Shown: piece after piece, positions 1 to 64,000 of the stretch
How the letters are laid out: the number at the start of each line of letters is the position of its first letter
Position numbering within the stretch: position 1 is the first letter of the stretch
Assembly: GCA_016841525.1 (NCBI GenBank)
Contig: JAENYZ010000001.1
Coordinates: 806,001 to 870,000 of the forward strand
Reading direction: 5' to 3'
DNA from: Anaerolineaceae bacterium
Lineage (GTDB): Bacteria > Chloroflexota > Anaerolineae > Anaerolineales > Anaerolineaceae
DNA: 64,000 nt
The notes under the pieces: generated by a model
Told to the model about the DNA's origin: nothing
The model's input: the letters and a program-made list of their open reading frames with translations, nothing else
The model's database searches: none
Position numbers and translations under genes: made by a program

Positions 1-11
1 AAATAAGGAAA

Positions 12-203
12 ATGAACCATGACCTTGAAACTTATGATGGTCTTCATAACAAGTATACAATTGGATTTAATTTTATATTATGGGCGGATTGGTTTTCATC
101 TTTGATTTCAATTCTAAATCGAAATGAAATCGACTCAAGAATAAAGAAAATTGCCAGGATGGTCACCAGAAATGATGGTTTGATTCCCAAAGATCACCGG
201 TGA
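12..203 (+). CDS. Hypothetical protein, doubtful
   Basis: An open frame of 63 codons with no family resemblance that I recognise. It has one moderately hydrophobic stretch around residues 15-38 and a basic C-terminus. A purine-rich AAGGAA lies almost against the first ATG, which is too close for a good ribosome site. Its 3' end overlaps the end of a better supported minus-strand peptide gene (194-364). It may be spurious, or the remnant of a gene cut by the window edge. Confidence 0.2.
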   Translation: MNHDLETYDGLHNKYTIGFNFILWADWFSSLISILNRNEIDSRIKKIARMVTRNDGLIPKDHR

Positions 204-364
204 ATAACATCGAAATAGAGCGAGAGCAGATATCCAAGGATTGGTGAAAAGACCTTATCTTTGCTTGTTGAGAGATTGTAAAAATACCCGGAAAGATAAT
301 AACCGCTGCCGATAATCACATAAGCAATCACCAATCTTTTCACCCAACTGAAGATCAACCACAA
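194..364 (-). CDS. Small membrane peptide with TTG start
   Basis: A 56-residue frame below the usual size cut-off. It starts at TTG 364-362, six bases after a strong AGGAG, and ends at TGA 196-194. The N-terminal half (LWLIFSW, then LVIAYVIIGSGYYLSGYF) is a basic-flanked hydrophobic segment, and a second aromatic stretch lies near the C-terminus, so one or two membrane passes are likely. It sits 37 bases after the stop of the PHP-domain gene in the same direction, so it would be the last gene of an alr-PHP-peptide operon. Function unknown. The ribosome site and in-frame hydrophobicity are the only support. Confidence 0.5.
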   Translation of the reverse strand: MWLIFSWVKRLVIAYVIIGSGYYLSGYFYNLSTSKDKVFSPILGYLLSLYFDVIHR

Positions 365-401
365 AATTATCTCCTTGTGAATTGATGGATAAAAAATTCT
401 G

Positions 402-1082
402 TTATTTGATTGCTTTCCGAAGATTCTTTACCAACTTAGCAATGCTTGAGTAGAAATGAATGAAGAAAGGGGAAAGCTGTGTAATTTTCTGAGCCTGTCT
501 CAAACCTGCTCTAAAGCTTTCCGCATCCGAAAAATCAGGCATACGGAGTGTTGCTCTTCCAAGCTCATTTAATGTGTGCGCATCCGAACCTACGGTTTCA
601 AGCAGTCCATGGCGTTTGGCAAAATCAGCAGCCGCAAGATTTGCTTGTTTTCCAAAACAACGGGCATTGAAGGTTTCAACGGCGTCAAGGTAAGGAACCA
701 GGGCTTCCAGATCACCAGGGTCCCAGTCCTTTCCCCGAAATGGGTCAAAGGGATGGGGAATGCTGATCACGGCACCCTGTTCTCGCAATCGTTCGATCGT
801 TTCAATGGGGTTTAAGCCGGGCGGTACCCAGTCTGACATAAAATAGGCAATTAATTCACCTTTTGTCGTCTGGATCTCCTCCCCCACAATCACCATTTCC
901 GGTGCCATCGCTTTTGCTGATTGGGCAGTGTGAATCTCATTATGATCTGTAATCGCAATTTTATCGATACCAAGCGCTCTACAGCGAGAAAGATACTTTT
1001 CCACCGGCACAAGGCTGTCAACCGAAGCGGATGTATGACAATGCAATTCCACCCAAAGGTTGTTCTTATTTTCAGTGTTCAT
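402..1082 (-). CDS. PHP-domain metal-dependent phosphoesterase
   Basis: A 226-residue cytoplasmic protein of the polymerase-and-histidinol-phosphatase (PHP) superfamily, the single-domain type related to YciV/TrpH 3',5'-nucleotide phosphatases. The metal-site motifs appear in order: LHCHT near residue 14, ITDHNE near 47, GEEI near 68, PHPFDP near 110 and GSDAHT near 163. These give the His/Asp/Glu set expected for two or three metals. The start is the ATG at 1082-1080, which overlaps the alr stop as TAATG and suggests translational coupling. A longer frame upstream is only alr sequence read in another phase. The exact substrate cannot be told from sequence. Confidence 0.85.
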   Translation of the reverse strand: MNTENKNNLWVELHCHTSASVDSLVPVEKYLSRCRALGIDKIAITDHNEIHTAQSAKAMAPEMVIVGEEIQTTKGELIAYFMSDWVPPGLNPIETIERLREQGAVISIPHPFDPFRGKDWDPGDLEALVPYLDAVETFNARCFGKQANLAAADFAKRHGLLETVGSDAHTLNELGRATLRMPDFSDAESFRAGLRQAQKITQLSPFFIHFYSSIAKLVKNLRKAIK

Positions 1083-2194
1083 TATTCGGAATATAAACGG
1101 GGTAAGCGGTCGGCCAAGCCGCACACAACTTCGTAATTGAGTGTTCCCCATCGAGCAGCCAGATCATTGGCGCTGATCTCCTGATTTCCCTGTTTGCCGA
1201 GCAGCACAACTTCATCACCGACTTGCGCTTCAGGGACAGAATCCAACTGCAGCATACACTGATCCATGCACACCCTGCCAACCACATTCACCAGCTTCCC
1301 CCTGACGATCACCTGCTGTCCTGCTTCACGCCGAAAGCCATCGCCATACCCGACAGGGATGACACCAATGCGCTCATGATCAGATGTCACATAAACAGAC
1401 CCATAACTGACGCCGTGTCCTGGCGGCAGCACTCGCAGTGATGTCAATCGTGCCTTCCAGGTCAACGCTGGGCGGAAGGTCTCAGGCACCGGTGAACCAG
1501 GAGAAGGGTCCAAGCCAAATATTGCAATACCCGGACGAACCATGTCAAAATAAGCTTTGGGAAAGTTGAGGACCGCAGCAGAATTAGCCGCGTGGATCAT
1601 TGGTGGGCAAAGTCCGGCATCTCTTAACTGCGCTAAAAGTTTATTAAAAATTGCCAGCTGGCTGCCAGCAGAATCGACTTGCGGTTCATCGGCACGCGCG
1701 AGGTGTGTAAAAATGCCGTCGATGTCGAATTTGGGATGATGATGATAATCCGACATGAATTCAAGCGCCAAATCTGGTGCCATCCCCAACCGTCCCATCC
1801 CGGTTTCGATTTTTAGATGCGCCTTAAGTCTGCCATCGACTTTATTTGCCTGTGATTCGTAGGATCTTGCCATTTCAGAATCGTAAATGGCAACATGAAT
1901 ATCATTCTTGATCGCTTCCGGGATCATAACTGGCGCTGTGTAGCCAAGCACCATCACCTCGGATTTAATGCCAGCAGCCCGCAGGTTTAATGCTTCTTCC
2001 ATGCGAGCAACACCCAGCCATTCTGCCCCCGCTTGCTCAGCTGCTTTTGCAACCACTAAAACGCCGTGCCCATACGCATTGGCTTTGATGATGGCCATCA
2101 TGCGTGTGCCCGTCATTGCTTTTATTTGTTTAATATTATTTTTTATGGCACCCAGATCGACTTCGAGCCAGGTTGAATAAGGCTGCGTATCCAT
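1082..2194 (-). CDS. alr: Alanine racemase
   Basis: PLP-dependent interconversion of L- and D-alanine, supplying D-Ala for peptidoglycan. The 370-residue protein has the expected two-domain size. The PLP lysine is K37 in AIIKANAYGHG. The second catalytic base is the Tyr of VSYGSVY, and GYGDGFRR and MDQCML are conserved C-terminal blocks. I start at ATG 2194 (MDTQPYSTWLEVDL). AAGGAGGG lies upstream but unusually far, about 14 bases. A frame extension beginning with TTG at 2257 has no homology support. The gene overlaps the downstream PHP gene by one base. Confidence 0.95.
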   Translation of the reverse strand: MDTQPYSTWLEVDLGAIKNNIKQIKAMTGTRMMAIIKANAYGHGVLVVAKAAEQAGAEWLGVARMEEALNLRAAGIKSEVMVLGYTAPVMIPEAIKNDIHVAIYDSEMARSYESQANKVDGRLKAHLKIETGMGRLGMAPDLALEFMSDYHHHPKFDIDGIFTHLARADEPQVDSAGSQLAIFNKLLAQLRDAGLCPPMIHAANSAAVLNFPKAYFDMVRPGIAIFGLDPSPGSPVPETFRPALTWKARLTSLRVLPPGHGVSYGSVYVTSDHERIGVIPVGYGDGFRREAGQQVIVRGKLVNVVGRVCMDQCMLQLDSVPEAQVGDEVVLLGKQGNQEISANDLAARWGTLNYEVVCGLADRLPRLYSE

Positions 2195-2342
2195 GGCTTG
2201 AAGTATAGCCCTCCTTGTGATTCCTTTCAAGTCTGGGAGGAAAGAAATCAATATCAAATGTTTCCCAATCCCTGACCGTATAAACCAAATTTAAGATCTC
2301 CTAAAATAAGGTGAATTACTGGAATTGTCTCCACAAGCCTAA

Positions 2343-2350
2343 GGTATAAT
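2343..2350 (+). promoter_or_regulatory. GG-extended -10 element upstream of tgt
   Basis: GGTATAAT, 40 bases before the tgt start codon. The -10 hexamer is a perfect TATAAT with G at -14 and -13. No good -35 is visible at 16-18 bases. The same form recurs upstream of other genes in this window. Confidence 0.6.
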
Positions 2351-2390
2351 CTAAACCTGCAGCTTAAAACAAAGAAATTCAGGAAATACT

Positions 2391-3500
2391 ATGGCAAATT
2401 CACAATTCAAATTTGAACTGATCGCCCAGGACGGCAATGCACGGGCAGGGGTTTTTCAAACACCTCACGGCGATATCCCCACACCCATCTTTGCACCGGT
2501 CGGAACCCAGGCGACTGTCAAATCACTGACGCAAAAGCATCTTCACGAATTAGATGCCAAATTAATCCTCGCAAACACCTATCACCTATATCTGCGTCCA
2601 GGGGACGATCTGGTTGGTGAAATGGGTGGTCTGCATACCTTTATGGGTTGGGATGGGCCAATCTTGACGGACTCTGGGGGATTCCAGGTTTTTTCCCTAT
2701 CTGACATGCGTGATGTCGATGAAGAAGGGGTTACGTTCAAGAGTTACATCGATGGCTCAACGCACCGTTTCACACCAGAACGCTCGATCGAAATCCAGGA
2801 AAACCTGGGTGCGGATATCATGATGGCTTTTGATGAATGTGCTGAGCCTTATGATCGAGATTACTCCGAAAGTGCAATGCACCGTACACATCGTTGGGCT
2901 GAACGCTGCAAAGGAGCACAAACCCGTGAGGACATGGCATTATTTGGCATCGTCCAGGGAGGCGTGTTTCCCGAACTGCGGAAAATGTCGGCAGAGAAGA
3001 TCGCTTCTCTCAACTTCCCGGGCAATGCTATCGGCGGTTTATCCGTCGGTGAGACCAAAGAAGAAATGCACGCCATGATCGAACTGGTCAATGCCATTCT
3101 GCCAGAAGATAAACCGCGATATTTGATGGGCGTCGGTACACCTCCTGACCTGGTGGAGGGCATCAAACGGGGGATCGATATTTTCGACTGCGTTTTGCCA
3201 ACCCGCCTTGCGCGACATAAAGCTGCCATGACCGATATGGGTCGAATGAACCTGGTCAATGCCCAGTATGCCCGTGATGAACGCCCGATCAGCGAGACCT
3301 GTTCATGTTACACCTGCCAAAATCACTCCCGTGCATATATTCGGCATCTTATTCAAGCCAAAGAAATGCTGGCAGGCACCTTGATTTCCATTCACAACAT
3401 TCACACCCTATTAAGCCTGGCAAGGCAGTTGCGAGAAGCAATCATCAATGGAAAATTTGATGATTTTGCATATAATTATTTGGTCAATTATAACGAATAG
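2391..3500 (+). CDS. tgt: Queuine tRNA-ribosyltransferase (tRNA-guanine transglycosylase)
   Basis: Exchanges the wobble guanine of GUN-anticodon tRNAs for the queuosine precursor preQ1. The 369-residue length is normal. Motifs in order are LANTYHLYLRPG, TDSGGFQVFSL (catalytic Asp region), AFDECAEP, GGLSVGE and FDCVLPTR (nucleophile Asp). The zinc site is CSCYTC followed by a distal His in SIHNIH. The start ATG follows AGGAAA at good spacing. The gene is followed after 14 bases by uppP and then by a lipoprotein gene, so the three are probably co-transcribed. No preQ1 riboswitch was recognised in the short leader. Confidence 0.97.
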   Translation: MANSQFKFELIAQDGNARAGVFQTPHGDIPTPIFAPVGTQATVKSLTQKHLHELDAKLILANTYHLYLRPGDDLVGEMGGLHTFMGWDGPILTDSGGFQVFSLSDMRDVDEEGVTFKSYIDGSTHRFTPERSIEIQENLGADIMMAFDECAEPYDRDYSESAMHRTHRWAERCKGAQTREDMALFGIVQGGVFPELRKMSAEKIASLNFPGNAIGGLSVGETKEEMHAMIELVNAILPEDKPRYLMGVGTPPDLVEGIKRGIDIFDCVLPTRLARHKAAMTDMGRMNLVNAQYARDERPISETCSCYTCQNHSRAYIRHLIQAKEMLAGTLISIHNIHTLLSLARQLREAIINGKFDDFAYNYLVNYNE

Positions 3501-3514
3501 GAAAGCAGAAATAA

Positions 3515-4336
3515 ATGACCACCATTCAAGCCATCATTCTCGGTATTCTCCAGGGTTTGACGGAGTTTTTACCCATATCAAGTTCTGGACACCTCGTCAT
3601 CCTCCCCTTTTTCCTTAACTGGGATTTAGCCTCAAAACAGAGCTTCATCTTCAACGTGCTTGTGCAGCTCGGAACCCTTGTCTCAGTTATTTTCTATTTC
3701 CGCAAGGATTTGCTTGCAATAATCAAGGATTTTTCTAAGCAATTGCTGGCAGGTAAACCCTTTGCAAGCCATCATGCTCGCCTGGGATGGCTGCTGATAC
3801 TTGCAACCATACCGGCAGGTCTTGTTGGGCTCTTGTTTGATGACATTGTTGAACAGGCTTTTTCTTCACCTCTTTTCGCCGGCATAGCCCTGCTGATTAC
3901 AGCCATCATCATGATAATTGCGGAGATTGTGGGTTCAAAAATCGGTGACATGCAGGACATCACCGTCTCAACAGCCCTCGTGATGGGTTTGATGCAAGCC
4001 CTGGCAATATTCCCGGGCATTTCTCGTTCCGGTTCTACCATCGCTGGCGGTTTATTCCAGCATATTCGCAGGGAGTCTGCTGCCAGGTTTTCATTCCTGA
4101 TGTCCATCCCGATCATGCTGGCTGCAGGCGGACTTTCGGGCTACCAGATGGTGACTGAAGTGCCCAATTTAGGCGAATTTTTGCCAATTATGGCCGTCGG
4201 CTTCCTGACAGCGATGGTCGTTGGATATGCCGCAATTCGCTGGCTGATCAAGTTCCTGTCTGACCATTCACTCGTTTACTTCTCGATTTACTGTATTTTA
4301 TTGGGAAGCGCAACCATCCTCGTATGGATTTTTTAA
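3515..4336 (+). CDS. uppP: Undecaprenyl-diphosphatase (BacA type)
   Basis: Membrane phosphatase that recycles undecaprenyl pyrophosphate to the lipid carrier used for peptidoglycan and other envelope polymers; loss usually gives bacitracin sensitivity. The 273 residues form a multi-pass protein. Both family signatures are present: the N-terminal re-entrant GLTEFLPISSSGH near residue 14 and the second block FPGISRSGST near residue 168. It lies 14 bases after tgt and 7 bases before the next lipoprotein gene, in one operon. Confidence 0.96.
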   Translation: MTTIQAIILGILQGLTEFLPISSSGHLVILPFFLNWDLASKQSFIFNVLVQLGTLVSVIFYFRKDLLAIIKDFSKQLLAGKPFASHHARLGWLLILATIPAGLVGLLFDDIVEQAFSSPLFAGIALLITAIIMIIAEIVGSKIGDMQDITVSTALVMGLMQALAIFPGISRSGSTIAGGLFQHIRRESAARFSFLMSIPIMLAAGGLSGYQMVTEVPNLGEFLPIMAVGFLTAMVVGYAAIRWLIKFLSDHSLVYFSIYCILLGSATILVWIF

Positions 4337-4343
4337 CAAGGCT

Positions 4344-5114
4344 ATGAAATACAATATTTGGCGAATTTCAATCATCATTTTCACGCTGCTGTTAACAGCC
4401 TGTAACGGCGTTGTGATTGAGCCTTCACCCGAACCTACCCTCGAGCTTATTAATCTCCAAATTACACCAGAACTGGAACACTGGCTGCCCTGGGTCAGTC
4501 AGTGTGCGCAATCGATTGACAGCATCGGCATTTACACGGAGATACGCACTCAAGAGAGCCTGGATGTCGACCAAACAGACCTGGTTCTGAAATTAGGCGA
4601 GCGGGTTGAAAATGATCCTTATGTAGCTGTTATGGGCTATGAAGAACTCATCCTTGTCGGTGGGAGTGAAACCCCAATTGATACAATCAGCATCGAGAGT
4701 TTGCAGGGTATTTTCAGAGGCGAGATCACAAACTGGGGTGATTTAGCCGAGGTTATAGATCAGAGAATTGAGATCAACCAGCCTATTCAAACACTGGCCT
4801 ACCCTCAAGGGCACATCTTGCAGCAGCGCTTCAGCCAATCCTACCTGGACTCAGAGCCTATTCAAACAGAACCAATTTTTTATTCAACAGATGAGGGTCT
4901 TTCAGAAAAGCTGGGAGAAAACCCAAACGGGATTGCTTTCATCCTCAAGTCACACACAAACAATGGTCATAAAATCATCTCAATCACAGATATGGGGATA
5001 GAAGCGACGCAGCAATATGTCCTGGCAGTCACCAAAACAGAACCCCAGGGTGGTTTAAAACAATTACTGCTTTGTTTACAAAATATGCAGGAATCTCCCA
5101 CCAATCAACCATAA
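4344..5114 (+). CDS. PstS-like substrate-binding lipoprotein
   Basis: A 256-residue exported protein. The N-terminus is a lipoprotein signal with lipobox LLTAC (Cys 20). The body resembles the PBP-like fold of phosphate-binding PstS proteins, most clearly in the block GIFRGEITNWGDL near residue 127, which matches the PstS-type F-x-G-x-I-x-x-W motif. No ABC transporter permease or ATPase is adjacent, so ligand and partner are unknown. It follows uppP by 7 bases. Phosphate scavenging would fit beside a phosphatase that releases phosphate at the membrane, but that is inference. Confidence 0.7.
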   Translation: MKYNIWRISIIIFTLLLTACNGVVIEPSPEPTLELINLQITPELEHWLPWVSQCAQSIDSIGIYTEIRTQESLDVDQTDLVLKLGERVENDPYVAVMGYEELILVGGSETPIDTISIESLQGIFRGEITNWGDLAEVIDQRIEINQPIQTLAYPQGHILQQRFSQSYLDSEPIQTEPIFYSTDEGLSEKLGENPNGIAFILKSHTNNGHKIISITDMGIEATQQYVLAVTKTEPQGGLKQLLLCLQNMQESPTNQP

Positions 5115-5174
5115 TTTCGATGGAAAATCAGCAATGACGTCAATGGGTGGGGGACGAGGTTGGACTGCTCAAAC

Positions 5175-5203
5175 TTGACTTTGGCACCCAATCGTATTAT
5201 ATT
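5175..5203 (+). promoter_or_regulatory. Sigma70-type promoter of the cold-shock gene
   Basis: TTGACT at 5175-5180, a 17-base spacer, then TATATT at 5198-5203. This leaves a leader of about 58 bases before the cold-shock start codon. It is one of the best -35/-10 pairs in the window. Confidence 0.65.
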
Positions 5204-5267
5204 TATTCAGCGTCCAGGCAAAAGGATGCATTGAACTTTAAAAAACTTAGAAAGATGGAGTATTAGC

Positions 5268-5588
5268 ATGGCAGAACGTTATATTGGAACCGTAAAATGG
5301 TTCAGCGCCCCTAAGGGCTATGGTTTCATTGGTCGTGAGAATGGTGAAGACGACGTCTTCGTTCACTTCTCAGCCATCCAGATGGAAGGCTACAAAAGGC
5401 TTAAAGAAGGCCAGGAAGTGGAATTCTCAATTGAAGAAGGTCCAAAAGGATTGCAGGCATCAAACGTGATCCTGACAGAATCCGATGGGTCAAATGGCGG
5501 AACCCCTGAGGAAACATCCGAAGAGACACAGGATGAGCCCAAGGATAAATATGAAGCAATTTTCGGGGGATCGACAGAAGAGTTTTAA
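5268..5588 (+). CDS. Cold-shock domain protein with acidic tail
   Basis: A 106-residue nucleic-acid-binding protein. Residues 4-68 form a cold-shock domain with [15 protein letters not shown] (RNP1) and DVFVHFSAI (RNP2), which bind single-stranded RNA or DNA. Classical Csp proteins stop near residue 70. This one adds about 35 acidic Ser/Thr/Glu-rich residues ending in STEEF, likely disordered. The gene stands alone between its own promoter and a strong terminator. CspA-family identity is clear; the role of the tail is unknown. Confidence 0.92.
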
Positions 5589-5602
5589 TCTTCAATAAGT
5601 GG

Positions 5603-5631
5603 ATCGGGTCGCTTTTGCGACCCGATTTTTT
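5603..5631 (+). terminator. Intrinsic terminator after the cold-shock gene
   Basis: A ten-base perfect stem ATCGGGTCGC / GCGACCCGAT with a TTTT loop, followed by a run of T. It lies 15 bases after the cold-shock stop codon. Confidence 0.9.
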
Positions 5632-5634
5632 AAT

Positions 5635-6252
5635 TTAACGCCCAAGAAATAGATAGGAAATAAATTTTCCTACCTCAAGAAAGGCGAACTTCCATCCATC
5701 TGGGTAGAAAAACCAGCTGGGTGAGCGAAACCAGTGCCCAACAACAGGGCGAAAAAATACCTCAACACCGCTTCCCCTTAACTCTCGCCTGAAAATAAAA
5801 CGTGCCCTGAAACTATGATAAGGATCCGTCACAATCATCAAGCCATCCCAACCACGATCCAATGCGAAAGCACGCACAGCCTGAGCCTCATCCACTGTGC
5901 TCCCCACCTGGATATCTGTTACATAAATTTCATCTTCAGGGAAACCGCCGTCTTCAGCCTCCTGGATTAACAGCCTGTTTGCCTGGCGGGTTGTATCGGT
6001 AATAACCAGGCTCGGCGCCAGACCTCGTTCGTGCATCTCAATCGCTAAAGCCAGGCGATCGCCATCATCACCGCTGAGCACAACCACAGCATCCACAGGT
6101 TCGATTGGGTCAGAAACAATCAAAATCGCCCCAAGTGAAACTAAACCCAGGTAAAGGAGGAGAATTAAAGAAAGCAAAACAAGACAGCCAGGAAGAAATC
6201 CCTTTTTGATTTTTTCTTTTTTGTTACTATTGCTTTTGATATTGTCTCGCAA
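5635..6252 (-). CDS. DUF218 / YdcF-SanA family membrane-anchored protein
   Basis: A 205-residue protein with a basic N-terminus, one transmembrane segment around residues 20-45, and an extracytoplasmic DUF218 domain. Family blocks include VDAVVVLSGDDGDRLALAIE, PSLVITDTT, GSTVDEAQAV and LMIVTDPYHSFRA. SanA/ElyC relatives act on envelope integrity, but the molecular activity is not settled. The only available start is TTG at 6252, with a weak ribosome site. It lies 16 bases after the aminotransferase gene. Confidence 0.8.
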   Translation of the reverse strand: MRDNIKSNSNKKEKIKKGFLPGCLVLLSLILLLYLGLVSLGAILIVSDPIEPVDAVVVLSGDDGDRLALAIEMHERGLAPSLVITDTTRQANRLLIQEAEDGGFPEDEIYVTDIQVGSTVDEAQAVRAFALDRGWDGLMIVTDPYHSFRARFIFRRELRGSGVEVFFRPVVGHWFRSPSWFFYPDGWKFAFLEVGKFISYLFLGR

Positions 6253-6268
6253 ATTTCTACTCAGCTTT

Positions 6269-7417
6269 TTATAAAGTCATGACAGCGGATTTGATTCGTT
6301 CCAAACCATCGACCAACATTTCCCTCGGGCAGCCAAAGTTCAAACGGACAAAGCCCTTGCCATCCACCCCGAAATCAGCGCCATCATTCAAACCAACCTT
6401 AGCCTTTTCCAGGAAGAAATCCGCCGGGGATTGGTTAATATCCAGACCGCGGCAGTCCAACCACCCCAGGAAAGTGCCTTCCGGGCACCACATATCCAAA
6501 CCTGGCAGTTCCTCGGATACAAAAGACACCAGGAAATCACGATTTGCTTCCATGTAATTTAATGCTTCATCCAGCCAATCCTGGCTGTCCCGATACGCTG
6601 CCCGGGCAGCGTGCAAACCCAGGATGTTGGGATGTCCCAACAGCATGCGCATAGACTCAGATAATTGCTTACGCATTTTTGGATTTTTAGCGACATAGAC
6701 AGATGTGGAAAAACCGGCAATATTGAAGGTTTTGCTCGGCGCAAAATAGGTAACGCTGATGTCCGAAACTTCAGGCGACAGGCTTGAAATCGGTGTGTGC
6801 TGCGACCCAGAATAAATCAGGTCACAGTGAATTTCATCGGAACAAATTAATACATCATTTTCCAGGCAAATCTCAGCTATTCTCGAAAGTTCTTCCCGGT
6901 TAAACACACGCCCAACTGGGTTGTGAGGATTACAAAGCAGGAATAATTTCACACCAGATGCAATTTTCTCTTCAAAATCATCGAAATCAATTTCATATTT
7001 GCCGTCAGCCTTAAGAACAAGCGGATTATGAAGGCATTGGCGTCCGACAGATTCTGGGCCAATCAGAATAGGTCGATAGACAGGCGTTTGAATCAAGACC
7101 TTATCACCAGGCTCAGTCAAACTATAAATAGCATGGGTAAATCCGGTCACAACACCAGAAATAAAGGAAATCTCTTCTTCCGCAAGCTCACAATGATGCC
7201 TTTTAGCCACATGTGCGATGATGGCTTCTTTCAAACCCTCAGGCACTTTGCCGTAACCAAAAATACCGTGGGAAACCCGATCCTGCAACGCCCTAATAAC
7301 GGGTTCTGGCGACCGAAAATCCATGTCTGCAATCCACATGGGCAGAACGTCTTCCCCGTAATAATTCCATTTAAAACTCTCTGTTCCCCGCCTATCAATG
7401 ATCTGGTCGAAATTCAT
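6269..7417 (-). CDS. patB: PatB/MalY-type PLP-dependent C-S lyase
   Basis: A 382-residue fold-type I aminotransferase-like enzyme of the MalY/PatB group (cystathionine beta-lyase / cysteine desulfhydrase activity). The PLP lysine is in APSKTFNIAGF. LFLLCNPHNPVGRVF carries the conserved Asn-Pro block, SDEIHCDL gives the Asp that contacts the PLP ring nitrogen, and RLNFGCPR carries the C-terminal carboxylate-binding Arg. The start ATG has an excellent AAGGAGG four bases upstream. Function as a cystathionine beta-lyase would feed homocysteine to the methionine unit at 23-28 kb, but histidinol-phosphate aminotransferase-like annotations are also common for this family. Confidence 0.85.
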   Translation of the reverse strand: MNFDQIIDRRGTESFKWNYYGEDVLPMWIADMDFRSPEPVIRALQDRVSHGIFGYGKVPEGLKEAIIAHVAKRHHCELAEEEISFISGVVTGFTHAIYSLTEPGDKVLIQTPVYRPILIGPESVGRQCLHNPLVLKADGKYEIDFDDFEEKIASGVKLFLLCNPHNPVGRVFNREELSRIAEICLENDVLICSDEIHCDLIYSGSQHTPISSLSPEVSDISVTYFAPSKTFNIAGFSTSVYVAKNPKMRKQLSESMRMLLGHPNILGLHAARAAYRDSQDWLDEALNYMEANRDFLVSFVSEELPGLDMWCPEGTFLGWLDCRGLDINQSPADFFLEKAKVGLNDGADFGVDGKGFVRLNFGCPREMLVDGLERIKSAVMTL

Positions 7418-7577
7418 TATGCCTCCTTGAAATTTTGTCCCTTGAATTATAGTCCAAGCTTGAGAATTCGACTTTATAATCTTAAAGGCAGGCTGTTGAT
7501 TATTTGTTTCTATTGAAATAATGTTTTCATCCGGGATTCAGGCATGAATCTGCCAGCTTAAAAACCAGGTCCCCAAT

Positions 7578-7585
7578 GGTATACT
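7578..7585 (+). promoter_or_regulatory. GG-extended -10 element upstream of the methyltransferase
   Basis: TGGTATACT: a TATACT hexamer with the TGn extended -10 form, 54 bases before the first in-frame ATG (7640). No convincing -35. Confidence 0.5.
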
Positions 7586-7654
7586 CAACATATATAAATC
7601 TAATTGGAACACCTTTGACGTAATACCTGATAATCATTTATGAACAGGACACGC

Positions 7655-8557
7655 ATGAAAAATAATAACCCTGCATTACCCGAGCTTCGTTTGCTGGCAT
7701 CCACCAACTGGAAGGATTACGAACTACTTGATACCGGTGATGGTGAAGCGCTTGAACGCGTCGGGCCTTACAAACTGATCCGAAGCGAACCCCAGGCAAT
7801 TTGGCCTCGTACCCTCGCAGAAAATATCTGGAATTCAGCAGATGCAGTGATGGTACCCACTCAAAGCGAATACGGCGGATACTGGGAATATAAAAACCCT
7901 ATCAAAGAACCCTGGATCATCGATTACAACGGCCTTAAATGTGAGATTCGCTTATCAAAATCTCGACATATCGGGGTTTTCCCTGAACAAGCCAGCCATT
8001 GGGATTGGATCGAGTCCCAAATTAAGGGTGCGAAGAAAACTTTACGCGTGTTAAACCTTTTTGGATACACTGGGATGGCTACCGCTGCAGCAGCCAGGGC
8101 TGGTGCAGAAGTCACACACGTCGATGCTTCAAAGCACGCTGTCGCCTGGGCAAGCCGAAATATGGATCTCTCAGGTCTGAGTAAGGCACCGATCCGCTGG
8201 TTGGTGGAAGATGCCAGGAAATACCTCAGACGTGAAATTAAACGCAAATCATTTTATGATGGGATCATTCTCGATCCACCCAAATTTGGTCGGGGTCCCA
8301 GCGGTAAAGTTTGGTCTTATTTTGAGGACATTTCAGATTTATTGGATCAATGCCGTCGAGTGCTGTCATCCAAGCCAAAATTTATCTGTCTTACATCTTA
8401 TGCAATCCAGGCATCCGCCCTAGTGCCGCACCAGGCTGTGCAGGAGATCGTCAAATCCTACGGCGGTTCTGTGACCAGCGGTGAACTGGTCACCGTCGAC
8501 AGCAGCGGAGGGCACATCCTTTCCCATTCTCTCTATACTCGCTGGTCTTCAGTTTAA
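7655..8557 (+). CDS. Class I SAM-dependent methyltransferase (RlmI/RlmK-like, COG1092)
   Basis: A 300-residue methyltransferase related to 23S rRNA m5C/m2G enzymes. SKSRHIGVFPEQASHW precedes the SAM-binding motif I VLNLFGYTGMATAAAARAGA. DASKHAVAWA is motif II, and ILDPPKFGRG is the catalytic motif IV. The N-terminal PUA domain found in RlmI is not evident. I prefer ATG 7655 because AGGA lies five bases upstream of it, while the earlier in-frame ATG at 7640 has no ribosome site. It heads a run with proC and pncC. Confidence 0.85.
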   Translation: MKNNNPALPELRLLASTNWKDYELLDTGDGEALERVGPYKLIRSEPQAIWPRTLAENIWNSADAVMVPTQSEYGGYWEYKNPIKEPWIIDYNGLKCEIRLSKSRHIGVFPEQASHWDWIESQIKGAKKTLRVLNLFGYTGMATAAAARAGAEVTHVDASKHAVAWASRNMDLSGLSKAPIRWLVEDARKYLRREIKRKSFYDGIILDPPKFGRGPSGKVWSYFEDISDLLDQCRRVLSSKPKFICLTSYAIQASALVPHQAVQEIVKSYGGSVTSGELVTVDSSGGHILSHSLYTRWSSV

Positions 8558-8573
8558 TTCACAAGGAGCGTCA

Positions 8574-9416
8574 ATGGCTAATAACAAAAAATTTACACTT
8601 ATCGGCCCTGGGGTAATGGCAGAAGCAATCATCAGCCGATTAATTAAACATGATGTCGTTTGCGAATCGAATATTATTGCAGCCGGTCCGCGTTTAGAAA
8701 GACTGCAAGAGCTTGAAGTCCGATACCAAATCCAAACCAATCTCGATAATGCCGCTGCTGTTCAGGATGCTGATGTGATCATTCTATGTATCAAACCACA
8801 AAAATTGACCGAGGTGATGGCAGATCTCAGGAATCAAATCCCTGAAAACGGGCTCGTAATCTCGATCGTGGCAGGTGCTACCATGGAAGCCCTGACTAAA
8901 GGCCTCAATCATCCCGTTGTCATGCGCACCATGCCCAACACGCCAGCACAGGTTGGTGAGGGTATGACCGTGTGGACACAAAGCCAGCAAACCTCCCCGG
9001 AACAGCACAAAATTGCACAGGAAATCTTGAGGGCATTAGGCCAGGAGATTTATGTGGAAGAAGAAACTTACATCGACATGGCTACAGCCGTTTCCGGCAC
9101 CGGTCCTGCATACATCTTTCTCTTTTTAGAAGCGATGATCGATGCCGGCGTTCATCTCGGCTTGCCAAGGCGAATTGCTGAAAAAATGGTCGTTCAAACC
9201 ATCAAAGGATCGATTGCCTACTATAACGAAAACACAAAACACCCGGCACGCCTGCGCAACCAGGTCACCTCACCTGGCGGCACATCAGCGACCGCAATTT
9301 ATTATCTTGAAAAGATGGGATTTCGAACCGCAATCTCTCGTGCTATTTGGGCAGCTTTTACCCGTTCACAAGAATTGGGTAAAGGCCAAAAACACCAGGA
9401 CCCGGAAAAAATATGA
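8574..9416 (+). CDS. proC: Pyrroline-5-carboxylate reductase
   Basis: Last step of proline synthesis, NAD(P)H-dependent reduction of pyrroline-5-carboxylate. The 280-residue protein has an N-terminal Rossmann domain starting LIGPGVMAEAI, the block MRTMPNTPAQVGEG near residue 115, and the C-terminal signature PGGTSATAIYYLE near residue 235. The true start is ATG 8574, with AAGGAGCG at ideal distance. A longer frame upstream overlaps the methyltransferase gene. The gene overlaps pncC by four bases (ATGA). Confidence 0.96.
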   Translation: MANNKKFTLIGPGVMAEAIISRLIKHDVVCESNIIAAGPRLERLQELEVRYQIQTNLDNAAAVQDADVIILCIKPQKLTEVMADLRNQIPENGLVISIVAGATMEALTKGLNHPVVMRTMPNTPAQVGEGMTVWTQSQQTSPEQHKIAQEILRALGQEIYVEEETYIDMATAVSGTGPAYIFLFLEAMIDAGVHLGLPRRIAEKMVVQTIKGSIAYYNENTKHPARLRNQVTSPGGTSATAIYYLEKMGFRTAISRAIWAAFTRSQELGKGQKHQDPEKI

Positions 9417-9916
9417 GCAAAACATCTCAACGCGAACTTTTCCGATTATCTTCACAACTTGGCTACATTCTCAATGAACGCGAATTAAGTATTGCCACAG
9501 CCGAATCCTGCACAGGCGGCCTGCTGAGCCACATCCTGACGGGTGTATCCGGTTCGTCCGGTTACTTCATCGGTGGGGTTGTTGCTTACAACAACCGCAT
9601 CAAGGAACAGGTTCTCGGTGTGTCTGAAAATACTTTGATCGGTTTTGGCGCTGTCAGTGCGCAGTCCGCCATCGAAATGGCAAAGGGGATTGCTGAAAAA
9701 TTCAATACATCCATTGGTCTCTCCACAACCGGCATTGCCGGCCCTTCAGGTGGGACGCCCGAAAAACCAGTTGGCCTGGTCTGGATCGGCATTCATATTA
9801 ATAACGAAACCCGGGCATTTGAATGCCATTTCAAGGGTGAACGAAATGCAGTAAAAGCGGATACTGTAAAAGAAATACTGACAAGGCTGTTGAATATCCT
9901 GGATGCATCTGAGTAA
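9413..9916 (+). CDS. pncC: Nicotinamide-nucleotide amidohydrolase (CinA C-terminal domain)
   Basis: A 167-residue stand-alone CinA C-terminal domain, which deamidates nicotinamide mononucleotide in the pyridine nucleotide salvage cycle. Family blocks are TAESCTGGLLSHILTGVSGS near residue 24, GGVVAYNN, GAVSAQSAIEMA and TTGIAGPSGG. The N-terminal molybdopterin-like half of full CinA is absent, as in PncC/YgaD. It is coupled to proC through an ATGA overlap and followed by a bidirectional terminator. Confidence 0.92.
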   Translation: MSKTSQRELFRLSSQLGYILNERELSIATAESCTGGLLSHILTGVSGSSGYFIGGVVAYNNRIKEQVLGVSENTLIGFGAVSAQSAIEMAKGIAEKFNTSIGLSTTGIAGPSGGTPEKPVGLVWIGIHINNETRAFECHFKGERNAVKADTVKEILTRLLNILDASE

Positions 9917-9984
9917 TTTTAAACAAAAAGCGCTCAACAGACCGCAATCAAGAGGATTGAAAATCGAATATAATCAATTTGACA

Positions 9985-10027
9985 ATAAAAAAACCCCTTC
10001 TGACAATTATGAAGGGGTTCTTTTATT
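9985..10027. terminator. Bidirectional intrinsic terminator
   Basis: AACCCCTTC (9992-10000) pairs with GAAGGGGTT (10011-10019). There is an A run on the left and a T-rich tract on the right, so it can end transcription from both pncC (+) and the convergent CNNM-like gene (-). Confidence 0.85.
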
Positions 10028-10041
10028 AATTGGAGCCAGGA

Positions 10042-11343
10042 CTATATTTCCACTTTAGTGACGAGGACACGATCTACCCGCCTGCCGTCCATGTCCACAA
10101 CCTCAAATTCATAACCCACACATTTAAACTTCGCACCTGTCTTAGGAATGCGCCCTAACTGGCTCATCACAAAACCGCTCAAGGTTTGGTAAGCGGAACG
10201 GCCTTCCCCTGGCATTTCAGAAATATCCAAAATTTCCTTTAGCTGATCAATGACGATCAGTCCGTCAAACAACCAAGAGCCATCTTCGCGCTGAACCGCA
10301 AGATAATCTCGATCTTCACTGTCCTCTGGAATTTCACCTACAATTGCTTCAAGGATGTCATAGTCAGTGACCATGCCGGTTATCCCACCATATTCATCCA
10401 CAACCATCGCCAGGTGCACGCCGCTGCTCTGGAAGTTTTCTAATGCTTTAAGCGCTGCCATGTTCTCGGGCAGATATATCGGCTCTTCGATAAATTCATG
10501 TAAATCAAAATCAGCATCCTCTGGCCTGACATCCAGCAGATTTCGTATCTGAACATAACCAAGGACTTTATCCAGATCGCCATCAGCAACAGGAATTCGG
10601 GAGTGTGGGGTTTGCGTTATTTGTTCCCAAATCTGATCATTCAATGCATTAATGTCTATCCAGGACATTTCCATGCGAGGTGTCATTAATGCTTCCACAC
10701 GGCGATCGCCCAGGCGGAAGATCCCTGAAACCATGTCGCGTTCGGCTTCTTCGATTAAACCAATATCCCGACCCTCCTCGATATAACTCCTGATCTCTTC
10801 TTCCGTGATTGAAGGACCCATATCCGTATTGATCCGCAAAATTTTTAATCCAAAATTTGTCGAAACACTTAACAACTTTGTTAATGGCCTGAATACTTTT
10901 GTAAGAACTCTAATCGCTGGTGATAGTTGCGTAACGACATTCTCTGGTTTGCTGACTGCCAACCGCTTTGGAATCAATTCTCCAAGAACTATTGAAAAAT
11001 AGGTGATGATAATTACAACGAATATCAATGCGATCAAATCTGCCTGAGGGGCAAGCCATGAGATTTTTACAAGCTGTTCCGCCAGGGGTCCTGATAAACG
11101 AGCGCCACCAATACCACCCGCCAGGGTATCAATCAGGGTGATCATAATCTGAACCGTGGATAAGTATTGCTGGTTAGGATCACTTAATAAGAATAATGCG
11201 TCAGCAGCGCCTTTACTTCCCTCCTCAACGCGCTGTTCCAGGCGTGTCTTCCTTGCTGCGACCATGGCGATTTCGTACATCGCAAAGATTGCATTAAAAA
11301 AGAAAAGAACCAGTATGATCAGAACATTACCTAAAACGGACAT
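10042..11343 (-). CDS. CNNM/CorC (HlyC) family membrane protein
   Basis: A 433-residue protein with the order DUF21 membrane domain (residues 1-190, several transmembrane segments), a paired CBS domain (about 205-335, with the boundary block RRVEALMTPRMEM), and a C-terminal CorC/HlyC transporter-associated domain (about 345-428). Members are linked to Mg2+/Co2+ efflux or Mg2+ homeostasis; haemolysin naming is historical. The start ATG has GAAGGG upstream. It is a single-gene unit, with TGTATAAT on the minus strand at 11425-11418 as a possible promoter. Confidence 0.9.
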   Translation of the reverse strand: MSVLGNVLIILVLFFFNAIFAMYEIAMVAARKTRLEQRVEEGSKGAADALFLLSDPNQQYLSTVQIMITLIDTLAGGIGGARLSGPLAEQLVKISWLAPQADLIALIFVVIIITYFSIVLGELIPKRLAVSKPENVVTQLSPAIRVLTKVFRPLTKLLSVSTNFGLKILRINTDMGPSITEEEIRSYIEEGRDIGLIEEAERDMVSGIFRLGDRRVEALMTPRMEMSWIDINALNDQIWEQITQTPHSRIPVADGDLDKVLGYVQIRNLLDVRPEDADFDLHEFIEEPIYLPENMAALKALENFQSSGVHLAMVVDEYGGITGMVTDYDILEAIVGEIPEDSEDRDYLAVQREDGSWLFDGLIVIDQLKEILDISEMPGEGRSAYQTLSGFVMSQLGRIPKTGAKFKCVGYEFEVVDMDGRRVDRVLVTKVEI

Positions 11344-11461
11344 TATTTCTTATAACCCTTCTTATGCTTTAGATGAACCATTCACTATCAACTAAATTTC
11401 TAATATTTTCTACTCACATTATACAAGACAATAACAACAATCATCATAGCAACTTCCGCAA

Positions 11462-11959
11462 TTAAGCTTCTTTGATGTTGTAAACTCTTCCCTTAGTTAA
11501 CTGAGGTAACCAGCTGGATTCAAACCCCATCAAATAATTTGCGGATCCAGCAGCAGCCCAAACTTCCTGAAAGGATAATAAATCTGCATCAATGATGACC
11601 GTGGGATCACCCTCAACTCCAAAAGGAGGCACAGCCCCCACCGGGAAACCAGTCATAATCAATACACTTTCTGGTTTTGCTGGAAAAACCTTTGCACCAA
11701 TGATAGTTGACACTGATTTGATATCCACGCGATTCTGACCTGAAGCCAGGACGAGGACAAATTCGGCTTGATCTTCAATTTTAAAGACAAGGGATTTCAA
11801 CACAGCACCAAGAGGACATTTTAACAATTCGGCAGCTTGATGCGCATGATGTGCACCTTGACCAGAAAAGCGCAGCTGATATATATATCCAAATCTGATT
11901 ATGACTGAAAGGACTTTTTTTACATTTTCTGGAAAATCCCCAAATTGATCAAAATTCAC
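11462..11959 (-). CDS. YbaK/ProX-type aminoacyl-tRNA deacylase
   Basis: A 165-residue trans-editing protein. Relatives hydrolyse mischarged Cys- or Ala-tRNA(Pro) produced by prolyl-tRNA synthetase. Recognisable blocks are AHHAHQAAELL, VLVLASGQNRVD, FPVGAVPPFG and EVWAAAGS. The start is GTG 11959, which overlaps the preceding acetyltransferase stop as GTGA, with AAGGA nine bases upstream. A proS gene of the archaeal/eukaryal type, which lacks the bacterial INS editing domain, is present at 60.5 kb, giving this protein a clear likely partner. Confidence 0.85.
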   Translation of the reverse strand: MNFDQFGDFPENVKKVLSVIIRFGYIYQLRFSGQGAHHAHQAAELLKCPLGAVLKSLVFKIEDQAEFVLVLASGQNRVDIKSVSTIIGAKVFPAKPESVLIMTGFPVGAVPPFGVEGDPTVIIDADLLSFQEVWAAAGSANYLMGFESSWLPQLTKGRVYNIKEA

Positions 11960-12582
11960 AAACCCAATTCCTTCACTCGCCTTTGGTAACCCGGTCCCAA
12001 GTAAGAAACCCGTGGGTTGGATTCCAGGTTTATCGCCTTAACTACATAACCGTTATTGTCATAAAATTCTTTTTCATCCTGATCGTCGATGTCAACTACC
12101 AGACCAACTTTCGAAAAACCAGCTTTCGCTGCACGGGTTTCAACATGCGTCAGAAAGGCTTCACCTACCTCTTGCCCACGATGCTTGTTTCGAATCGCCA
12201 GGCTGCTCAGGAAAAATTCATCCCGAGCGGATTCTTCGAGAAAAACAAGCGGCCAAACCCTGAGGATGAATGCCAATTTGCCGCGAAAAAAATAATACTT
12301 GAGCACTCGTTTAACCAGGTGGCGATTTAATTTATTCAACATCTTCCCGGGGAAAGCAATCACCAAACCCGCTGTACGACCTTCGATCAAGGCGATACTG
12401 GCAAACTCATAACTGAGTCGATGCCCCTGGAAAACAAAGATTTCAGAAAGGATTTTCCTGGCTCGATCCTCATTTCCCAAACCTATCAGGAAGGTGGCTT
12501 TTCTCGGGAAGGAATCTAACAATAACCGACCTGCGATTTTTGCATCTGAGGCTTTTGCCGGACGGAAATCGATCGCTCTCAT
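11956..12582 (-). CDS. GNAT-family N-acetyltransferase
   Basis: About 208 residues with a GNAT fold. Beta-strand blocks include IDFRPAKASDAKIAGRLL, ASIALIEGRTAGLVIAFPG and SLAIRNKHRGQEVGEAFLTH, where R-x-x-G-x-x is the acetyl-CoA pyrophosphate loop, followed by VGLVVDIDDQDEKEFYDNNGY. Substrate unknown. The start is uncertain: ATG 12582 has a poor ribosome site, while an in-frame TTG at 12603 has GGTGA six bases upstream and would sit 17 bases after the previous stop. It overlaps the YbaK gene by four bases. Confidence 0.8.
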   Translation of the reverse strand: MRAIDFRPAKASDAKIAGRLLLDSFPRKATFLIGLGNEDRARKILSEIFVFQGHRLSYEFASIALIEGRTAGLVIAFPGKMLNKLNRHLVKRVLKYYFFRGKLAFILRVWPLVFLEESARDEFFLSSLAIRNKHRGQEVGEAFLTHVETRAAKAGFSKVGLVVDIDDQDEKEFYDNNGYVVKAINLESNPRVSYLGPGYQRRVKELGL

Positions 12583-12619
12583 GGATAATGTTTTTTCTGA
12601 CAAAATATCTTCACCAGGA

Positions 12620-13348
12620 TCAGGTAACAAGGTGATCAGGCAAGAAATCAACCTTGTTCATGTAAATCAACATGGGGCGGCCATCATCGCTGATCTCTAC
12701 ACGGCTGATGCCGCAGTTATTCATTAAAAACCAGTATTTTGGGGTCTGAATTTGAAATAAGACCGTCAGCATTCGGGCAAAAATTCCGCCATGCATCACA
12801 ACCCCTACCCTGTGATTCTTCCCGGTATGATCCCTGATCAGCCGATCAATGACAGATTGCGCGCGATCCAGGTATTCTTCCCGTGGTTCTTTCTCACGAT
12901 TCCACCATCCCTCCTCTGAGAGATCCTCCGGGAGAATTAGGTCAGGAAATTCTCTTTTGAAATAAGATTTACCCGGCCCGGGTTGGCCAATTAATTTCGG
13001 TTCTTCTTCACCCCGTTCTGCGTAAAACATGCCGCCTGTCTCATGAACTTCAGGCATGGCAACCAGGGGTAAGCCGGTTTTCTCTGAAATTGCCGTGCCG
13101 GTTTTCACAGCACGAATCATTAAACTGCAATATAAATGCGTCAACCCAAAACCATCTCGGTTCTGCGGATCAAACCCATTATTCTGGTTAGGTCGATTTA
13201 CATATTCTGCGGCTAAAGCCGCTTGCTCAAAACCCTTTTCTGTTAAATCCGGATCAACCTCCCTATTATAGAGGTAATTTTCACGGTCCTGATCCATCAG
13301 GACATTATTTGTTGATTGTCCATGTCTGATAAAAAACAGTTCTAACAA
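12620..13348 (-). CDS. Histidine phosphatase (phosphoglycerate mutase-like)
   Basis: A 242-residue histidine phosphatase superfamily enzyme. FFIRHGQSTNN at residue 5 carries the phospho-accepting His and RHG motif, LTEKGFEQAALAAE follows, and VVMHGGIFARML near residue 200 carries the second catalytic His. Substrate not predictable. The start is TTG 13348, seven bases after AGGAG, leaving 10 bases after the HDAC-like gene. The longer in-frame extension has no homology. An insertion between the two catalytic halves makes it somewhat larger than cofactor-dependent mutases. Confidence 0.85.
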   Translation of the reverse strand: MLELFFIRHGQSTNNVLMDQDRENYLYNREVDPDLTEKGFEQAALAAEYVNRPNQNNGFDPQNRDGFGLTHLYCSLMIRAVKTGTAISEKTGLPLVAMPEVHETGGMFYAERGEEEPKLIGQPGPGKSYFKREFPDLILPEDLSEEGWWNREKEPREEYLDRAQSVIDRLIRDHTGKNHRVGVVMHGGIFARMLTVLFQIQTPKYWFLMNNCGISRVEISDDGRPMLIYMNKVDFLPDHLVT

Positions 13349-13358
13349 TTTATTTCTC

Positions 13359-14387
13359 CTATAAGTGATGTATCTTCTTAATGTCTTCAATGAGGCTGTC
13401 GATGGCAGGGGAAACATTAGGCGCTTTGCCATAATGATCTTCAAAGTGCTCGTTGCCAGTCAAAGCAGCCAGGCTTGCCTGAATATTATCCTTTAAAGCC
13501 ACCAGATCATACCCACCTTCCAGAACAAAAATCATCTTGCCTTCACAATATTTTTCTGCAAGATTAACTAAACGTCGGGTAATCTGGTAATACCCATTTG
13601 TATCCAGGGTTAAAGTCGTTAAGGGGTCAGAAAAATGGCCATCATACCCTGCTGAAACAAATATGATGTCTGGCTCAAAACGAGCTATCCATGGTTCCAG
13701 GATTTCATCAAATACCCTGAAAAAGGCGTTATTTCCAGAAAATGCTGGCAATGGGATGTTGATAATTCGCCCTCCCGCCTGCGTTGCGGATTCTGAACGC
13801 CCCGTGCCCGGGTAACTATCTTGTTCCTGGGTTGAAAAATAACCAATTTGTGGGGTTTGCAAAAAGGCAGCCTGGATACCGTTGCCGTGATGCGCATCAA
13901 AATCGATGATAGCTGCTTTCCCTATACCGCTGGCAACGGCGTCAGCAGCGGCAATCGCTACATTATTCAATAGGCAAAAGCCCATCGCCTGCCCGGGTTC
14001 TGCATGATGCCCGGGAGGGCGTACAATAGCGAATCCAAAACCTCGCCCATCTGTAATAATCTTCCTGCTGAGCCTTAAAGTTGCGCCAACAGCCCCCAAT
14101 GCTGCCTGATAACTATTCTCTGTCACATAGGTCGGTGCAGGTTCAAATTCATGCGCGCCCTGCCGGCATTCGAGTTTTAATTCCTCTAAAAGGTCTTTAT
14201 GATGAATCCATAAAAGATCCGCTTCAGAAGCGGGTGAGTAATCCAAAAATTGTATTTCCGGATAAGGCGGCTCTTGCAGCCATCCCCTCAAAGATAAAAG
14301 CCGCTTTGGTGACTCAGGATGACCCTTATAAAAATGTTCAGGTGCATCCTGAAAGGTACAGTAAACTTTTAGTTTCTTTTCGCTCAT
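13359..14387 (-). CDS. Histone-deacetylase superfamily amidohydrolase
   Basis: A 342-residue zinc deacetylase of the HDAC/AcuC/acetylpolyamine amidohydrolase superfamily. Catalytic blocks are RPPGHHAEPGQAMGFCLLNN (two His), IIDFDAHHGNG (zinc Asp and His), SAGYDGHFSDPL (second zinc Asp) and LEGGYDL (transition-state region). The start is ATG 14387; the upstream in-frame extension reads through the promoter-like GGTATACT. It heads an operon with the histidine phosphatase, GNAT acetyltransferase and YbaK. An acetyltransferase and a deacetylase in one operon may indicate reversible acetylation, but that is inference. Confidence 0.88.
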   Translation of the reverse strand: MSEKKLKVYCTFQDAPEHFYKGHPESPKRLLSLRGWLQEPPYPEIQFLDYSPASEADLLWIHHKDLLEELKLECRQGAHEFEPAPTYVTENSYQAALGAVGATLRLSRKIITDGRGFGFAIVRPPGHHAEPGQAMGFCLLNNVAIAAADAVASGIGKAAIIDFDAHHGNGIQAAFLQTPQIGYFSTQEQDSYPGTGRSESATQAGGRIINIPLPAFSGNNAFFRVFDEILEPWIARFEPDIIFVSAGYDGHFSDPLTTLTLDTNGYYQITRRLVNLAEKYCEGKMIFVLEGGYDLVALKDNIQASLAALTGNEHFEDHYGKAPNVSPAIDSLIEDIKKIHHL

Positions 14388-14405
14388 AATTTTCACGCAG
14401 GAAAT

Positions 14406-14413
14406 AGTATACC
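14406..14413 (-). promoter_or_regulatory. GG-extended -10 element of the deacetylase operon
   Basis: On the minus strand GGTATACT, 18 bases before ATG 14387, which would give a leader of only about a dozen bases. Confidence 0.4.
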
Positions 14414-14504
14414 CCAAGACCTTTCGATCGTCAGCATGTGAGAAAATTCGAGGTAAAACCACACAAGATATTCACCTATACGAAAACACAACCGCCCCTT
14501 TGGT

Positions 14505-14512
14505 GGTATAAT
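14505..14512 (+). promoter_or_regulatory. GG-extended -10 element upstream of prfA
   Basis: TGGTATAAT: a consensus -10 with the TGn extension, 44 bases before the prfA ATG. No good -35 is seen. Confidence 0.55.
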
Positions 14513-14556
14513 CCCTACGTTAAAATTCAAAAGGAACGTGTGAGTCATACAGAAAA

Positions 14557-15618
14557 ATGTTAGATAAATTACAGGGAATACTCGATAGATACAACGAAAT
14601 AGAACATCAATTGACCACCGTGGGTGAAGATTACACCACGGCGATTGAGCTATCTAAAGAACGTGCTGATCTCGAATCCGTCGTGAAAAAAGCCCAGGCA
14701 TACAAAGATACCCTCGAAAAGATCGAGGAAACTGAACCACTGCTCGATGCTGACGATGAAGAGATGCGTGCAATGGCTGAAATGGAAATGGAAACACTGC
14801 AAGCAAATCGCGAAAAGCTCGAGGAACAGCTGAAGAGTATGCTGGTTCCAAAGGACCCGCGGGATAAACGAAACGTTATCATGGAAATCCGGGCTGGTAC
14901 CGGGGGAGATGAGGCTGCTTTATTTGCCGCAGATCTCTTTAGAATGTACACACGCTATGCCGAACGCCAAAACTGGAAAACCGAGATACTTTCTATTCAT
15001 GAAACCGGGATGGGCGGCATCAAAGAAGTCAGCTTTATGATCAAGGGACAGGGCGCTTATTCACGATTGAAATATGAATCCGGTGTACACCGCGTTCAGC
15101 GCGTGCCGGAAACAGAGTCCCAGGGCAGGATTCACACATCGACCATAACCGTTGCCGTGCTGGCAGAGGTTGATGACGTGGAAATCGAAATCCCCGACAC
15201 CGATATCAGCATTGATGTTTACAAATCTGCGGGCGCCGGCGGTCAGAACGTCCAGAAGAATTCGACTGCAATCCGCATTACACATCACCCAACGGGTATG
15301 GTTGTCGCCTGCCAGGATGAACGTTCACAGCTGCAAAACAAGATGCGTGCGATGAGCATCCTTAAAGCACGTCTTTACGAGATGGAAGAACAGAAAAAGA
15401 TAGCAGAGGAAGTTGCCACTCGACGCTCGCAAATCGGGACAGGTGAGCGCTCTGAAAAAATCCGCACGTATAACTTCCCGCAAAACCGTGTCACAGATCA
15501 CAGGGTGAATGTCTCATCCTATAACCTCAACGGCGTCCTGGATGGCGATATCGATGAGTTTATTGATGAGCTGACCCTGGTGGATGAATCCGAGAAATTA
15601 TCCATGATTGAGGAGTAA
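14557..15618 (+). CDS. prfA: Peptide chain release factor 1
   Basis: Recognises UAA and UAG and triggers peptidyl-tRNA hydrolysis. The 353 residues are family-typical. The codon-recognition tripeptide is P-E-T in VQRVPETESQGR, which is RF1-type (P-x-T) rather than RF2-type (SPF). The catalytic GGQ is in GAGGQNVQKNS near residue 228. The N-terminal third is a coiled-coil-rich domain. Its target for Gln methylation is made by the next gene, prmC, whose 5' end overlaps prfA. Confidence 0.97.
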   Translation: MLDKLQGILDRYNEIEHQLTTVGEDYTTAIELSKERADLESVVKKAQAYKDTLEKIEETEPLLDADDEEMRAMAEMEMETLQANREKLEEQLKSMLVPKDPRDKRNVIMEIRAGTGGDEAALFAADLFRMYTRYAERQNWKTEILSIHETGMGGIKEVSFMIKGQGAYSRLKYESGVHRVQRVPETESQGRIHTSTITVAVLAEVDDVEIEIPDTDISIDVYKSAGAGGQNVQKNSTAIRITHHPTGMVVACQDERSQLQNKMRAMSILKARLYEMEEQKKIAEEVATRRSQIGTGERSEKIRTYNFPQNRVTDHRVNVSSYNLNGVLDGDIDEFIDELTLVDESEKLSMIEE

Positions 15619-16459
15619 AGCTATCGAGCTTTTAGCATTCAGGCGCGAAATTAAGGATAGGCTGGCATTAACTGAAGATGAAAACGCCGAGAATACCAGC
15701 CTGATTTTGGCAGCCCATGCACTCAAAAAAACAAAAACCTGGATTCTCGCGCACAGCGATTATGAACTAAAACACGAAGAAATCAACACCCTGCAAAATT
15801 ACCTTACAAAATATTTGCAGGGTGTTCCTTTACCTTACATCATCGGATCATGGGCATTTTTCAACCGCACATTTAAAGTAACACCGGATGTGCTCATTCC
15901 ACGCCCAGAAACTGAATTATTGGTTGAAAGGGCAATAGCATTTGGTCAGGATAAAGACCCTCTCACGGTTGTGGATGCTGGCACCGGTTCAGGGATTATT
16001 GCCATCAGTCTGGCTGCGAGTTTAAACCACGCTTCTGTATACGCCCTCGACATTTCAAGCGCTGCCCTGGCTGTGGCAAAGGAAAATGCCAGCTTTCATC
16101 AACAAAACCGGATTAAATTTGTTCAGTCAGATCTTCTATCCCCTTTCAGAAGTGAATTTGATTTAATTTGCGCAAATCTCCCCTACATACCCAGCCCAAA
16201 AATGGAAAAACTACCCGTTGCCAGGTGGGAACCCAGGCTGGCATTGGATGGGGGACCTACCGGGTTGGAAAGCATCGAAAAACTGCTTTTTCAGGCAAAA
16301 TCAAAACTGGCTTCCGGTGCTTGCGTACTTCTGGAAATCGAATCCAGCCTGGGGAAACCAGCGCTTGAAATTGCTCACAAGATCTTTCCAAAAGCAAAAC
16401 AACAATTGATCCAGGACCTGGCAGGGCTTGACCGGGTTCTTCAAATCATGCTGCCTTAA
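15608..16459 (+). CDS. prmC: Release factor glutamine methyltransferase
   Basis: Methylates the GGQ glutamine of RF1/RF2. PRPETELLV, VVDAGTGSGIIAISLA (SAM motif I) and CANLPYIPSP are visible; the last replaces the usual NPPY with NLPY. Length is up to 283 residues. The start is unclear. A TTG at 15608 lies inside prfA with a weak ribosome site. The strong AGGAG at 15611-15615 has no ATG, GTG or TTG downstream in frame at usable distance, only an ATC at 15623. Translational coupling to prfA is likely. Identity is secure, the first codon is not. Confidence 0.9.
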   Translation: MRSKAIELLAFRREIKDRLALTEDENAENTSLILAAHALKKTKTWILAHSDYELKHEEINTLQNYLTKYLQGVPLPYIIGSWAFFNRTFKVTPDVLIPRPETELLVERAIAFGQDKDPLTVVDAGTGSGIIAISLAASLNHASVYALDISSAALAVAKENASFHQQNRIKFVQSDLLSPFRSEFDLICANLPYIPSPKMEKLPVARWEPRLALDGGPTGLESIEKLLFQAKSKLASGACVLLEIESSLGKPALEIAHKIFPKAKQQLIQDLAGLDRVLQIMLP

Positions 16460-16515
16460 ACAACCTGAAATGCGGTTAGAATTGGGGTACACAAAACCTT
16501 TCCGGGGAGCAAACC

Positions 16516-17148
16516 ATGACCCACACAAGAATCCTGACCACACACGACCCTGAAGCAATACCAAGCGCTTTCGAAATAATCAAATCCGGCGGCACAATCG
16601 CCTTCCCAACCGATACGGTATACGGATTGGCAGTTGATCCATTCAATTCTCAGGCAATCAATCACATCTATGCAATCAAAGAACGATCCATGGAAAAGGC
16701 GATTCCCATATTGATCGGTGATTTTGAACAATTAGGCAGTCTCGTGTCTGAAATAAACGATACCGCAAAAATATTAGCTCAAAACTTCTGGCCAGGACCA
16801 CTCACGCTAATCCTTCCAAAAGCGCTTGTACTTCCTGAAGCGCTGTCACTTTACCCAACCATTGGCGTCCGAATGCCCAATTATGAATTTGCATTAAACC
16901 TGATGAGGCGAACTGGTCCCCTCGCCACGACTTCAGCAAACATCTCTGGCGATGCCAACCCAAGGACAGGTCTTGACGTCCTCAGTCAGCTTGGAGGAAA
17001 AATTGACCTCTTATTAGATGGCGGGGAAACACCCGGTACCATTCCCTCCACAGTTGTTGATATCAGCTCAAAACCAATAAGATTGCTGAGAGAAGGCCCC
17101 ATAACGCGATCTGATCTTTCTGCGCTTTTGGGCGAGGACGTCTTATGA
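16516..17148 (+). CDS. tsaC: Threonylcarbamoyl-AMP synthase (TsaC/YrdC family)
   Basis: Makes threonylcarbamoyl-AMP from Thr, bicarbonate and ATP for the tRNA t6A37 modification. The 210-residue single-domain form carries GGTIAFPTDTVYGLAVD, the basic block IKERSMEKAIPILI, PGPLTLILP, TSANISGDANP and STVVDI. Its partner tsaD lies at 32.6 kb in this window. GGGGAG six bases before the ATG is a good ribosome site. The stop overlaps the next gene as ATGA. YciO-like paralogs are an alternative, but the motif set fits TsaC. Confidence 0.9.
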   Translation: MTHTRILTTHDPEAIPSAFEIIKSGGTIAFPTDTVYGLAVDPFNSQAINHIYAIKERSMEKAIPILIGDFEQLGSLVSEINDTAKILAQNFWPGPLTLILPKALVLPEALSLYPTIGVRMPNYEFALNLMRRTGPLATTSANISGDANPRTGLDVLSQLGGKIDLLLDGGETPGTIPSTVVDISSKPIRLLREGPITRSDLSALLGEDVL

Positions 17149-19487
17149 AAATCGAAAATGAATTCCTCGCTTTAAACTTTTCTGAAAAATTTGCCACCTT
17201 CGAACTTCGGTCAAAAATTTTTCCTGAAACCTGGCTGAAAAGCAGCTTTGAAATACAATGTCATTGTAAAGGTGAGGATACGGAATTAATCGAAGATCTC
17301 TGGTCAATTTCAGAAATTGACCACATTAAAGCAGTCAACACCGGATTTGGAGTCCTTGAAACGGAAAACTTGAGGATTGAGACCGAATCCAAAGATGTGG
17401 AAGTAAACATTCGTGTCAGTCTTGAAAAGAACCAGGGCATAGCTTTTTTCCAACTCGAGATGATTAATCACAGCAGTCAGCCAATTTTTATAGATCAGCT
17501 CACTCCTCTTAAAATCAAAGAAGGCAGTCTGAGCCTTGGAAAATCAAGAAACCCGGCCTTGTCCTTCTACAGCAACGGCTGGCAGTCCTGGTCAAACACA
17601 GGGACATTCCGCCAGGGGGATAAACAGCACACAACAATGATTGGCAAATTCCAAAACCCACAAATCATCAATCCGGATACGCCCCGTCACAAGGATGGGG
17701 ACCATTTCTCGGGAGACATGTTTGGTGTTTTGTGTGAAAAGACTCAGAAAATTGGTCTCCTTGCTGGCTTTATCTCCCAAAGAATGCATTTTGGCAGCCT
17801 CGAAACCAAATTATCACCAACGCCAAGCTTGAGAATATGGGCAAACGGCGATCACACCCGCCTGGACCCCGGCGAGAGAATACGGACGGATTGGGCTTGC
17901 CTGAGTTTTGTAGATCTCAATGACCATCAACCTTTAGAGACTTATCTAAACACCGTTGCTAAAGCACATAAAATTCAATCCGAAATTTCCGTCCCGGTCG
18001 GATGGTGTTCCTGGTACCATTTTTACCAAAATATCACACAGGAAGACATTGAAGCGAACTTAACATCTGTGCTTGCCCTGAAAGATGATGTTCCCTTACC
18101 TTTATTGCAAATCGACGACGGTTTTGAAACCTATCCCGGGGATTGGTTTGACTTTGTCCCTGGATTTCCTGAGGGGGTTAAGCCCTTAGCAACACAAACA
18201 TCAAAAGCAGACCTGATCCCGGGGCTCTGGTTGGCACCCTTCATCGTTCATCCAAAAGCAAAACTGGTAAAAGAACATCCCGAATGGCTGCTCCGCGATG
18301 AAAATGGGAAACTGGTATCTGCAGGTTTTGTGTGGAACACCTTCACCTATGCCCTGGACTTAACTCATCCTGCAGCCCTAGATTACGCTTGTGAAGTCAT
18401 CAGGATAGCCGTTAAAAAATGGGGATTTGAGTATCTGAAACTGGATTTTCTTTATGCGGCAGCGCTCAAGGCTCAATATCAGGACCCTACAAAAACGCGT
18501 GCCCAGGTCTTGCGCTCCGGCTTGGAAGCATTGCGTCATGCTGCTGGGAAAGATACCGTCATGCTGGCATGCGGCTGCCCCCTCGGTTCTGCTTTGGGTT
18601 TATTCGATGCCATGCGCATCGGGGCTGACGTCAGCGGTTACTGGGAACCGCACTTCCCCCTTGTGTCAAAATTACTGAGCAAAGAAGTCAATATGCCCTC
18701 GGCACGGAATGCACTGCAAAATATTCTCACGAGGGCACCCTTGCATCGGCAGTGGTGGGTCAATGATCCGGATTGCCTGCTTGTGCGTCCGGACACCGAA
18801 TTAAGCCTCCCCGAAGTGCAATCCCTGGCGACTGCCATTGGCATGACGGGGGGCTCCTTGCTTGTTTCTGATGATCTGCCCAACTTACCTGAAGATCGAT
18901 TAAGGATTGTCCAGGTGCTTTTACCGGTGATCGATCAGCAAGCTCAAATATGTGATCTTTTTGAAAGCCATACACCAGGCTTAATTCGCCTTGATCTCAA
19001 AAATGCTTTGGGACTCTGGCATTTACTGGCAGCCTTCAACTGGAAGGATCATCCTGCTGACCTTGCGTTTTCACCGCAGAAATTTAATCTCCCTTTGGAA
19101 CCAATTTACTGGTATCGGGAGTTTTGGAGCGGAGAAATTGGTAAAATGGCAATGACCTTACCAATTATTTTTGAAGATGTGCCAGCGCACGGCGTACGGG
19201 TGATTGCAGCCAGGAAATACCAGCCAGAGCTGCCTACCTATCTGGGAAGTGATATTCACCTATCTCAGGGTTTGGAAATCGGTGAATGGAAGGTTAATGG
19301 AAACCAAATATCGCTTCGTATTGATGTCGGTCGAAGCGCGGATGGCCGCATCAGCATTTGTTTACCATGGGAAGCTTCAGAAGCACGGCTTGATCAGCGC
19401 TCCTGCCCTATCCAAAGCAAAGGACAGGGGATCTATAATATCGACCTGCGAGATGCAGACGGCAAATGGCTGTCGATCATTGGGTAA
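17145..19487 (+). CDS. Alpha-galactosidase, glycoside hydrolase family 36
   Basis: A 780-residue retaining glycosidase for terminal alpha-galactosides. The N-terminal beta-supersandwich holds SFYSNGWQSWS. The (beta/alpha)8 barrel holds GWCSWYHFYQNIT, LLQIDDGFE, GLWLAPFIV and EYLKLDFLY (nucleophile, about D434), then RIGADVSGYW (acid/base, about D495). The C-terminal beta domain is complete. There is no signal peptide, so it is likely cytoplasmic and acts on imported oligosaccharides, although no sugar transporter is adjacent. It is coupled to tsaC by ATGA, with GAGGAC as ribosome site. Confidence 0.9.
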   Translation: MKIENEFLALNFSEKFATFELRSKIFPETWLKSSFEIQCHCKGEDTELIEDLWSISEIDHIKAVNTGFGVLETENLRIETESKDVEVNIRVSLEKNQGIAFFQLEMINHSSQPIFIDQLTPLKIKEGSLSLGKSRNPALSFYSNGWQSWSNTGTFRQGDKQHTTMIGKFQNPQIINPDTPRHKDGDHFSGDMFGVLCEKTQKIGLLAGFISQRMHFGSLETKLSPTPSLRIWANGDHTRLDPGERIRTDWACLSFVDLNDHQPLETYLNTVAKAHKIQSEISVPVGWCSWYHFYQNITQEDIEANLTSVLALKDDVPLPLLQIDDGFETYPGDWFDFVPGFPEGVKPLATQTSKADLIPGLWLAPFIVHPKAKLVKEHPEWLLRDENGKLVSAGFVWNTFTYALDLTHPAALDYACEVIRIAVKKWGFEYLKLDFLYAAALKAQYQDPTKTRAQVLRSGLEALRHAAGKDTVMLACGCPLGSALGLFDAMRIGADVSGYWEPHFPLVSKLLSKEVNMPSARNALQNILTRAPLHRQWWVNDPDCLLVRPDTELSLPEVQSLATAIGMTGGSLLVSDDLPNLPEDRLRIVQVLLPVIDQQAQICDLFESHTPGLIRLDLKNALGLWHLLAAFNWKDHPADLAFSPQKFNLPLEPIYWYREFWSGEIGKMAMTLPIIFEDVPAHGVRVIAARKYQPELPTYLGSDIHLSQGLEIGEWKVNGNQISLRIDVGRSADGRISICLPWEASEARLDQRSCPIQSKGQGIYNIDLRDADGKWLSIIG

Positions 19488-19512
19488 ATTTTTACAAACA
19501 AGATTTAGAATT

Positions 19513-19676
19513 CTTCTTCCTCTCCCTCGGCGAGGGAGAGGATTGTTGTGAGGGTGGGATATGCGTTAAATTCTAGAAATATCGATTTCAATCTGAGTAT
19601 TCAAACTTCTGTAGAAACCCTCACCCTGCCCTCCCCCTTTAGCAAGGTTGTATAGACCGGGGAGAGGGTTTTTTAC
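19513..19676. repeat. GC-rich palindromic intergenic element (REP/BIME-like)
   Basis: Lies between convergent genes. The left part is a perfect 11-base hairpin, TCCTCTCCCTC (19518-19528) with GAGGGAGAGGA (19532-19542). GTGAGGGT (19548-19555) can pair with ACCCTCAC (19617-19624). The right part (19628-19671) holds an imperfect CCCTCCCC / GGGGAGAGGG pair followed by TTTTTT, so it may also terminate transcription. A related unit is at 36645-36685. Confidence 0.6.
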
Positions 19677-19716
19677 ATTTCGGGCGAGCTAATTTTCCAT
19701 ATCTCAATTGTTGGTT

Positions 19717-20685
19717 CTATCCTTCACCTTTGGATGTGTCGATTACTTCAGGTTTTCCAGCCTTCTTTTCTCTTCGACGTTTCAAGAAGAAGCGAATGAG
19801 GAAATAGGCTGCAATGCCTAATGGGATTAAGAAAGGCAGACAATAAATCCCTAACCATATTGCACCGTCAGCAATACTCTGAGCTGTTCTTATCAGCTGT
19901 TCCACCGCACGTTTGGCAGTCCCTTTGGGTTCCCAACCTGCAATTTCAATCGGCTGAAGGGATTGCTTCGCAACAATTTCAATGGTAATGGCAGATAATG
20001 CCGCAGATTCTTCAAGGTACTTCATGCGCCCTTTGACGAGTTCGATTTCACCCCGATAGTAGACCAACTCATCAAAGACGTTCAACACATCCTCAGGATC
20101 TCTTGCATCTTCCATTAATTCAACCAGGGCTTCCTCTGCCGCCTCAAGGTTCCGAAGCCGGGAAGTCAGATCCGTATACTCGGATGTCACATCCTGACCT
20201 GAAACATTTTCAGAGATCACATCTTCTTTAGGATCAGGCGTCATCGCTTTAATTGCATCCATGATCGAGTCAAGATCCCCTGCGGGCACCCGAATGGTCA
20301 CACTTGCACGGGGCACTCGCCCCGAGTCCGTATAGGTTTGGTATAAATTCGAGCTCACCACAAATCCGCCGGCATCTTCTGCTATCTGGATGACTTCCTT
20401 CATTACATCTTCAGGTTGTTCAACCGCAATTTCCAGGTGGGCATTATAGATCACCATTCGCTCAATTGCGCTCGCTGTGCCGCCTGAACCGCCATCAAAG
20501 CCCTGCTCCTCTGCATATTCCTGTTCCATTGCAGGTGCTTCAGGTGCATAATTTTCGACCGACTCAAAATCTTTTCTTGCCGAGTCATCTGTTATTGACT
20601 CAGAAGCACTTTGGCCAGCGCAGGCACTGACGACCAGGCTAATCAGTATCATAAACAAAATAGACAGTCTTTTCTTCGTTTTCAT
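19717..20685 (-). CDS. DUF4349 lipoprotein
   Basis: A 322-residue surface protein. The lipoprotein signal has lipobox VVSAC (Cys 22). After an acidic linker, the DUF4349 domain (about residues 75-250) begins RMVIYNAHLEIAVEQPEDVM and contains VTIRVPAGDLDSIMDAI, then a coiled-coil stretch around 165-235 (TDLTSRLRNLEAAEEALVEL). A transmembrane segment near 275-300 is followed by a Lys/Arg-rich cytoplasmic tail. Both ends are thus at the membrane. Function unknown. AAGGAG six bases before the ATG is a strong ribosome site. Confidence 0.85.
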   Translation of the reverse strand: MKTKKRLSILFMILISLVVSACAGQSASESITDDSARKDFESVENYAPEAPAMEQEYAEEQGFDGGSGGTASAIERMVIYNAHLEIAVEQPEDVMKEVIQIAEDAGGFVVSSNLYQTYTDSGRVPRASVTIRVPAGDLDSIMDAIKAMTPDPKEDVISENVSGQDVTSEYTDLTSRLRNLEAAEEALVELMEDARDPEDVLNVFDELVYYRGEIELVKGRMKYLEESAALSAITIEIVAKQSLQPIEIAGWEPKGTAKRAVEQLIRTAQSIADGAIWLGIYCLPFLIPLGIAAYFLIRFFLKRRREKKAGKPEVIDTSKGEG

Positions 20686-20750
20686 TTCATTCTCCTTGTC
20701 TCTTTAATTCACTCATCTATTGTATATGGATTAGACGATAAAAGTAAAGA

Positions 20751-20783
20751 AAAAGTTCCTTTGATTACTTCAAAGGAACTTTT
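20751..20783. terminator. Intrinsic terminator, symmetric
   Basis: AAAAGTTCCTTTGA (20751-20764) and TCAAAGGAACTTTT (20770-20783) form a perfect 14-base inverted repeat with A and T ends. It lies just after the metallophosphoesterase stop (minus strand). Confidence 0.85.
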
Positions 20784-20806
20784 ATGATTTATAACAAGCT
20801 GACGGA

Positions 20807-21538
20807 TTACCAGCCCTGGCTTAAACGCTTCGCATGCCTTGCTGGCAGCCCAGCAGCATATATCCTGTTCTGTACCTGCTCGATATCATATGGTATTCGG
20901 TGATAAAACCAATTTTCACCATCATCATCGTAAATTAAATAAGACGCCCTGGGATCATGGTCACGGGGCTGCCCGACGGAGCCAGGGTTGAGGATGCTCT
21001 TGTGGTTCAAAACCAGCGGTTCATTGATATCCAGTGCAAACAATCTTGTAGAATTGAGCTCACCCGTTTCCTGGACATAAACACAGGGAATGTGGGTATG
21101 CCCCACCAGGCAAACTGGCGTATCAAAGGCGTCCATATTTTCCTGTGCTGTACGTACATCCATCACGTATTCCCATACCGGGCTGTTGGGACTGCCGTGA
21201 ACCAGCGTGACATTTTTAAGAACGATCGTCTTTTCTAAATTTCGCAGCCAATCTTCACTTTCTGGGCTGATTTCGGTCTGCAGCCATTGGAGTGAAGCAC
21301 GCGCTTCATAATTAAATGAATTGATCGTAATTTCGCCAAGGATGGCAGCGTCATGATTACCTTTCACATATACCAGGCCCGGTAATCCTTTTATCAGGTT
21401 GATGCATTCATTTGGGTCAGGACCGTAACCAACCGTATCTCCCAAGCACCATACGCGATCAAAAGGCGCCGCATCTTCAAGCACTGTTTGCAGCGCTGTC
21501 AGGTTCGCATGGACGTCGGAGATTATCAGTGTTCTCAT
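20807..21538 (-). CDS. Calcineurin-like metallophosphoesterase (YfcE/MJ0936-like)
   Basis: A 243-residue dimetal phosphoesterase. The ligand motifs in order are SDVHANLTAL (D-x-H), CLGDTVGYG (GD), VKGNHDAA (GNHD), LVHGSP and LVGHTHIP (GHTH), followed by LNPGSVGQPRD. Relatives hydrolyse phosphodiesters, sometimes cyclic nucleotides; the substrate is not inferable. The gene follows the DUF3048 lipoprotein gene by three bases and has no clear ribosome site of its own, so coupled translation is likely. Confidence 0.9.
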   Translation of the reverse strand: MRTLIISDVHANLTALQTVLEDAAPFDRVWCLGDTVGYGPDPNECINLIKGLPGLVYVKGNHDAAILGEITINSFNYEARASLQWLQTEISPESEDWLRNLEKTIVLKNVTLVHGSPNSPVWEYVMDVRTAQENMDAFDTPVCLVGHTHIPCVYVQETGELNSTRLFALDINEPLVLNHKSILNPGSVGQPRDHDPRASYLIYDDDGENWFYHRIPYDIEQVQNRIYAAGLPARHAKRLSQGW

Positions 21539-21541
21539 TTT

Positions 21542-22753
21542 TTATGGCAGATCAAACCTGAAGGTCCACTCGCCATCGTCTTCTTCCACCTCTGATTGTA
21601 ATCCAAATATTGCCATCCAGGTGTTTCCCGGTTTAAGAGGGAAGATTTCACCATTTTGATCATAAAATTGAATTGGACTATTATTTTTAGGTGCTGCCCA
21701 GGTTAATTCATAAGCCTGACCATCGCGAAAGACGACCGCGCGCTGTCCTGACTGGTTATCCCAGAGGGAAATATCATGCATCGATTCGGCATATTCGGTG
21801 TAATAAGCAAAAAGCACAATAACATTTGAAAAAGCCAGCTGTTCATCGTTGATCCTATCCACCAGCGGTATCATTTCCAGCGATCCATAACTTGTTTCTT
21901 CAATCCAGCGTAAGTATTTACCGCTTGCTTCATCAAAACGCCATTCGCCACGATTTGTTGGGGCATATAAAATATTTGCTAATTCCCCTGGCTCTCCACC
22001 TTCAGGAACTGCAATATCAAATGCCATCCCATCCAGGTCATATCTGCGATTATCGACACCACGATTCGTCGTAAATTTTGTCATTTCTTCAGAATCTGCA
22101 AAGACGCTGATCACCGATTGCCTACCGTCATCACAAATTGCCGGGCAAGCTTCACGACCGTCCACAACACGGTTATCCAATGTGTCATAGATGAGTTCTC
22201 GAATCGGTTTATAAGCACTGACCATGCCAAGAATACCTTGATAGAGGCTCACAATTTGCGGGTCAACCAGCCTGCCAGATCGAATAGGGCCAATTTGCTC
22301 TGCGTTCTCTCCGTAAAAAAGGCCAATGAAACGGTTGCCGCCGTAGCCAATATAGTATTCAAAAACAATATCAGCAAAGGAAAGTCCCGCATGCGGACGC
22401 CCTGATGTTGGATGGTTGGCAACCTTAACCAAGACTGGCCGTCGATTAAGCAATTCTGGATCGGATACAACCAGCCCTGTCAGTGGGTTGACATTTTCCG
22501 GGAAGTCAGATGGACCAACTTGTCCAACCGTTGGTATTGGTGTTGGCTCTGCAGTTGCTGTTTGTGTTGCTTCCGGTGCAGTTGTTATTTCTGATTCGGG
22601 TGTGTCAGAAGGTTCGGGCATTGCCATCTTCGTTTGAGCAGCATAAGTGCTCGCCTGTTCAAATTGCGAGAGGCCTGTCGGCTGACAGGCGCTGACCAAT
22701 AATGCAACCAAAATTAATAATAACCAGGCTGGTTTCATCGTCTTTGTTTTCAT
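21542..22753 (-). CDS. DUF3048 (YerB-type) lipoprotein
   Basis: A 403-residue exported lipoprotein with lipobox LVSAC and a Ser/Thr/Pro-rich linker to about residue 80. The DUF3048 domain begins VNPLTGLVVSDPELLNRRP and contains GLSFADIVFEYY and GPIRSGRLVD, with a C-terminal DUF3048_C part (NVIVLFAYY). B. subtilis YerB is the best-known relative; its activity is not established. I start at ATG 22753 because GAGGTG is six bases upstream. Four codons earlier a GTG is possible. Co-transcribed with the metallophosphoesterase. Confidence 0.87.
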   Translation of the reverse strand: MKTKTMKPAWLLLILVALLVSACQPTGLSQFEQASTYAAQTKMAMPEPSDTPESEITTAPEATQTATAEPTPIPTVGQVGPSDFPENVNPLTGLVVSDPELLNRRPVLVKVANHPTSGRPHAGLSFADIVFEYYIGYGGNRFIGLFYGENAEQIGPIRSGRLVDPQIVSLYQGILGMVSAYKPIRELIYDTLDNRVVDGREACPAICDDGRQSVISVFADSEEMTKFTTNRGVDNRRYDLDGMAFDIAVPEGGEPGELANILYAPTNRGEWRFDEASGKYLRWIEETSYGSLEMIPLVDRINDEQLAFSNVIVLFAYYTEYAESMHDISLWDNQSGQRAVVFRDGQAYELTWAAPKNNSPIQFYDQNGEIFPLKPGNTWMAIFGLQSEVEEDDGEWTFRFDLP

Positions 22754-22845
22754 GTGCTTCACCTCTTCAGTTTAATGTGCTGCGTTTTTCCCTGAGCATA
22801 GTGTAAGTAATCTAATACAGCAATAATTGATCTTTAATTTCAACT

Positions 22846-24717
22846 TCAAGGTCTAATTGTATCAATAATTTCCGCGACCATGTCATATCGATTAAATGCC
22901 GGCATAAAATAAACACCTTGAAAATCGGTTTTTAAATCCTGGATCAATTCTATTGCAATGCGTGCACCTTCCGATGCAGATTCTTCTCCTGAGCTGGACA
23001 TCCGCTGTTGAATTTCATCAGGGATAGAAATGCCAGGAACCTCGTTGTGCAAGAACCGCGCATGTCGATCTGTCACCAGGGGCAAAATACCGACCAATAT
23101 AGGGACGTTTAAAGGACCGTATAAGTTCCGGTATATCTCAATGAATTTTCTCGCACGTTGAAGATCAAAGACGGGTTGAGTCAGGAAAAAATCCGCACCT
23201 GAATTTAATTTTTTACGCAAGACATGAATTTCCCGTTCCGGTTTGTTAGGACAAAGGTTCAGCGCCGCACCAACAAAGAAATTTGTTGGCTGCCCAATTT
23301 GACCGCCAGAATGATCAACACCGGAATTAAAACCTTCCTTAATCAACCGGATTAAACCCGTCGGCACCAAATCATAAGAATCGCTTGCATCCGGGTAATC
23401 TCCAATTGCAGTCGGGTCACCCATGACCACGAAAACATTATGGATGTTCATCGCATGTGCAGCCAGCAAGTCCCCCTGCACCCGCAGCAAATTTCGTCCG
23501 CGTGTGGGAAAGTGCAATGTTGTCTCAATTTTATACTGTGATTGAATCAGGTGGCACACCGCCCAGGGGCTCATTCGCATGCGCGCCATCGGGCTGTCTG
23601 CAACATCAATCACATCTGCCCCGGCATCTGCAAGCAGAGAAGCACCCGCAAGCCGTTTATGGATTGAAAGCCCCCGCGGTGGGTCCATCTCAACGGCAAT
23701 CACAAATTTTCCTTCTTCCAGTTTTTGTGCCAGTTTTGATTTTTCCCCGGCAGGACCCAGCTCAATTTCTGCCTTCATTTCTGATTCAACTTCTACGGGA
23801 ACCAAAGAATCCCTGGACGTCTTCTGGATCGTTTCTGAGATCACTTTAACGTGCGCAGGCGTTGTACCGCAGCAGCCCCCAATCACAGACGCACCTGAAC
23901 GCCAAAAGGATAGTGCATAATCATGAAAATATTCTGGGCCAGCCGGGTACATTATGCGCCCACCGCTTTTTTCAGGAAAACCAGCATTAGGCATCACAGA
24001 AAATTTTCCATCCGGAATTACCTGGACCATTTGCTGTAAAATGTACAATAATTGCGATGGTCCGCCAGAGCAGTTTACGCCGATCACATCCACATTTAAA
24101 TCATTGATTTTTGTGGCAACTTCCTGCGGCGTATCTCCGAGCAGCGTTCGCCGGTCTCGGGTGAATGTCATTGAGGCAATGATTGGTATGTCGGGGTCAA
24201 CCTGGCGCACGGCTTCAACCGCCGCCCGTACGGCATACAGATCCACCATTGTCTCAATCAATATCAGATCAACGCCAGCGTCCACAAGCGCCTGTGCTTG
24301 TTCTTTATACACCTCGCGGGCTTCTTCAACCTGCATCCGTCCAAAAGGCGCCAGTGGGACACCTAAAGGTCCCATATCGCCGGCAATAAATACTTCCTTA
24401 AATGAAGCTGCAACCACTCTTTGTGCCAGGTTCACCGCTGCTGCATTGACCTCATCCACGCGGTCATCCAGGCCGTGCCGTTCTAATTTTGTGCGGTTGG
24501 CACCAAAAGTATTGGTTTTTATGATCTCAGCACCTGCCTGGATGTAATCACGGTGAATCTCAGCAACAACAGCAGGTTCCATAAGATTGAGTTCATCGAA
24601 ACAGGCATCAATTTCAACGCCGCGTTCATGCAGGAGGGTTCCCATAGCCCCGTCCGTTACGATCGGTTTTGTTGCCTGGTTCAAACGGGTTCGAAATTTT
24701 CTTTCTTCTTGTGACAT
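22846..24717 (-). CDS. Bifunctional homocysteine S-methyltransferase / methylenetetrahydrofolate reductase
   Basis: A 623-residue YitJ-like fusion. Residues 1-300 form a homocysteine-binding methyltransferase barrel with zinc cysteines in GVNCSGG and VIGGCCGTTPAH. Residues 330-620 form an MTHFR barrel (FVIAVEMDPPRG, DVIDVADSP, NVFVVMGD, DFFLTQPVFD), which makes 5-methyl-THF. It lies 18 bases after metH, with AGGAAGG as ribosome site, and is under the same SAM riboswitch. The reductase half can supply the methyl donor for MetH. The methyltransferase half may use another methyl donor such as S-methylmethionine, but that is inference. Confidence 0.93.
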   Translation of the reverse strand: MSQEERKFRTRLNQATKPIVTDGAMGTLLHERGVEIDACFDELNLMEPAVVAEIHRDYIQAGAEIIKTNTFGANRTKLERHGLDDRVDEVNAAAVNLAQRVVAASFKEVFIAGDMGPLGVPLAPFGRMQVEEAREVYKEQAQALVDAGVDLILIETMVDLYAVRAAVEAVRQVDPDIPIIASMTFTRDRRTLLGDTPQEVATKINDLNVDVIGVNCSGGPSQLLYILQQMVQVIPDGKFSVMPNAGFPEKSGGRIMYPAGPEYFHDYALSFWRSGASVIGGCCGTTPAHVKVISETIQKTSRDSLVPVEVESEMKAEIELGPAGEKSKLAQKLEEGKFVIAVEMDPPRGLSIHKRLAGASLLADAGADVIDVADSPMARMRMSPWAVCHLIQSQYKIETTLHFPTRGRNLLRVQGDLLAAHAMNIHNVFVVMGDPTAIGDYPDASDSYDLVPTGLIRLIKEGFNSGVDHSGGQIGQPTNFFVGAALNLCPNKPEREIHVLRKKLNSGADFFLTQPVFDLQRARKFIEIYRNLYGPLNVPILVGILPLVTDRHARFLHNEVPGISIPDEIQQRMSSSGEESASEGARIAIELIQDLKTDFQGVYFMPAFNRYDMVAEIIDTIRP

Positions 24718-24735
24718 AATAACCTTCCTAATTCC

Positions 24736-27700
24736 TCATGCCTTCATCAATTGTTCGACCCGGCTTGTACCAATATTAAAATACTTTGCATCAGGGTGAT
24801 GAACAATGATGGCAGCCGTGGATTGCTCCGGTACTAGTTGATAAGCAGATGTCAGGCTCATTCCCAAAGCGGGCTCAACCGGCAATAAATCAAATACCTT
24901 CAAATGATCCTCAAGGTCCGGAATGGCAGGATAACCCCAGGAATAGCGCTTTCCGCGTTCGGGCGCCAGCCCTAATTCCTTGAGAATATGGGCATGCAGA
25001 TAATCTGCTGTCGCCTCCGCCATTTGTACTGCCAAACCATGAAGGTAATACGCCTCCGCGAATTCTCCCCGATCCTGCAATTCCTCAAAGCGCTCCGTTG
25101 GATTATGCCCAACAGTGACCACCTGGAAGGCAACAACATCCATTCTTCCAGATTTTTTCGATGCAAAATAATCTGCCAGGCAAAGACCCTGACCGCCTTC
25201 TTGTCTCGGAAAATCGAATTTCTGCAAGACCTTCAATTTGCCATTTTCTAAGGTCTGGGGGTCGTACACAAGCAGTGAATCCTCTTCCGCCTGGCAGGGC
25301 CAATACCCATACACGCCCTGAGGCTGCAGCCAGGCTTCTTTTTCAGCTTCTTTACGCATTCGTAAAAGACGAGCATCAAACTCAGCCTTTAATTTTTCCC
25401 ATTCCTCACCATGCGTGTTTTTTGCACCCCATGACAGGCGGTACAGCTCGTTGATTGAAAGGTGCTCTGCAACCATTTCAATGGGCATGTTTTTGACGAC
25501 CTTCGGTCCCCAATAAGGTGCAATCGGCAGGTCCTCAAGTTCTTTGACCTGGTCTGCAGCTCGCCGCCGAGCACCCGCCTGTGGATTTGACAATTCCCGC
25601 CCCAGTTCATAATCTGCAGCTTTATGTGTTTCCTGGATCAGTGTCTCCTTCTTACCAGGGTTCATCAGGGCATCCATCGTTGAAAGACCTTCAAATGCGT
25701 CCTTACAATAAAAGACGCCTGGCTCATAATAATGCCCTGCTTCTGTTAGCAGGATGCGTTTGCCAAATCGCGGGTTAATCGCTGCGCCGCCAATCAAAAC
25801 AGGGAAGGAAAGCCCACGCCGATCGAGCTCGTTGATGATCAAAGGCATTTGCCTGCTTGTGCTGACGAGAAGTGCACTCAATCCGATGGCATCTGCCTTC
25901 TCTTCTACAGCTCGTGAGATGATTGTCTCAGCCGGCACTTGTTTTCCAAGGTCAACCACCTCGTAGCCATTATTAGAAAGGATCGTTTTAACCAGGTTTT
26001 TTCCAATATCATGAACATCCCCATAAACCGTTGCCAGCACCAGTTTGCCTTTGGTGCTGCCCTCTTTTTTCTCGAGGTAGTTCTCCAGGTAATTTACCGC
26101 AACCTTCATTACTTCTGCACTTTGCAGCACAAAGGGCAGTATCAGCTCACCTGCCCCAAATTTATCACCAACATCCTTCATCGCTGGTAGTAGGACATTG
26201 TTCAAAACATCAACGGCTGCTTCTGATCTTGGCTTGTCCTGCGCAGATTCTAGAAGGATATCAATATCCGCTTCAACATCAGCTTTATGGCGGTGCAATA
26301 TCCGCCAGTGAAGCCTTTCTGCAGGGGGCATTTCATCAAGCACATCCTGACCCGTACCTGAGCCCTCCGCGTCGTCTTCAACATTTTCAAAGTACGCAAT
26401 TAATTTAGAAAGGGCATCAGGATCACGGTTGAGGATCAGGTCTTCCGCCAACTTTCGCTCATTTTCAGGGATTTCAGCGTAGGGTTTAATATGAGCTGCG
26501 TTGACAATCGCCATATCCAAACCGGCTTCCACGGCATGATGCAGCATGACGCTGTTGAGAACTGCCCTGGCAGGTCTGGATAAACCAAAGGAGACATTGC
26601 TCACGCCCAGTGAGGTCAGTACCCCCGGCAGCTCCGCCTTGATCCGCCGGATACCTTCCAGAGTTTGCAAGGCTGAATCGCACAAATCAGGATCACCCGT
26701 TGCCAGCGTGAACGTCAGCGCGTCATAAACCAGGTCTTCTGGAGCTAAACCGTTATCTTCTACAGCCAGGTTATAGATTCTTTGGGCAACAGCCAGCTTA
26801 TCAGATGCTGTTTTTGCCATCCCGTTCTCATCAATGGTCAAAACAATCACTGCAGCATTAAATGCCTTTGCCAATGAAAAGATCTGACCAGCTTTTTCGG
26901 GTCCGGACTCAAGATGGGTGGAATTGACCAGGCTGCGTCCCGGGTTAGCCTTTAACGCGGCTTCAATTACCTCAACTTCAGTTGTATCGATCACCAAAGG
27001 CACAGGAACCGCGTTGGCAAGTTTCTTGACCAACTTGGACATCAATGCCACTTCGTTATCACGTTCTGTCAAAGCCACGCAAATATCCAAACCGTGTGCG
27101 CTGCTTTCCACCTGGGAGCGCGCCATCTCGATGATCGAGTCATAATCTTCAGCCATGATCAAACGTTTGAACCGACGAGATCCCTGGGTATTTAACCGCT
27201 CACCAATCAAGAAAGGCGGCGGCGTTTGAGTCATGGTGACTGCTTGCACAGGGGAAGCCAATACGGGTTCTGTTACAGGAGCCTTTGGCAAAGAGCGGTT
27301 ACGATTCAAACCTTCATTGATCAATTGAATATGATCTTCACGGGTGCCGCAGCAGCCGCCCACCACGCGAACGCCGTAGTCATTGACAAATTCAAGCATT
27401 AATTCAGAAAAGGGTTCCGGTTTCATCGGGTAAACGGCTTCACCATCAACATTCAGAGGCAAACCAGCATTTGGAATACAAGAAACGGGCAGGTTTGCAT
27501 TCTCCGTCAAAAACCGAATGGGTTCACGCATGTAATCCGGTCCGGTTGAACAATTCAACCCGATCACATCAATGCCCATGCCCTCTAAAATTGCAAGAGC
27601 AGCAGCGATGTCCGTTCCCAGAAGCATACGCCCGGTCGTATCCAGGGTAACCTGCGCCTGGATGGGTAAAACTTCCCCGGTTTCTTCAAAAGCAGCATGG

Positions 27701-28263
27701 ATCCCCGTAATGACCGCCTTGACCTCAAGAATATCCTGGGACGTTTCAATCAGGAGCAAATCCACACCGCCCTCAATCAGCGCCTCAGCCTGTTCTTTGA
27801 AGATATCTGCCAATGCATCAAAACTGATATCCGACATTTCAGGGTCTTCTGTTGAGATCAATTTTCCGCTAGGACCCATTGATCCCGCCACAAAACGCGG
27901 CTTTTCTGGCGTCGAATATTCATCAGCAAGCCGGCGTGCAAGGGTGGCTGCTGCATTGTTGATCTCAAATACCAATTCTCCCAGGCCAAATTCGGATAAG
28001 GTCAACCGGTTCGCCCGAAAAGAGTCCGTTTCAATGACATCTGACCCGGCTTCTAAGAATGATCGGTGTACTTTTTCAACTGCCTGGGGAAAGGTAATCA
28101 CCAAATAATCATTACATCCAGCCGTTTTTTCGCCCCCAAAATGCTCAGGGGTCAGGTTCTGACGGTCAAGGTTTGTGCCCATCGCACCATCGAATAAAAT
28201 CACACGATCCTCAAGTGCATCCAAATATCGTCTGTTGGTGAAATTCTTCATTTTAGATCGCAT
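24736..28263 (-). CDS. metH: Cobalamin-dependent methionine synthase
   Basis: A 1175-residue, four-module MetH. Homocysteine domain about 1-335 (ILFDGAMGTNLDRQ, GLNCSTGP, GGCCGTRE zinc cysteines). Pterin domain about 345-620 (FLIGERLNTQG). Cobalamin domain about 640-890 with DVHDIGKNLV near residue 748 carrying the cobalt-ligand His. Activation domain about 900-1175 with RYSWGYPAIPD, which matches the R-x-x-x-G-Y SAM-binding motif. I start at ATG 28263 with AAGGG five bases upstream. A 70-codon in-frame extension is the riboswitch read as protein. All modules look intact. Confidence 0.97.
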   Translation of the reverse strand: MRSKMKNFTNRRYLDALEDRVILFDGAMGTNLDRQNLTPEHFGGEKTAGCNDYLVITFPQAVEKVHRSFLEAGSDVIETDSFRANRLTLSEFGLGELVFEINNAAATLARRLADEYSTPEKPRFVAGSMGPSGKLISTEDPEMSDISFDALADIFKEQAEALIEGGVDLLLIETSQDILEVKAVITGIHAAFEETGEVLPIQAQVTLDTTGRMLLGTDIAAALAILEGMGIDVIGLNCSTGPDYMREPIRFLTENANLPVSCIPNAGLPLNVDGEAVYPMKPEPFSELMLEFVNDYGVRVVGGCCGTREDHIQLINEGLNRNRSLPKAPVTEPVLASPVQAVTMTQTPPPFLIGERLNTQGSRRFKRLIMAEDYDSIIEMARSQVESSAHGLDICVALTERDNEVALMSKLVKKLANAVPVPLVIDTTEVEVIEAALKANPGRSLVNSTHLESGPEKAGQIFSLAKAFNAAVIVLTIDENGMAKTASDKLAVAQRIYNLAVEDNGLAPEDLVYDALTFTLATGDPDLCDSALQTLEGIRRIKAELPGVLTSLGVSNVSFGLSRPARAVLNSVMLHHAVEAGLDMAIVNAAHIKPYAEIPENERKLAEDLILNRDPDALSKLIAYFENVEDDAEGSGTGQDVLDEMPPAERLHWRILHRHKADVEADIDILLESAQDKPRSEAAVDVLNNVLLPAMKDVGDKFGAGELILPFVLQSAEVMKVAVNYLENYLEKKEGSTKGKLVLATVYGDVHDIGKNLVKTILSNNGYEVVDLGKQVPAETIISRAVEEKADAIGLSALLVSTSRQMPLIINELDRRGLSFPVLIGGAAINPRFGKRILLTEAGHYYEPGVFYCKDAFEGLSTMDALMNPGKKETLIQETHKAADYELGRELSNPQAGARRRAADQVKELEDLPIAPYWGPKVVKNMPIEMVAEHLSINELYRLSWGAKNTHGEEWEKLKAEFDARLLRMRKEAEKEAWLQPQGVYGYWPCQAEEDSLLVYDPQTLENGKLKVLQKFDFPRQEGGQGLCLADYFASKKSGRMDVVAFQVVTVGHNPTERFEELQDRGEFAEAYYLHGLAVQMAEATADYLHAHILKELGLAPERGKRYSWGYPAIPDLEDHLKVFDLLPVEPALGMSLTSAYQLVPEQSTAAIIVHHPDAKYFNIGTSRVEQLMKA

Positions 28264-28297
28264 ATTTTCCCTTCTATGGGTCAAGCTTGAGCTGTTC

Positions 28298-28330
28298 AAA
28301 AACAATCGCCTCTCAATGGATGAGAGGCGC
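28298..28330 (-). terminator. Riboswitch expression platform: intrinsic terminator
   Basis: On the minus strand CGCCTCTCA (28329-28321), loop TCCAT, TGAGAGGCG (28315-28307), then ATTGTTTTT. The 5' arm and loop include CTCATCC, identical to the 5' strand of the aptamer P1 helix. It can therefore pair with the 3' P1 strand GATGAG to form an antiterminator when SAM is absent. Confidence 0.85.
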
Positions 28331-28353
28331 TGGATACCCGGTGGTAACTTCAC

Positions 28354-28466
28354 CTCATCTTCCAGATCTCCCCATGTTTTGGGGGGCTGCCGGAGTTGGC
28401 ACCTTCGGTTTGTGACCGTGGTTGCCGAGGTATCATTGGGCCGGTCCCTCCACCTCTCTGGATGAG
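28354..28466 (-). promoter_or_regulatory. SAM-I riboswitch aptamer (S-box)
   Basis: Read on the minus strand, the conserved S-box core is present: AGAGAGGTGGAGGGACCGGCC (first 20 bases from 28457), then ATGATACCTCGGCAACC, then GGTGCCAACTCC. P1 is CTCATC (28466-28461) with GATGAG (28359-28354). It is followed by a terminator and then metH, the standard layout for SAM-dependent transcription attenuation: high SAM stabilises P1 and the terminator forms. Confidence 0.95.
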
Positions 28467-28481
28467 TTTCCAATTAGACAA

Positions 28482-28510
28482 ATCTTATCATATTCAGAGG
28501 CGAAAGTCAA
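28482..28510 (-). promoter_or_regulatory. Promoter of the SAM riboswitch / metH transcript
   Basis: On the minus strand TTGACT (28510-28505), a 17-base spacer, then TAAGAT (28487-28482). A TGA triplet directly before the -10 gives the TGn extension. Predicted transcription start is about ten bases before aptamer P1. Confidence 0.75.
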
Positions 28511-28537
28511 TTTTTATGGGAATTTTTAAAATAATTA

Positions 28538-29359
28538 TCAATCCCGTTTCAAAACTTCAAGCACGCCCATAACAGTTCCAAATCCAGGGTTTTCAGGGAT
28601 CACGAAATTACGGTTGTAAAATTCGCCTACCAAATTAATTTCATTTCGAATCGATTCAAGATCCATTAAGTGACCGACCAGGATGATTTTTTTCATGCCG
28701 GCCGCATCGGAGGCATTGATTGCGATGACTGCAATCACCTGGGCAACCAGGCGAACCAAACCTGCCGCAAGGTTTTCACGGGAAAATCCGCCTTGATGAT
28801 CCAATTTTCCCAGGTTAACAGCATTTGCCTTGGCTGGCAGCCTGCCAACCTCACCGCCTACTGCTTCGCTGAGCATGATGTCCACTACGGCAGCATCACC
28901 AGCCAGTGCCAGGCGGTCAATCTCGTCAACATCGTCTGTCCCAAGAATGATTCTGGATAAACCCAGTAAGGTGCCACCACCAACTGCGGAGCCAGTCACA
29001 TGTTCAACCTGGTCGTAGGCTGCCGCTACCATGGCAACCCCCGTACCGGCGCTGACCACCAGCCCTGATTGCCGCTCACTCAAAGCCAGACCTCCCAGAC
29101 CTAAAGCGAGCATCTCATTGACCTTTTGAACTTTGAAGCCATCGACTTCATCCGGAAGCAAACGAAAACGGCCACCGGTCACCCCAATGGTCATACCACT
29201 TTGAAGATAAGCTTCGACTGCGCTTATGGCTTGCCGCAATTGTTCAATGGGTTCGGGATGTTTATTGGGGAGCATGCGCATAATTTGGGAATGTTCTGTT
29301 TCAAGGATCAGGTCAATATTGGTCATGCCCATATCAACAGCAAAGTTTGTCGGTGTCAT
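28538..29359 (-). CDS. coaW: Type II pantothenate kinase (CoaW-like)
   Basis: A 273-residue ASKHA-fold kinase for the first step of CoA synthesis. The phosphate-binding start FAVDMGMTNIDLIL replaces the usual D-x-G-G-T-x-x-K. IGVTGGRFRLL, LVVSAGTGVAMVA and VTGSAVGGGTLLGL match Fumble-domain kinases, as does the C-terminal IILVGHL. The first motif departs from consensus (GGT to GMT, and no Lys), so activity should be treated as likely rather than certain. The start is ATG 29359 with GGAG six bases upstream; an ATG six codons earlier has none. Single-gene unit upstream of the metH promoter. Confidence 0.78.
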   Translation of the reverse strand: MTPTNFAVDMGMTNIDLILETEHSQIMRMLPNKHPEPIEQLRQAISAVEAYLQSGMTIGVTGGRFRLLPDEVDGFKVQKVNEMLALGLGGLALSERQSGLVVSAGTGVAMVAAAYDQVEHVTGSAVGGGTLLGLSRIILGTDDVDEIDRLALAGDAAVVDIMLSEAVGGEVGRLPAKANAVNLGKLDHQGGFSRENLAAGLVRLVAQVIAVIAINASDAAGMKKIILVGHLMDLESIRNEINLVGEFYNRNFVIPENPGFGTVMGVLEVLKRD

Positions 29360-29394
29360 TTCGAGCTCCAAGTTCATTTCATCAATACTGCTAG

Positions 29395-29402
29395 ATTTTA
29401 CC
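29395..29402 (-). promoter_or_regulatory. GG-extended -10 element of the pantothenate kinase gene
   Basis: Minus-strand GGTAAAAT, 35 bases before ATG 29359. Confidence 0.45.
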
Positions 29403-29468
29403 GCATATTCATTTTATAGACACAAGCCCCCCTTTATGCGTTACAATAATAATTCAAAGGAATATGAA

Positions 29469-29867
29469 ATGAAAACAGGAACTCAAAAATTTTTAAACAC
29501 CTTTTTACCGCTTTCACTGGTGCTGACCATTTTGGGTTGGGGCGGTCTGTTTCTTGTTCTTAGGGCGACAGTTCCCACCCTTGGTCCACGCTGGCTTTTT
29601 TTCTTTCTTGGGGTTTTTGCCTTAACAGGACCTGCTTTACCCGTGGTTTATTTCCTAAATAAACGTTTCCCAAGCGACCCGCCTGTAGATGGCATGGTGA
29701 TCTTACGCCAGGCAATGTGGGTAGGCGTCTTTGGCAGCACAGTCGCATGGCTGCAGCTTGGACGAGTGCTTACACCTGTGATGGCATTGATCCTGGCTGG
29801 TGTGTTCGTGCTGATTGAGTTCCTGCTGCGATTATTTGAACGCAGCCGATGGAACCCCAGCCGTTGA
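29469..29867 (+). CDS. Four-helix membrane protein of unknown function
   Basis: A 132-residue protein with four predicted transmembrane segments (about residues 10-32, 40-62, 75-95 and 100-120) separated by short loops, and an Arg-rich C-terminus. I recognise no named family. The start ATG 29469 follows AAAGGA. A much longer in-frame extension runs antisense into the kinase gene and is rejected. It lies 37 bases before selA in a long co-directional run, so it may share that transcript. Confidence 0.7.
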   Translation: MKTGTQKFLNTFLPLSLVLTILGWGGLFLVLRATVPTLGPRWLFFFLGVFALTGPALPVVYFLNKRFPSDPPVDGMVILRQAMWVGVFGSTVAWLQLGRVLTPVMALILAGVFVLIEFLLRLFERSRWNPSR

Positions 29868-29904
29868 TAAAGTATCCAAACTATCTTTATGATTTTATAA
29901 CCTC

Positions 29905-31272
29905 ATGCCAGATTTGAGTAAGCTCCCTTCAGTTGACCAGCTGCTGCAAAACCCAAAGCTTAAGGACGTCATCCATACTTTTGGCCGCCCATTAAGCCTT
30001 AAAGCGCTTCGTGACGTGTTGGACAGCTGCAGGTACGAAGCAATCGAGCATAACCAGCCCATTCCCGAACAGCCTGAGATTATCCAACGGACAAAAGACA
30101 TCCTGAGTGAATGGCTTTCGCCCACACTCACGCCTGTGATCAATGCTACAGGCGTCATCTTGCACACCAACCTCGGCAGAGCCCCACTGAGCCTTGAAAC
30201 CAGGGCTGCCATTTCCAGCATTTTGGCCGGCTACAATAATTTAGAATTTGACCTCCAGAACGGAAAACGTGGAAAAAGGTCCATCCATGCCAGCAGATTT
30301 TTATCAACCCTGACAGGTGCGGAAGGTGGTTTCGTTGTCAATAACAATGCCGGCGCTGTTTTGCTGATCCTTTCTGCCCTTACAAAAGGGAAAAATGTCC
30401 TCATTTCCCGTACACAGCTTGTTGAAATCGGCGGTGGATTTCGCATCCCTGATGTTATGCGTCAATCTGGCGCAAATCTGATTGAGATTGGCACAACAAA
30501 TCGAATCCATCTCTTTGATTACGAAAATGCGCTTAAGAATGAGGATATTGCCCTTGTACTGATTGCACACCACTCCAACTTCAAATTAATTGGCTTCCAC
30601 AGCGAACCAGAATTGTCTGAAGTCGTTGAAACTGCCCATAAATATGGTGTACCCGTCGTGCATGATCTCGGCTCGGGCGCACTGCTGGATACAGCCGATT
30701 ACGGCCTTGCCCATGAACCCACGGTTTTCGAATCGATGAAAGCCGACTGTGACCTGGTTTGTTTTTCTGGTGACAAATTGATGGGCGGACCCCAGGCCGG
30801 GATCATCATCGGAAAAGAATCTCTGCTTGAGCTAATCCGGGTTCATCCCCTAGCGCGCGCATTACGGCCTGATAAAGTAACACTAGCTGGCATTACTGCC
30901 ACTATCACCCATTATTTGAAGAACGAAGCTGAGACAAAGATTCCGATCTGGTATATGATCAGTCAATCACTAGAATCCATTCAAAAGCGTGCGAACAACT
31001 GGCGCGAATACCTGGGAGAAGGAGAAGTCATCGAAGGACGTTCAACCGTTGGCGGCGGCAGCTTACCAACGGAAGAGATGCCGAGCTTCTTGCTGTCAAT
31101 AAGCCCTAAAAAGCCGGATGCGCTCTTGAAAATTCTTCGTGAGACAAACCCGCCGATCATTGCAAGGATTGAAAATGAAATGGTATTATTCGACCCACGC
31201 ACAGTCCTGCCCGATCAGGAGATTGCGTTTCTGAGACAGCTGTTAATTGCCCTGGAAGCGGAAGAATCCTGA
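29905..31272 (+). CDS. selA: L-seryl-tRNA(Sec) selenium transferase
   Basis: PLP enzyme that converts Ser-tRNA(Sec) to Sec-tRNA(Sec) with selenophosphate. The 455 residues match bacterial SelA. INATGVILHTNLGRAPLS marks the N-terminal part, HDLGSGALLDTADYGL the PLP-Asp region, and CFSGDKLMGGPQAGII holds the PLP lysine. The C-terminal block RPDKVTLAGITATI is also typical. No selB, selD, tRNA-Sec or obvious selenoprotein was found in this window; they may lie elsewhere. The next gene, an M24 peptidase, follows after 56 bases. Confidence 0.94.
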   Translation: MPDLSKLPSVDQLLQNPKLKDVIHTFGRPLSLKALRDVLDSCRYEAIEHNQPIPEQPEIIQRTKDILSEWLSPTLTPVINATGVILHTNLGRAPLSLETRAAISSILAGYNNLEFDLQNGKRGKRSIHASRFLSTLTGAEGGFVVNNNAGAVLLILSALTKGKNVLISRTQLVEIGGGFRIPDVMRQSGANLIEIGTTNRIHLFDYENALKNEDIALVLIAHHSNFKLIGFHSEPELSEVVETAHKYGVPVVHDLGSGALLDTADYGLAHEPTVFESMKADCDLVCFSGDKLMGGPQAGIIIGKESLLELIRVHPLARALRPDKVTLAGITATITHYLKNEAETKIPIWYMISQSLESIQKRANNWREYLGEGEVIEGRSTVGGGSLPTEEMPSFLLSISPKKPDALLKILRETNPPIIARIENEMVLFDPRTVLPDQEIAFLRQLLIALEAEES

Positions 31273-31328
31273 AGTAAATTAATTTGACTTTTAAGTCAAT
31301 TTAAACAAAAAATAGAAAGCATTTACCT

Positions 31329-32573
31329 ATGAAATCTGACATCGATCGCTACCTCAAAGAAAATAACGCGGATGCCCTGTGGGTTACCGGTTCTGCCCAG
31401 CACAATCCGACCATGGTTTACATGACAGGCGGCGGGCACATGACCCAGGCAGATGTGATAAAGAAAATTGGGACGGACCCCATTCTGTGTCATGCACCCA
31501 TGGAAAGAGATGAGGCAGCCCGGACCGGACTCAAAACAATAAATTACAATAAGTTCCCATTGAAAGATCGCCTGAAATTGGCTGAAGGGGATCGACTAAA
31601 AGCCCATTCGCTTCTCTATCAAAACATCTTTGAGGAGATCGGGCTTACATCGGGCAAGGTTCTTATCTACGGTCATGCTGATGCAGGGAAACATTATTCA
31701 ATCGTCAACAAACTGCAGGAGCTGATGCCAGGTTTAGCGTTTGAAGGGGATTTGGAGGACAGCGTCCTTCTGCAAGCGATGGCAACCAAAGAACCTGATG
31801 AAATAGACCGCATTCGCCAAATGGGAAACTCCGTCCTCGAAGTTGTCTCTCGAACAGCTGATTTTCTCACCGGGCACAATGTTCAAGATGATGTCTTGAT
31901 CAAAGCCGACGGCAGTCCCCTGACAATCGGTGATGTCAAAGGGAAAATCAATCTCTGGCTGGCAGAGCTGGGGGCAGAGAACCCTGAAGACACAATTTTT
32001 GCGATTGGACGAGATGCTGGCGTGCCTCACAGTGGGGGGACACCCTCTGATCCAATCATGTTGGGTCAGACCATCGTCTTCGACATCTTTCCCTGCGAAA
32101 AAGGCGGCGGCTATTTTTATGACTTTACCCGCACATGGTGTTTGGGTTATGCTCCTGAAGAAGCACAGCAGCTTTACAACCAGGTTAAAACTGTTTACGA
32201 CAAGGTCGTTTCTGAATTAGAAACGGGCTTGAATGCTGCGCACTTCCAGGATAGGACATGTGATTTATTTGAAGCAATGGGACACAAGACGACACGCCAG
32301 GATCCTTCAATTGAGTCTGGCTATGTTCACTCACTGGGACACGGCCTTGGTTTGAATGTTCATGAAAAGCCCTGGTTCAGTCGAAAAGATGACCCCAGCA
32401 ATACCCTTGTTCCTGGCTCTGTTTTTACTATCGAACCAGGCTTGTATTATCCCGAAAAAGGCATGGGGATACGCCTTGAGGATACCTACTATGTAACCCA
32501 GGACGGATCATTCGAAAAATTTGTAGATTACCCCATGGAATTGGTGTTAGAAATGAAAGGTGGAAACAGCTGA
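31329..32573 (+). CDS. M24-family Xaa-Pro peptidase-like metallopeptidase
   Basis: A 414-residue pita-bread fold protein. The N-terminal creatinase-like domain (1-150) is followed by the M24 catalytic domain. The dimetal ligands are all visible: Asp in IVFDIFP, Asp in FYDFTRTW, His in HSLGHGLG, Glu in FTIEPGLYY and Glu in IRLEDTYYV. The family cleaves N-terminal Xaa-Pro bonds; substrate size is unknown. Its stop lies one base from the preferred tsaD ATG, and an alternative tsaD GTG would overlap it. Confidence 0.88.
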   Translation: MKSDIDRYLKENNADALWVTGSAQHNPTMVYMTGGGHMTQADVIKKIGTDPILCHAPMERDEAARTGLKTINYNKFPLKDRLKLAEGDRLKAHSLLYQNIFEEIGLTSGKVLIYGHADAGKHYSIVNKLQELMPGLAFEGDLEDSVLLQAMATKEPDEIDRIRQMGNSVLEVVSRTADFLTGHNVQDDVLIKADGSPLTIGDVKGKINLWLAELGAENPEDTIFAIGRDAGVPHSGGTPSDPIMLGQTIVFDIFPCEKGGGYFYDFTRTWCLGYAPEEAQQLYNQVKTVYDKVVSELETGLNAAHFQDRTCDLFEAMGHKTTRQDPSIESGYVHSLGHGLGLNVHEKPWFSRKDDPSNTLVPGSVFTIEPGLYYPEKGMGIRLEDTYYVTQDGSFEKFVDYPMELVLEMKGGNS

Positions 32574-32574
32574 T

Positions 32575-33600
32575 ATGTCATTACCTACAGCAAGAATCTT
32601 GGGTATTGAAACATCATGTGACGAAACAGCAGCAGCCGTGGTCAGTGATGGAAGGGTGATACATTCAAGCGCTGTCGCCAGTCAAATGGCTTTGCATGCG
32701 CAGTACGGCGGCGTGTTTCCGGAATTAGCCTCCCGTGAACATATCAAAGCGATTTATGCCATTGTTGACCAGGCATTGATCCAGGCGCATCTTGACATTA
32801 AAGATGTGGACGCGATTGCTGTCACACAGGGTCCAGGTCTTGCCGGTTCTCTTGTTGTTGGTGTAAATATGGCAAAAGGCCTTTCACTGGCAACGGGTAA
32901 ACCCCTGATTGGTGTCAATCATTTAGAGGGGCACATTTACTCCCCTTGGCTCTTCCCCGCCAATACAACGCCCCATGAACCGCCTCGCTTCCCTCTGTTA
33001 GCCTTGCTGGTTTCAGGCGGGCACAGCGAACTCATTTTAGTCAAAGATTTCTTGCAATACGAACGTTTGGGAGGCACTCTGGATGACGCAGCAGGTGAGG
33101 CTTTTGATAAAGTCGCTCGCTTGCTCAATCTGTCCTACCCGGGCGGTCCAGCTATCCAAAAAGCCAGCCAAACTGGCGACCCAAATGCTTTCCCTTTCCC
33201 CAGGGCGATGTTAGAAGGCACCTGGGATTTCTCCTTTAGCGGACTAAAAACAGCTGTCCTCAGGACAGTTGAAGCCCTCCAGGCAGAAGGGAGACCGCTG
33301 CCGATTGAGAATCTGGCTGCCAGCTTCCAGGCAGCGGTTGTTGACGTCCTGGTTGAAAAAACCCTGCAGGCAGCTGAGGCTTTTGAGGTCAAAGACATCA
33401 TTGTTGCCGGCGGCGTTTCTGCAAACAAATCTTTGCGTGAGAAAATGCTCAACCAGAGCACCCGACCCGTTCACATTCCACCGCTTTCCCTGTGTACGGA
33501 CAATGCAGCAATGATTGCCGGTGCCGGTTATTTTCATTATATTCAGGACGATTTCAGCGCGCCTGACTTTGACGTGCTGCCAACCTGGCCGCTGACATGA
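32575..33600 (+). CDS. tsaD: tRNA N6-adenosine threonylcarbamoyltransferase
   Basis: Transfers the threonylcarbamoyl group to A37 of ANN-decoding tRNAs. The 341-residue ASKHA protein shows ILGIETSCDETAAAVV, the metal motif HLEGH (H-x-E-x-H), LLVSGGHSELILV, LDDAAGEAFDKVAR and VAGGVSANKSLR. With tsaC at 16.5 kb this covers two of the bacterial t6A enzymes; tsaB and tsaE are not in the window. The start is ATG 32575, with GGTGG about 11 bases upstream; an in-frame GTG at 32560 is the alternative. Confidence 0.96.
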   Translation: MSLPTARILGIETSCDETAAAVVSDGRVIHSSAVASQMALHAQYGGVFPELASREHIKAIYAIVDQALIQAHLDIKDVDAIAVTQGPGLAGSLVVGVNMAKGLSLATGKPLIGVNHLEGHIYSPWLFPANTTPHEPPRFPLLALLVSGGHSELILVKDFLQYERLGGTLDDAAGEAFDKVARLLNLSYPGGPAIQKASQTGDPNAFPFPRAMLEGTWDFSFSGLKTAVLRTVEALQAEGRPLPIENLAASFQAAVVDVLVEKTLQAAEAFEVKDIIVAGGVSANKSLREKMLNQSTRPVHIPPLSLCTDNAAMIAGAGYFHYIQDDFSAPDFDVLPTWPLT

Positions 33601-33635
33601 AGACAATGTAACCATTCCAAGTTTGAGATCATCAA

Positions 33636-34235
33636 ATGAATGAAAATACAGAAACATTTGAACTAGAAGCCCTGCAAAAAAGAGACAGAGCTGTTTTTGC
33701 CCAGGTTCTTGATCAAAATTCTGATCGTATTTACCGATTAGGATTAAAAATGCTTGGAAATGTTCAGGATGCAGAAGACATCCTTCAGGAGACCTTCATA
33801 AAAGCTTTCAATAATATTGACCAATTTGAAGGTCGCTCTAAGATCTCAACCTGGCTCTACAGAATTGCAGTCAACGAATCTCTGATGCTGCTGCGAAAGC
33901 GTAAAGGTAATACCATCCAGCTGGATGCACCTTTAGAGACAGACGAAGGTGACCTGATCCCGAGGCAAATTGTTGATTGGTGCTGTCTTCCGGAAAAAGA
34001 ATTGATGAACACCGAAACACGTGATCACATCCAGGAGGCGGTCAAAACCCTGTCCGATGCAAACCGGGCAGCATTTATTCTCAGGGACGTTGAGGGATTA
34101 TCAACGCAAGAAACGGCTGAAGCTCTGGATATCTCAGAATCTGCTGTCAAAGTACGTTTGATGCGGGCTCGGATGCAATTACGAGAGGAACTGACAGCAT
34201 TCTTTGCAGGAAAGATGATCAAAGAGACATTATGA
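33636..34235 (+). CDS. ECF-type sigma-70 factor
   Basis: A 199-residue extracytoplasmic-function sigma factor. Region 2 spans about 25-95 (RIYRLGLKMLGNVQDAEDILQ, then WLYRIAVNE for -10 recognition). Region 4 spans about 130-185 (LRDVEGLSTQETAEALDISE helix-turn-helix for -35 recognition). A WCC pair sits in the linker between them. It overlaps the following zinc anti-sigma gene by four bases (ATGA), the usual arrangement for a sigma/anti-sigma pair. It follows tsaD by 35 bases. Confidence 0.93.
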   Translation: MNENTETFELEALQKRDRAVFAQVLDQNSDRIYRLGLKMLGNVQDAEDILQETFIKAFNNIDQFEGRSKISTWLYRIAVNESLMLLRKRKGNTIQLDAPLETDEGDLIPRQIVDWCCLPEKELMNTETRDHIQEAVKTLSDANRAAFILRDVEGLSTQETAEALDISESAVKVRLMRARMQLREELTAFFAGKMIKETL

Positions 34236-34492
34236 CTCACGAACACGACCTCACATGCCAGAATATTATTGAGAACCTGAATGCCTACATTGATGGTGAA
34301 TTAGACGACGTACTTTGTACTGAAATTGAAGCGCATATTCAATCATGCCCGGACTGTCGAATTGTCGTAAATACGCTCAAAAAAACCATTGAACTATGTA
34401 AAAATGCTGACTCAGAAACATCACTGCCTGCTGAAACGCGGCACCGTCTTTTTGCCAAATTAAATCTTGAAGATTATGACAAAAAAGATTGA
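34232..34492 (+). CDS. Soluble zinc-binding anti-sigma factor (zf-HC2)
   Basis: An 86-residue protein with the H-x3-C-x2-C zinc motif in EAHIQSCPDC, an upstream Cys in DLTCQNI, and one more Cys in DVLC. There is no transmembrane segment, unlike most membrane-bound anti-sigmas, so it resembles cytoplasmic ZAS proteins such as RsrA. Those release their sigma factor after thiol oxidation. A redox role here is inference, supported by the nearby OsmC gene. Coupled to the sigma factor by ATGA. Confidence 0.85.
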   Translation: MTHEHDLTCQNIIENLNAYIDGELDDVLCTEIEAHIQSCPDCRIVVNTLKKTIELCKNADSETSLPAETRHRLFAKLNLEDYDKKD

Positions 34493-34685
34493 TCCTTCAA
34501 TTCCAAAGAAAGAAGTTGAAGTAAAGGACAATCAAGAAGGGGCTTACTGTGTAATTATCCCCCCTCAAAGTCTCAAGCCTGGCATGATTTGCCCTCGTTG
34601 TAAGGCTGCAAAAATTGAATATGATGGAATGTTAAATTTAGTTTGTACCAATTGCGGTTTGACAGAAGCAGGGGCTAGCACCTGA
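34476..34685 (+). CDS. Small zinc-ribbon protein
   Basis: A 69-residue protein with a C-terminal rubredoxin-like zinc ribbon, CPRCKAAKIEYDG then LVCTNCG (two C-x2-C knuckles). The first half is charged and includes EGAYCVIIPPQS. The start lies inside the 3' end of the anti-sigma gene, at ATG 34476 or three codons earlier. Likely part of the same transcript. It could bind nucleic acid or serve as a metal/redox site; no function is known. Confidence 0.6.
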   Translation: MTKKIDPSIPKKEVEVKDNQEGAYCVIIPPQSLKPGMICPRCKAAKIEYDGMLNLVCTNCGLTEAGAST

Positions 34686-34734
34686 TAAATTCATAGCTTA
34701 CCCCTTCCGGTGGAGGGAAGAAAGGAAAAATTAC

Positions 34735-35157
34735 ATGGAGAGTAGAGTCGTTTGGAAAGGCGGGATGGCATTCACGGGATCCATAGCAGGTTCGGGCTAC
34801 CTGATTCCCCTTGATTCAGATGCAGCAGTTGGCGGGCGCGATTTGGGATTTCGCCCCTTGCAATTATTCGCTGTCGGTCTGGTAGGATGCACCGGTATGG
34901 ATGTGATTTCAATCCTGCAGAAAAAACGGGTCGAGGTGACAGATTTTGAAGTCTCCGCCGAAATTGAACGAGCTGAGCAGCACCCAAAAATTTTCACCAA
35001 AATCCTTTTGACTTATAAAGTCACAGGGAAAAACATCGATCGAAAAGACGTTGAACGCGCCGTCGAACTTTCAGAAAATAAATACTGCCCGGCGCAGGCG
35101 ATGTTAGTGGAAACAGCAGAAATCAGTCACCAGATCATCATTGAGGAAAAAGAATAG
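34735..35157 (+). CDS. OsmC/Ohr-family protein
   Basis: A 140-residue OsmC-fold protein. The two redox cysteines are present in LVGCTGMDVISIL and NKYCPAQAML, so thiol peroxidase activity against organic hydroperoxides is plausible. It resembles the YhfA/OsmC subgroup more than Ohr. AAAGGA before the ATG is a good ribosome site. It ends the selA-tsaD-sigma run. Its position after the ECF sigma/ZAS pair suggests a peroxide or thiol stress role, which is inference. Confidence 0.88.
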   Translation: MESRVVWKGGMAFTGSIAGSGYLIPLDSDAAVGGRDLGFRPLQLFAVGLVGCTGMDVISILQKKRVEVTDFEVSAEIERAEQHPKIFTKILLTYKVTGKNIDRKDVERAVELSENKYCPAQAMLVETAEISHQIIIEEKE

Positions 35158-35190
35158 CAATTTCAAAAAGAAACTGGGGTAATTAAATCC

Positions 35191-36507
35191 TCAAAAATGA
35201 TCGTGATCAGGCACAAGGGACTCAACATCCCTTACCTGACGGATTTGGTAAGCAATCATCCCCACAGATATGACCAGGATTCCACTCAGAAATACCAGGA
35301 GGGACATTCCTGAGCCTGGTTCATTCCCAAAGATTGGTCCCAATAATTGACCCATCCAGTGATCCTGATTTATCATCGCTGGTTCAAAGACATTATCCGC
35401 CAGGGGCCCGGCAGCCGCCATCGAAATAGGTGCCGTGATCTGGGCAATCAACCGCCGTACCGAGAACACCCGTCCCTGCACCTCAGGCGAGACCTTCGCC
35501 TGCCAGATCGCCTGGTTCGAGCCGTTGAGCATTGGGTTGACCAGCATTCCCAAAAAACTTGCTGCCAGCCAGATGGGAATGGTTCGTGCCAGACCGAACA
35601 TACTTAATCCAAATACCCCAAACAAGATCCATCCTAACAAAACCCCAGTGATTTTCTTCCTGGGTCCGCCCCAGGCTGTCAGGACAAAGCCGCCAACCAG
35701 CCCACCAATGGCTCCTGCAGATTGAACCCCACCCAATACCGTTGAATCCCCATTTGTGCTTGCTAATATCATCGGTGCAAAGAGTGTGAAACCAACTGAT
35801 GAGAATAGATTCCCAAAGAAAAACACCATTTGAAGGCTAAACAGGCTGGGACGATCCAGGACATAGCGAAAACCAAAAACCAGTTCTCGAAAGAAAGCTC
35901 CCGATTTTTCATCCCGAATTTTATTTTTGGGCTCAGGGATAAAGACCACCAAAAGAAACAACAGAGCAATCACCAACGTCACCAGGTCAATGATGATTAT
36001 GCCGACCACATCAATGATCGGCAGAAGGATTCCGGCAAGAATAGGTGCAAAAATGCCTACGCCTGATTCAGCCATCGAAATCATCCCGCTTGTTCGGGCA
36101 TAATGCTTCTTCTCGACCAACAAGGTGATTGCCGCAGAATAGGCTGGCCACTGAAATGCGCCAAAAATCCCCCCAACCGCACCGGTGATATAAAGATGCC
36201 ATATTTCCAGGTTATCAGTGAGCAATAAGATGAAAATCGCGATCGTAACGATCCCAGCACCGATATCACTTAAAGCCATAACCAGCTTTCGATTCCAGCG
36301 GTCAACAAGCACACCCGCGATTGGTGTAAAAACGATCAATGGCGCAAAGGAAAAAAAGCCTACCAGTGCCAGGGGGGTTGCCTGTCCGGTCTTTTCCCAT
36401 GCCCAGATACCCATTGCAAAGTGGGTCATCTGAGATCCAATCATTGAGAATACCTGCCCAGCCCAAATGAGAATGAAACCGCGCATGCCTTTGAGTTCTT
36501 TTACCAT
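35191..36507 (-). CDS. MFS transporter (MFS_3 / EntS-like)
   Basis: A 438-residue protein with about 12 transmembrane helices. The N-terminal block LIWAGQVFSMIGSQMTHFAM and the loop VDRWNRKLVM (MFS motif A) are typical of the MFS_3 exporter group that includes enterobactin and macrolide efflux proteins. Between the halves is a charged cytoplasmic loop (EPKNKIRDEKS). Substrate unknown. AAGGAAA before the ATG fits well. It converges on osmC with no obvious terminator between them. Confidence 0.88.
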   Translation of the reverse strand: MVKELKGMRGFILIWAGQVFSMIGSQMTHFAMGIWAWEKTGQATPLALVGFFSFAPLIVFTPIAGVLVDRWNRKLVMALSDIGAGIVTIAIFILLLTDNLEIWHLYITGAVGGIFGAFQWPAYSAAITLLVEKKHYARTSGMISMAESGVGIFAPILAGILLPIIDVVGIIIIDLVTLVIALLFLLVVFIPEPKNKIRDEKSGAFFRELVFGFRYVLDRPSLFSLQMVFFFGNLFSSVGFTLFAPMILASTNGDSTVLGGVQSAGAIGGLVGGFVLTAWGGPRKKITGVLLGWILFGVFGLSMFGLARTIPIWLAASFLGMLVNPMLNGSNQAIWQAKVSPEVQGRVFSVRRLIAQITAPISMAAAGPLADNVFEPAMINQDHWMGQLLGPIFGNEPGSGMSLLVFLSGILVISVGMIAYQIRQVRDVESLVPDHDHF

Positions 36508-36539
36508 AGTATTTCCTTGAGAAATAAATCATTTATTGG

Positions 36540-36599
36540 TTATTAGGTATCTGTTATTAGGTATTTGTTATTAGAAATTAGTGAATAGTGAATAGTGAG
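36540..36599. repeat. Degenerate 14/7-base tandem repeat
   Basis: TTATTAGGTATCTG, TTATTAGGTATTTG and TTATTAGAAATTAG follow each other head to tail, then two copies of TGAATAG and a partial third. It looks like slippage-generated sequence. Confidence 0.8.
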
Positions 36600-36644
36600 T
36601 CGCAAAGTAAAATGAAAGATTCGCCAAACCCATTTCTGAAGCAA

Positions 36645-36685
36645 GGGCTTAAAGTCCCTTCCTTTTAGGGAAGGGATTTAGGGTT
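36645..36685. repeat. Palindromic intergenic repeat
   Basis: TCCCTTCC (36655-36662) pairs with GGAAGGGA (36669-36676) around TTTTAG, preceded by the near-palindrome GGGCTTAAAGTCCC and followed by TTTAGGGTTAGG. The layout (hairpin, then a GGGT-rich tail) resembles the right half of the element at 19513-19676. Confidence 0.55.
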
Positions 36686-36777
36686 AGGTAAACAGTTATT
36701 ATTAGTCATAATCCGTTTATTTTTTTTCAATTACCATGACCATGAAACGATAGTATTATCTAAGTTTAATAGAATCT

Positions 36778-36785
36778 GGTAGAAT
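36778..36785 (+). promoter_or_regulatory. GG-extended -10 element upstream of the peptidase gene
   Basis: TGGTAGAAT, TGn form, 32 bases before the ATG at 36818. Confidence 0.45.
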
Positions 36786-36817
36786 CGGAAGGTCAATAAT
36801 CAATCCAGAGCAAATCA

Positions 36818-38311
36818 ATGAAAAAAATTGTTCAGAAATCAATCATTTTAATTTTGTTGGTGATCTTTTTGTTCGGCTGTACGACCGGTGAGAAAGAGCA
36901 GCCCACCCCAACAAGCGCACCTACAGAAACCGCCACAAGCACGGCCACTGCTGAACCAACCATTACGCCACCGCCCACACCCACATCCACGCCGCTGCCG
37001 CTTAATGGGCAGCAAACCCAATATGATATCGAACTGACGATTAATTATTATAATCGGTTTATCACAGCCAGAAGCCGCTCCCTGTATACCAATAAAACAC
37101 AATTCCCTATCAACGAGATGATATTCATCATCTATCCGACCATTTTTCAAAATGCCATCTATGTAAAATCTATTGAATTGGGTAACGGCACGCCCGTTTC
37201 TAACTTCCACTGGGATGGCCACCGCATGGTAATCCCACTGGATACCCCTTTGAGACCCGGCGAACAAATCGAGTTCGTCCATGATTTTGAACTGTATATG
37301 CCCAATCGCGCCGGCACTTTTGGCCAAACAGATCACCAGCTCAACCTGTCTTACTGGTTCCCCATGATCCCACCTCGTACGGATGAGGGTTGGGATTATT
37401 ATGAAATTTCCCTGGTCAACAGTCAATTTATTGGTGAAAACTTTTTCTTTGAAAACGCCGACTTCAATGTTCGCCTGGAATTTACAGACCGAGCTGAGAA
37501 TATGAAAGTAGCTGCAGGCGTCCTCCCCCAGGAAGTGGACGGAACTCTTCTTTATGAAATGAAATTGGCCCGAACCTTCACCCTTTCAATCAGTGATGTG
37601 TATGTTATCGCAGAACGCGATGTCTTAGGGACAAAAGTACTCAGCTACACCTACCCGGAAGAAGCCTCAGCAGGCGAAGCAGCAGCGGATTTAGCCGTTG
37701 ACACCATAAAATTATTCACCGAATATTATGGTCCTGTCATACGAGACCTGGTCACCATTGTAGAGGCAGACTTTGAGCATAACATGGAATACGACGGCTT
37801 GATCTTTATCAGCCGCGGGATCTTTATGTTCTACAACGGCACACCTGAGACCAACTTAACCATCATTACACCGCACGAAGTTTCGCATCAATGGTTTTAC
37901 AGCCTTGTTGGGAATAACCAGGCTATGGAACCCTGGCTGGATGAGGCCATCGCCACTTATTCAGAAGCGCTGTTTTACGAACATTATTATCCTGACCTCC
38001 TTTCCTGGTGGTGGGCAAATCGTGTAGATGGACACCAGCCTTCAGGATATGTCGATAACACAATTTACCTTGAAGCGGGCTACGAGGCTTATCGCAACAG
38101 CGTTTATCTCAACGGTGCCCATTTCATGCAGGATTTGCGGGATACCATTGGTGATGAGGCTTATTTTAATTTCATAAAAGCTTATGCTCTTGAAAATCGC
38201 TATCAGATTGCCAGCAATGAAGATTTTTTCTCAACACTCTCACTGTACACAGACGAAGATCTGACAACATTATTCGAAGAATATTTTGCAAATCCACCCG
38301 TCATGCCATAA
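36818..38311 (+). CDS. M1-like gluzincin metallopeptidase lipoprotein
   Basis: A 497-residue surface lipoprotein. Lipobox LFGC (Cys 21), then a Pro/Thr-rich linker (residues 28-65) typical of tethered surface proteins. The remainder resembles the N-terminal beta domain and catalytic domain of M1 aminopeptidases. NMEYDGLIF stands in for the GAMEN exopeptidase loop. HEVSHQW gives HExxH, and the third zinc ligand Glu (DEAIATY) follows after 18 residues. The C-terminal helical M1 domains are missing, so it is a short form. A role in extracellular peptide breakdown is likely. Confidence 0.85.
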   Translation: MKKIVQKSIILILLVIFLFGCTTGEKEQPTPTSAPTETATSTATAEPTITPPPTPTSTPLPLNGQQTQYDIELTINYYNRFITARSRSLYTNKTQFPINEMIFIIYPTIFQNAIYVKSIELGNGTPVSNFHWDGHRMVIPLDTPLRPGEQIEFVHDFELYMPNRAGTFGQTDHQLNLSYWFPMIPPRTDEGWDYYEISLVNSQFIGENFFFENADFNVRLEFTDRAENMKVAAGVLPQEVDGTLLYEMKLARTFTLSISDVYVIAERDVLGTKVLSYTYPEEASAGEAAADLAVDTIKLFTEYYGPVIRDLVTIVEADFEHNMEYDGLIFISRGIFMFYNGTPETNLTIITPHEVSHQWFYSLVGNNQAMEPWLDEAIATYSEALFYEHYYPDLLSWWWANRVDGHQPSGYVDNTIYLEAGYEAYRNSVYLNGAHFMQDLRDTIGDEAYFNFIKAYALENRYQIASNEDFFSTLSLYTDEDLTTLFEEYFANPPVMP

Positions 38312-38489
38312 ACATAGCAGCAATCAAAACAATAATTGCTTAAGTCATTAATGCATTTTACAGACCGCCCGAAAATAACGATTGCAATATTATAAAAATT
38401 TTCTATCCTATTTTTAATATACGTCTTGCCTGCGCAGTTAAATGCTTGACTTTAACGCTTTCAATGGTTATGATGCCTTTGGAGAAAAA

Positions 38490-39674
38490 ATGACTGAAAT
38501 AGAAGAATTTACCGAAAATATTCCAGAAGAAGAGCCTGTTGAAGAACAGGTTCGTGATTCTGACTCAGATATCGTTGAAACCGCATCAAAAGCAGGGATT
38601 TTCAATAATCCTAAGCTGCTGAGGATCGGCGTCTACTTTGTTACATTCCTGGTGATTATTTTGATTGCCTGGGGTGTTGGGTCAATGATCGTTAACAACA
38701 CAGCAGCTGCGCCTGCGCCATCTGCAACGCCATCCGAAAAAATTGTGTCAACCCCAAGCAATCTTTCGACACCAAATTTTACAACTTCGGGGAAACAAGC
38801 TGGACTTGTCCGATTGCCCGAAATCAATACAACGCAGCAAGCTGAAGTCGAGGAGCGAAACGAGGTCACCACTTATGACGTCCAGCAGGGTGATTCAATC
38901 TTCGGTATTGCCGATAAGTTTGGGCTTAAGCCAGAAACGGTATTGTGGGCGAACCGCTATATTCTCGGGGATACACCTGACGGGTTGGGAATTGGGATTA
39001 CTTTGTACATCCTCCCGGAGGATGGCGTTTATCACCGCTGGGAACAGGGAGAAGGCCTGAACGGGGTCGCTTCATTTTACAGCGTCGATCCTGATGCGAT
39101 CGTCAACTACCCTTTAAACAACCTCACCCCGGAAGAAGTGGGTGACTATGCCAACCCCAACATTGAACCCGGAACGATGCTGGTGGTTCCGGGAGGCACT
39201 CGTCCCACGGTTTCGTGGATCATTGCAAGGGACAACCCTGCCTCAGGCAGTGCATACCTCGGACCCGGCGCCTGCAGCGGCATTATTTACGGCGATGTCG
39301 GCACAGGAAGCTTCACCTACCCGACCACAGCAACCTGGCTTTCTGGTTACGATTGGAACCCGCCAGTTCACAACGGCCTCGATTTCGATGGTGATTACGG
39401 CAGCCCAATTTACGCTGCAGACTCTGGTGTGATTGTCTATTCCGGTTGGTCAGACCGCGGTTATGGCTACCTGATCGTTGTCGACCACGATGGCGGATGG
39501 CAAACTTTTTATGCCCACCTGATGGAAGGCACTTTGTTACCTTGCGGCGTAAGTGTTCAAAAAGGGCAGTTGATCGCCTCAATGGCCAGCACCGGCAATT
39601 CGACCGGGCCCCATCTTCACTTCGAAATGCGCCTGAACGGCAGCGCAGTCAACCCCTGGCTGTACTTAAATTAA
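38490..39674 (+). CDS. Membrane-anchored LysM / M23 peptidase
   Basis: A 394-residue type II membrane protein: acidic cytoplasmic N-terminus (1-40), one transmembrane helix (about 48-70), Ser/Thr/Pro linker, a LysM motif (YDVQQGDSIFGIADKFGL), a second degenerate LysM (YHRWEQGEGLNGVASFY), then a C-terminal M23 domain. M23 ligands are intact: H-x3-D in HNGLDFD and H-x-H in GPHLHFEM, so peptidoglycan endopeptidase activity is likely. The start is ATG 38490, with GGAG five bases upstream. An earlier in-frame ATG at 38442 lacks one. Confidence 0.92.
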   Translation: MTEIEEFTENIPEEEPVEEQVRDSDSDIVETASKAGIFNNPKLLRIGVYFVTFLVIILIAWGVGSMIVNNTAAAPAPSATPSEKIVSTPSNLSTPNFTTSGKQAGLVRLPEINTTQQAEVEERNEVTTYDVQQGDSIFGIADKFGLKPETVLWANRYILGDTPDGLGIGITLYILPEDGVYHRWEQGEGLNGVASFYSVDPDAIVNYPLNNLTPEEVGDYANPNIEPGTMLVVPGGTRPTVSWIIARDNPASGSAYLGPGACSGIIYGDVGTGSFTYPTTATWLSGYDWNPPVHNGLDFDGDYGSPIYAADSGVIVYSGWSDRGYGYLIVVDHDGGWQTFYAHLMEGTLLPCGVSVQKGQLIASMASTGNSTGPHLHFEMRLNGSAVNPWLYLN

Positions 39675-39707
39675 GCAAAAATTCACGAAGAATAATATCG
39701 CATACAT

Positions 39708-39745
39708 AAGACGACGGCATTTTTGACCGTCGTCTTTATTTTTAT
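39708..39745 (+). terminator. Intrinsic terminator after the LysM/M23 gene
   Basis: AAGACGACGG (39708-39717) pairs with CCGTCGTCTT (39727-39736), followed by TATTTTTAT. Confidence 0.88.
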
Positions 39746-39968
39746 AATAATCTCTTTTATTCTAATCTTATTTGTAATAGCCTTTATTGATGAGTATCAC
39801 TAGCCAATCAGGCTGGATTCAGAGTCGCGGGCTTCCACCGTGATGAATAGAATCAGATAAATGTCAGCTGGCCGATTCGGCTTATTGATTTTATCAAGTA
39901 GGTGTTCAATCACCCGTTTCCCACCTTGATTTGATTGTCAATCACTGAAAAAGGGAGGATCCGGAGTT

Positions 39969-41147
39969 TCAGTCTGCATCTCCTCCAATTAATACGGGCT
40001 CTGCAGCAGCGACCAGGTTACAGAGACGCTCCATGCTGCTGGTGATCAATGGTGGACGCGGTTCCTCCATAGCATCAATGGTTTGTGATATCGTTGCTAA
40101 CCGTTCTTTTAGATCTGAAAGATCGGTCGTGCCACCTTCTGAGACTCGATGGATGACCAGGCGGTTCCACAAGATTAAGCAGATAGCAGTTATTGGTGGT
40201 GCAACGATGACCCCAAGGATCCCAAATGCGTCTGCCAGGGCAATCATTAAGATCACGTTCAGAATCGGGTTATCCCATCGACGATTGAAGAGCTTCGGTT
40301 TAATCCAAATCTGGATCACAATCAAAACAATAATCGTATAAATTCCTGTAATAATACTGATCTCTACACTTGTTATTAGACCAATAATTATTATCGGAAT
40401 GATGGCCAGTACCCCACCGACAAAAGGTACCAGGCTGGCTAATGCCCCAATCAAACCGAGAAGGTTGGGCGAAGGTGACCCGATAATCCAGTATCCAACA
40501 CCTAAACAGAACCCAACTAAAAGACTGAATAAGCCCTGGCCACGGATATATGCACCAATTTCAAATTCAACCGTCTGCCAGATATCTCTCGCACGTTTGC
40601 GCTGTTCAGATGGTAATAATGACAGCCAGAGTCGCTCGAAATGTGCGTGACTGGTACTCCAATAGACACTCAAAATGAGAATAACAGCGCCCGCAGTCAC
40701 CATACCACCGATATTTTGGGCAATGCCCAAAAGTGCTGGCAAAACCAGCGCCCCATCGGGTCCGATGATGTTTTGAAAAAGGACGCTGGGCGATGGCAGC
40801 CATAATAATATCGTTTTCCGGAAAGAGACACTCATCCACTCTGGCAGCCGCCAATTATCTCGCACTGATGCATTTTGAGCTAAATTGGACAATTCGGCTG
40901 CCGAGGCTCGGACAACTAAAAAGGCCACAAATAATAAACCAAACACCACGAGGATGTATGTAAAAATCCAAATGATTTTCGCAAACAATTTTTTCCCAAC
41001 CAAACGTGTAAATAAGGGTTTTATTGAAGCCGCGAGCATTAATGAGATCAATCCATAGGCAACAACAATCCGAAAATGCCATAGCACCAACAAAGCCAGA
41101 ATTGTGGTTAAAACGCCAACGCCGATTCTTACAAGTTTCTTAATCAT
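39969..41147 (-). CDS. AI-2E family (PerM-like) transporter, copy 1
   Basis: A 392-residue membrane protein with about eight transmembrane helices in the AI-2E/PerM/YhhT pattern. LLSLVPFVGGVLAI-like blocks (ALASLVPFVGGVLAIIPI) and the central cytoplasmic segment between helices 3 and 4 are typical. Substrates reported for the family range from AI-2 to Na+/H+ exchange, so none is assigned. Its ATG overlaps the stop of the preceding paralog by eight bases. A C-terminal soluble tail of about 60 residues includes TISQTIDAMEEPRP. Confidence 0.85.
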   Translation of the reverse strand: MIKKLVRIGVGVLTTILALLVLWHFRIVVAYGLISLMLAASIKPLFTRLVGKKLFAKIIWIFTYILVVFGLLFVAFLVVRASAAELSNLAQNASVRDNWRLPEWMSVSFRKTILLWLPSPSVLFQNIIGPDGALVLPALLGIAQNIGGMVTAGAVILILSVYWSTSHAHFERLWLSLLPSEQRKRARDIWQTVEFEIGAYIRGQGLFSLLVGFCLGVGYWIIGSPSPNLLGLIGALASLVPFVGGVLAIIPIIIIGLITSVEISIITGIYTIIVLIVIQIWIKPKLFNRRWDNPILNVILMIALADAFGILGVIVAPPITAICLILWNRLVIHRVSEGGTTDLSDLKERLATISQTIDAMEEPRPPLITSSMERLCNLVAAAEPVLIGGDAD

Positions 41148-42417
41148 GTTGTTCTTCAAGTGGTATTTTTGCTAATAATTTGGCTAAATCTGTGGATACA
41201 GATTCGATTTCATCCATGACAAAATCTATTTGTTTCTCTGAAATGTCCGGCCCCCCCCTTTTAATGCGGGCTTGTTTTTGCAAATCGCCAACCAGGTCCT
41301 TTACTTCATAGAGAAGTCGACTGGAATGATCGCGACCAGAAATGTTTTCTGACTCAGGTATTGATGGATGGAAGATATACCGGTTTAAAAAAAGTTGAAT
41401 AATTGCCGCAATGGGTATCGCCAAGAGCGCACCTGCAATGCCGAAGAACGAACCAAATGCAAAAATTGACAGCAGGGACACAAAAGGATTGACACCGACA
41501 GCTTTGCTCATAATGCGTGGTACTAATAAATTGTTCTCAAGAAATTGGATAACAATGGTCGTACCTACCACCCAAATTAATTTTGTAGGCGATATGGATA
41601 AGGCGATGATTCCTGCTGGAATAGCCCCAAGAACAGGTCCAATCATCGGCACGGCTTCAAGAATCCCAGCGATGAGCGCCAGGACTAAAGCATTTGGCAG
41701 GCCAATCAGTAAATAAGCAATCAGTGCAAGAACACCAACCGCAAGGCTAAGGACACCTTTCCCAAGTAAGAAGTAACCGATTTTTAACTCCATTGATGCA
41801 ATCAATTCAGATATGTCAAGGCGAAGAGGTTTCGGCACTAGAAATATTAATGATCGAACGGTTCGCGGGCCATCAAGGGCCCAATGAAAGGCTAAAACCA
41901 AAACAACGATGGTAATAAAAATACCTTTTGAAACAGAAGTCATGTATAACAATGCTTGTTCACCTGGAGCTATCATCTCCGGATCCGTTGGTTGCACTTG
42001 TGAAATACTCGGAACTTCACGGGGTAGGATCTCGCTGATGGATGAGATAAAAAGATTGGGAGAGTCTTCCATCCAGGTACGTATGTTCAAATAATACTCT
42101 GGGATACTATCAATGATCATAGACCCCTGTTCTGAAACTAAAGGAAAGAGCAATAAGATAAAGCCAAATGCCAGGATAAGAAAAACTGCAAAGACGAGGA
42201 TCACGCCTGCGATTTTTGGTAATTTATGAAGGTACAGCCAGTTTACAATGGGTCTGACGACGGTGCCCAGTATGATCGCGACAAACACAATAAAAAAAAC
42301 CGCGTAAAACCGGTAAATGAGCCAAAAACATAGCGCTACACCCACAAGAACCAGGGTAGCCTCCACCACCCGGCGGAACGTCCATTGATCAAGTTGTGAT
42401 GATGAATTTTCCTCCAT
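41140..42417 (-). CDS. AI-2E family (PerM-like) transporter, copy 2
   Basis: A 425-residue paralog of the next gene. Hydrophobic helices at about 20-90 and 195-345, with AGILEAVPMIGPVLGAIPAG as the family signature and NNLLVPRIMSKAVGVNPFVSL close to the C-terminal helices. A charged soluble tail of about 75 residues follows. I start at ATG 42417 because GAGGA is five bases upstream; a GTG eight codons earlier is less likely. Tandem coupling with copy 1 suggests a hetero-oligomer, which is inference. Confidence 0.85.
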   Translation of the reverse strand: MEENSSSQLDQWTFRRVVEATLVLVGVALCFWLIYRFYAVFFIVFVAIILGTVVRPIVNWLYLHKLPKIAGVILVFAVFLILAFGFILLLFPLVSEQGSMIIDSIPEYYLNIRTWMEDSPNLFISSISEILPREVPSISQVQPTDPEMIAPGEQALLYMTSVSKGIFITIVVLVLAFHWALDGPRTVRSLIFLVPKPLRLDISELIASMELKIGYFLLGKGVLSLAVGVLALIAYLLIGLPNALVLALIAGILEAVPMIGPVLGAIPAGIIALSISPTKLIWVVGTTIVIQFLENNLLVPRIMSKAVGVNPFVSLLSIFAFGSFFGIAGALLAIPIAAIIQLFLNRYIFHPSIPESENISGRDHSSRLLYEVKDLVGDLQKQARIKRGGPDISEKQIDFVMDEIESVSTDLAKLLAKIPLEEQHD

Positions 42418-42587
42418 TTTTATCCTCGGCGTTTGAGACACATATTAACCAAAACAAATAAATGAAGAGACCAGATTCGAGAATTTGAAGGTATGACAAA
42501 CATTAATTGAAGAAATTTTATAAGTGATGTGACTCTGCGGTTTATCGATAGATCTTCAACATAAAATTTGGCAGTTGTTCAAGCTTT

Positions 42588-43016
42588 TTAAGACTGAGAT
42601 ATTTCCTTGACGACATCCGCCGTCTTCTCAGGTTTGTTCTGGCGCGTTGCGATGTCAGCCTGGGAGATTATCCCTAAAATCACGTTGGACTTATCAACGA
42701 TGGTAATACGCCGCAATTGATGCTCAGACATCAAGTCCATGGCTTTTTGCAAAGGATCATCTGCCCGGCAGCTCGTAACTTTACGAGTCATCACGCTTTC
42801 AACTTGTGTTGAGTCTGGATCACAACCTTCAGCAATTACTTTTAATCCCAAATCTCGGTCAGTAATAATGCCGACCAATTTACGTGTCTCTTCGCTTTCG
42901 ATGACGGGTATTGGACCGACATTCTCGCGTTTCATGAGTTCGGCTGCTCTTTTCACACTATCAGTTGGCAAGCAGCAAACAGGATTGGGGGTCATCACAT
43001 CTTCACATGTTTTCAT
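42588..43016 (-). CDS. Stand-alone CBS-pair protein
   Basis: A 142-residue protein made of two CBS motifs: CEDVMTPNPVCCLPTDSVKR at residue 3 and VESVMTRKVTSCRADDPLQK at about 72. Such Bateman modules bind adenosine nucleotides and often respond to energy status. LVGIITDRDL and ILGIISQADIA close each repeat. The start is ATG 43016 with AAAGGA upstream; a 47-codon in-frame extension crosses a GC-rich hairpin and is rejected. It is the most downstream gene of the stress block. Confidence 0.88.
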   Translation of the reverse strand: MKTCEDVMTPNPVCCLPTDSVKRAAELMKRENVGPIPVIESEETRKLVGIITDRDLGLKVIAEGCDPDSTQVESVMTRKVTSCRADDPLQKAMDLMSEHQLRRITIVDKSNVILGIISQADIATRQNKPEKTADVVKEISQS

Positions 43017-43144
43017 TACTTTTCCTTTAATAATTGGTTGCTTGTTTCGTAGAATAATAGCTTGAGACAATTCATTCAATACGAATGGAAGTCTCAATAT
43101 ATTGCTGATGTTCAGGCTCAACCGCGTTTGCGCTGGATGGACCC

Positions 43145-43172
43145 GCCCACCCGGCAATTCAGCCGGGCGGGC
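43145..43172 (-). other. GC-rich hairpin between stress-block genes
   Basis: GCCCACCCGGC (43145-43155) and GCCGGGCGGGC (43162-43172) can pair over 11 bases with one mismatch and a six-base loop. No T run follows, so it is not a standard terminator. It may set transcript stability between the Lmo0937-type and CBS genes. Confidence 0.5.
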
Positions 43173-43253
43173 AGATTCTCCATTTTCTTTCTTCTAGATA
43201 TAAAACCTTATTTTGCTTTATGATTTAACTGAACTTCCAATGAGGCGCTGAAG

Positions 43254-43412
43254 TTAAATCACTCCAAGTAAGTTCAGCACTACAAGGATAATCACAATCA
43301 CGATTAGAATGTGAACCCAATTTCCTGTTTTTGGGAAGCCTGAAAATACTCTGCCACCAAATGCACCCAGCAGCCACAGGACCAGTAGAATTACGACAAT
43401 TGTCCACAACAT
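43254..43412 (-). CDS. Lmo0937-family small membrane protein
   Basis: A 52-residue protein: MLWTIVVILLVLWLLGAFGG, a short polar turn (FPKTGNW), then a second hydrophobic helix HILIVIVIILVVLNLLGVI. This two-helix layout matches the Lmo0937 family of small envelope proteins often found with general stress genes. AAAGGAG lies seven bases before the ATG at 43412. It is too short for many gene callers. Confidence 0.88.
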   Translation of the reverse strand: MLWTIVVILLVLWLLGAFGGRVFSGFPKTGNWVHILIVIVIILVVLNLLGVI

Positions 43413-43510
43413 ATTATTACTCCTTTAATAATTTGATTTGATTGTTTCTGTTAATGCCAAATGGCTGTTAGGCCGTCTGGCGAGTAACCGTAGTGTTTTT
43501 CTTAATAAAA

Positions 43511-43684
43511 TTAGAACCGATCCTTCTTATAATCACAGATTCCTGCTGCATTTTTTTCTTCTTCAGTCAATGTGAAGAAGGTCTTTGCCCATTGAGAGAC
43601 ATCCTGTGCCCGTTTCACTACAGGTTGGGCTTTTGATACTTTTTGGCTTGATCCGGATGCTTGTTGTTTTACTGCCATATCCAT
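43511..43684 (-). CDS. Small hydrophilic protein, unknown
   Basis: A 57-residue frame from ATG 43684 (alternative ATG two codons later) to TAA 43511. The N-terminal 25 residues are Lys/Gln/Ser-rich and probably unfolded. The C-terminal part, VSQWAKTFFTLTEEEKNAAG, could form a helix; it ends ICDYKKDRF. A GGAAAG lies close upstream. No family recognised. Its place between stress-block genes and its non-random composition support it moderately. Confidence 0.5.
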   Translation of the reverse strand: MDMAVKQQASGSSQKVSKAQPVVKRAQDVSQWAKTFFTLTEEEKNAAGICDYKKDRF

Positions 43685-43802
43685 TTACTTTCCATTTCAT
43701 TTTGTCAGTGATGTTGATATTATCAGTTGAGTTTGATGTCAGTTTTTTTGATTTCTGTTTTCATCTGACATCATATCTCCAAGTCTTTACCCTTCTGGCA
43801 AG

Positions 43803-43829
43803 CTTTGAAGTGCTGAGGGCACCTCAAAG
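43803..43829. other. Intergenic hairpin after the GlsB-like gene
   Basis: CTTTGAAGTGC (43803-43813) and GCACCTCAAAG (43819-43829) pair over 11 bases with one G-T wobble and a five-base loop. It follows the GlsB-like stop on the minus strand, without a T run on that side. Confidence 0.55.
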
Positions 43830-43857
43830 CATTTATTGAAATATTGGGAAGCATTGA

Positions 43858-44109
43858 TCACCGTCTGCGAATTAATTGAATAATCCCGATCAGAATGACG
43901 GCCCCTAAGAGCGTGACCAGCATCGTTTCAATAGTGATAGCGTCATTTATCGTCCCTATTCCTAAGAGCGGACTGATAAAATATCCCGCTAAAAAGGCGC
44001 CAACAACGGCGACAATGATATTAACGAGTATGTTGGAGCGATCCTTCATAATAACAGATGCTAACCAACCAATGATTGCAGCAGCAACCAAATAAATTAG
44101 AATGTTCAT
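43858..44109 (-). CDS. GlsB/YeaQ/YmgE-family stress membrane protein
   Basis: An 83-residue protein with three hydrophobic helices in the transglycosylase-associated (Transgly_assoc) pattern: IYLVAAAIIGWLASVIMK, then NILVNIIVAVVGAFLAGYF, then LVTLLGAVILIGIIQLIRRR. Members are general-stress, acid or osmotic-stress membrane proteins of unknown mechanism. AAGGAGA before the ATG is a strong ribosome site. Confidence 0.93.
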   Translation of the reverse strand: MNILIYLVAAAIIGWLASVIMKDRSNILVNIIVAVVGAFLAGYFISPLLGIGTINDAITIETMLVTLLGAVILIGIIQLIRRR

Positions 44110-44234
44110 TTAATTTCTCCTTATTTAATTAATTTTTCCTGCGTTTCATTGAGTTTTGGCTTGTTTTCCCAATTAAACGACAGCGGATAATGGGGTAAAG
44201 CGAGAACCATTTGGCAGTACAATCGCCAGCCTCG

Positions 44235-44363
44235 CTAGCCATCACTTTCAACTGAGACCACTTTTACTCTTGCGTTTCTACGTTCTCTCTCTACCATTCG
44301 ACTCGCAAACCAGCCAATGACTGCTCCAGCTACAAGCCATACGATGAATTTTACAAAATTCAT
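44235..44363 (-). CDS. Tiny single-helix membrane protein (GlsB-like N-terminus)
   Basis: A 42-residue frame starting MNFVKFIVWLVAGAVIGWFA with a basic, Arg/Glu-rich tail ending VSVESDG. The helix resembles the first helix of the neighbouring GlsB-like protein (AAAIIGWLAS against GAVIGWFAS), so it may be a truncated duplicate that became its own gene. GGAGTG lies five bases before ATG 44363. Confidence 0.65.
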   Translation of the reverse strand: MNFVKFIVWLVAGAVIGWFASRMVERERRNARVKVVSVESDG

Positions 44364-44428
44364 GTCGTCACTCCATTCATTTCAAATTGTGTTCCATCCA
44401 CCTGTTTGGGTAGATTTTGCTCAAACAA

Positions 44429-44902
44429 TCAATCCAAATGTGTTTCATGCGTATCTGTTTGATCGTTGGTTGTGGTTTTGCTTACCTGAGTGGTTGTGTG
44501 AATTTCCTCGGGTGCATTAGCGGTTACAGTGGTTTGCTTGACGCTTACGTCGCCACCATGGCGGTAGAAAAGGACATACACAATCCGTTCTAAGGCATAA
44601 AACACCAAAGCATACACAATCATGGCAATAAGTGTTGAAAATTCAAACACCATTCCCTCTACGGCAGGGGCTTTCGTTAAACTGGCAAATGGCGCAACAA
44701 AAAGATTGGTAAATCCATACAGGAACGTTGCAAACGCATTTGAAGGATTGACCCCGATCAATTTGAACAAAAACCGCAGTGCCAGCGCACTTTCGAGAAT
44801 ACCGAGCAGCAGCCAGATCACCTGGGTAAGCTTAAAGGTTGTGTTGCGTCCTTCTTCACCTTTGTCCTCGTGAGTCGTCCTAACTTCTTTATAATCAGTC
44901 AT
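44429..44902 (-). CDS. YggT-family membrane protein
   Basis: A 157-residue protein with a charged N-terminus, then helix 1 (about 27-48, VIWLLLGILESALALRFLF), the YggT-type segment GVNPSNAFATFLYGFTN, helix 2 (about 85-110), and a long Thr-rich C-terminal tail (TTTQVSKTTTND). YggT proteins are linked to osmotic shock tolerance and division-site functions. AGGAAC precedes the ATG. Part of the stress block. Confidence 0.8.
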   Translation of the reverse strand: MTDYKEVRTTHEDKGEEGRNTTFKLTQVIWLLLGILESALALRFLFKLIGVNPSNAFATFLYGFTNLFVAPFASLTKAPAVEGMVFEFSTLIAMIVYALVFYALERIVYVLFYRHGGDVSVKQTTVTANAPEEIHTTTQVSKTTTNDQTDTHETHLD

Positions 44903-45016
44903 TTGTTCCTCTTTTTCCTTATATTTATTATTAGAGTTGGCTTCTATTCTGTAGATCCGGAAAACTGCTTTTGAAATGTTGAGCTCTCAATTTATTTCTT
45001 TAAGCAGTTCAGATAA

Positions 45017-45439
45017 CTACAAATCAAGCGGTTCCTTTGTGGCGTTTGGTTTAAGTAATATCCCCAGCACGAGGCCAAGCAGCACCCCAATGGTTACTGC
45101 TACCCAGGGGTAATTGACAACCTTGTCTCCAAATCCGCCCGGGATTTTGTCAGCAACTTCCTGGGCTTTTGCGTTGTACTGATCCATGCCTTGCTTGACA
45201 TTTTTATCAATTGATTTAGATGTCTTTTGAAGGGTTTCTTTTGCGTTTTCCGTAAAATCATGGGCTCCCTGTTTAATCTTTGCCGCACCTTCTTCTGCCC
45301 ATTCAACAACGTCATCTTTTGCTTTTGTTACAGCCTCGACGGTTTTTTCTTCAACATTCTTATACTCGGACTTGACATCATCCATAGTTGAAGCTGCTTG
45401 ATCTTCAATGTTTTCTTTAAGCGATTTATTCTTCTTCAT
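45017..45439 (-). CDS. ElaB/YqjD/DUF883-like tail-anchored protein
   Basis: A 140-residue protein. Residues 1-105 are amphipathic, Lys/Glu/Ala-rich and likely helical (repeats such as VEEKTVEAVTKAKDDVVEWA). The C-terminus is a single membrane helix, YPWVAVTIGVLLGLVLGILL, with a glycine-zipper pattern. The layout matches DUF883/YqjD ribosome-tethering stationary-phase proteins, and the helical part also resembles LEA-type stress proteins. It lies 19 bases after dps. Confidence 0.8.
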   Translation of the reverse strand: MKKNKSLKENIEDQAASTMDDVKSEYKNVEEKTVEAVTKAKDDVVEWAEEGAAKIKQGAHDFTENAKETLQKTSKSIDKNVKQGMDQYNAKAQEVADKIPGGFGDKVVNYPWVAVTIGVLLGLVLGILLKPNATKEPLDL

Positions 45440-45458
45440 TTTCTAATTCTTCTCTGGC

Positions 45459-46061
45459 TTAGGCCGTAATTGGTTTGGGCACGATATAGGACCTCAGCAT
45501 CCAGGCCATCTTTTCGTGTAAACTCATCACCCCTACGAGTAAATCGACTGTGGCATCGTCCTCATAATCTTCACTGCACTTTCTGATATCTTCCCTCAAG
45601 CTCCGTATGATGGTTTCATGGTCAGCCAGGAGGTGGAGGACATCGGGAATATTGTCTGGACGATTTTTTATTTGGGTGTGGTCAAGGAATTCCTGGAAGC
45701 TGCCAAGCGCAATCCCACCAAGCATTCTTGTGCGTTCTGCGATTTTGTCAACAATTTCATTCAATTGCTTGTATTGGGTTTCAAAAAAGATATGCAATTC
45801 TAAAAAACCAGGTCCGCTGCCATTCCAGTGGGCAGATCGTGTTTTTTGAGAGAGCACTGATTCGTTGGCAAGGCTGATGTTGAGCATATCCACAACAGGA
45901 ACGCGAACATCGCTGGCCAAGCCGATGTTTGGCTGAAATATCAGGATCTGTTCCTCATCAATGTCTGAACCCCTACTTGGTTTGACAAAGATTTGAGTAT
46001 TGCGCTCATGCCCATCGTTATTCGTTTTGGGATCATTCCCATCGTTATTTGCTTCTTGCAT
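45459..46061 (-). CDS. dps: Dps-family ferritin-like protein
   Basis: A 200-residue ferritin-like DNA-protection protein. The four-helix core spans about 55-200. Ferroxidase-type residues are in KTRSAHWNGSG (His) and LHIFFETQYKQLNEIVDKIA (Glu/Asp), followed by the helix LHLLADHETIIRSLREDI. The N-terminal 45 residues are hydrophilic and Asn/Asp-rich and could mediate DNA or subunit contacts. AAAGGAG precedes the ATG. It heads the stress block. Confidence 0.9.
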   Translation of the reverse strand: MQEANNDGNDPKTNNDGHERNTQIFVKPSRGSDIDEEQILIFQPNIGLASDVRVPVVDMLNISLANESVLSQKTRSAHWNGSGPGFLELHIFFETQYKQLNEIVDKIAERTRMLGGIALGSFQEFLDHTQIKNRPDNIPDVLHLLADHETIIRSLREDIRKCSEDYEDDATVDLLVGVMSLHEKMAWMLRSYIVPKPITA

Positions 46062-46406
46062 ATTGATAAACTCCTTTCAATGGCGAGTTTTCTCCTACAT
46101 ACAATCCTATCCTATAGGGTCTGTAAATGTCCCTAACATGTTCTTAATAATGTCTATACAATTAAATGAATGTTCAGAAAAAATTGGGAAATGGTTAATT
46201 TAGGAAGAAGTCACAAGAAATGACGGTATGTTTGACATTACAAAGGAATAAAAAGTACGAAGTCAATCCTTCAAAAACCAACAAGCTGATGAATTGCTGT
46301 GCCATATGCTTAACATCGAAAGATTTAGCTGGTTTCTTATATAAACCTAAATTACAATCTCCCCCTATGGTTTAGTGTTATCAGAATTTCACACAAGTAA
46401 ATTGCA
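46062..46406. other. 345-base intergenic region upstream of dps
   Basis: AT-rich spacer between the response-regulator gene end and dps. It holds a candidate minus-strand promoter (46237-46266) and an imperfect palindrome GGGTCTGTAAATGTCCC (46117-46133) that could be an operator. No small gene with a ribosome site was recognised. Confidence 0.5.
46237..46266 (-). promoter_or_regulatory. Candidate promoter of the dps stress block
   Basis: Minus-strand TTGACT (46266-46261), 18-base spacer, TGTAAT (46242-46237). It would give a leader of roughly 170 bases to dps. Moderate match only. Confidence 0.4.
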
Positions 46407-47090
46407 TCAAATAATCTTTTTCGAGCGAAAGCTGTATCCAGTACCGGGTACGGTTTCGACGAGATCGCTGTACTCCCCCAATTTCTTGCGCAGTCGACCG
46501 ATGTAGGTGTGCAAATAATGATTTGAACCAAGGTATTCTGCGCCCCAGATATCACGTAATAATTCAGCATGGGTCACAATAGCATTCATTCGATTGACAA
46601 GTTCAGCCAGAAGATCATATTCCGTACCAGTCAAAGACACGTCATTCTCATTGATGAAAACTCGTCTCGCAGCAAGGTCTATGACCAGGTTGTCAATTTG
46701 AATTTTATTTTCATCTTTTACTGCTGATACATAAGTCCGACGTAAAAAAGCACGTATACGTGCCAGCAATTCTTCAGGGCTAAAGGGTTTTGTGACATAA
46801 TCATCCGCACCAGCGTCAAGAGCAGCTATCTTGAGGTCTTCTTCCGTACGAGCGCTTAGTATGATGATTGGTACATTAGAACGCGCCCGGATCCAGGCAC
46901 AGATATCTACGCCCGAAAGCCCAGGAAGCACAAGATCAAGAAGCACCAGGTCTACGGGCACTTCCTGAAAGAGAGCCAGTGCCCCGTGGCTGTCTTCTGC
47001 TTCGCTGACTGAATAACCGCGTTTTTGTAAGTTGACCCGCACAAGTTTGCGCGTGCTGGGATCGTCTTCAACAAGTAAAATATTTCCCAT
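46407..47090 (-). CDS. OmpR/PhoB-family response regulator
   Basis: A 227-residue two-domain regulator. Receiver domain 1-120 has the acidic pair E8/D9, phospho-acceptor D52 in LVLLDLVLPG, and the conserved Lys in YVTKPFSPEE. The C-terminal winged-helix DNA-binding domain (about 130-225) includes VSLTGTEYDLLAELV and HYLHTYIGRLRKKLG, much like KdpE. It lies three bases after its cognate kinase gene. The dps stress block begins 345 bases downstream on the same strand and is a plausible target. Confidence 0.93.
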   Translation of the reverse strand: MGNILLVEDDPSTRKLVRVNLQKRGYSVSEAEDSHGALALFQEVPVDLVLLDLVLPGLSGVDICAWIRARSNVPIIILSARTEEDLKIAALDAGADDYVTKPFSPEELLARIRAFLRRTYVSAVKDENKIQIDNLVIDLAARRVFINENDVSLTGTEYDLLAELVNRMNAIVTHAELLRDIWGAEYLGSNHYLHTYIGRLRKKLGEYSDLVETVPGTGYSFRSKKII

Positions 47091-47093
47091 ATC

Positions 47094-48791
47094 TTATTTC
47101 TCCGTTTTAGCAACAGTTACTGGCGTTGACAATGTAACAAGCGGAATTGTAAAGGCAATGGTTGTGCCAGGGGATTTTGTGTTCCTGATCCAAATGCGAC
47201 CACCATGCGCGTCAACCAGTCCTTTACAAATTGCCAACCCCAAGCCTGCTCCTTTTGGAAATCCGTTTTCATTGCCTTTTCCCCGCATAAAAGCCTTGAA
47301 CACAATTTTTCGATCGGTCAATGGAATACCTGGTCCCTCATCTTTGACATTGATCTGGATGAACTCGGAACGTAATTTGGCAGTGATATTTATCTCAGTG
47401 CCCTCAGGGGCGTATGTGGATGCATTCTTAACCAAATTAACCAGGACCTGGACAATTCGTCTTGCGTCAACATTCACTTTTGGAAGTTGGTCTGGCAAAT
47501 TTATCGTAAGTTGATGTTTCTCTGATAATATTTGAAGCTGTGAAGAAGCATCCTGGAATATCTTTTGTAAAGATTCAGGTCTGAGCTGAATGGGCAGCAA
47601 TCCGACATCCAACCTTGAAAGATCCAATAAGTGATCGATAAGTTCCTGTAGACGGACTGCTTCCTGGTAGATTGTCTGGATGAAATCTCTCTGCTCGTTT
47701 GGATTCCAGGTGATATTTTCTGCCAGTAATGTTGTTGTGAACCCGATGATCGATGTGAGTGGTGTGCGTAATTCATGCGAGATCATGGCAAGAAACTCTG
47801 TCTTAATCTCATTGGCGTGTTCAGCTATTTGGCGGGATTTCTCTTCAACATCAAGCAATTTGAGGTTAAAAAGTGTGATGGTCAATTGATTGATCAATAC
47901 TTTTAGATTGCGAAGTTCATTATGGTTGATGTTTTGTTCGTTTTCGAAATATACAATTAAAACCCCAAGCCACTGCCCCAACATAAATAGCGGGAAGATA
48001 GCCATAGAAGTAATTTTGATTTCACCCAGAATCTCATACATTTGAGACGATATCCGAGGATCAGAAGTAATATCTGAGATCATCAGCGTTTGCCGGGGAT
48101 GAAGCAGCTCTAGAAATGCAAGGTCCTCGTAAAGATCCGTCTCGCTTTCCCAGGGAGAATCTGGTTTGCCCGCCTGCCAGATAGCTGTTAACTCAACACC
48201 GTCCGTAGGGCCAACTGCTGGATTATTGAAAAATAAAAGGGTTGACTGCTGAGCAGCGCGTAATCCCTGTGCAGACATCAATATCTTAAGCACATCTCCG
48301 GGTTTACGAGCCAGGCTCATCTTATGACTGAGCCTGAACTGTTCTCGAAGGCGGTCAGCGGTATTATTCAGTATAAGTTCAACATTTTTTTGCGCAGTAA
48401 TATCTTGAGCAATATGGAATAAATAATCGTATCCCTCATTTGGATCCTTAATAATGAAGGACCGAGCAGAAATCCAACGCAATTGCCCGTTCGGGTGAAG
48501 AATTCGGTATTTCAGGTTGATCGGACCAGAATCTTTATGTGGTTTGGCAGCTAATACCTGGACGCGATCTTCTGGATGAACACTTCTGATCAGGATCTCC
48601 GGGTTGGTAAAAAGGTCCTCTGGAGGACGCCCCCATAGAGACTTAAAGACAGGGCTGACATAGATGATGCGCTCGGTGGATAAATCCTGAACCCACACCA
48701 CCTGTTCAATTTTATTCAATACCTGTTTAAGGAAGACATTCTCCTCAAGGATTGAATTTATAGTTAGTTGTGTTTCTTTTTTATCTGTCAC
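47094..48791 (-). CDS. PAS-GAF sensor histidine kinase
   Basis: A 565-residue kinase without transmembrane segments, so likely a cytoplasmic sensor. PAS domain about 22-140 (IIYVSPVFKSLWG, YRILHPNGQLRWISA). GAF-like domain about 160-310. HisKA with the phospho-acceptor in AMISHELRTPLTSIIGF near residue 340. HATPase_c with VNLVKNASTY (N box), VKDEGPGIP (G1) and GAGLGLAICKG (G2). The start is GTG 48791 with a weak ribosome site. Signal unknown; a small-molecule or redox input through PAS/GAF is likely. Confidence 0.92.
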   Translation of the reverse strand: MTDKKETQLTINSILEENVFLKQVLNKIEQVVWVQDLSTERIIYVSPVFKSLWGRPPEDLFTNPEILIRSVHPEDRVQVLAAKPHKDSGPINLKYRILHPNGQLRWISARSFIIKDPNEGYDYLFHIAQDITAQKNVELILNNTADRLREQFRLSHKMSLARKPGDVLKILMSAQGLRAAQQSTLLFFNNPAVGPTDGVELTAIWQAGKPDSPWESETDLYEDLAFLELLHPRQTLMISDITSDPRISSQMYEILGEIKITSMAIFPLFMLGQWLGVLIVYFENEQNINHNELRNLKVLINQLTITLFNLKLLDVEEKSRQIAEHANEIKTEFLAMISHELRTPLTSIIGFTTTLLAENITWNPNEQRDFIQTIYQEAVRLQELIDHLLDLSRLDVGLLPIQLRPESLQKIFQDASSQLQILSEKHQLTINLPDQLPKVNVDARRIVQVLVNLVKNASTYAPEGTEINITAKLRSEFIQINVKDEGPGIPLTDRKIVFKAFMRGKGNENGFPKGAGLGLAICKGLVDAHGGRIWIRNTKSPGTTIAFTIPLVTLSTPVTVAKTEK

Positions 48792-49128
48792 AATCGTTTT
48801 TCTTTGTGCAGGACATCAGCTTTGATTGATGTTGTGCTTGATTGCTAAACATTCACTTTTATATCGTTTAGCAAATCATTACTATACCTTTATAACAGTT
48901 TTGGAAGTCGACGACCAGATTGATTATTTCTATCAGGTTTCTGTTTGAAGTCTCCTGTACTTTTTTTATATATTATACCTTTTTTTTGATAACCCCCATT
49001 TTTTATTGATCATGGATCAGGTTGACGTTTACTTACAATTAAGCAATAAGTGCAACAATGATCTTATTAAAATACAAAGCCTTGATTGAAGTCAATGCAA
49101 TTTAGAAAATTTCTCAAATCAGGTTTTA
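48792..49128. other. 337-base intergenic region upstream of the kinase
   Basis: Very AT-rich spacer. On the minus strand it contains GGTATAAT (48979-48972) and GGTATAGT (48888-48881), two possible -10 elements for the kinase operon. There is no clear terminator for the M23 gene ending at 49129 and no small gene. Confidence 0.5.
48972..48979 (-). promoter_or_regulatory. GG-extended -10 element of the kinase operon
   Basis: Minus-strand GGTATAAT, about 180 bases before the GTG start. A second, GGTATAGT, is at 48888-48881. Confidence 0.4.
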
Positions 49129-50586
49129 TTAATCAACAGGAATCATGCTCTTATAATCCGGGTTATCACTTGCCAAAACCCGTATATCATCCTTAACCAA
49201 CCACCCCTTATAAGGAACAATGCCTCGCTCAGGTCGCCATCCAGAAAGCACAAATGGCACAACGCCGTCAGCAACCATCCATTCACCGTTGAATTTTCTT
49301 GCAATGTGAATATGGGTTCCAGTTGAGCGTCCGCCTTCGCATGATGGATAACCCAGAAAGTCACCAGCTCTCACAACCGTTCCTACCGGCACACGATCTC
49401 GTTCAGCGACGTGTAAATAAAACACAACCCATCCGGTGTGTTCATCGCCGTCACCATCCAGGTCCAGCACCAACATGCCTTCACCATCCCGAACCACCAC
49501 TCCATCAGCAACAGCGGTTGTCGGTACGGAAGTTTCATAGCAGCCTGTAATTGTTGAAGGCGGTGCAAAATCTAATGCTGACCAAGGCGCCATGCTTCCC
49601 CATCCAGTGTGCGGCCCGCCAGTATAAGCCCAAACCTCATCCTTTTCGTAGGGTAAAATCATTTCAGGCTGTACCAGGGAGCCAGGGATATGCGGCTGAA
49701 TCGTCCATGGATCGCCAAACAACTTCTGGTAAGTTTTGACAAACCCATCCGGGCCAATCGCTTGATGAAAACCCTGCACACTTAATGTTTTTGAAAAGAA
49801 ATACTGCAGTGATACCGTTGCCGCATTTTGCCAGGGGTCAGGGCGGATTAGTGACCCATCCTCAAGTTCGAATTCAATTAAAGATCCTTCACGCCAACGG
49901 TAAAAGGCGTCGTTTAACAAGTTTGAAGCGTAAGATAGCTGTAAATAGACCCCGGTCCAATAATCAGATTCAAGCCCTAGGATATTTCTTTCACTGCCGC
50001 TTAATGCGGTATCCGTAAACGCCCCACCCAAATAATCCAACAAAGCCAGTAGAATTTTCGGACTGATGGAATAATTAATGCCAACATAATCCACAATCTC
50101 GCCTGCATTGCGAGTGCCATCAAAAGCCCAGGCTGAATATCGAGAGTACCAGCCCTGGTGCTGGACAATAAATGCCTGTGTGTTAAAGCTTGAAACATCC
50201 GGCCCATTAACAAAAGCTGCATCCGGCAATATCTGGTAGGGTGTCCCCCATAAAGGACGATGATAAATCGGGATTTTCATCGGCATGCCAGGAGGCATGG
50301 TGGTTGCGTCCTGTGGGATAAAATCGTTTGCTCCTCTGATTTCTTCAACCGTTGTATTAAAGCGAACCGCCAAAGCCGCAAGCGTATCCCCTGTTTGGGC
50401 AGTGTAATCTACCAATTCTCCAGGGCCATAAGCTGGCCGCGTTGGGAATGGGGTAATCTCCACCACCTCAGCAGGTTCATCTTCGATTGAAGCTGGGGGA
50501 AGAATCATTGTAGGCTGCATTGTCGGTGAACATGCACCAAGGATTATTGCAATCAATATAAGAGGGAAAACAAATTTTTTAATCAT
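49129..50586 (-). CDS. LysM / pseudo-transglycosylase / M23 lipoprotein, paralog C
   Basis: A 485-residue lipoprotein (lipobox LGAC, Cys 19). A LysM motif (YTAQTGDTLAALAVRFN) at about 60-110 is followed by a helical central domain (about 130-305) and an M23-type domain (about 310-470). The metal ligands are His in TGGPHTGW, Asp in ALDFAPP and H-x-H in THIHIARKF; the H-D spacing is longer than the usual H-x3-D. The central domain has ILLALLDYLGGAF where lytic transglycosylases have the catalytic Glu-Ser. DLDGDGDEH forms a Ca2+-loop-like insert. Most divergent of three tandem paralogs. Confidence 0.85.
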   Translation of the reverse strand: MIKKFVFPLILIAIILGACSPTMQPTMILPPASIEDEPAEVVEITPFPTRPAYGPGELVDYTAQTGDTLAALAVRFNTTVEEIRGANDFIPQDATTMPPGMPMKIPIYHRPLWGTPYQILPDAAFVNGPDVSSFNTQAFIVQHQGWYSRYSAWAFDGTRNAGEIVDYVGINYSISPKILLALLDYLGGAFTDTALSGSERNILGLESDYWTGVYLQLSYASNLLNDAFYRWREGSLIEFELEDGSLIRPDPWQNAATVSLQYFFSKTLSVQGFHQAIGPDGFVKTYQKLFGDPWTIQPHIPGSLVQPEMILPYEKDEVWAYTGGPHTGWGSMAPWSALDFAPPSTITGCYETSVPTTAVADGVVVRDGEGMLVLDLDGDGDEHTGWVVFYLHVAERDRVPVGTVVRAGDFLGYPSCEGGRSTGTHIHIARKFNGEWMVADGVVPFVLSGWRPERGIVPYKGWLVKDDIRVLASDNPDYKSMIPVD

Positions 50587-50727
50587 AAATAAGCAAATTT
50601 TCGAAAATCAGGATATAAATTCAAAAAAGCCCATTTTCGAAAACAGGACACTCAAGCATACTTCGTAGAAGAAAAAAAGTCCAGCTAACTACCTCTAAAA
50701 AATCCAGATATTTACTATACGAAAAAA

Positions 50728-52344
50728 TTATTCATCACGTGTGATATGGGTTTCATGGGTGCTGGCTGTATTTGCATAAATGATCTTGCTGTCTTTGATC
50801 AACCAGCCTTGATAAGCCGCTGTACCTGCGCGTGCAACATACCCGTTCAATGTAAATGGCAGCGGACCGTCAGCAGGCACCCATTCACCGTTGTAACGAC
50901 GTGCCATATGCACATGTGTCCCCGTAGATCGGCCGCCCTCACAGGATGGGTGCCCAATTCGATCGCCCACTTCAACCCAGGTACCCAGGGGGATTCTATC
51001 TTCAGTTTCTATATGTAAATAAAGCAGTGTCCATCCCGTTTGTTCGTAACCGTCCCCATCCATATCAATAACGACCACGCCAAAGCCAGACCTTACAACC
51101 AAGCCTGGAATTGAAGCAACCACCCATTCATCAGATTCCTGACAGCCATTAAGAGCACTCGGGGGAGCAAAATCCAAAGCTGCCCAAGCATCTGCAGAGC
51201 TCCAAGCAGCATGAGGACCGCCTGTGAAAGCCCATTTTTTACCAATCTCAAAGGGTAATATCATTTCAGGTTGTTCCATGTCCGGCGGGATTAAAGGTTC
51301 AACTGACTGTGCCCTGATCCATGGATTGCCAAACATTCTTTCGTGTAAGGCAAAGAAATTCCCCTCCGCATATAAAAATCTCTGCCAATCTTCAAAACCA
51401 TAAAGTTGCGTGAATGCATTCATCAAACCAACCGTACCTGCATTGAGCTGCGGCGCTAATCTTAAAGTCTGGCCATCTTGAAAATTGATCACCAATTGCC
51501 GTCCCTCACGCCAGCCATAATAACCATCCATAACCGTACTGGCAAACCAGGCAGCTTGCAGATATAAACCTTCTTTCTTATAATCTGCATTGCCCATCGG
51601 GTAAATTGTCGAAAAGTCGTCTTGAGGTTGTCCGTAGACCCATCCAGATTGAAACTCTAAAAAAGCCAATAATAACCTCGGATTTACTGAGTATTCAAGT
51701 GAAATTCGATCAATAATTTCCGCACCAGTTGTCCAACCTGTTGTCATTAAATACTCTCGATAAGTTGAAAGATATCCACCTGCGTTCATTACAAAAGCAG
51801 TCGTTTCAAAGTCAATGGTAGATGGTGAGAATGTGACCTCACTGTCCATTAATAATTTCATTTTTGAGCTGATTGTTTCCAAACGATTAGGAATGATTAA
51901 AAGCTGATCTGGCGGAAGCAAACCTTCAGGATCGATACGCTCTGGCGATGTAATTGAAGCCATATCGACGCCAAAACGAAGGCTCACCACGGGTAAACTG
52001 TCACCGGCAATGGTGTAGTACAGGATGTGGGTATCGTCGCCTGCAGGAACAATCTGACCTTCAGTTGGCAGAGGTAATGGCGTCCTGGTTGGGAGCATAT
52101 CCACTGATGCAGAAAGCGAACTCTCATATTCCTTTCCAGACACGGGTGCCTTAAGTGTAGCAGTGCTTGCCTGGCTAAAACTGACCCCCTGACTTGAAGC
52201 TGGTGCTAAAACTGGATAAACAAAATTCCCACAAATTAAAACAGACAAAATTATAGCCAAGCTTATGAGCAGGCTCATTCGTTTTAAGCGTCTCTGAAAA
52301 TATCGCTTCCTAGCGCTGGATGGCGTTAAAGGGCGATCGCCCAT
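50728..52344 (-). CDS. LysM-like / pseudo-transglycosylase / M23 membrane protein, paralog B
   Basis: A 538-residue protein anchored by an N-terminal helix (about 24-46, MSLLISLAIILSVLICGNF) with no good lipobox. A degenerate LysM (YTIAGDSLPVVSLRFGV) is followed by the transglycosylase-like domain with YSVNPRLLLAFLEFQSGWV, where Gln replaces the catalytic Glu, then the M23 domain (TGGPHAAW, ALDFAPP, GTHVHMARRY). IDMDGDGYEQ is the Ca2+-loop-like insert. The start is ATG 52344 with GGAGG six bases upstream, inside the 3' end of paralog A. Confidence 0.85.
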   Translation of the reverse strand: MGDRPLTPSSARKRYFQRRLKRMSLLISLAIILSVLICGNFVYPVLAPASSQGVSFSQASTATLKAPVSGKEYESSLSASVDMLPTRTPLPLPTEGQIVPAGDDTHILYYTIAGDSLPVVSLRFGVDMASITSPERIDPEGLLPPDQLLIIPNRLETISSKMKLLMDSEVTFSPSTIDFETTAFVMNAGGYLSTYREYLMTTGWTTGAEIIDRISLEYSVNPRLLLAFLEFQSGWVYGQPQDDFSTIYPMGNADYKKEGLYLQAAWFASTVMDGYYGWREGRQLVINFQDGQTLRLAPQLNAGTVGLMNAFTQLYGFEDWQRFLYAEGNFFALHERMFGNPWIRAQSVEPLIPPDMEQPEMILPFEIGKKWAFTGGPHAAWSSADAWAALDFAPPSALNGCQESDEWVVASIPGLVVRSGFGVVVIDMDGDGYEQTGWTLLYLHIETEDRIPLGTWVEVGDRIGHPSCEGGRSTGTHVHMARRYNGEWVPADGPLPFTLNGYVARAGTAAYQGWLIKDSKIIYANTASTHETHITRDE

Positions 52345-53842
52345 TCCATGCCTCCAATGTCTCATCACCTTTGATCAAATAACCATCATATTCCACACCA
52401 TAACCTGCAGTGACCCAGCCATCCAATACCAGGGGAAAGTCGGAATCTGCTGCAATCCACTCTCCATTATACCGCCGAGCAAGATGCAGATGGGTGCCTG
52501 TTGAGAAGCCACCTTCACAGGAGGGATGCCCAATACGATCTCCAGCATCCAGGTATTCTTTAACTTCCACCCGCTCAGAGCTTGCGATATGCATGTAAAG
52601 CATTGACCAGCCAGTCTGCCAGACACCATCGCCATCCAGGTCCTGAATGACTGCGCCGTGATCAGAATAGACAATCTTCCCTGATGCTGAGGCGACCACC
52701 CAGGCTTCACTTGGGAAACAACCCAAAGCCTCTCCTGGTGGGGCAAAGTCAATGGCTGCCCATGCAGACCCCGTATCCCAACCACCGTGGGGTCCCCCTG
52801 TGAAAGACCAAACATCTCCTTTTTCAAAAGGAAGCTTCAAGTCTGGTTGAGCTAATCCGTCGGGGATCATGGGTTCATAAGCAAAAATAAAGGGGTAGCC
52901 AAAGAGGCTCAGATATGCGGTAAAAATCCCTTCTTCGGAGACCGCGTCCTCCCAATTATCCTGGGTTTTTAAGTACCGCAGTACGTTTAAAACACCTGCT
53001 GTCCCCGGGTTGATGGTCGGGTCGACTTGCATAACACTGCCATCTGATAGAATCCAGGCAGTGATTGCATTGAGTTTCCAAAGGTAATAACCCTCATTCA
53101 ATAAATTCGCAGCCCAGGCTAGCTGATTATATAATCCCTCTCGCCAGGCTTCATAATAACGCAAGGGGTAAATCCGGGTTTCTTCCGGCGGATTTGACTT
53201 TGTCACCCAATTGCTTTGATATTCCAGTAACGCAAGCAAAAGCCGGGGATTAACAGAATATTCCAGGGCAACCCGCTCAACAATTTCAGCACCCATCGTT
53301 GGCGAGCCGTCAACAGGTTCAGAATAGGCAGCTAAAAACCCATTTCGTTCATCTACAAATGCTTGAACATTAAAGTAGGCGTTGGATGGACTGTTTACCA
53401 GCTCTGAATCCGGAATGATCTTAAACGAAGGCGCAACTGCTTCAAAGGATGGCGGCGGAATTAATAAAACTTGCCCGACTTCAATCAAGTTTGGATTGAT
53501 GATGTTGTTCAGCGAAACTATTTGATCCCAGGAGACCTGGTAACGCTGAGCGATAAGCTTGAGGGTATCACCTGGTTGAACTGAGTAAGAAATTGTTTCC
53601 ACCCGCGGCGTTGGAAGCACTATCGTGGGATTGGGTGTGGGTGTCGGTAATGGGTTTTCTGTTATCTGAGCTTCACCAAAATAAAGCGTGCTGGTTGGCG
53701 CAGCTTCAATTGCCCCACCGCCCACACCACCAGTCCCAGGTGCTTTCCAGGGTTCTGCTCCAGGCCCAGGTTTATAACACCCGGTCAAAACAAATGCCAA
53801 TAATAAGATAAAACCAGTAAGTCTTTTCTCTTTTAAAATCAT
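52310..53842 (-). CDS. LysM / pseudo-transglycosylase / M23 lipoprotein, paralog A
   Basis: A 510-residue lipoprotein (lipobox VLTGC, Cys 22) with a Pro/Thr linker, a canonical LysM (YSVQPGDTLKLIAQRYQVSW), a central domain with YSVNPRLLLALLEYQSNWV, and an M23 domain (TGGPHGGWD, AIDFAPPGE, GTHLHLARRY). QDLDGDGVWQ forms the same Ca2+-loop-like insert. The stop overlaps the start of paralog B by 35 bases, and the start overlaps the deacetylase stop by four (ATGA). A cell-wall endopeptidase role is likely if the altered M23 site is active. Confidence 0.87.
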   Translation of the reverse strand: MILKEKRLTGFILLLAFVLTGCYKPGPGAEPWKAPGTGGVGGGAIEAAPTSTLYFGEAQITENPLPTPTPNPTIVLPTPRVETISYSVQPGDTLKLIAQRYQVSWDQIVSLNNIINPNLIEVGQVLLIPPPSFEAVAPSFKIIPDSELVNSPSNAYFNVQAFVDERNGFLAAYSEPVDGSPTMGAEIVERVALEYSVNPRLLLALLEYQSNWVTKSNPPEETRIYPLRYYEAWREGLYNQLAWAANLLNEGYYLWKLNAITAWILSDGSVMQVDPTINPGTAGVLNVLRYLKTQDNWEDAVSEEGIFTAYLSLFGYPFIFAYEPMIPDGLAQPDLKLPFEKGDVWSFTGGPHGGWDTGSAWAAIDFAPPGEALGCFPSEAWVVASASGKIVYSDHGAVIQDLDGDGVWQTGWSMLYMHIASSERVEVKEYLDAGDRIGHPSCEGGFSTGTHLHLARRYNGEWIAADSDFPLVLDGWVTAGYGVEYDGYLIKGDETLEAWNGRSPFNAIQR

Positions 53843-54996
53843 TCGTTTCCTTCAGGCTGGCAATAAGTCGAGAGATAGTCTAATTCTTCCAGCTTAATAC
53901 TTTCGGCATAATCAATGACATCCTGGCTGACTGACAGCGCATGCATGAGGGCAACATCCGCATCTGGTGACCAGTACCGCGGCAGCACCATCAGCGGAGC
54001 ATTCATTATGATCTGTTCTTCCCTGAGAGGAATCCAGTTATACATGATCGGCCCATTTGAGTACACCGAAAATCCCAGTTTGAACCCAGCTTCCTCAGCC
54101 AATGCAATTGATTCCTCAGTAAAATTACCACCAGGCCAAATGATTGCTTTGGGTGTTGTGCCGAAATGTTCTTGAATGACCTCAATCGGCCTGTAAATCT
54201 CCTCTTCGATCTCTTCGAGAGGCATATAGTCCTGGATGTAAATATGATCATGACCATGTGATTGAACATCCAGCCGGCCAGATTCCGCCAGGCTCTCCAT
54301 GCGTGCCCAAAGATCATCACCGGTTAAATCCGTGGTAGGCCAGGCAAGCGTTAACGTCCAATCGAATTCTTCCAGATAAGGCATGAACAATTCTGTCACA
54401 CCAGCCGAACGATCATCCTTAATCAGTATCATTGATCGTTGGGGAATTTTTTCGTTCTCATAAAGAAATCCGATTAATTGCTCTGTGGTAATTGTTGAAA
54501 AGCCCAATTCCTTTGCCTTTGCCATAAAATACTCAAATCGCTCCATGGATATTGTTGTATTATCTTTAATCGTGCGCCCCGGTTTTGCAACCGAATGGAA
54601 CATAAAGGGTACAACTATCGTGCCAGGTTCGCTTTTGCCTTCACCCCATCGATTCTCAAGATAACTGCATACATCCTCAATATAAGTAACCGGCGTTATA
54701 CCAGTCCTTAAATGGGGAGAGGAAAACACTTCAAGCGGTTCCGGTGTCGGAGAAGCAGTCGGCGTAAAGGTCGAGGTTGGTGGAATGGATGTAGGTGTGT
54801 GGGTCGATGTCGGCAGCGCAATCTGGGTTGCAGATCTTGTCGGTGTTAAAGCTGACATTTCTTCAGAAGTCAGGGATTCTGAAATTACAGGATTATTCCC
54901 ATTGGAAGGATTTGAAGACTTCTCAGGCTGGGAGTTGACACAAGCCGATAAGCCTAATAATAAAACAATAATAACAATAATATTCCTGATTCGCAT
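53839..54996 (-). CDS. Polysaccharide deacetylase (NodB-like) lipoprotein
   Basis: A 385-residue lipoprotein (lipobox GLSAC) with a long Ser/Thr/Pro linker to about residue 85. The carbohydrate esterase 4 barrel follows. Motif 1 is LIKDDRSAG in place of the usual TFDDG, keeping the Asp pair. Motif 2 is QSHGHDH, supplying the metal His residues. Motif 3 is IIWPGGNF. It probably N-deacetylates peptidoglycan or a surface glycan. The start is ATG 54996 with GAGGAG upstream. It is the first gene of the M23 operon, so modification and cleavage of wall polymer are linked. Confidence 0.87.
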   Translation of the reverse strand: MRIRNIIVIIVLLLGLSACVNSQPEKSSNPSNGNNPVISESLTSEEMSALTPTRSATQIALPTSTHTPTSIPPTSTFTPTASPTPEPLEVFSSPHLRTGITPVTYIEDVCSYLENRWGEGKSEPGTIVVPFMFHSVAKPGRTIKDNTTISMERFEYFMAKAKELGFSTITTEQLIGFLYENEKIPQRSMILIKDDRSAGVTELFMPYLEEFDWTLTLAWPTTDLTGDDLWARMESLAESGRLDVQSHGHDHIYIQDYMPLEEIEEEIYRPIEVIQEHFGTTPKAIIWPGGNFTEESIALAEEAGFKLGFSVYSNGPIMYNWIPLREEQIIMNAPLMVLPRYWSPDADVALMHALSVSQDVIDYAESIKLEELDYLSTYCQPEGNE

Positions 54997-55029
54997 CAAA
55001 CTCCTCACCGGGGATGGATCAATGCCTTG

Positions 55030-55037
55030 ATTATACC
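55030..55037 (-). promoter_or_regulatory. GG-extended -10 element of the deacetylase/M23 operon
   Basis: Minus-strand GGTATAAT, 33 bases before ATG 54996. Confidence 0.5.
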
Positions 55038-55081
55038 GAAACATAAAATTTGATAACAGCATCAAACCACTTAATTATTAA

Positions 55082-55089
55082 GGTAAAAT
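55082..55089 (+). promoter_or_regulatory. GG-extended -10 element of the cytochrome gene
   Basis: GGTAAAAT, 45 bases before the cytochrome ATG at 55135. It is divergent from the deacetylase promoter 45 bases away. Confidence 0.45.
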
Positions 55090-55134
55090 ATTAGAGATGA
55101 CATTGATCACCAGCAAACAAAGGAGATTAACCGT

Positions 55135-56259
55135 ATGAAGAAATTAGTTTGGCCTTTGCTTATCGTTTTCTTTTTAGCCGGTGGACTGTTTGCCATCTTA
55201 ATTGGGCAAGTTGTCCTCCCACCTGAACCCCGACCTGAATCCGTGGCCGCGATCAGCGAAAAATGGACAGAATCCGGGCACGCTGATTCAGAATCTGAAT
55301 CCTTTGTTCATTGGGACGAAGATGAACCACCATTAGTTCCAGAGAACTGTGCTAAATGTCACAGCGCGTATGGCTATCTCGATTTTCTCGGAGAAGATGG
55401 CTCAGAACCAGGCGTTGTAAATGCGGCTGCGAACATCGGTTCCGTGGTGACATGCACCGTTTGCCATAATCCTACAGCTAATCAAAAAGACTCAGTTGTC
55501 TTTCCCTCGGGTGTTGAAATACATGACCTAAGCATGACTGCCAATTGTGCAGAATGCCACCAAGGTAGAACGTCAACAATAACTGTGGAAAATAGGACAA
55601 ACGGCTTGCCTGAAGATGAAGTCAATGAAGAGCTTGGTTTCATCAATACACATTACAAAATCGCTGCTGCAGTTCGCTACGGTACTGAAGTACAAGTTGG
55701 TTACGAATATCCAGACAAAAGCTATGTTGGGTTTTATGAACATGTTGAGGATTACCAGCAGTGCACTGACTGCCATGATGCCCACAGCCTCGAAATAACA
55801 GCCAGTGAGTGCGCGGCATGCCACCCAACCGTGAGCGACCTCGGCGACTTGCGTGATATCAGGGTTGAGGAAACGCCTGATTATGACGGCGATGGCGATG
55901 TGAATGAAGGTGTATTCCATGAACTTCAAACAATACATGAAATGCTATATGCAGCCATTCAAGCCTATGCCGCCGATGTTGCCGGCGAATCCATCCTTTA
56001 TGCCGATCAATTTCCTTACTGGTTCATTGATACCAATGGCAACAGAGAGGCCGATGACGGTGAAATTGCATTTCCAAATCAGTATGGAAGCTGGACACCA
56101 AGGCTTGTTAAAGCAACCTACAATTATCACATGGTGGTAGAAGATCCCGGCAATTTCATGCATAATGCCAAATACATGATCCAGATAATGTATGATACAC
56201 TTGATGACCTTTCACAGATAACTACGGTTGATATGAGTGGATTAATCCGTCCAGAGTAA
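55135..56259 (+). CDS. Membrane-anchored pentaheme cytochrome c
   Basis: A 374-residue exported protein with an N-terminal signal anchor (about 4-26). Five C-x2-C-H haem c sites: CAKCH, CTVCH, CAECH, CTDCH and CAACH, between about residues 73 and 228. The C-terminal third has no haem but carries YNYHMVVEDPGNFMHNAKY, a block seen in polyhaem cytochromes that can offer distal His ligands. DYDGDGDVNEG and DTNGNREADDGE resemble Ca2+-binding loops. It is convergent with a ferric-reductase-like gene. An extracytoplasmic electron carrier is the likely role. Confidence 0.9.
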   Translation: MKKLVWPLLIVFFLAGGLFAILIGQVVLPPEPRPESVAAISEKWTESGHADSESESFVHWDEDEPPLVPENCAKCHSAYGYLDFLGEDGSEPGVVNAAANIGSVVTCTVCHNPTANQKDSVVFPSGVEIHDLSMTANCAECHQGRTSTITVENRTNGLPEDEVNEELGFINTHYKIAAAVRYGTEVQVGYEYPDKSYVGFYEHVEDYQQCTDCHDAHSLEITASECAACHPTVSDLGDLRDIRVEETPDYDGDGDVNEGVFHELQTIHEMLYAAIQAYAADVAGESILYADQFPYWFIDTNGNREADDGEIAFPNQYGSWTPRLVKATYNYHMVVEDPGNFMHNAKYMIQIMYDTLDDLSQITTVDMSGLIRPE

Positions 56260-56275
56260 TTACGACAACAACTAT

Positions 56276-56310
56276 AAAAAAGCTGCCGATTGTGCATGGC
56301 AGCTTTTTTT
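56276..56310 (+). terminator. Intrinsic terminator after the cytochrome gene
   Basis: AGCTGCC (56281-56287) pairs with GGCAGCT (56298-56304), flanked by A and T runs. Confidence 0.9.
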
Positions 56311-56381
56311 GGTTAAGAAACCTACATATCCTGAGTAAAAATTTCACCGGGTTATTATAAAAATTGAACAAACATAAACTT

Positions 56382-56410
56382 AAAGAGGCGCCGGTGTTCG
56401 ACGCCTCTTT
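56382..56410 (-). terminator. Hairpin at the end of the flavocytochrome unit
   Basis: AAAGAGGCG (56382-56390) pairs with CGCCTCTTT (56402-56410). It lies just after the 34-codon gene on the minus strand. The T tract is short, so termination may be weak. Confidence 0.6.
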
Positions 56411-56431
56411 TCGATTGTCGTGAGACTTAAC

Positions 56432-56536
56432 TTACACCAAACCCGCCTGGATTGCACCAAATAATAATGCAAATACGAAACTTAACAGGATGGTGATGAT
56501 AATAAACCACTTCTCAATCAGGTGTTGAATATCCAT
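56432..56536 (-). CDS. 34-residue single-helix membrane microprotein
   Basis: Starts at ATG 56536 with AGAGGA at ideal distance, ten bases after the flavocytochrome stop. The sequence is a polar head MDIQHLIEKW followed by one hydrophobic helix (FIIITILLSFVFALLFGAI) and a short QAGLV tail. Its position resembles small accessory subunits that stabilise membrane oxidoreductases, but no family is recognised. It is well below the usual length cut-off. The ribosome site, position and helix make it credible. Confidence 0.65.
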   Translation of the reverse strand: MDIQHLIEKWFIIITILLSFVFALLFGAIQAGLV

Positions 56537-56546
56537 TTTTCCTCTC

Positions 56547-57863
56547 TTATGCCATCTCGTATTGTTCTGAGAAAATATGCAAGACCGGGACGTGGATCTT
56601 ATGTAAAGCACCTTCAACAGCTTCAATCATTGGTAAAGGCCCACATAAGAAATACGTCGATTCTTTATAATTTTCTGGTAAATAACGCTGAAGTATGTCG
56701 GCATTAATAAAACCTCTCTCCCCTTCCCAACCCTCAGGCGGTTTTTCAAGGACGTTCACCAATTTTAGGTTCAATTTCTGTTCTAATTCTTCAAGTTCTT
56801 CGCGAAAAATTACCGATTCCCAGGTAGGATTCCCATAGAAGAAGATCATTTTCTTCTCGCAATTACGATCCGCTAATGTTCGAAGCATGCTCATAACCGG
56901 CGCGGAACCAATCCCACCCGCGATATAAACCATTTCTTTACATCGATGTTCGTCCATGCTGAAGGTGCCATAGGGACCATCGACATAAACAATATCACCG
57001 GGCTTAAAATTCTTGATCGTTTTTGTAAAATCACCCAATTCCTTGATTGTAAAACCGATGACTTTGTCATCACTTTCTGAGCTTGTTGAAAAGGAGAAAG
57101 GGTTCTCTCTAAAAATAAACGGGGATTCATTGGTTATCCAGGCAAATTGACCTGCCTCAAAGGACATACCCTCATGACCATCCGGTTTTAGATATAATGA
57201 CCAGCTCTGGCCACGCTCTTGCTGAACGCGCACAACCTTGTAAGGTTTCTTGATCATGATGATTGGGCGAGCAACACGGATGTAAAGGATAATTGACAGC
57301 CAAATACTTGTCAAAACCAACCATATCACTTTCTGATATGTGAGTGACATATAATAATTGACCTTGAACATATGGAACAAAGCCAGCCCAATGGCTAAGA
57401 AGGATAAAGCATCATGAACCCATCGCCAGATATCATACTTGATTTTCATAAGTTCACGCCACACCGAAGTAGCGACAAGCGCCAGCATTGCAACAACAGC
57501 AATAACACCAGCTCTCGCTCGCCATGGTGCCGTGACCAAATTTAACAATTGCAATGTTGCTGGATTATTGATAAATAATAATATGGGGTGAACTAAAATA
57601 ATCAGGAAAGTGAAAATCGATAGGCGATGGTGAAAAGTGTATAAAGTATCCATCGGGAAGAGTTTCGTAAAAAACTTTAACCGTGATGTAGGGATCGTTT
57701 GCAAACCTAACAGAGCCATCCCCAGAAAACCAAGCGCGACAGAAATCTCTCTTAAGAACTCACGGCCTTCAGGTTTCGGGAAAATCATCAAGAGCACCAA
57801 CGGCAAAAACACCATCAGAAAATAAAAAGCAAGCCAGATGTAAGTTTGTGTTTTTTTCTTCAA
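56547..57863 (-). CDS. Ferric-reductase/NOX-like flavocytochrome
   Basis: A 438-residue integral membrane oxidoreductase. Residues 1-205 form a ferric-reductase-like domain with about six helices and paired haem His candidates in YTFHHRLS, LVHPILL, WVHDALS and LALFHMFK. Residues 215-438 form an FNR-type module: FAD block ENPFSFSTS, DGPYGTFS, NAD(P) block YIAGGIGSAPVMSMLR, and the C-terminal FLCGPLPMIEAVE. It moves electrons from NAD(P)H to haem and beyond. The start is TTG 57863, six bases after AAAGGAG. The pentaheme cytochrome next door is a plausible acceptor. Confidence 0.9.
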   Translation of the reverse strand: MKKKTQTYIWLAFYFLMVFLPLVLLMIFPKPEGREFLREISVALGFLGMALLGLQTIPTSRLKFFTKLFPMDTLYTFHHRLSIFTFLIILVHPILLFINNPATLQLLNLVTAPWRARAGVIAVVAMLALVATSVWRELMKIKYDIWRWVHDALSFLAIGLALFHMFKVNYYMSLTYQKVIWLVLTSIWLSIILYIRVARPIIMIKKPYKVVRVQQERGQSWSLYLKPDGHEGMSFEAGQFAWITNESPFIFRENPFSFSTSSESDDKVIGFTIKELGDFTKTIKNFKPGDIVYVDGPYGTFSMDEHRCKEMVYIAGGIGSAPVMSMLRTLADRNCEKKMIFFYGNPTWESVIFREELEELEQKLNLKLVNVLEKPPEGWEGERGFINADILQRYLPENYKESTYFLCGPLPMIEAVEGALHKIHVPVLHIFSEQYEMA

Positions 57864-58041
57864 ATTGCACTCCTTTACTGAATTTAAGAATTATAAATTT
57901 ATTACGGTCAAACGATTGGATTTATATATAATTTTACCCGAAAATTTCTATATCTTTGAAGTATCAATTTGATGAAAGAATAATGTTCCCTTATTAATGA
58001 AACCCATTTCCTATTTTCCCCAAATATTCTCTCGCTGGCAG

Positions 58042-58069
58042 TTGACAAAACCTGTTAAAAAGATAAAAT
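58042..58069 (+). promoter_or_regulatory. Promoter of tRNA-Leu
   Basis: TTGACA (58042-58047), a 16-base spacer and TAAAAT (58064-58069), eleven bases before the mature tRNA 5' end. Confidence 0.75.
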
Positions 58070-58079
58070 AAAGACCAAT

Positions 58080-58164
<85 letters not shown>

Positions 58165-58166
58165 CT

Positions 58167-58187
58167 ACCCCCCATTCGGGGGGTTTT
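58167..58187 (+). terminator. Intrinsic terminator after tRNA-Leu
   Basis: ACCCCCC (58167-58173) pairs with GGGGGGT (58178-58184), followed by TTT. Confidence 0.85.
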
Positions 58188-58213
58188 GTGTTAATACCTC
58201 TCAGTCGTAAAAT

Positions 58214-58221
58214 GGTACAAT
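58214..58221 (+). promoter_or_regulatory. GG-extended -10 element upstream of the DivIC-like gene
   Basis: TGGTACAAT, TGn form, 43 bases before ATG 58265. Confidence 0.5.
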
Positions 58222-58264
58222 ATTTGTAACCATTGACAATCGAATTGTAAGAGCTTTTAAAACT

Positions 58265-58639
58265 ATGAAAAAGATCCTGAAAGACAAACGCATCATTGTT
58301 GTTGCACTGGTTATTATCCTGGTTTTTCTTTTAATGGACTTCAACCAGCGGATGGTGCTGCTTACTAAAATGCGCAGTCAAGAAAAAGAATTGAGCCAGG
58401 AATACGAAAACTTGCAATCCACGCGTTCTGCATTGGAAACACAATTAGCATTATCTAATTCTGACATTGCTGTTGAAAAATGGGCTCGAGAAGAAGGCGG
58501 GATGGTTCAGGAAGGTGATGTCCCCATCGTCCTGCTGCCCCCATCTAACCCCATTCCAACCCAAACTCCACAGCAAAACGCCGTCGTTGATGAAGTCGAA
58601 AATTGGCAAATCTGGCAGGAACTTTTCTTCGGTGACTGA
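58265..58639 (+). CDS. DivIC/FtsB-like septum formation initiator protein
   Basis: A 124-residue bitopic protein: short cytoplasmic N-terminus, one transmembrane helix (about 10-28), a coiled coil (about 35-65, MRSQEKELSQEYENLQSTRS), then VEKWAREEGGMVQEGDVPIV, which matches the extracytoplasmic end of the FtsB/DivIC family. The Pro/Gln linker ends with WQIWQELFFGD. The role would be bridging early and late divisome proteins. It overlaps the next gene by eight bases. Confidence 0.78.
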   Translation: MKKILKDKRIIVVALVIILVFLLMDFNQRMVLLTKMRSQEKELSQEYENLQSTRSALETQLALSNSDIAVEKWAREEGGMVQEGDVPIVLLPPSNPIPTQTPQQNAVVDEVENWQIWQELFFGD

Positions 58640-59504
58640 TCCCTCTTCAGATAAATTTACACATCCTCAAAATCAAGTTATTCTCTCACACTTTCAGACA
58701 CAAGCATTGGTCGGAAGAGATGTACCATCCGTCATGCCGCTCTCTACGGATTTAGGACTCTCATTAGTGCAGGTAGAAAGAACCAGCTCAGGATGGCGCT
58801 TGCCCAACGGAGAAATTATTTCATTCGCCCAAATTCAAATCATTAATGATGATAAAAACAGCTGCTTCCTCTTCGTTGATGAGCAACTTCATAAGGTTGA
58901 AGCTTTTTCGGAGATAACTTATCGTTATTACTCGCTCATGCCCACTGAAAAAGCGCCAACGATGTTAATCTCAGGCATCCCAATGCATCGCATCAAAAAT
59001 ACCACGCCGGATAAAGACACAACCCAAAAGATTAGAGCTCTTGGGAAACCCTATGGCATTATCCTAGATACTTCAACCGGATTGGGCTATACAGCCATAC
59101 AGGCTGCAAAAACAGCGGATAAAGTCATTACCGTCGAATTTGACCCAACGGTGATCGACATTTGCAAACTTAATCCCTGGTCAAGGCCTTTATTCACGAA
59201 TCCTAAGATTTATAAAGTCATTGGTGACAGCGCTATGCTGACAGAAGTTTTTCAGGATGGCTCCTTCAATGCCATTATTCATGACCCGCCAACATTCCAA
59301 ATTGCAGGCGATTTATACGCTAAATCCCTCTACCAAACCTTTTATCGAATCCTGAAAGAAAAAGGACGGATGTTTCACTATATTGGCAACCCGGACAGTC
59401 GATCTGGTGCTACGGTTGGCCGTGGTGTTGTGGCGCGTTTGGAATCTGTCGGTTTCTCCGTCAAACCAAAAGTTTCAGCCTTTGGCGTCCTGGCGAAAAA
59501 ATAA
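58632..59504 (+). CDS. SAM-dependent methyltransferase (COG2521-like)
   Basis: A 290-residue Rossmann-fold methyltransferase. The SAM site is ILDTSTGLGYTAIQAAKTAD (about residue 140), with VEFDPTVIDI as the acidic loop and AIIHDPPTFQ as motif IV. The arrangement resembles the archaeal COG2521 and spermidine synthase-like group; substrate unknown. I start at GTG 58632, with AGGAAC about nine bases upstream, overlapping the DivIC-like stop. The longer in-frame extension is that gene read in another phase. Confidence 0.75.
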   Translation: MTDPSSDKFTHPQNQVILSHFQTQALVGRDVPSVMPLSTDLGLSLVQVERTSSGWRLPNGEIISFAQIQIINDDKNSCFLFVDEQLHKVEAFSEITYRYYSLMPTEKAPTMLISGIPMHRIKNTTPDKDTTQKIRALGKPYGIILDTSTGLGYTAIQAAKTADKVITVEFDPTVIDICKLNPWSRPLFTNPKIYKVIGDSAMLTEVFQDGSFNAIIHDPPTFQIAGDLYAKSLYQTFYRILKEKGRMFHYIGNPDSRSGATVGRGVVARLESVGFSVKPKVSAFGVLAKK

Positions 59505-59577
59505 ACTATTCCCTGGATTAATAACAACTGGTTAAGAACTTTGGAACAAGCCTGTAATCATGTATAATTTTGTGGTG

Positions 59578-59913
59578 ATGAATATTAACGAATTAACGCA
59601 AAAGATGCATCAATTTGTCAAGGAAATGGGATGGTACGATCCAGGCAGTCCCCGTCCCCAAACCCCTAAAAACCTGGCAGCCTCTCTGAGCATTGAGGCT
59701 GCAGAAATTTTAGAACACTTTCAATGGGTTGAAGATTCCCCTGACCCTGCCGGCCTGGCTAGTGAGTTAGCAGATGTCACTCTTTACCTGCTGCAGCTTG
59801 CAAGCATCTCAAATATCGATCTGGAAAAAGCTGTTTTGGAAAAATTGGCAGTGAATCATGACCGGCAATGGGACCAGGATAAGAAAGGAATAATGGACAA
59901 CAATGAAGATTAG
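59578..59913 (+). CDS. MazG-like nucleotide pyrophosphohydrolase
   Basis: A 111-residue all-alpha NTP pyrophosphatase of the MazG/RS21-C6 (dCTPase) type. Metal-binding acidic residues are in LSIEAAEILEHFQW (E-x2-E-x2-E-like) and LASELADVTLYLLQLA (E-x2-D). It is thought to clean non-canonical or excess dNTPs. The start may be ATG 59578 or ATG 59560; neither has a strong ribosome site. Its 3' end overlaps the LOG-like gene by 11 bases. Confidence 0.82.
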   Translation: MNINELTQKMHQFVKEMGWYDPGSPRPQTPKNLAASLSIEAAEILEHFQWVEDSPDPAGLASELADVTLYLLQLASISNIDLEKAVLEKLAVNHDRQWDQDKKGIMDNNED

Positions 59914-60472
59914 CGTTTTTGGCGGCGCCAGCCCAGAAGCTGGAACAGAAGCTTACGAGCAAGCCTATCAATTAGGTCAACTCCTGGGAAGTGCAGGTAT
60001 GACTGTTTTGACAGGTGGATACCAGGGAACAATGGAGGCCGCCTCTCGCGGTACCAGTGAAGCGGGCGGGCATGTGATTGGGGTCACCAGTGAAGCAATT
60101 GAAGCCTATCGTCCTACCCAACCCAACGCCTGGGTTGATGAAGAATGGCGATTTTCAGGATTCAAGGAACGATTGAACACCCTGGTTGAATCCTGTGATG
60201 CTGCATTTGCACTCCCTGGCGGTATAGGCACCTTACTTGAAATCTGCCTGACCTGGAACCAGCTTGTGATCAATTCAATTTCACCCAAACCCCTGATATT
60301 AATTGGAGACGAGTGGCGAAATGTTTTGGAAACATTTCTTAGTGAACTTGAAGATTATGTTTCTCCAAAAAATCGCGAGCTGATCAGCTTTGCCCCTGAC
60401 CCTGAAAAAGGTTTCGACATCCTGATCAAATTTATGGAAGAACAATCTAACAACAATCAAAAACCTCAATAA
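59903..60472 (+). CDS. LOG-family (lysine decarboxylase-like) protein
   Basis: A 189-residue Rossmann-type protein. VFGGASPEAG at the N-terminus, LTGGYQGTMEAASRG near residue 36, and the signature LPGGIGTLLEI (P-G-G-x-G-T-x-x-E) near residue 106 identify the LOG group. True LOG enzymes are cytokinin-type nucleoside 5'-monophosphate phosphoribohydrolases; despite older names they are not lysine decarboxylases. The neighbouring MazG-like nucleotide hydrolase suggests a nucleotide housekeeping pair (inference). Confidence 0.88.
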   Translation: MKISVFGGASPEAGTEAYEQAYQLGQLLGSAGMTVLTGGYQGTMEAASRGTSEAGGHVIGVTSEAIEAYRPTQPNAWVDEEWRFSGFKERLNTLVESCDAAFALPGGIGTLLEICLTWNQLVINSISPKPLILIGDEWRNVLETFLSELEDYVSPKNRELISFAPDPEKGFDILIKFMEEQSNNNQKPQ

Positions 60473-60485
60473 AAAGAAAGAAGTT

Positions 60486-61922
60486 ATGGACGAAAAGAAA
60501 TTAACGCCAAAATCAGTTAATTATTCGGAATGGTATAACCAGTTGGTCCAACGCGCAGAAATGGCAGATTATGCACCAGTACGCGGCTGCATGGTTGTCA
60601 GACCCTATGGATGGGCTTTGTGGGAAAATATCCAGGATGCTCTGGACAGCCGCTTTAAAGCTACGGGCCATGTCAACGCAGCTTTTCCGCTGTTTATCCC
60701 CATGTCTTTTCTCGAAAAAGAAAAAGAACACGTAGAGGGATTTTCACCCGAGCTGGCGGTTGTAACCATCGGCGGTGGGTCTGAACTGGAGGAACCCCTC
60801 ATCGTTCGCCCAACCTCTGAGACCATTATCGGTTATATGTATTCCAAATGGATTCAGTCCTATCGAGACCTGCCTTTGCTGATTAACCAATGGGGCAATG
60901 TCGTCCGTTGGGAAATGCGAACCCGCTTATTCTTGCGCACGCTTGAATTCTACTGGCAAGAAGGTCATACAGCCCACGCAACGGCAGAAGAAGCGGAAGA
61001 AGAAACTTTACAGATGCTGGATATTTACACAGACTTCGCTTGCAACGAAGCGGCCGTTCCTGTCATTCCGGGTCGTAAAAGCGAAACTGAGAAATTTGCA
61101 GGCGCGGTGCGCTCCTATACCATTGAGGCCATGATGGGCGATAAAAAAGCTCTTCAAGCCGGGACCAGCCATAACCTGGGGCAAAATTTTGCGAAAGCCT
61201 TTGATATCAATTTCCTTGATGAAAATAATACTCGCCAATATTGCTGGACAACCTCCTGGGGTCTCTCAACCCGATTTATTGGTGCAATCATCATGACACA
61301 CGGCGACGATCAGGGTCTGATCTTGCCCCCACGCCTGGCACCCATCCAGCTCGTCATTGTTCCAATTTATCGCAATGACGAGGAACGCGAACAAGTTCTG
61401 CCCGTCGTCGAGCGAATAAAGGGGGAGCTTGAAGGAATCAGGCTTGAAGTCGACGATCGCACAGAGGTCACCCCGGGCTTTAAGTTCAATCATTGGGAAC
61501 TTCGTGGCGTTCCTTTGCGCATGGAAATTGGCCCTAAAGATGTGGCCAAGAATAGTGTTGCACTTGCTCGCAGGGATATCCCGGGCAGAGATGGTAAGAG
61601 CTTTGTACCCCAGGATGGGATCAAACAACGAGTCAGTGATTTGTTAGAAACAATACAAGCAAATATGCTTGAAAAAGCCACTAAATTCAGGGATGACCAC
61701 ATTTTTGAACCGCAAGATTATCAAGAATTCAAAGACGTGATTGAGAAGGATGGTTGGTGTTTCGTTTGGTGGCATCCCGATTCCGAAAACGAAGCCAAAA
61801 TAAAAGAAGAGACCAAAGCCACCCTGCGCTGTATCCCTATGGAACAGCCTGGCGGTCAAGGTAAATGCATTTACAGCGGCGAGGAAACAAATATCAAAGC
61901 TTACTTTGCCAAAGCCTATTAA
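60486..61922 (+). CDS. proS: Prolyl-tRNA synthetase, archaeal/eukaryal type
   Basis: A 478-residue class II synthetase of the ProS type 3 group. Class II motif 2 is RWEMRTRLFLRTLEFYWQEGH (first 20 residues quoted are in one block near residue 140), and motif 3 lies in the DQGLILPPRLAP region. The C-terminal extension ends KAYFAKAY with the terminal Tyr typical of this group. The bacterial INS editing domain is absent, consistent with length. Editing of Pro-tRNA errors would need a trans factor such as the YbaK protein at 11.5 kb. The gene follows the LOG gene by 13 bases. Confidence 0.95.
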   Translation: MDEKKLTPKSVNYSEWYNQLVQRAEMADYAPVRGCMVVRPYGWALWENIQDALDSRFKATGHVNAAFPLFIPMSFLEKEKEHVEGFSPELAVVTIGGGSELEEPLIVRPTSETIIGYMYSKWIQSYRDLPLLINQWGNVVRWEMRTRLFLRTLEFYWQEGHTAHATAEEAEEETLQMLDIYTDFACNEAAVPVIPGRKSETEKFAGAVRSYTIEAMMGDKKALQAGTSHNLGQNFAKAFDINFLDENNTRQYCWTTSWGLSTRFIGAIIMTHGDDQGLILPPRLAPIQLVIVPIYRNDEEREQVLPVVERIKGELEGIRLEVDDRTEVTPGFKFNHWELRGVPLRMEIGPKDVAKNSVALARRDIPGRDGKSFVPQDGIKQRVSDLLETIQANMLEKATKFRDDHIFEPQDYQEFKDVIEKDGWCFVWWHPDSENEAKIKEETKATLRCIPMEQPGGQGKCIYSGEETNIKAYFAKAY

Positions 61923-61994
61923 ATTTCAACGGATGCACCGGGGGAATAATCACTTATTCGCCCCGGTCATTGGCTTGAATGCGACAGAGGGACC

Positions 61995-62792
61995 ATGCCT
62001 GCTGTAAATCCAACCCGGATCAAGGGTCAAATTGAAGAACTGATCAAGGTCTATCACACACCGAGGGTGTTTCACCGCCGATTGCAGGATCTATTCAGCC
62101 TTTATGCAAATCGAGTTTTGCATCAGGGTGACACGCCCCAACCCGTGATCGTTTCCCCAAAATATCATCTTCCCCCTCCCCTCATCCGTCAACTCCATAC
62201 TGACCTTAAGCCACGGATTATAAAAAGCCCTCACGCTTCACTCGAGTTAGGAGATGAGCTTTGGCCTGATCCCCATTATGAAATCAAACAACTGGCGATT
62301 TACATGCTTGGTCATGTCGTCCTGGATGAGCCAGACCCAATCATAATCCGGATAAAAAACTGGCTCGACCCCGAACTTGATGACGGTTTGAAATCCGATT
62401 TACTTTCTACTGGAACCATGACGCTTCAAAACAAGTTTCCTGCGGCATGGGAGAACCTGATTCAATTCCTTTTGAATCATAAAGATCCGACGATGATTGC
62501 TTATGGTCTTCGAGGTTTACAGGCAAGCTTTGAGCGATCAGATTTTAACAATTTTCCCCAGGCATTTAGACTATTAAGTCCAATTATTCAAAAGCCCGAT
62601 TCTTCTTGCATGGAAGAACTTGAAAACCTGGTTGAGACTTTGATTCATCTCTCCCCCACAGAAACCGCCTTTTTCATTAAACAAAGTCTTTCAATCAGCC
62701 GATCCACCGAAACAACAAGGCTGATTAAGAGAATTTTGCCTTTATTTCCTGAGAAAATTCGCGAGGATATTAAATCTTCAATCAATCTCTAA
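61995..62792 (+). CDS. AlkD-like HEAT-repeat protein, tentative
   Basis: A 265-residue all-helical protein. Residues 1-55 resemble the helical start of DNA alkylation repair (AlkD) proteins, and HYEIKQLAIYMLGHVVL near residue 95 resembles their R/K-x-x-A-x-x-x-L repeat. Further helical repeats follow to the end. Catalytic-site residues of AlkD (Trp/Asp/Arg cluster) cannot be placed with confidence, so a non-enzymatic HEAT-repeat protein is possible. It lies 72 bases after proS. Confidence 0.5.
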   Translation: MPAVNPTRIKGQIEELIKVYHTPRVFHRRLQDLFSLYANRVLHQGDTPQPVIVSPKYHLPPPLIRQLHTDLKPRIIKSPHASLELGDELWPDPHYEIKQLAIYMLGHVVLDEPDPIIIRIKNWLDPELDDGLKSDLLSTGTMTLQNKFPAAWENLIQFLLNHKDPTMIAYGLRGLQASFERSDFNNFPQAFRLLSPIIQKPDSSCMEELENLVETLIHLSPTETAFFIKQSLSISRSTETTRLIKRILPLFPEKIREDIKSSINL

Positions 62793-62801
62793 AAATTTAT
62801 G

Positions 62802-63062
62802 TCAACCTATTGTTCTGATTACCTGACCGCCGGGCGTTATTATTGCAGGTTTTTCATCCTGCAAACTGGTCCAAACCGTATAGCCATCTTCCCAAATTTC
62901 CGAAAGCACAAATGACTCCATGCCAGCCTCAATCATCTTCCTGGCAGAAGATTTGACCTTATCAAAAACATCTCCTGGTGGTAATTGAATACGGTCTAAG
63001 TGGAATGCAAGCATACCAATTAATTCATCAACGGTCAATCCCGACCCGAAATCTCGAAACAT
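62802..63062 (-). CDS. Small hypothetical protein
   Basis: An 86-residue protein, MFRDFGSGLTVDELIGMLAF at the N-terminus and a C-terminal half that may form a small beta fold (YTVWTSLQDEKPAIITPGG). No family recognised. Start at ATG 63062 with GGAAG seven bases upstream; a TTG two codons earlier is possible. It converges on the AlkD-like gene with a 9-base gap. Confidence 0.6.
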   Translation of the reverse strand: MFRDFGSGLTVDELIGMLAFHLDRIQLPPGDVFDKVKSSARKMIEAGMESFVLSEIWEDGYTVWTSLQDEKPAIITPGGQVIRTIG

Positions 63063-63159
63063 AAGCAAACTTCCGTGAACTAAAGCTCTTCTTAACCCAG
63101 ATTTTACTTCATATGACCATGAGGTAACTAACTTTTGTTGAAATAATTCTTCATATTAA

Positions 63160-63193
63160 AAAATAAAAGAGACACTTTTTACAGCGTCTCTTT
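63160..63193 (-). terminator. Intrinsic terminator of hppA
   Basis: On the minus strand AAAGAGAC (63193-63186) pairs with GTCTCTTT (63173-63166), followed by a T-rich tract. Confidence 0.85.
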
Positions 63194-63213
63194 CATGTAA
63201 GAAAAGTAATTAA

Positions 63214-64000
63214 TTAAAACAGGTGGAAAGCAGCAATAATCGGCGCAAACAAAGAAGAAACCAGGGACATGACAGTAATTAAAGTGTTCAGAGAGGGACC
63301 AGCCGTATCCTTGAATGGGTCACCAACTGTATCTCCAACCACACTTGCTTTGTGAGCATCCGAACCGACACCACCGTATTGTCCTGTTTCAATGAACTTC
63401 TTTGCATTGTCCCAAAGACCGCCGGCATTTGCCATCAGCAAGGCAAAAATCACACCGGTGAAAATTGCACCACCCAGGAACCCTCCCAATGCATTGGGTC
63501 CAAGGATAAATCCAACCAGGAGCGGCAAACCTACAGCTAAAAATGCGGGTAAAACCAGGGAAGTCAAGGCACCTTGCGCAGCCAAACCAACACAAGTTTC
63601 GTAGTCTGGTTTTTGTGTGCCAGCCAAAATACCCGGATTTTCTCTAAATTGCCTGCGAATTTCCTCAATCATTTCAAATGCATTTTTCGTCACTGAGAGC
63701 ATGGTCAATGCGCTGAACAGCGGCGGCGTCATCGCCCCAAGGAATACGCCCGCTATCACAATCGGATCACGCAGGCTCATATTAATTTCAATGCCTGTTG
63801 CTTCTACAACCTCAGCATAGGCAGCAAACAAAGCTAAAACCGTTAATGCTGCAGCACTGATGCTGAAACCCTTGGTGATCGCTTTGGCAGTGTTACCTGC
63901 TGCATCAAGCGTATCGGTTATTTCAATCACTTTATGATCCATCCCTGCCATCTCTGCAATACCACGGGCATTGTCAACAATCGGCCCGTAAGCATCTGCT
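63214..64000 (-). CDS. hppA: Membrane-bound pyrophosphatase, C-terminal part
   Basis: The window edge removes the 5' part; about 261 C-terminal residues remain, and the frame stays open to base 64000 (DAYGPIVDNARGIAEMAG). This is a PPi-energised ion pump. The block LDAAGNTAKAITKGFS has Lys and Thr where K+-dependent pumps have Ala and Gly/Ala (GNTTAAIGKG in plant-type enzymes). That pattern marks the K+-independent subfamily, normally H+-pumping. Further conserved blocks are FRENPGIL, GSDAHKASVVGDTVGDPFKDTAGPS (two acidic PPi/Mg sites) and the final helix. Confidence 0.95.
   Translation of the reverse strand, partial: ADAYGPIVDNARGIAEMAGMDHKVIEITDTLDAAGNTAKAITKGFSISAAALTVLALFAAYAEVVEATGIEINMSLRDPIVIAGVFLGAMTPPLFSALTMLSVTKNAFEMIEEIRRQFRENPGILAGTQKPDYETCVGLAAQGALTSLVLPAFLAVGLPLLVGFILGPNALGGFLGGAIFTGVIFALLMANAGGLWDNAKKFIETGQYGGVGSDAHKASVVGDTVGDPFKDTAGPSLNTLITVMSLVSSLFAPIIAAFHLF

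Follow-up and report, generated by a model that had tools for sequence, protein, structure and literature searches.

What does a lysozyme-like domain do in front of an endopeptidase when the residue expected to cut the sugar is not there? Three tandem genes raise this question in a 64,000-nucleotide stretch of DNA from an Anaerolineaceae bacterium (hereafter the window). On its minus strand, between positions 49129 and 53842, an open reading frame check recovered genes A, B and C (Table 1), whose products are built of LysM, a central domain of about 190 aa and an M23 peptidase domain. The first-pass annotation had placed three tandem genes with a central domain before M23 here and quoted three motifs from that domain, all of which we find as given.

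LysM and M23 had been assigned to all three proteins. This stands for M23, which Pfam detects above the cut-off in A and slightly under it in B and C, and for LysM in A and C. B has no Pfam LysM match, although it aligns over the LysM columns, and the Asp at position 92 is present in 75 of 76 B-clade proteins. Read from GTG, the B frame overlaps the 3' end of A by 59 bp. A simple pattern located a lipobox-like site in 54 of the 74 A-clade proteins; lipobox counts, like the HxH counts below, come from pattern matching or inspection by eye, and from neither Pfam nor a signal predictor.

Table 1. Features of the three-gene locus (positions in the window).
Feature	Position	Strand	Remarks
Protein A	52310..53842	-	510 aa; lipobox signal, LysM, lysozyme-like pro-domain, M23A
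A signal peptide with lipobox (LTGC, Cys22)	53777..53842	-	Read by eye
A LysM, residues 86-129	53456..53587	-	Pfam PF01476, E 3.5e-16
A central lysozyme-like domain, residues ~138-329	52856..53431	-	AF2, fold matches, propeptide homology via relatives
A Gln209 codon, catalytic Glu position of lytic transglycosylases (LTs)	53216..53218	-	Alignment, profile-profile register
A Glu207 codon, near-invariant acid	53222..53224	-	E198, D13, Q5, X1 (n = 217)
A M23A endopeptidase domain (predicted), from ~residue 330	52313..52855	-	H(x)12D, second His, HxH intact
Protein B	50728..52368	-	546 aa counted from GTG; true start uncertain
B central lysozyme-like pro-domain	51280..51867	-	Aligned with A
B M23A domain	50731..51279	-	Pfam M23 and alignment
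Protein C	49129..50586	-	485 aa; lipobox, LysM, pro-domain, M23A
C LysM, residues 61-106	50269..50406	-	Pfam PF01476, E 1.7e-6
C central lysozyme-like pro-domain	49678..50244	-	Aligned with A; Leu at LT Glu position, Asp at invariant acid
C M23A domain	49132..49677	-	Pfam M23 and alignment

LasA-type peptidases kept as a trio

The M23 domain of A, B and C belongs to the LasA/beta-lytic subfamily M23A. In a phmmer search with A, BLP (8af1, 2.9e-6), pseudoalterin and LasA precede the other listed M23 entries (DipM, 0.012), and a fold search with the two-domain model returned LasA (Z 18.8), pseudoalterin (18.6) and BLP (18.1), the next match scoring 13.3. We aligned 217 relatives, namely the open reading frames above 400 bits from 80 loci together with those of the window and L004, leaving out weaker or truncated frames and the duplicates L001-L003; the 80 loci were kept from at least 121 relatives confirmed in a genome scan. 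The first motif reads H(x)12D in 206 of the 217, A, B and C among them, and has longer inserts in 11. In the sections of a review that treat these motifs, LasA has this spacing and the M23B enzyme gp13 has H(x)7D (PMC9662197). All five metal-site residues, including the second His and HxH, are intact in 212 of the 214 rows without a gap there, and a DxDxDG loop lies within 205 of 217 peptidases. With their metal-site residues intact, A, B and C are predicted to be endopeptidases.

The A-B-C trio recurs in many Anaerolineae, and the three clades follow in the order A-B-C in 57 of the 58 loci with three aligned genes (window counted), so that the arrangement is not due to chance. Members of the family are LysM-bearing Chloroflexota proteins, for the most part lipoproteins, kept as this trio. 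Across the 66 arrays in which our rule assigned a nearest upstream gene there is no constant operon partner, since the largest group of related upstream genes, represented by a polysaccharide deacetylase homolog, accounts for only 15. Further afield, an M23-type domain follows the central domain in 20/20 distant stretches hand-picked from a wider search; HxH was recognized in this following domain by motif in 16 and by eye in three, and is degenerate in one.

The central domain is related to the LasA-type propeptide

The first-pass annotation knew of no described family with this build. This was contradicted: by sequence comparison, the central domain has a homolog in LasA-type M23A precursors, namely their propeptide. 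As queries we used two Vibrionaceae M23A precursors, L199 and L200, with the peptidase part removed; the mature part of L200 matches LasA at 3.1e-76, starting at residue 193. In blastp against 4,625 open reading frames, 249 of which belong to the trio-domain family, the L200 propeptide found a B protein of a trio (L075) with an E value of 9.3e-8 over 163 alignment columns (L200 residues 12-151), and the L199 propeptide found L133 at 6.8e-6. The best of 1,000 shuffled control queries reached 2.7e-4, and two fell below 1e-3. A profile of both propeptides gave nine matches at E<=0.1, all within the trio-domain family, as were 62 of the 70 at E<=10.

Pairwise, L199 and L200 scored Z 7.3 to 12.8 over shuffles against L125, L129 and L133 in all six combinations. 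Among the window domains, only B, paired with L200 at Z 4.3, is among the top 14 of 64 pairs, in a comparison where one control pair reached Z 5.1; A and C are absent from the best pairs, so their propeptide homology runs through relatives. Searches in the forward direction, from domain to propeptide, were weaker than the reverse. With the plain A2 profile, which includes the peptidase start, the best of 10,000 shuffles outscores both Vibrionaceae propeptides. One strictly trimmed profile ranks them fourth and fifth, and another ranks one of them first and the other below the top five; after trimming, the first few M23 residues were still present in L121, and L130 was included in truncated form. 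The Vibrionaceae propeptides are also shorter, and a match over most of the domain is carried by few pairs.

The boundary falls in the corresponding place. Residues 2-174 of mature LasA map to model residues 193-366, so that the end of the central domain coincides with the cut expected, from homology, for the LasA propeptide. The central domain is best interpreted as an M23A pro-domain that LysM-bearing Chloroflexota proteins have kept. In the available passages of published work, LasA is exported while its propeptide is still intact and becomes active upon propeptide degradation (PMC5493658), the BLP propeptide is essential for expression, and mutations in the LasA propeptide harm the mature enzyme (PMC8715609).

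A predicted lysozyme-like fold

We then considered the fold of the domain. Predictions drew on sets thinned at ~66% identity, which comprised 138 of the 214 usable central domains for the lone domain and 116 of 208 rows for the two-domain protein. AF2 models the central domain of A with a pLDDT of 95.5, and the two-domain protein with a pLDDT of 96.5 and a pTM of 0.94. Residues 181-208 rise from a pLDDT of 76-88 in the lone domain to 93-97 when the peptidase is present. In the model, the central domain and the peptidase are predicted to form a rigid unit with fixed packing.

That the fold would be lysozyme-like, for which a structure prediction and a fold search had been proposed as a check, was borne out in kind, with weak scores. 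The best Foldseek matches are lysozyme-superfamily enzymes (best E 0.12, TM about 0.4). G-type lysozymes fill the first five rows; by description, 45 of the 50 listed are lysozymes, LTs, glucosaminidases, a muramidase effector or other wall lysins, and five are unrelated or unassigned proteins. VIA, which only re-aligns candidates supplied by Foldseek, lists 48 of 50 as lysozyme, LT, glucosaminidase or lysin; the two exceptions are a phage tail-tip protein and an archaeal chitinase. The top VIA match is LytB (rmsd 4.2 over 127 residues), with a Z of 8.4 that lies in the tool's middling range. A search of a viral fold library (best E 0.1) listed 50 rows, of which 24 bear the name of an LT, lysin or glucosaminidase and the rest are unnamed or other.

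Sequence profiles reach less far. Pfam gave no convincing match on the central domain of 138 members, any of the 25 listed families being common to at most three of them; the scan included one weak SLT_2 match (E 0.092) and one weak Glucosaminidase match (PF01832, E 0.036), the latter in none of A, B and C. The central-domain profile had no match up to E 10 among the PDB chains searched. Aligned by hhalign to 30 Chloroflexota SLT domains, it scored a pairwise E of 8.4e-4 with a probability of only 24%, and to 13 GH73 domains an E of 0.01 with a probability of 4%, in the same register. Both alignments place Gln209 of A on the catalytic Glu.

Most members have no Glu at the catalytic position

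This register backs the earlier reading that Gln in A and B, and Leu in C, stand at the LT catalytic Glu. The catalytic Glu with which the active-site helix of GH23 enzymes ends is absent from A, B and C, as is the combination of a PF01832 match and a catalytic Glu that marks GH73. The expectation that homologs would always have the Glu replaced holds for 191 of 217 relatives (Gln in 133) and for 20/20 distant ones, and fails for 26 of 76 B-clade proteins, the only clade with Glu there; in 19 of these 26, Ser follows as in LTs. Since none of the 20 distant relatives carries Glu at this position, that of the B clade looks derived. The claim that the catalytic Glu was "lost" therefore did not hold up: nothing shows that the central domain ever had an LT Glu to lose. 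The domain is apparently a non-cutting pseudo-lysozyme.

The old cleft of such a domain might still bind glycan strands, and the domain would then position M23 on peptide stems without cutting sugar. The predicted fold, the chemically E-to-Q nature of the commonest residue at 209, the retention of Trp212 in 75/76 A-clade and 71/76 B-clade proteins and the LysM in the same chain, which also suggests glycan contact, would suit this role. However, Gln is not maintained at 209, which changes as an ordinary site would (45 times on the tree; rank 81 among 191 columns), the C clade lacks Trp212 (59 of its 65 proteins have Ala and 6 have Gly), several top-conserved residues (S196, P199, N278, D145) look like helix caps or core, and the LasA-type relatives of the domain are removable propeptides. 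We consider glycan positioning unlikely.

The likeness to lysozyme could instead reflect a common helical arrangement, the domain being simply an M23A-specific pro-domain of unrelated fold. The Foldseek, VIA and hhalign scores are modest enough for this, and five listed Foldseek rows point elsewhere. Against it stand the g-type lysozymes at the head of the Foldseek list, the preponderance of wall-lysing enzymes below them and in VIA (albeit on Foldseek's own candidates), the 24 viral-library rows, and a sequence motif in register with LTs; an unrelated fold is improbable.

Least plausible, and in our estimate very improbable, is an active glycosidase working through another acid, making the proteins bifunctional like phage phi29 gp13, which combines glycosidase and peptidase: while Glu or Asp occupies 207, two residues before the LT position, in 211/217 rows (Glu 198, Asp 13; Gln 5 and one X, in L084) and in 20/20 distant relatives, and part of the B clade has Glu209, often before Ser, a shift of the active site to Glu207 was rejected as the main reading in view of the Gln at this position in the LasA-type propeptide L200 (L199 is unaligned there) and of the helix that 207 is predicted to share with 209, which should turn 207 away from the LT cleft, and Asp or Gln replaces Glu207 in 18 rows and Pfam matches to SLT or GH73 number one weak case each among 138 members.

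A probable folding and latency module

Of the two roles first guessed for the domain, an autoinhibitory module fits better than glycan positioning, given the homology to the latency propeptide of LasA. We propose that A, B and C are probably surface-anchored M23A endopeptidases with a silent lysozyme-like pro-domain for folding and latency in cis. Packed fixedly on the peptidase and catalytically silent, the pro-domain would most likely act as a folding template and inhibitory module. LysM, plus a lipid anchor in most members, would tie the precursor to the wall of its own cell, and removal or displacement of the pro-domain may then free the endopeptidase activity to remodel that wall. Folding help and latency are suggested by analogy with the published work on LasA and BLP.

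Cleavage as in LasA is less easily accommodated. LysM precedes the pro-domain and a cut would release the peptidase from its wall anchor, so the domain may be retained and serve another purpose. M23A N-termini are also not all of one kind: some Chloroflexota M23A proteins have another, small domain in this place or lack one altogether, and two Burkholderiales and one Herpetosiphon plasmid example were unmatched over the central domain. The lysozyme-like pro-domain is thus not required for M23A folding in general. (The plasmid search was made with the peptidase of L129, more LasA-like than that of A, after tblastn of the A M23 domain against plasmids gave no match.)

More tentatively, and with some doubt, the propeptide of the LasA branch might be a demoted peptidoglycan glycosidase. 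An ancestral glycosidase-endopeptidase would have lost its sugar-cutting site and the dead domain become an intramolecular chaperone and lock, kept wall-bound in Chloroflexota and made disposable in the LasA branch. We found no mention of a LasA-type propeptide as lysozyme-like in the available parts of the LasA and BLP literature, and no solved M23A propeptide structure; the PDB M23A entries 8af1, 6ik4 and 3it5/3it7 match on the peptidase domain, with chains of 173-182 residues. Folding and latency are named as an obstacle to M23A antimicrobials in the sections available of PMC8715609. A lysozyme-like LasA-type propeptide, retained by many Chloroflexota in wall-anchored enzymes, would offer a concrete model of both, and an unusual case of one wall-hydrolase fold used to control another.

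Nearest known systems

The precursors of LasA, pseudoalterin and BLP share with the window family an M23A peptidase with H(x)12D and HxH and an N-terminal domain of the LasA propeptide type. In contrast to them, the window family has LysM and mostly a lipobox before the pro-domain, comes as three tandem paralogs and carries the DxDxDG loop. LasA itself, as described in parts of PMC5493658, is secreted and sheds its propeptide, unlike the LysM-bearing build seen here. GH23 LTs (Slt70, MltC, MltF) and g-type lysozymes resemble the central domain, on consistent but weak matches, in predicted fold class and in the register of the active-site helix, but not in the absence of the catalytic Glu or the near-absence of Pfam SLT matches. 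GH73 enzymes (LytB, AtlE, FlgJ) include the best VIA match and likewise differ by their conserved catalytic Glu and Pfam Glucosaminidase domain.

A phage origin was considered and rejected. The 13 pattern matches in viral_contigs encode no relative of the central domain, tblastn of the A central domain against 'phages' gave no match, and the L200 precursor likewise matched nothing in viral_contigs. The phi29 tail protein gp13 reportedly carries a lysozyme-like domain, active as a glycosidase, before M23 in one chain. Foldseek aligns gp13 (3csq) over 366 columns spanning both domains, at an rmsd of 17, whereas VIA aligns the M23 part alone, and the gp13 peptidase is classed as M23B in the relevant section of PMC9662197.

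A conserved gene trio encodes probable M23A endopeptidases

Proteins A, B and C of the window each carry a central domain of about 190 residues (about 138-329 in A) between LysM and M23. Pfam detects LysM in A and C, the LysM-like stretch of B being visible solely through the alignment, and M23 above cut-off in A and slightly below it in B and C. A overlaps the polysaccharide-deacetylase-like gene by 4 bases, while the listed start of B overlaps A by 59 bases, which makes B's true start uncertain. One further paralog lies elsewhere in this Chloroflexota genome, which is of Anaerolineaceae type, and the nearest named match of protein A, among the matches listed, comes from a 'Brevefilum sp.' MAG (93% identity).

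Coordinates of the trio and the adjacent gene in the window
Feature	Position	Strand	Remarks
A	52310-53842	minus	first in order of transcription
B	50728-52368	minus	second in order of transcription; listed start GTG
C	49129-50586	minus	third in order of transcription
Polysaccharide-deacetylase-like gene	53839-55065		precedes A; Pfam PF01522

A scan of named genomes confirmed at least 121 relatives, and 80 loci were kept. Among the matches listed, these are Chloroflexota by title bar one 3.5-kb contig labelled Patescibacteria, which carries two trio genes and is probably misbinned. We aligned 217 proteins from these loci, the window and the fourth paralog, and a FastTree tree placed them in clades A (76), B (76) and C (65). 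Gene order is A-B-C in 57 of the 58 loci with three aligned genes; at the remaining locus, a second B-clade gene takes the third place. Four-gene arrays at two loci (L012 and L026) have an additional third gene with an odd motif (LELQCDC, LEYYSGC), and the three third-of-four genes found altogether each fall in the B clade. A polysaccharide-deacetylase homolog is present in 20/80 loci, and such homologs form the largest group among the nearest upstream genes of other arrays (15/66).

The central domain was counted at E<=0.001 in 88 of 400 evenly drawn Chloroflexota genomes. Among the rows listed, the window's order accounts for 35 of these genomes, its own among them, at 3 or 4 copies per genome. 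The rest of its class contributes 13 of 20 genomes (1 or 2 copies), and other classes contribute 40, in which the 1 to 4 copies are distant ones.

The peptidases belong to M23A, the LasA/beta-lytic subfamily, whose members are produced as propeptide-bearing precursors according to PMC8715609. The top sequence matches of A's M23 domain are beta-lytic protease (BLP), pseudoalterin and LasA, which a distant Chloroflexota member (L129) matches at 2e-35 to 8e-29. After structural re-alignment (VIA), a two-domain model (pLDDT 96.5, pTM 0.94) reaches Z 18-19 against LasA, pseudoalterin and BLP, with the next-best structure at 13.3. Together with these matches, the H(x)12D spacing of 206/217 proteins and the metal-site residues kept in 212/214 rows (rows with a gap there excluded) indicate that the endopeptidases are probably active. 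A DxDxDG stretch (DLDGDG) in the M23A domain (window 52313-52855) looks like a calcium-binding loop; it recurs in 205/217 relatives and was not seen in the part of L125 that was inspected. Three relatives, L125, L129 and L133, are long reading frames of 1262 to 2320 aa in which the pro-domain and a LasA-like M23A are followed by long tails.

The central domain is related by sequence to LasA-type propeptides

In the M23A precursors L199 (Salinivibrio) and L200 (Photobacterium), both encoded on Vibrionaceae plasmids, about 170 residues separate the signal peptide from the mature part; that of L200 matches LasA at 3.1e-76 from residue 193 onward. With the peptidase removed, we searched their propeptides against 4,625 ORFs, 249 of them from the central-domain family. 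For the L200 propeptide the search found L075, a B protein of a trio, at E 9.3e-8 (163 alignment columns), and for the L199 propeptide it found L133 at 6.8e-6; the best of 1,000 shuffled queries gave 2.7e-4. A joint profile returned the family in 9/9 hits at E<=0.1 and 62/70 at E<=10. In pairwise comparisons scored against shuffles, both propeptides matched L125, L129 and L133 at Z 7.3 to 12.8 in 6/6 pairs; seven M23A N-termini of other types, compared with 32 targets as a control, averaged Z 0.4 and peaked at 5.1. In 20/20 picked distant stretches an M23-type domain follows, one of these domains (in L138) having apparently lost its metal ligands; this protein (L138 1833-3413) may be a pseudo-hydrolase as a whole.

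Some results tell against this link: in the opposite direction, the two propeptides ranked below the best shuffles with the plain A2 profile and were borderline with trimmed profiles. As B is the one domain of the window to figure in the top 14 of 64 pairs (Z 4.3), A and C are tied to the propeptide through relatives. We read the central domain as an M23A pro-domain, homologous to the LasA-type propeptide. A different N-terminal stretch, with a W.FG ... FLA-like pattern, occurs in Chloroflexia M23A proteins (L237-L246, except the cut-short L242) and, by eye, in the Burkholderiales plasmid M23A proteins L201 and L203; it may be a second type of M23A pro-domain.

A lysozyme-like predicted fold and no support for a lost catalytic Glu

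AlphaFold2 modelled the central domain with pLDDT 95.5 and pTM 0.89 (138 aligned relatives as input). The top solved structures in Foldseek were g-type lysozymes, AtlE, LytB and lytic transglycosylases (LTs), the best E being 0.12 and TM about 0.4. By description, 45 of the best 50 rows are wall-cutting enzymes and five are other proteins. VIA, which re-aligns Foldseek's own candidates, gave middling scores (LytB Z 8.4, MltF Z 8.0), 48 of its best 50 being LTs, lysozymes, glucosaminidases, autolysins or the Ralstonia chitinase, a GH23 enzyme. With scores this weak, the resemblance might reflect no real kinship of fold; given how consistently wall-cutting enzymes fill the matches, we consider this improbable. 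The model agrees with the transglycosylase-like domain proposed by the first-pass annotation, and the central domain is quite likely lysozyme-like in fold.

That annotation had also placed Gln209 of A where LTs have their catalytic Glu. This register held, at low probabilities, in profile alignments against 30 Chloroflexota SLT domains (24%) and 13 GH73 domains (4%). The proposed loss of the Glu was not supported. Residue 209 among the 217 proteins is Q 133, R 28, E 26, H 9, K 5, S 4, plus others, so Glu is not always replaced, and all 26 cases lie in clade B (26/76). Glu209 occurs in 0/20 distant relatives, and its presence in some B proteins therefore looks like a gain rather than a remnant; the Glu/not-Glu state needs 6 changes on the tree. 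With 45 changes, rank 81 of 191 central-domain columns, the site is not under active-site constraint. The family mark, overlooked earlier, is an acid at 207: E 198, D 13, Q 5, X 1 in the alignment; of the 20 distant relatives, 18 have E and 2 have D. Residue 207 should face away from the LT cleft, because it shares a predicted helix (H62-73 of the model) with 209, and we read it as structural. L200 has Gln at 207, and L199 is unaligned there.

A putative pro-domain in probable wall-anchored precursors

M23A and its propeptides are already known; we think that two points are new, namely that the LasA-type propeptide is probably lysozyme-like and that Anaerolineae employ it within LysM-bearing trios. 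The open-licence PMC literature consulted (including PMC9662197, PMC8715609, PMC5493658 and PMC6962226) gives no such fold for an M23A propeptide and no description of the trio; other papers, subscription journals among them, could contain one.

LasA leaves the cell still joined to its propeptide, whose degradation by other proteases activates the enzyme (PMC5493658); PMC8715609 reports that the propeptide was essential for BLP expression and that propeptide mutations harm mature LasA. By homology, the central domain would aid folding of the M23A domain and keep that domain latent. The rigid unit that the two domains are predicted to form fits this role, junction confidence being higher when the peptidase is included in the model. 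A simple pattern finds lipobox-like signals in 54/74 A, 55/75 B and 61/65 C proteins (none by eye in the window's own B). Such signals, with LysM, would fix the precursors in the wall of the cell that makes them, and we therefore favour remodelling of that wall over attack on other cells. Altogether, we find it fairly probable that these are wall-anchored M23A endopeptidases whose central domain is a lysozyme-like pro-domain for folding and latency. The domain may be cut off, as in LasA, or merely shifted aside; the LysM preceding it argues for retention or late release.
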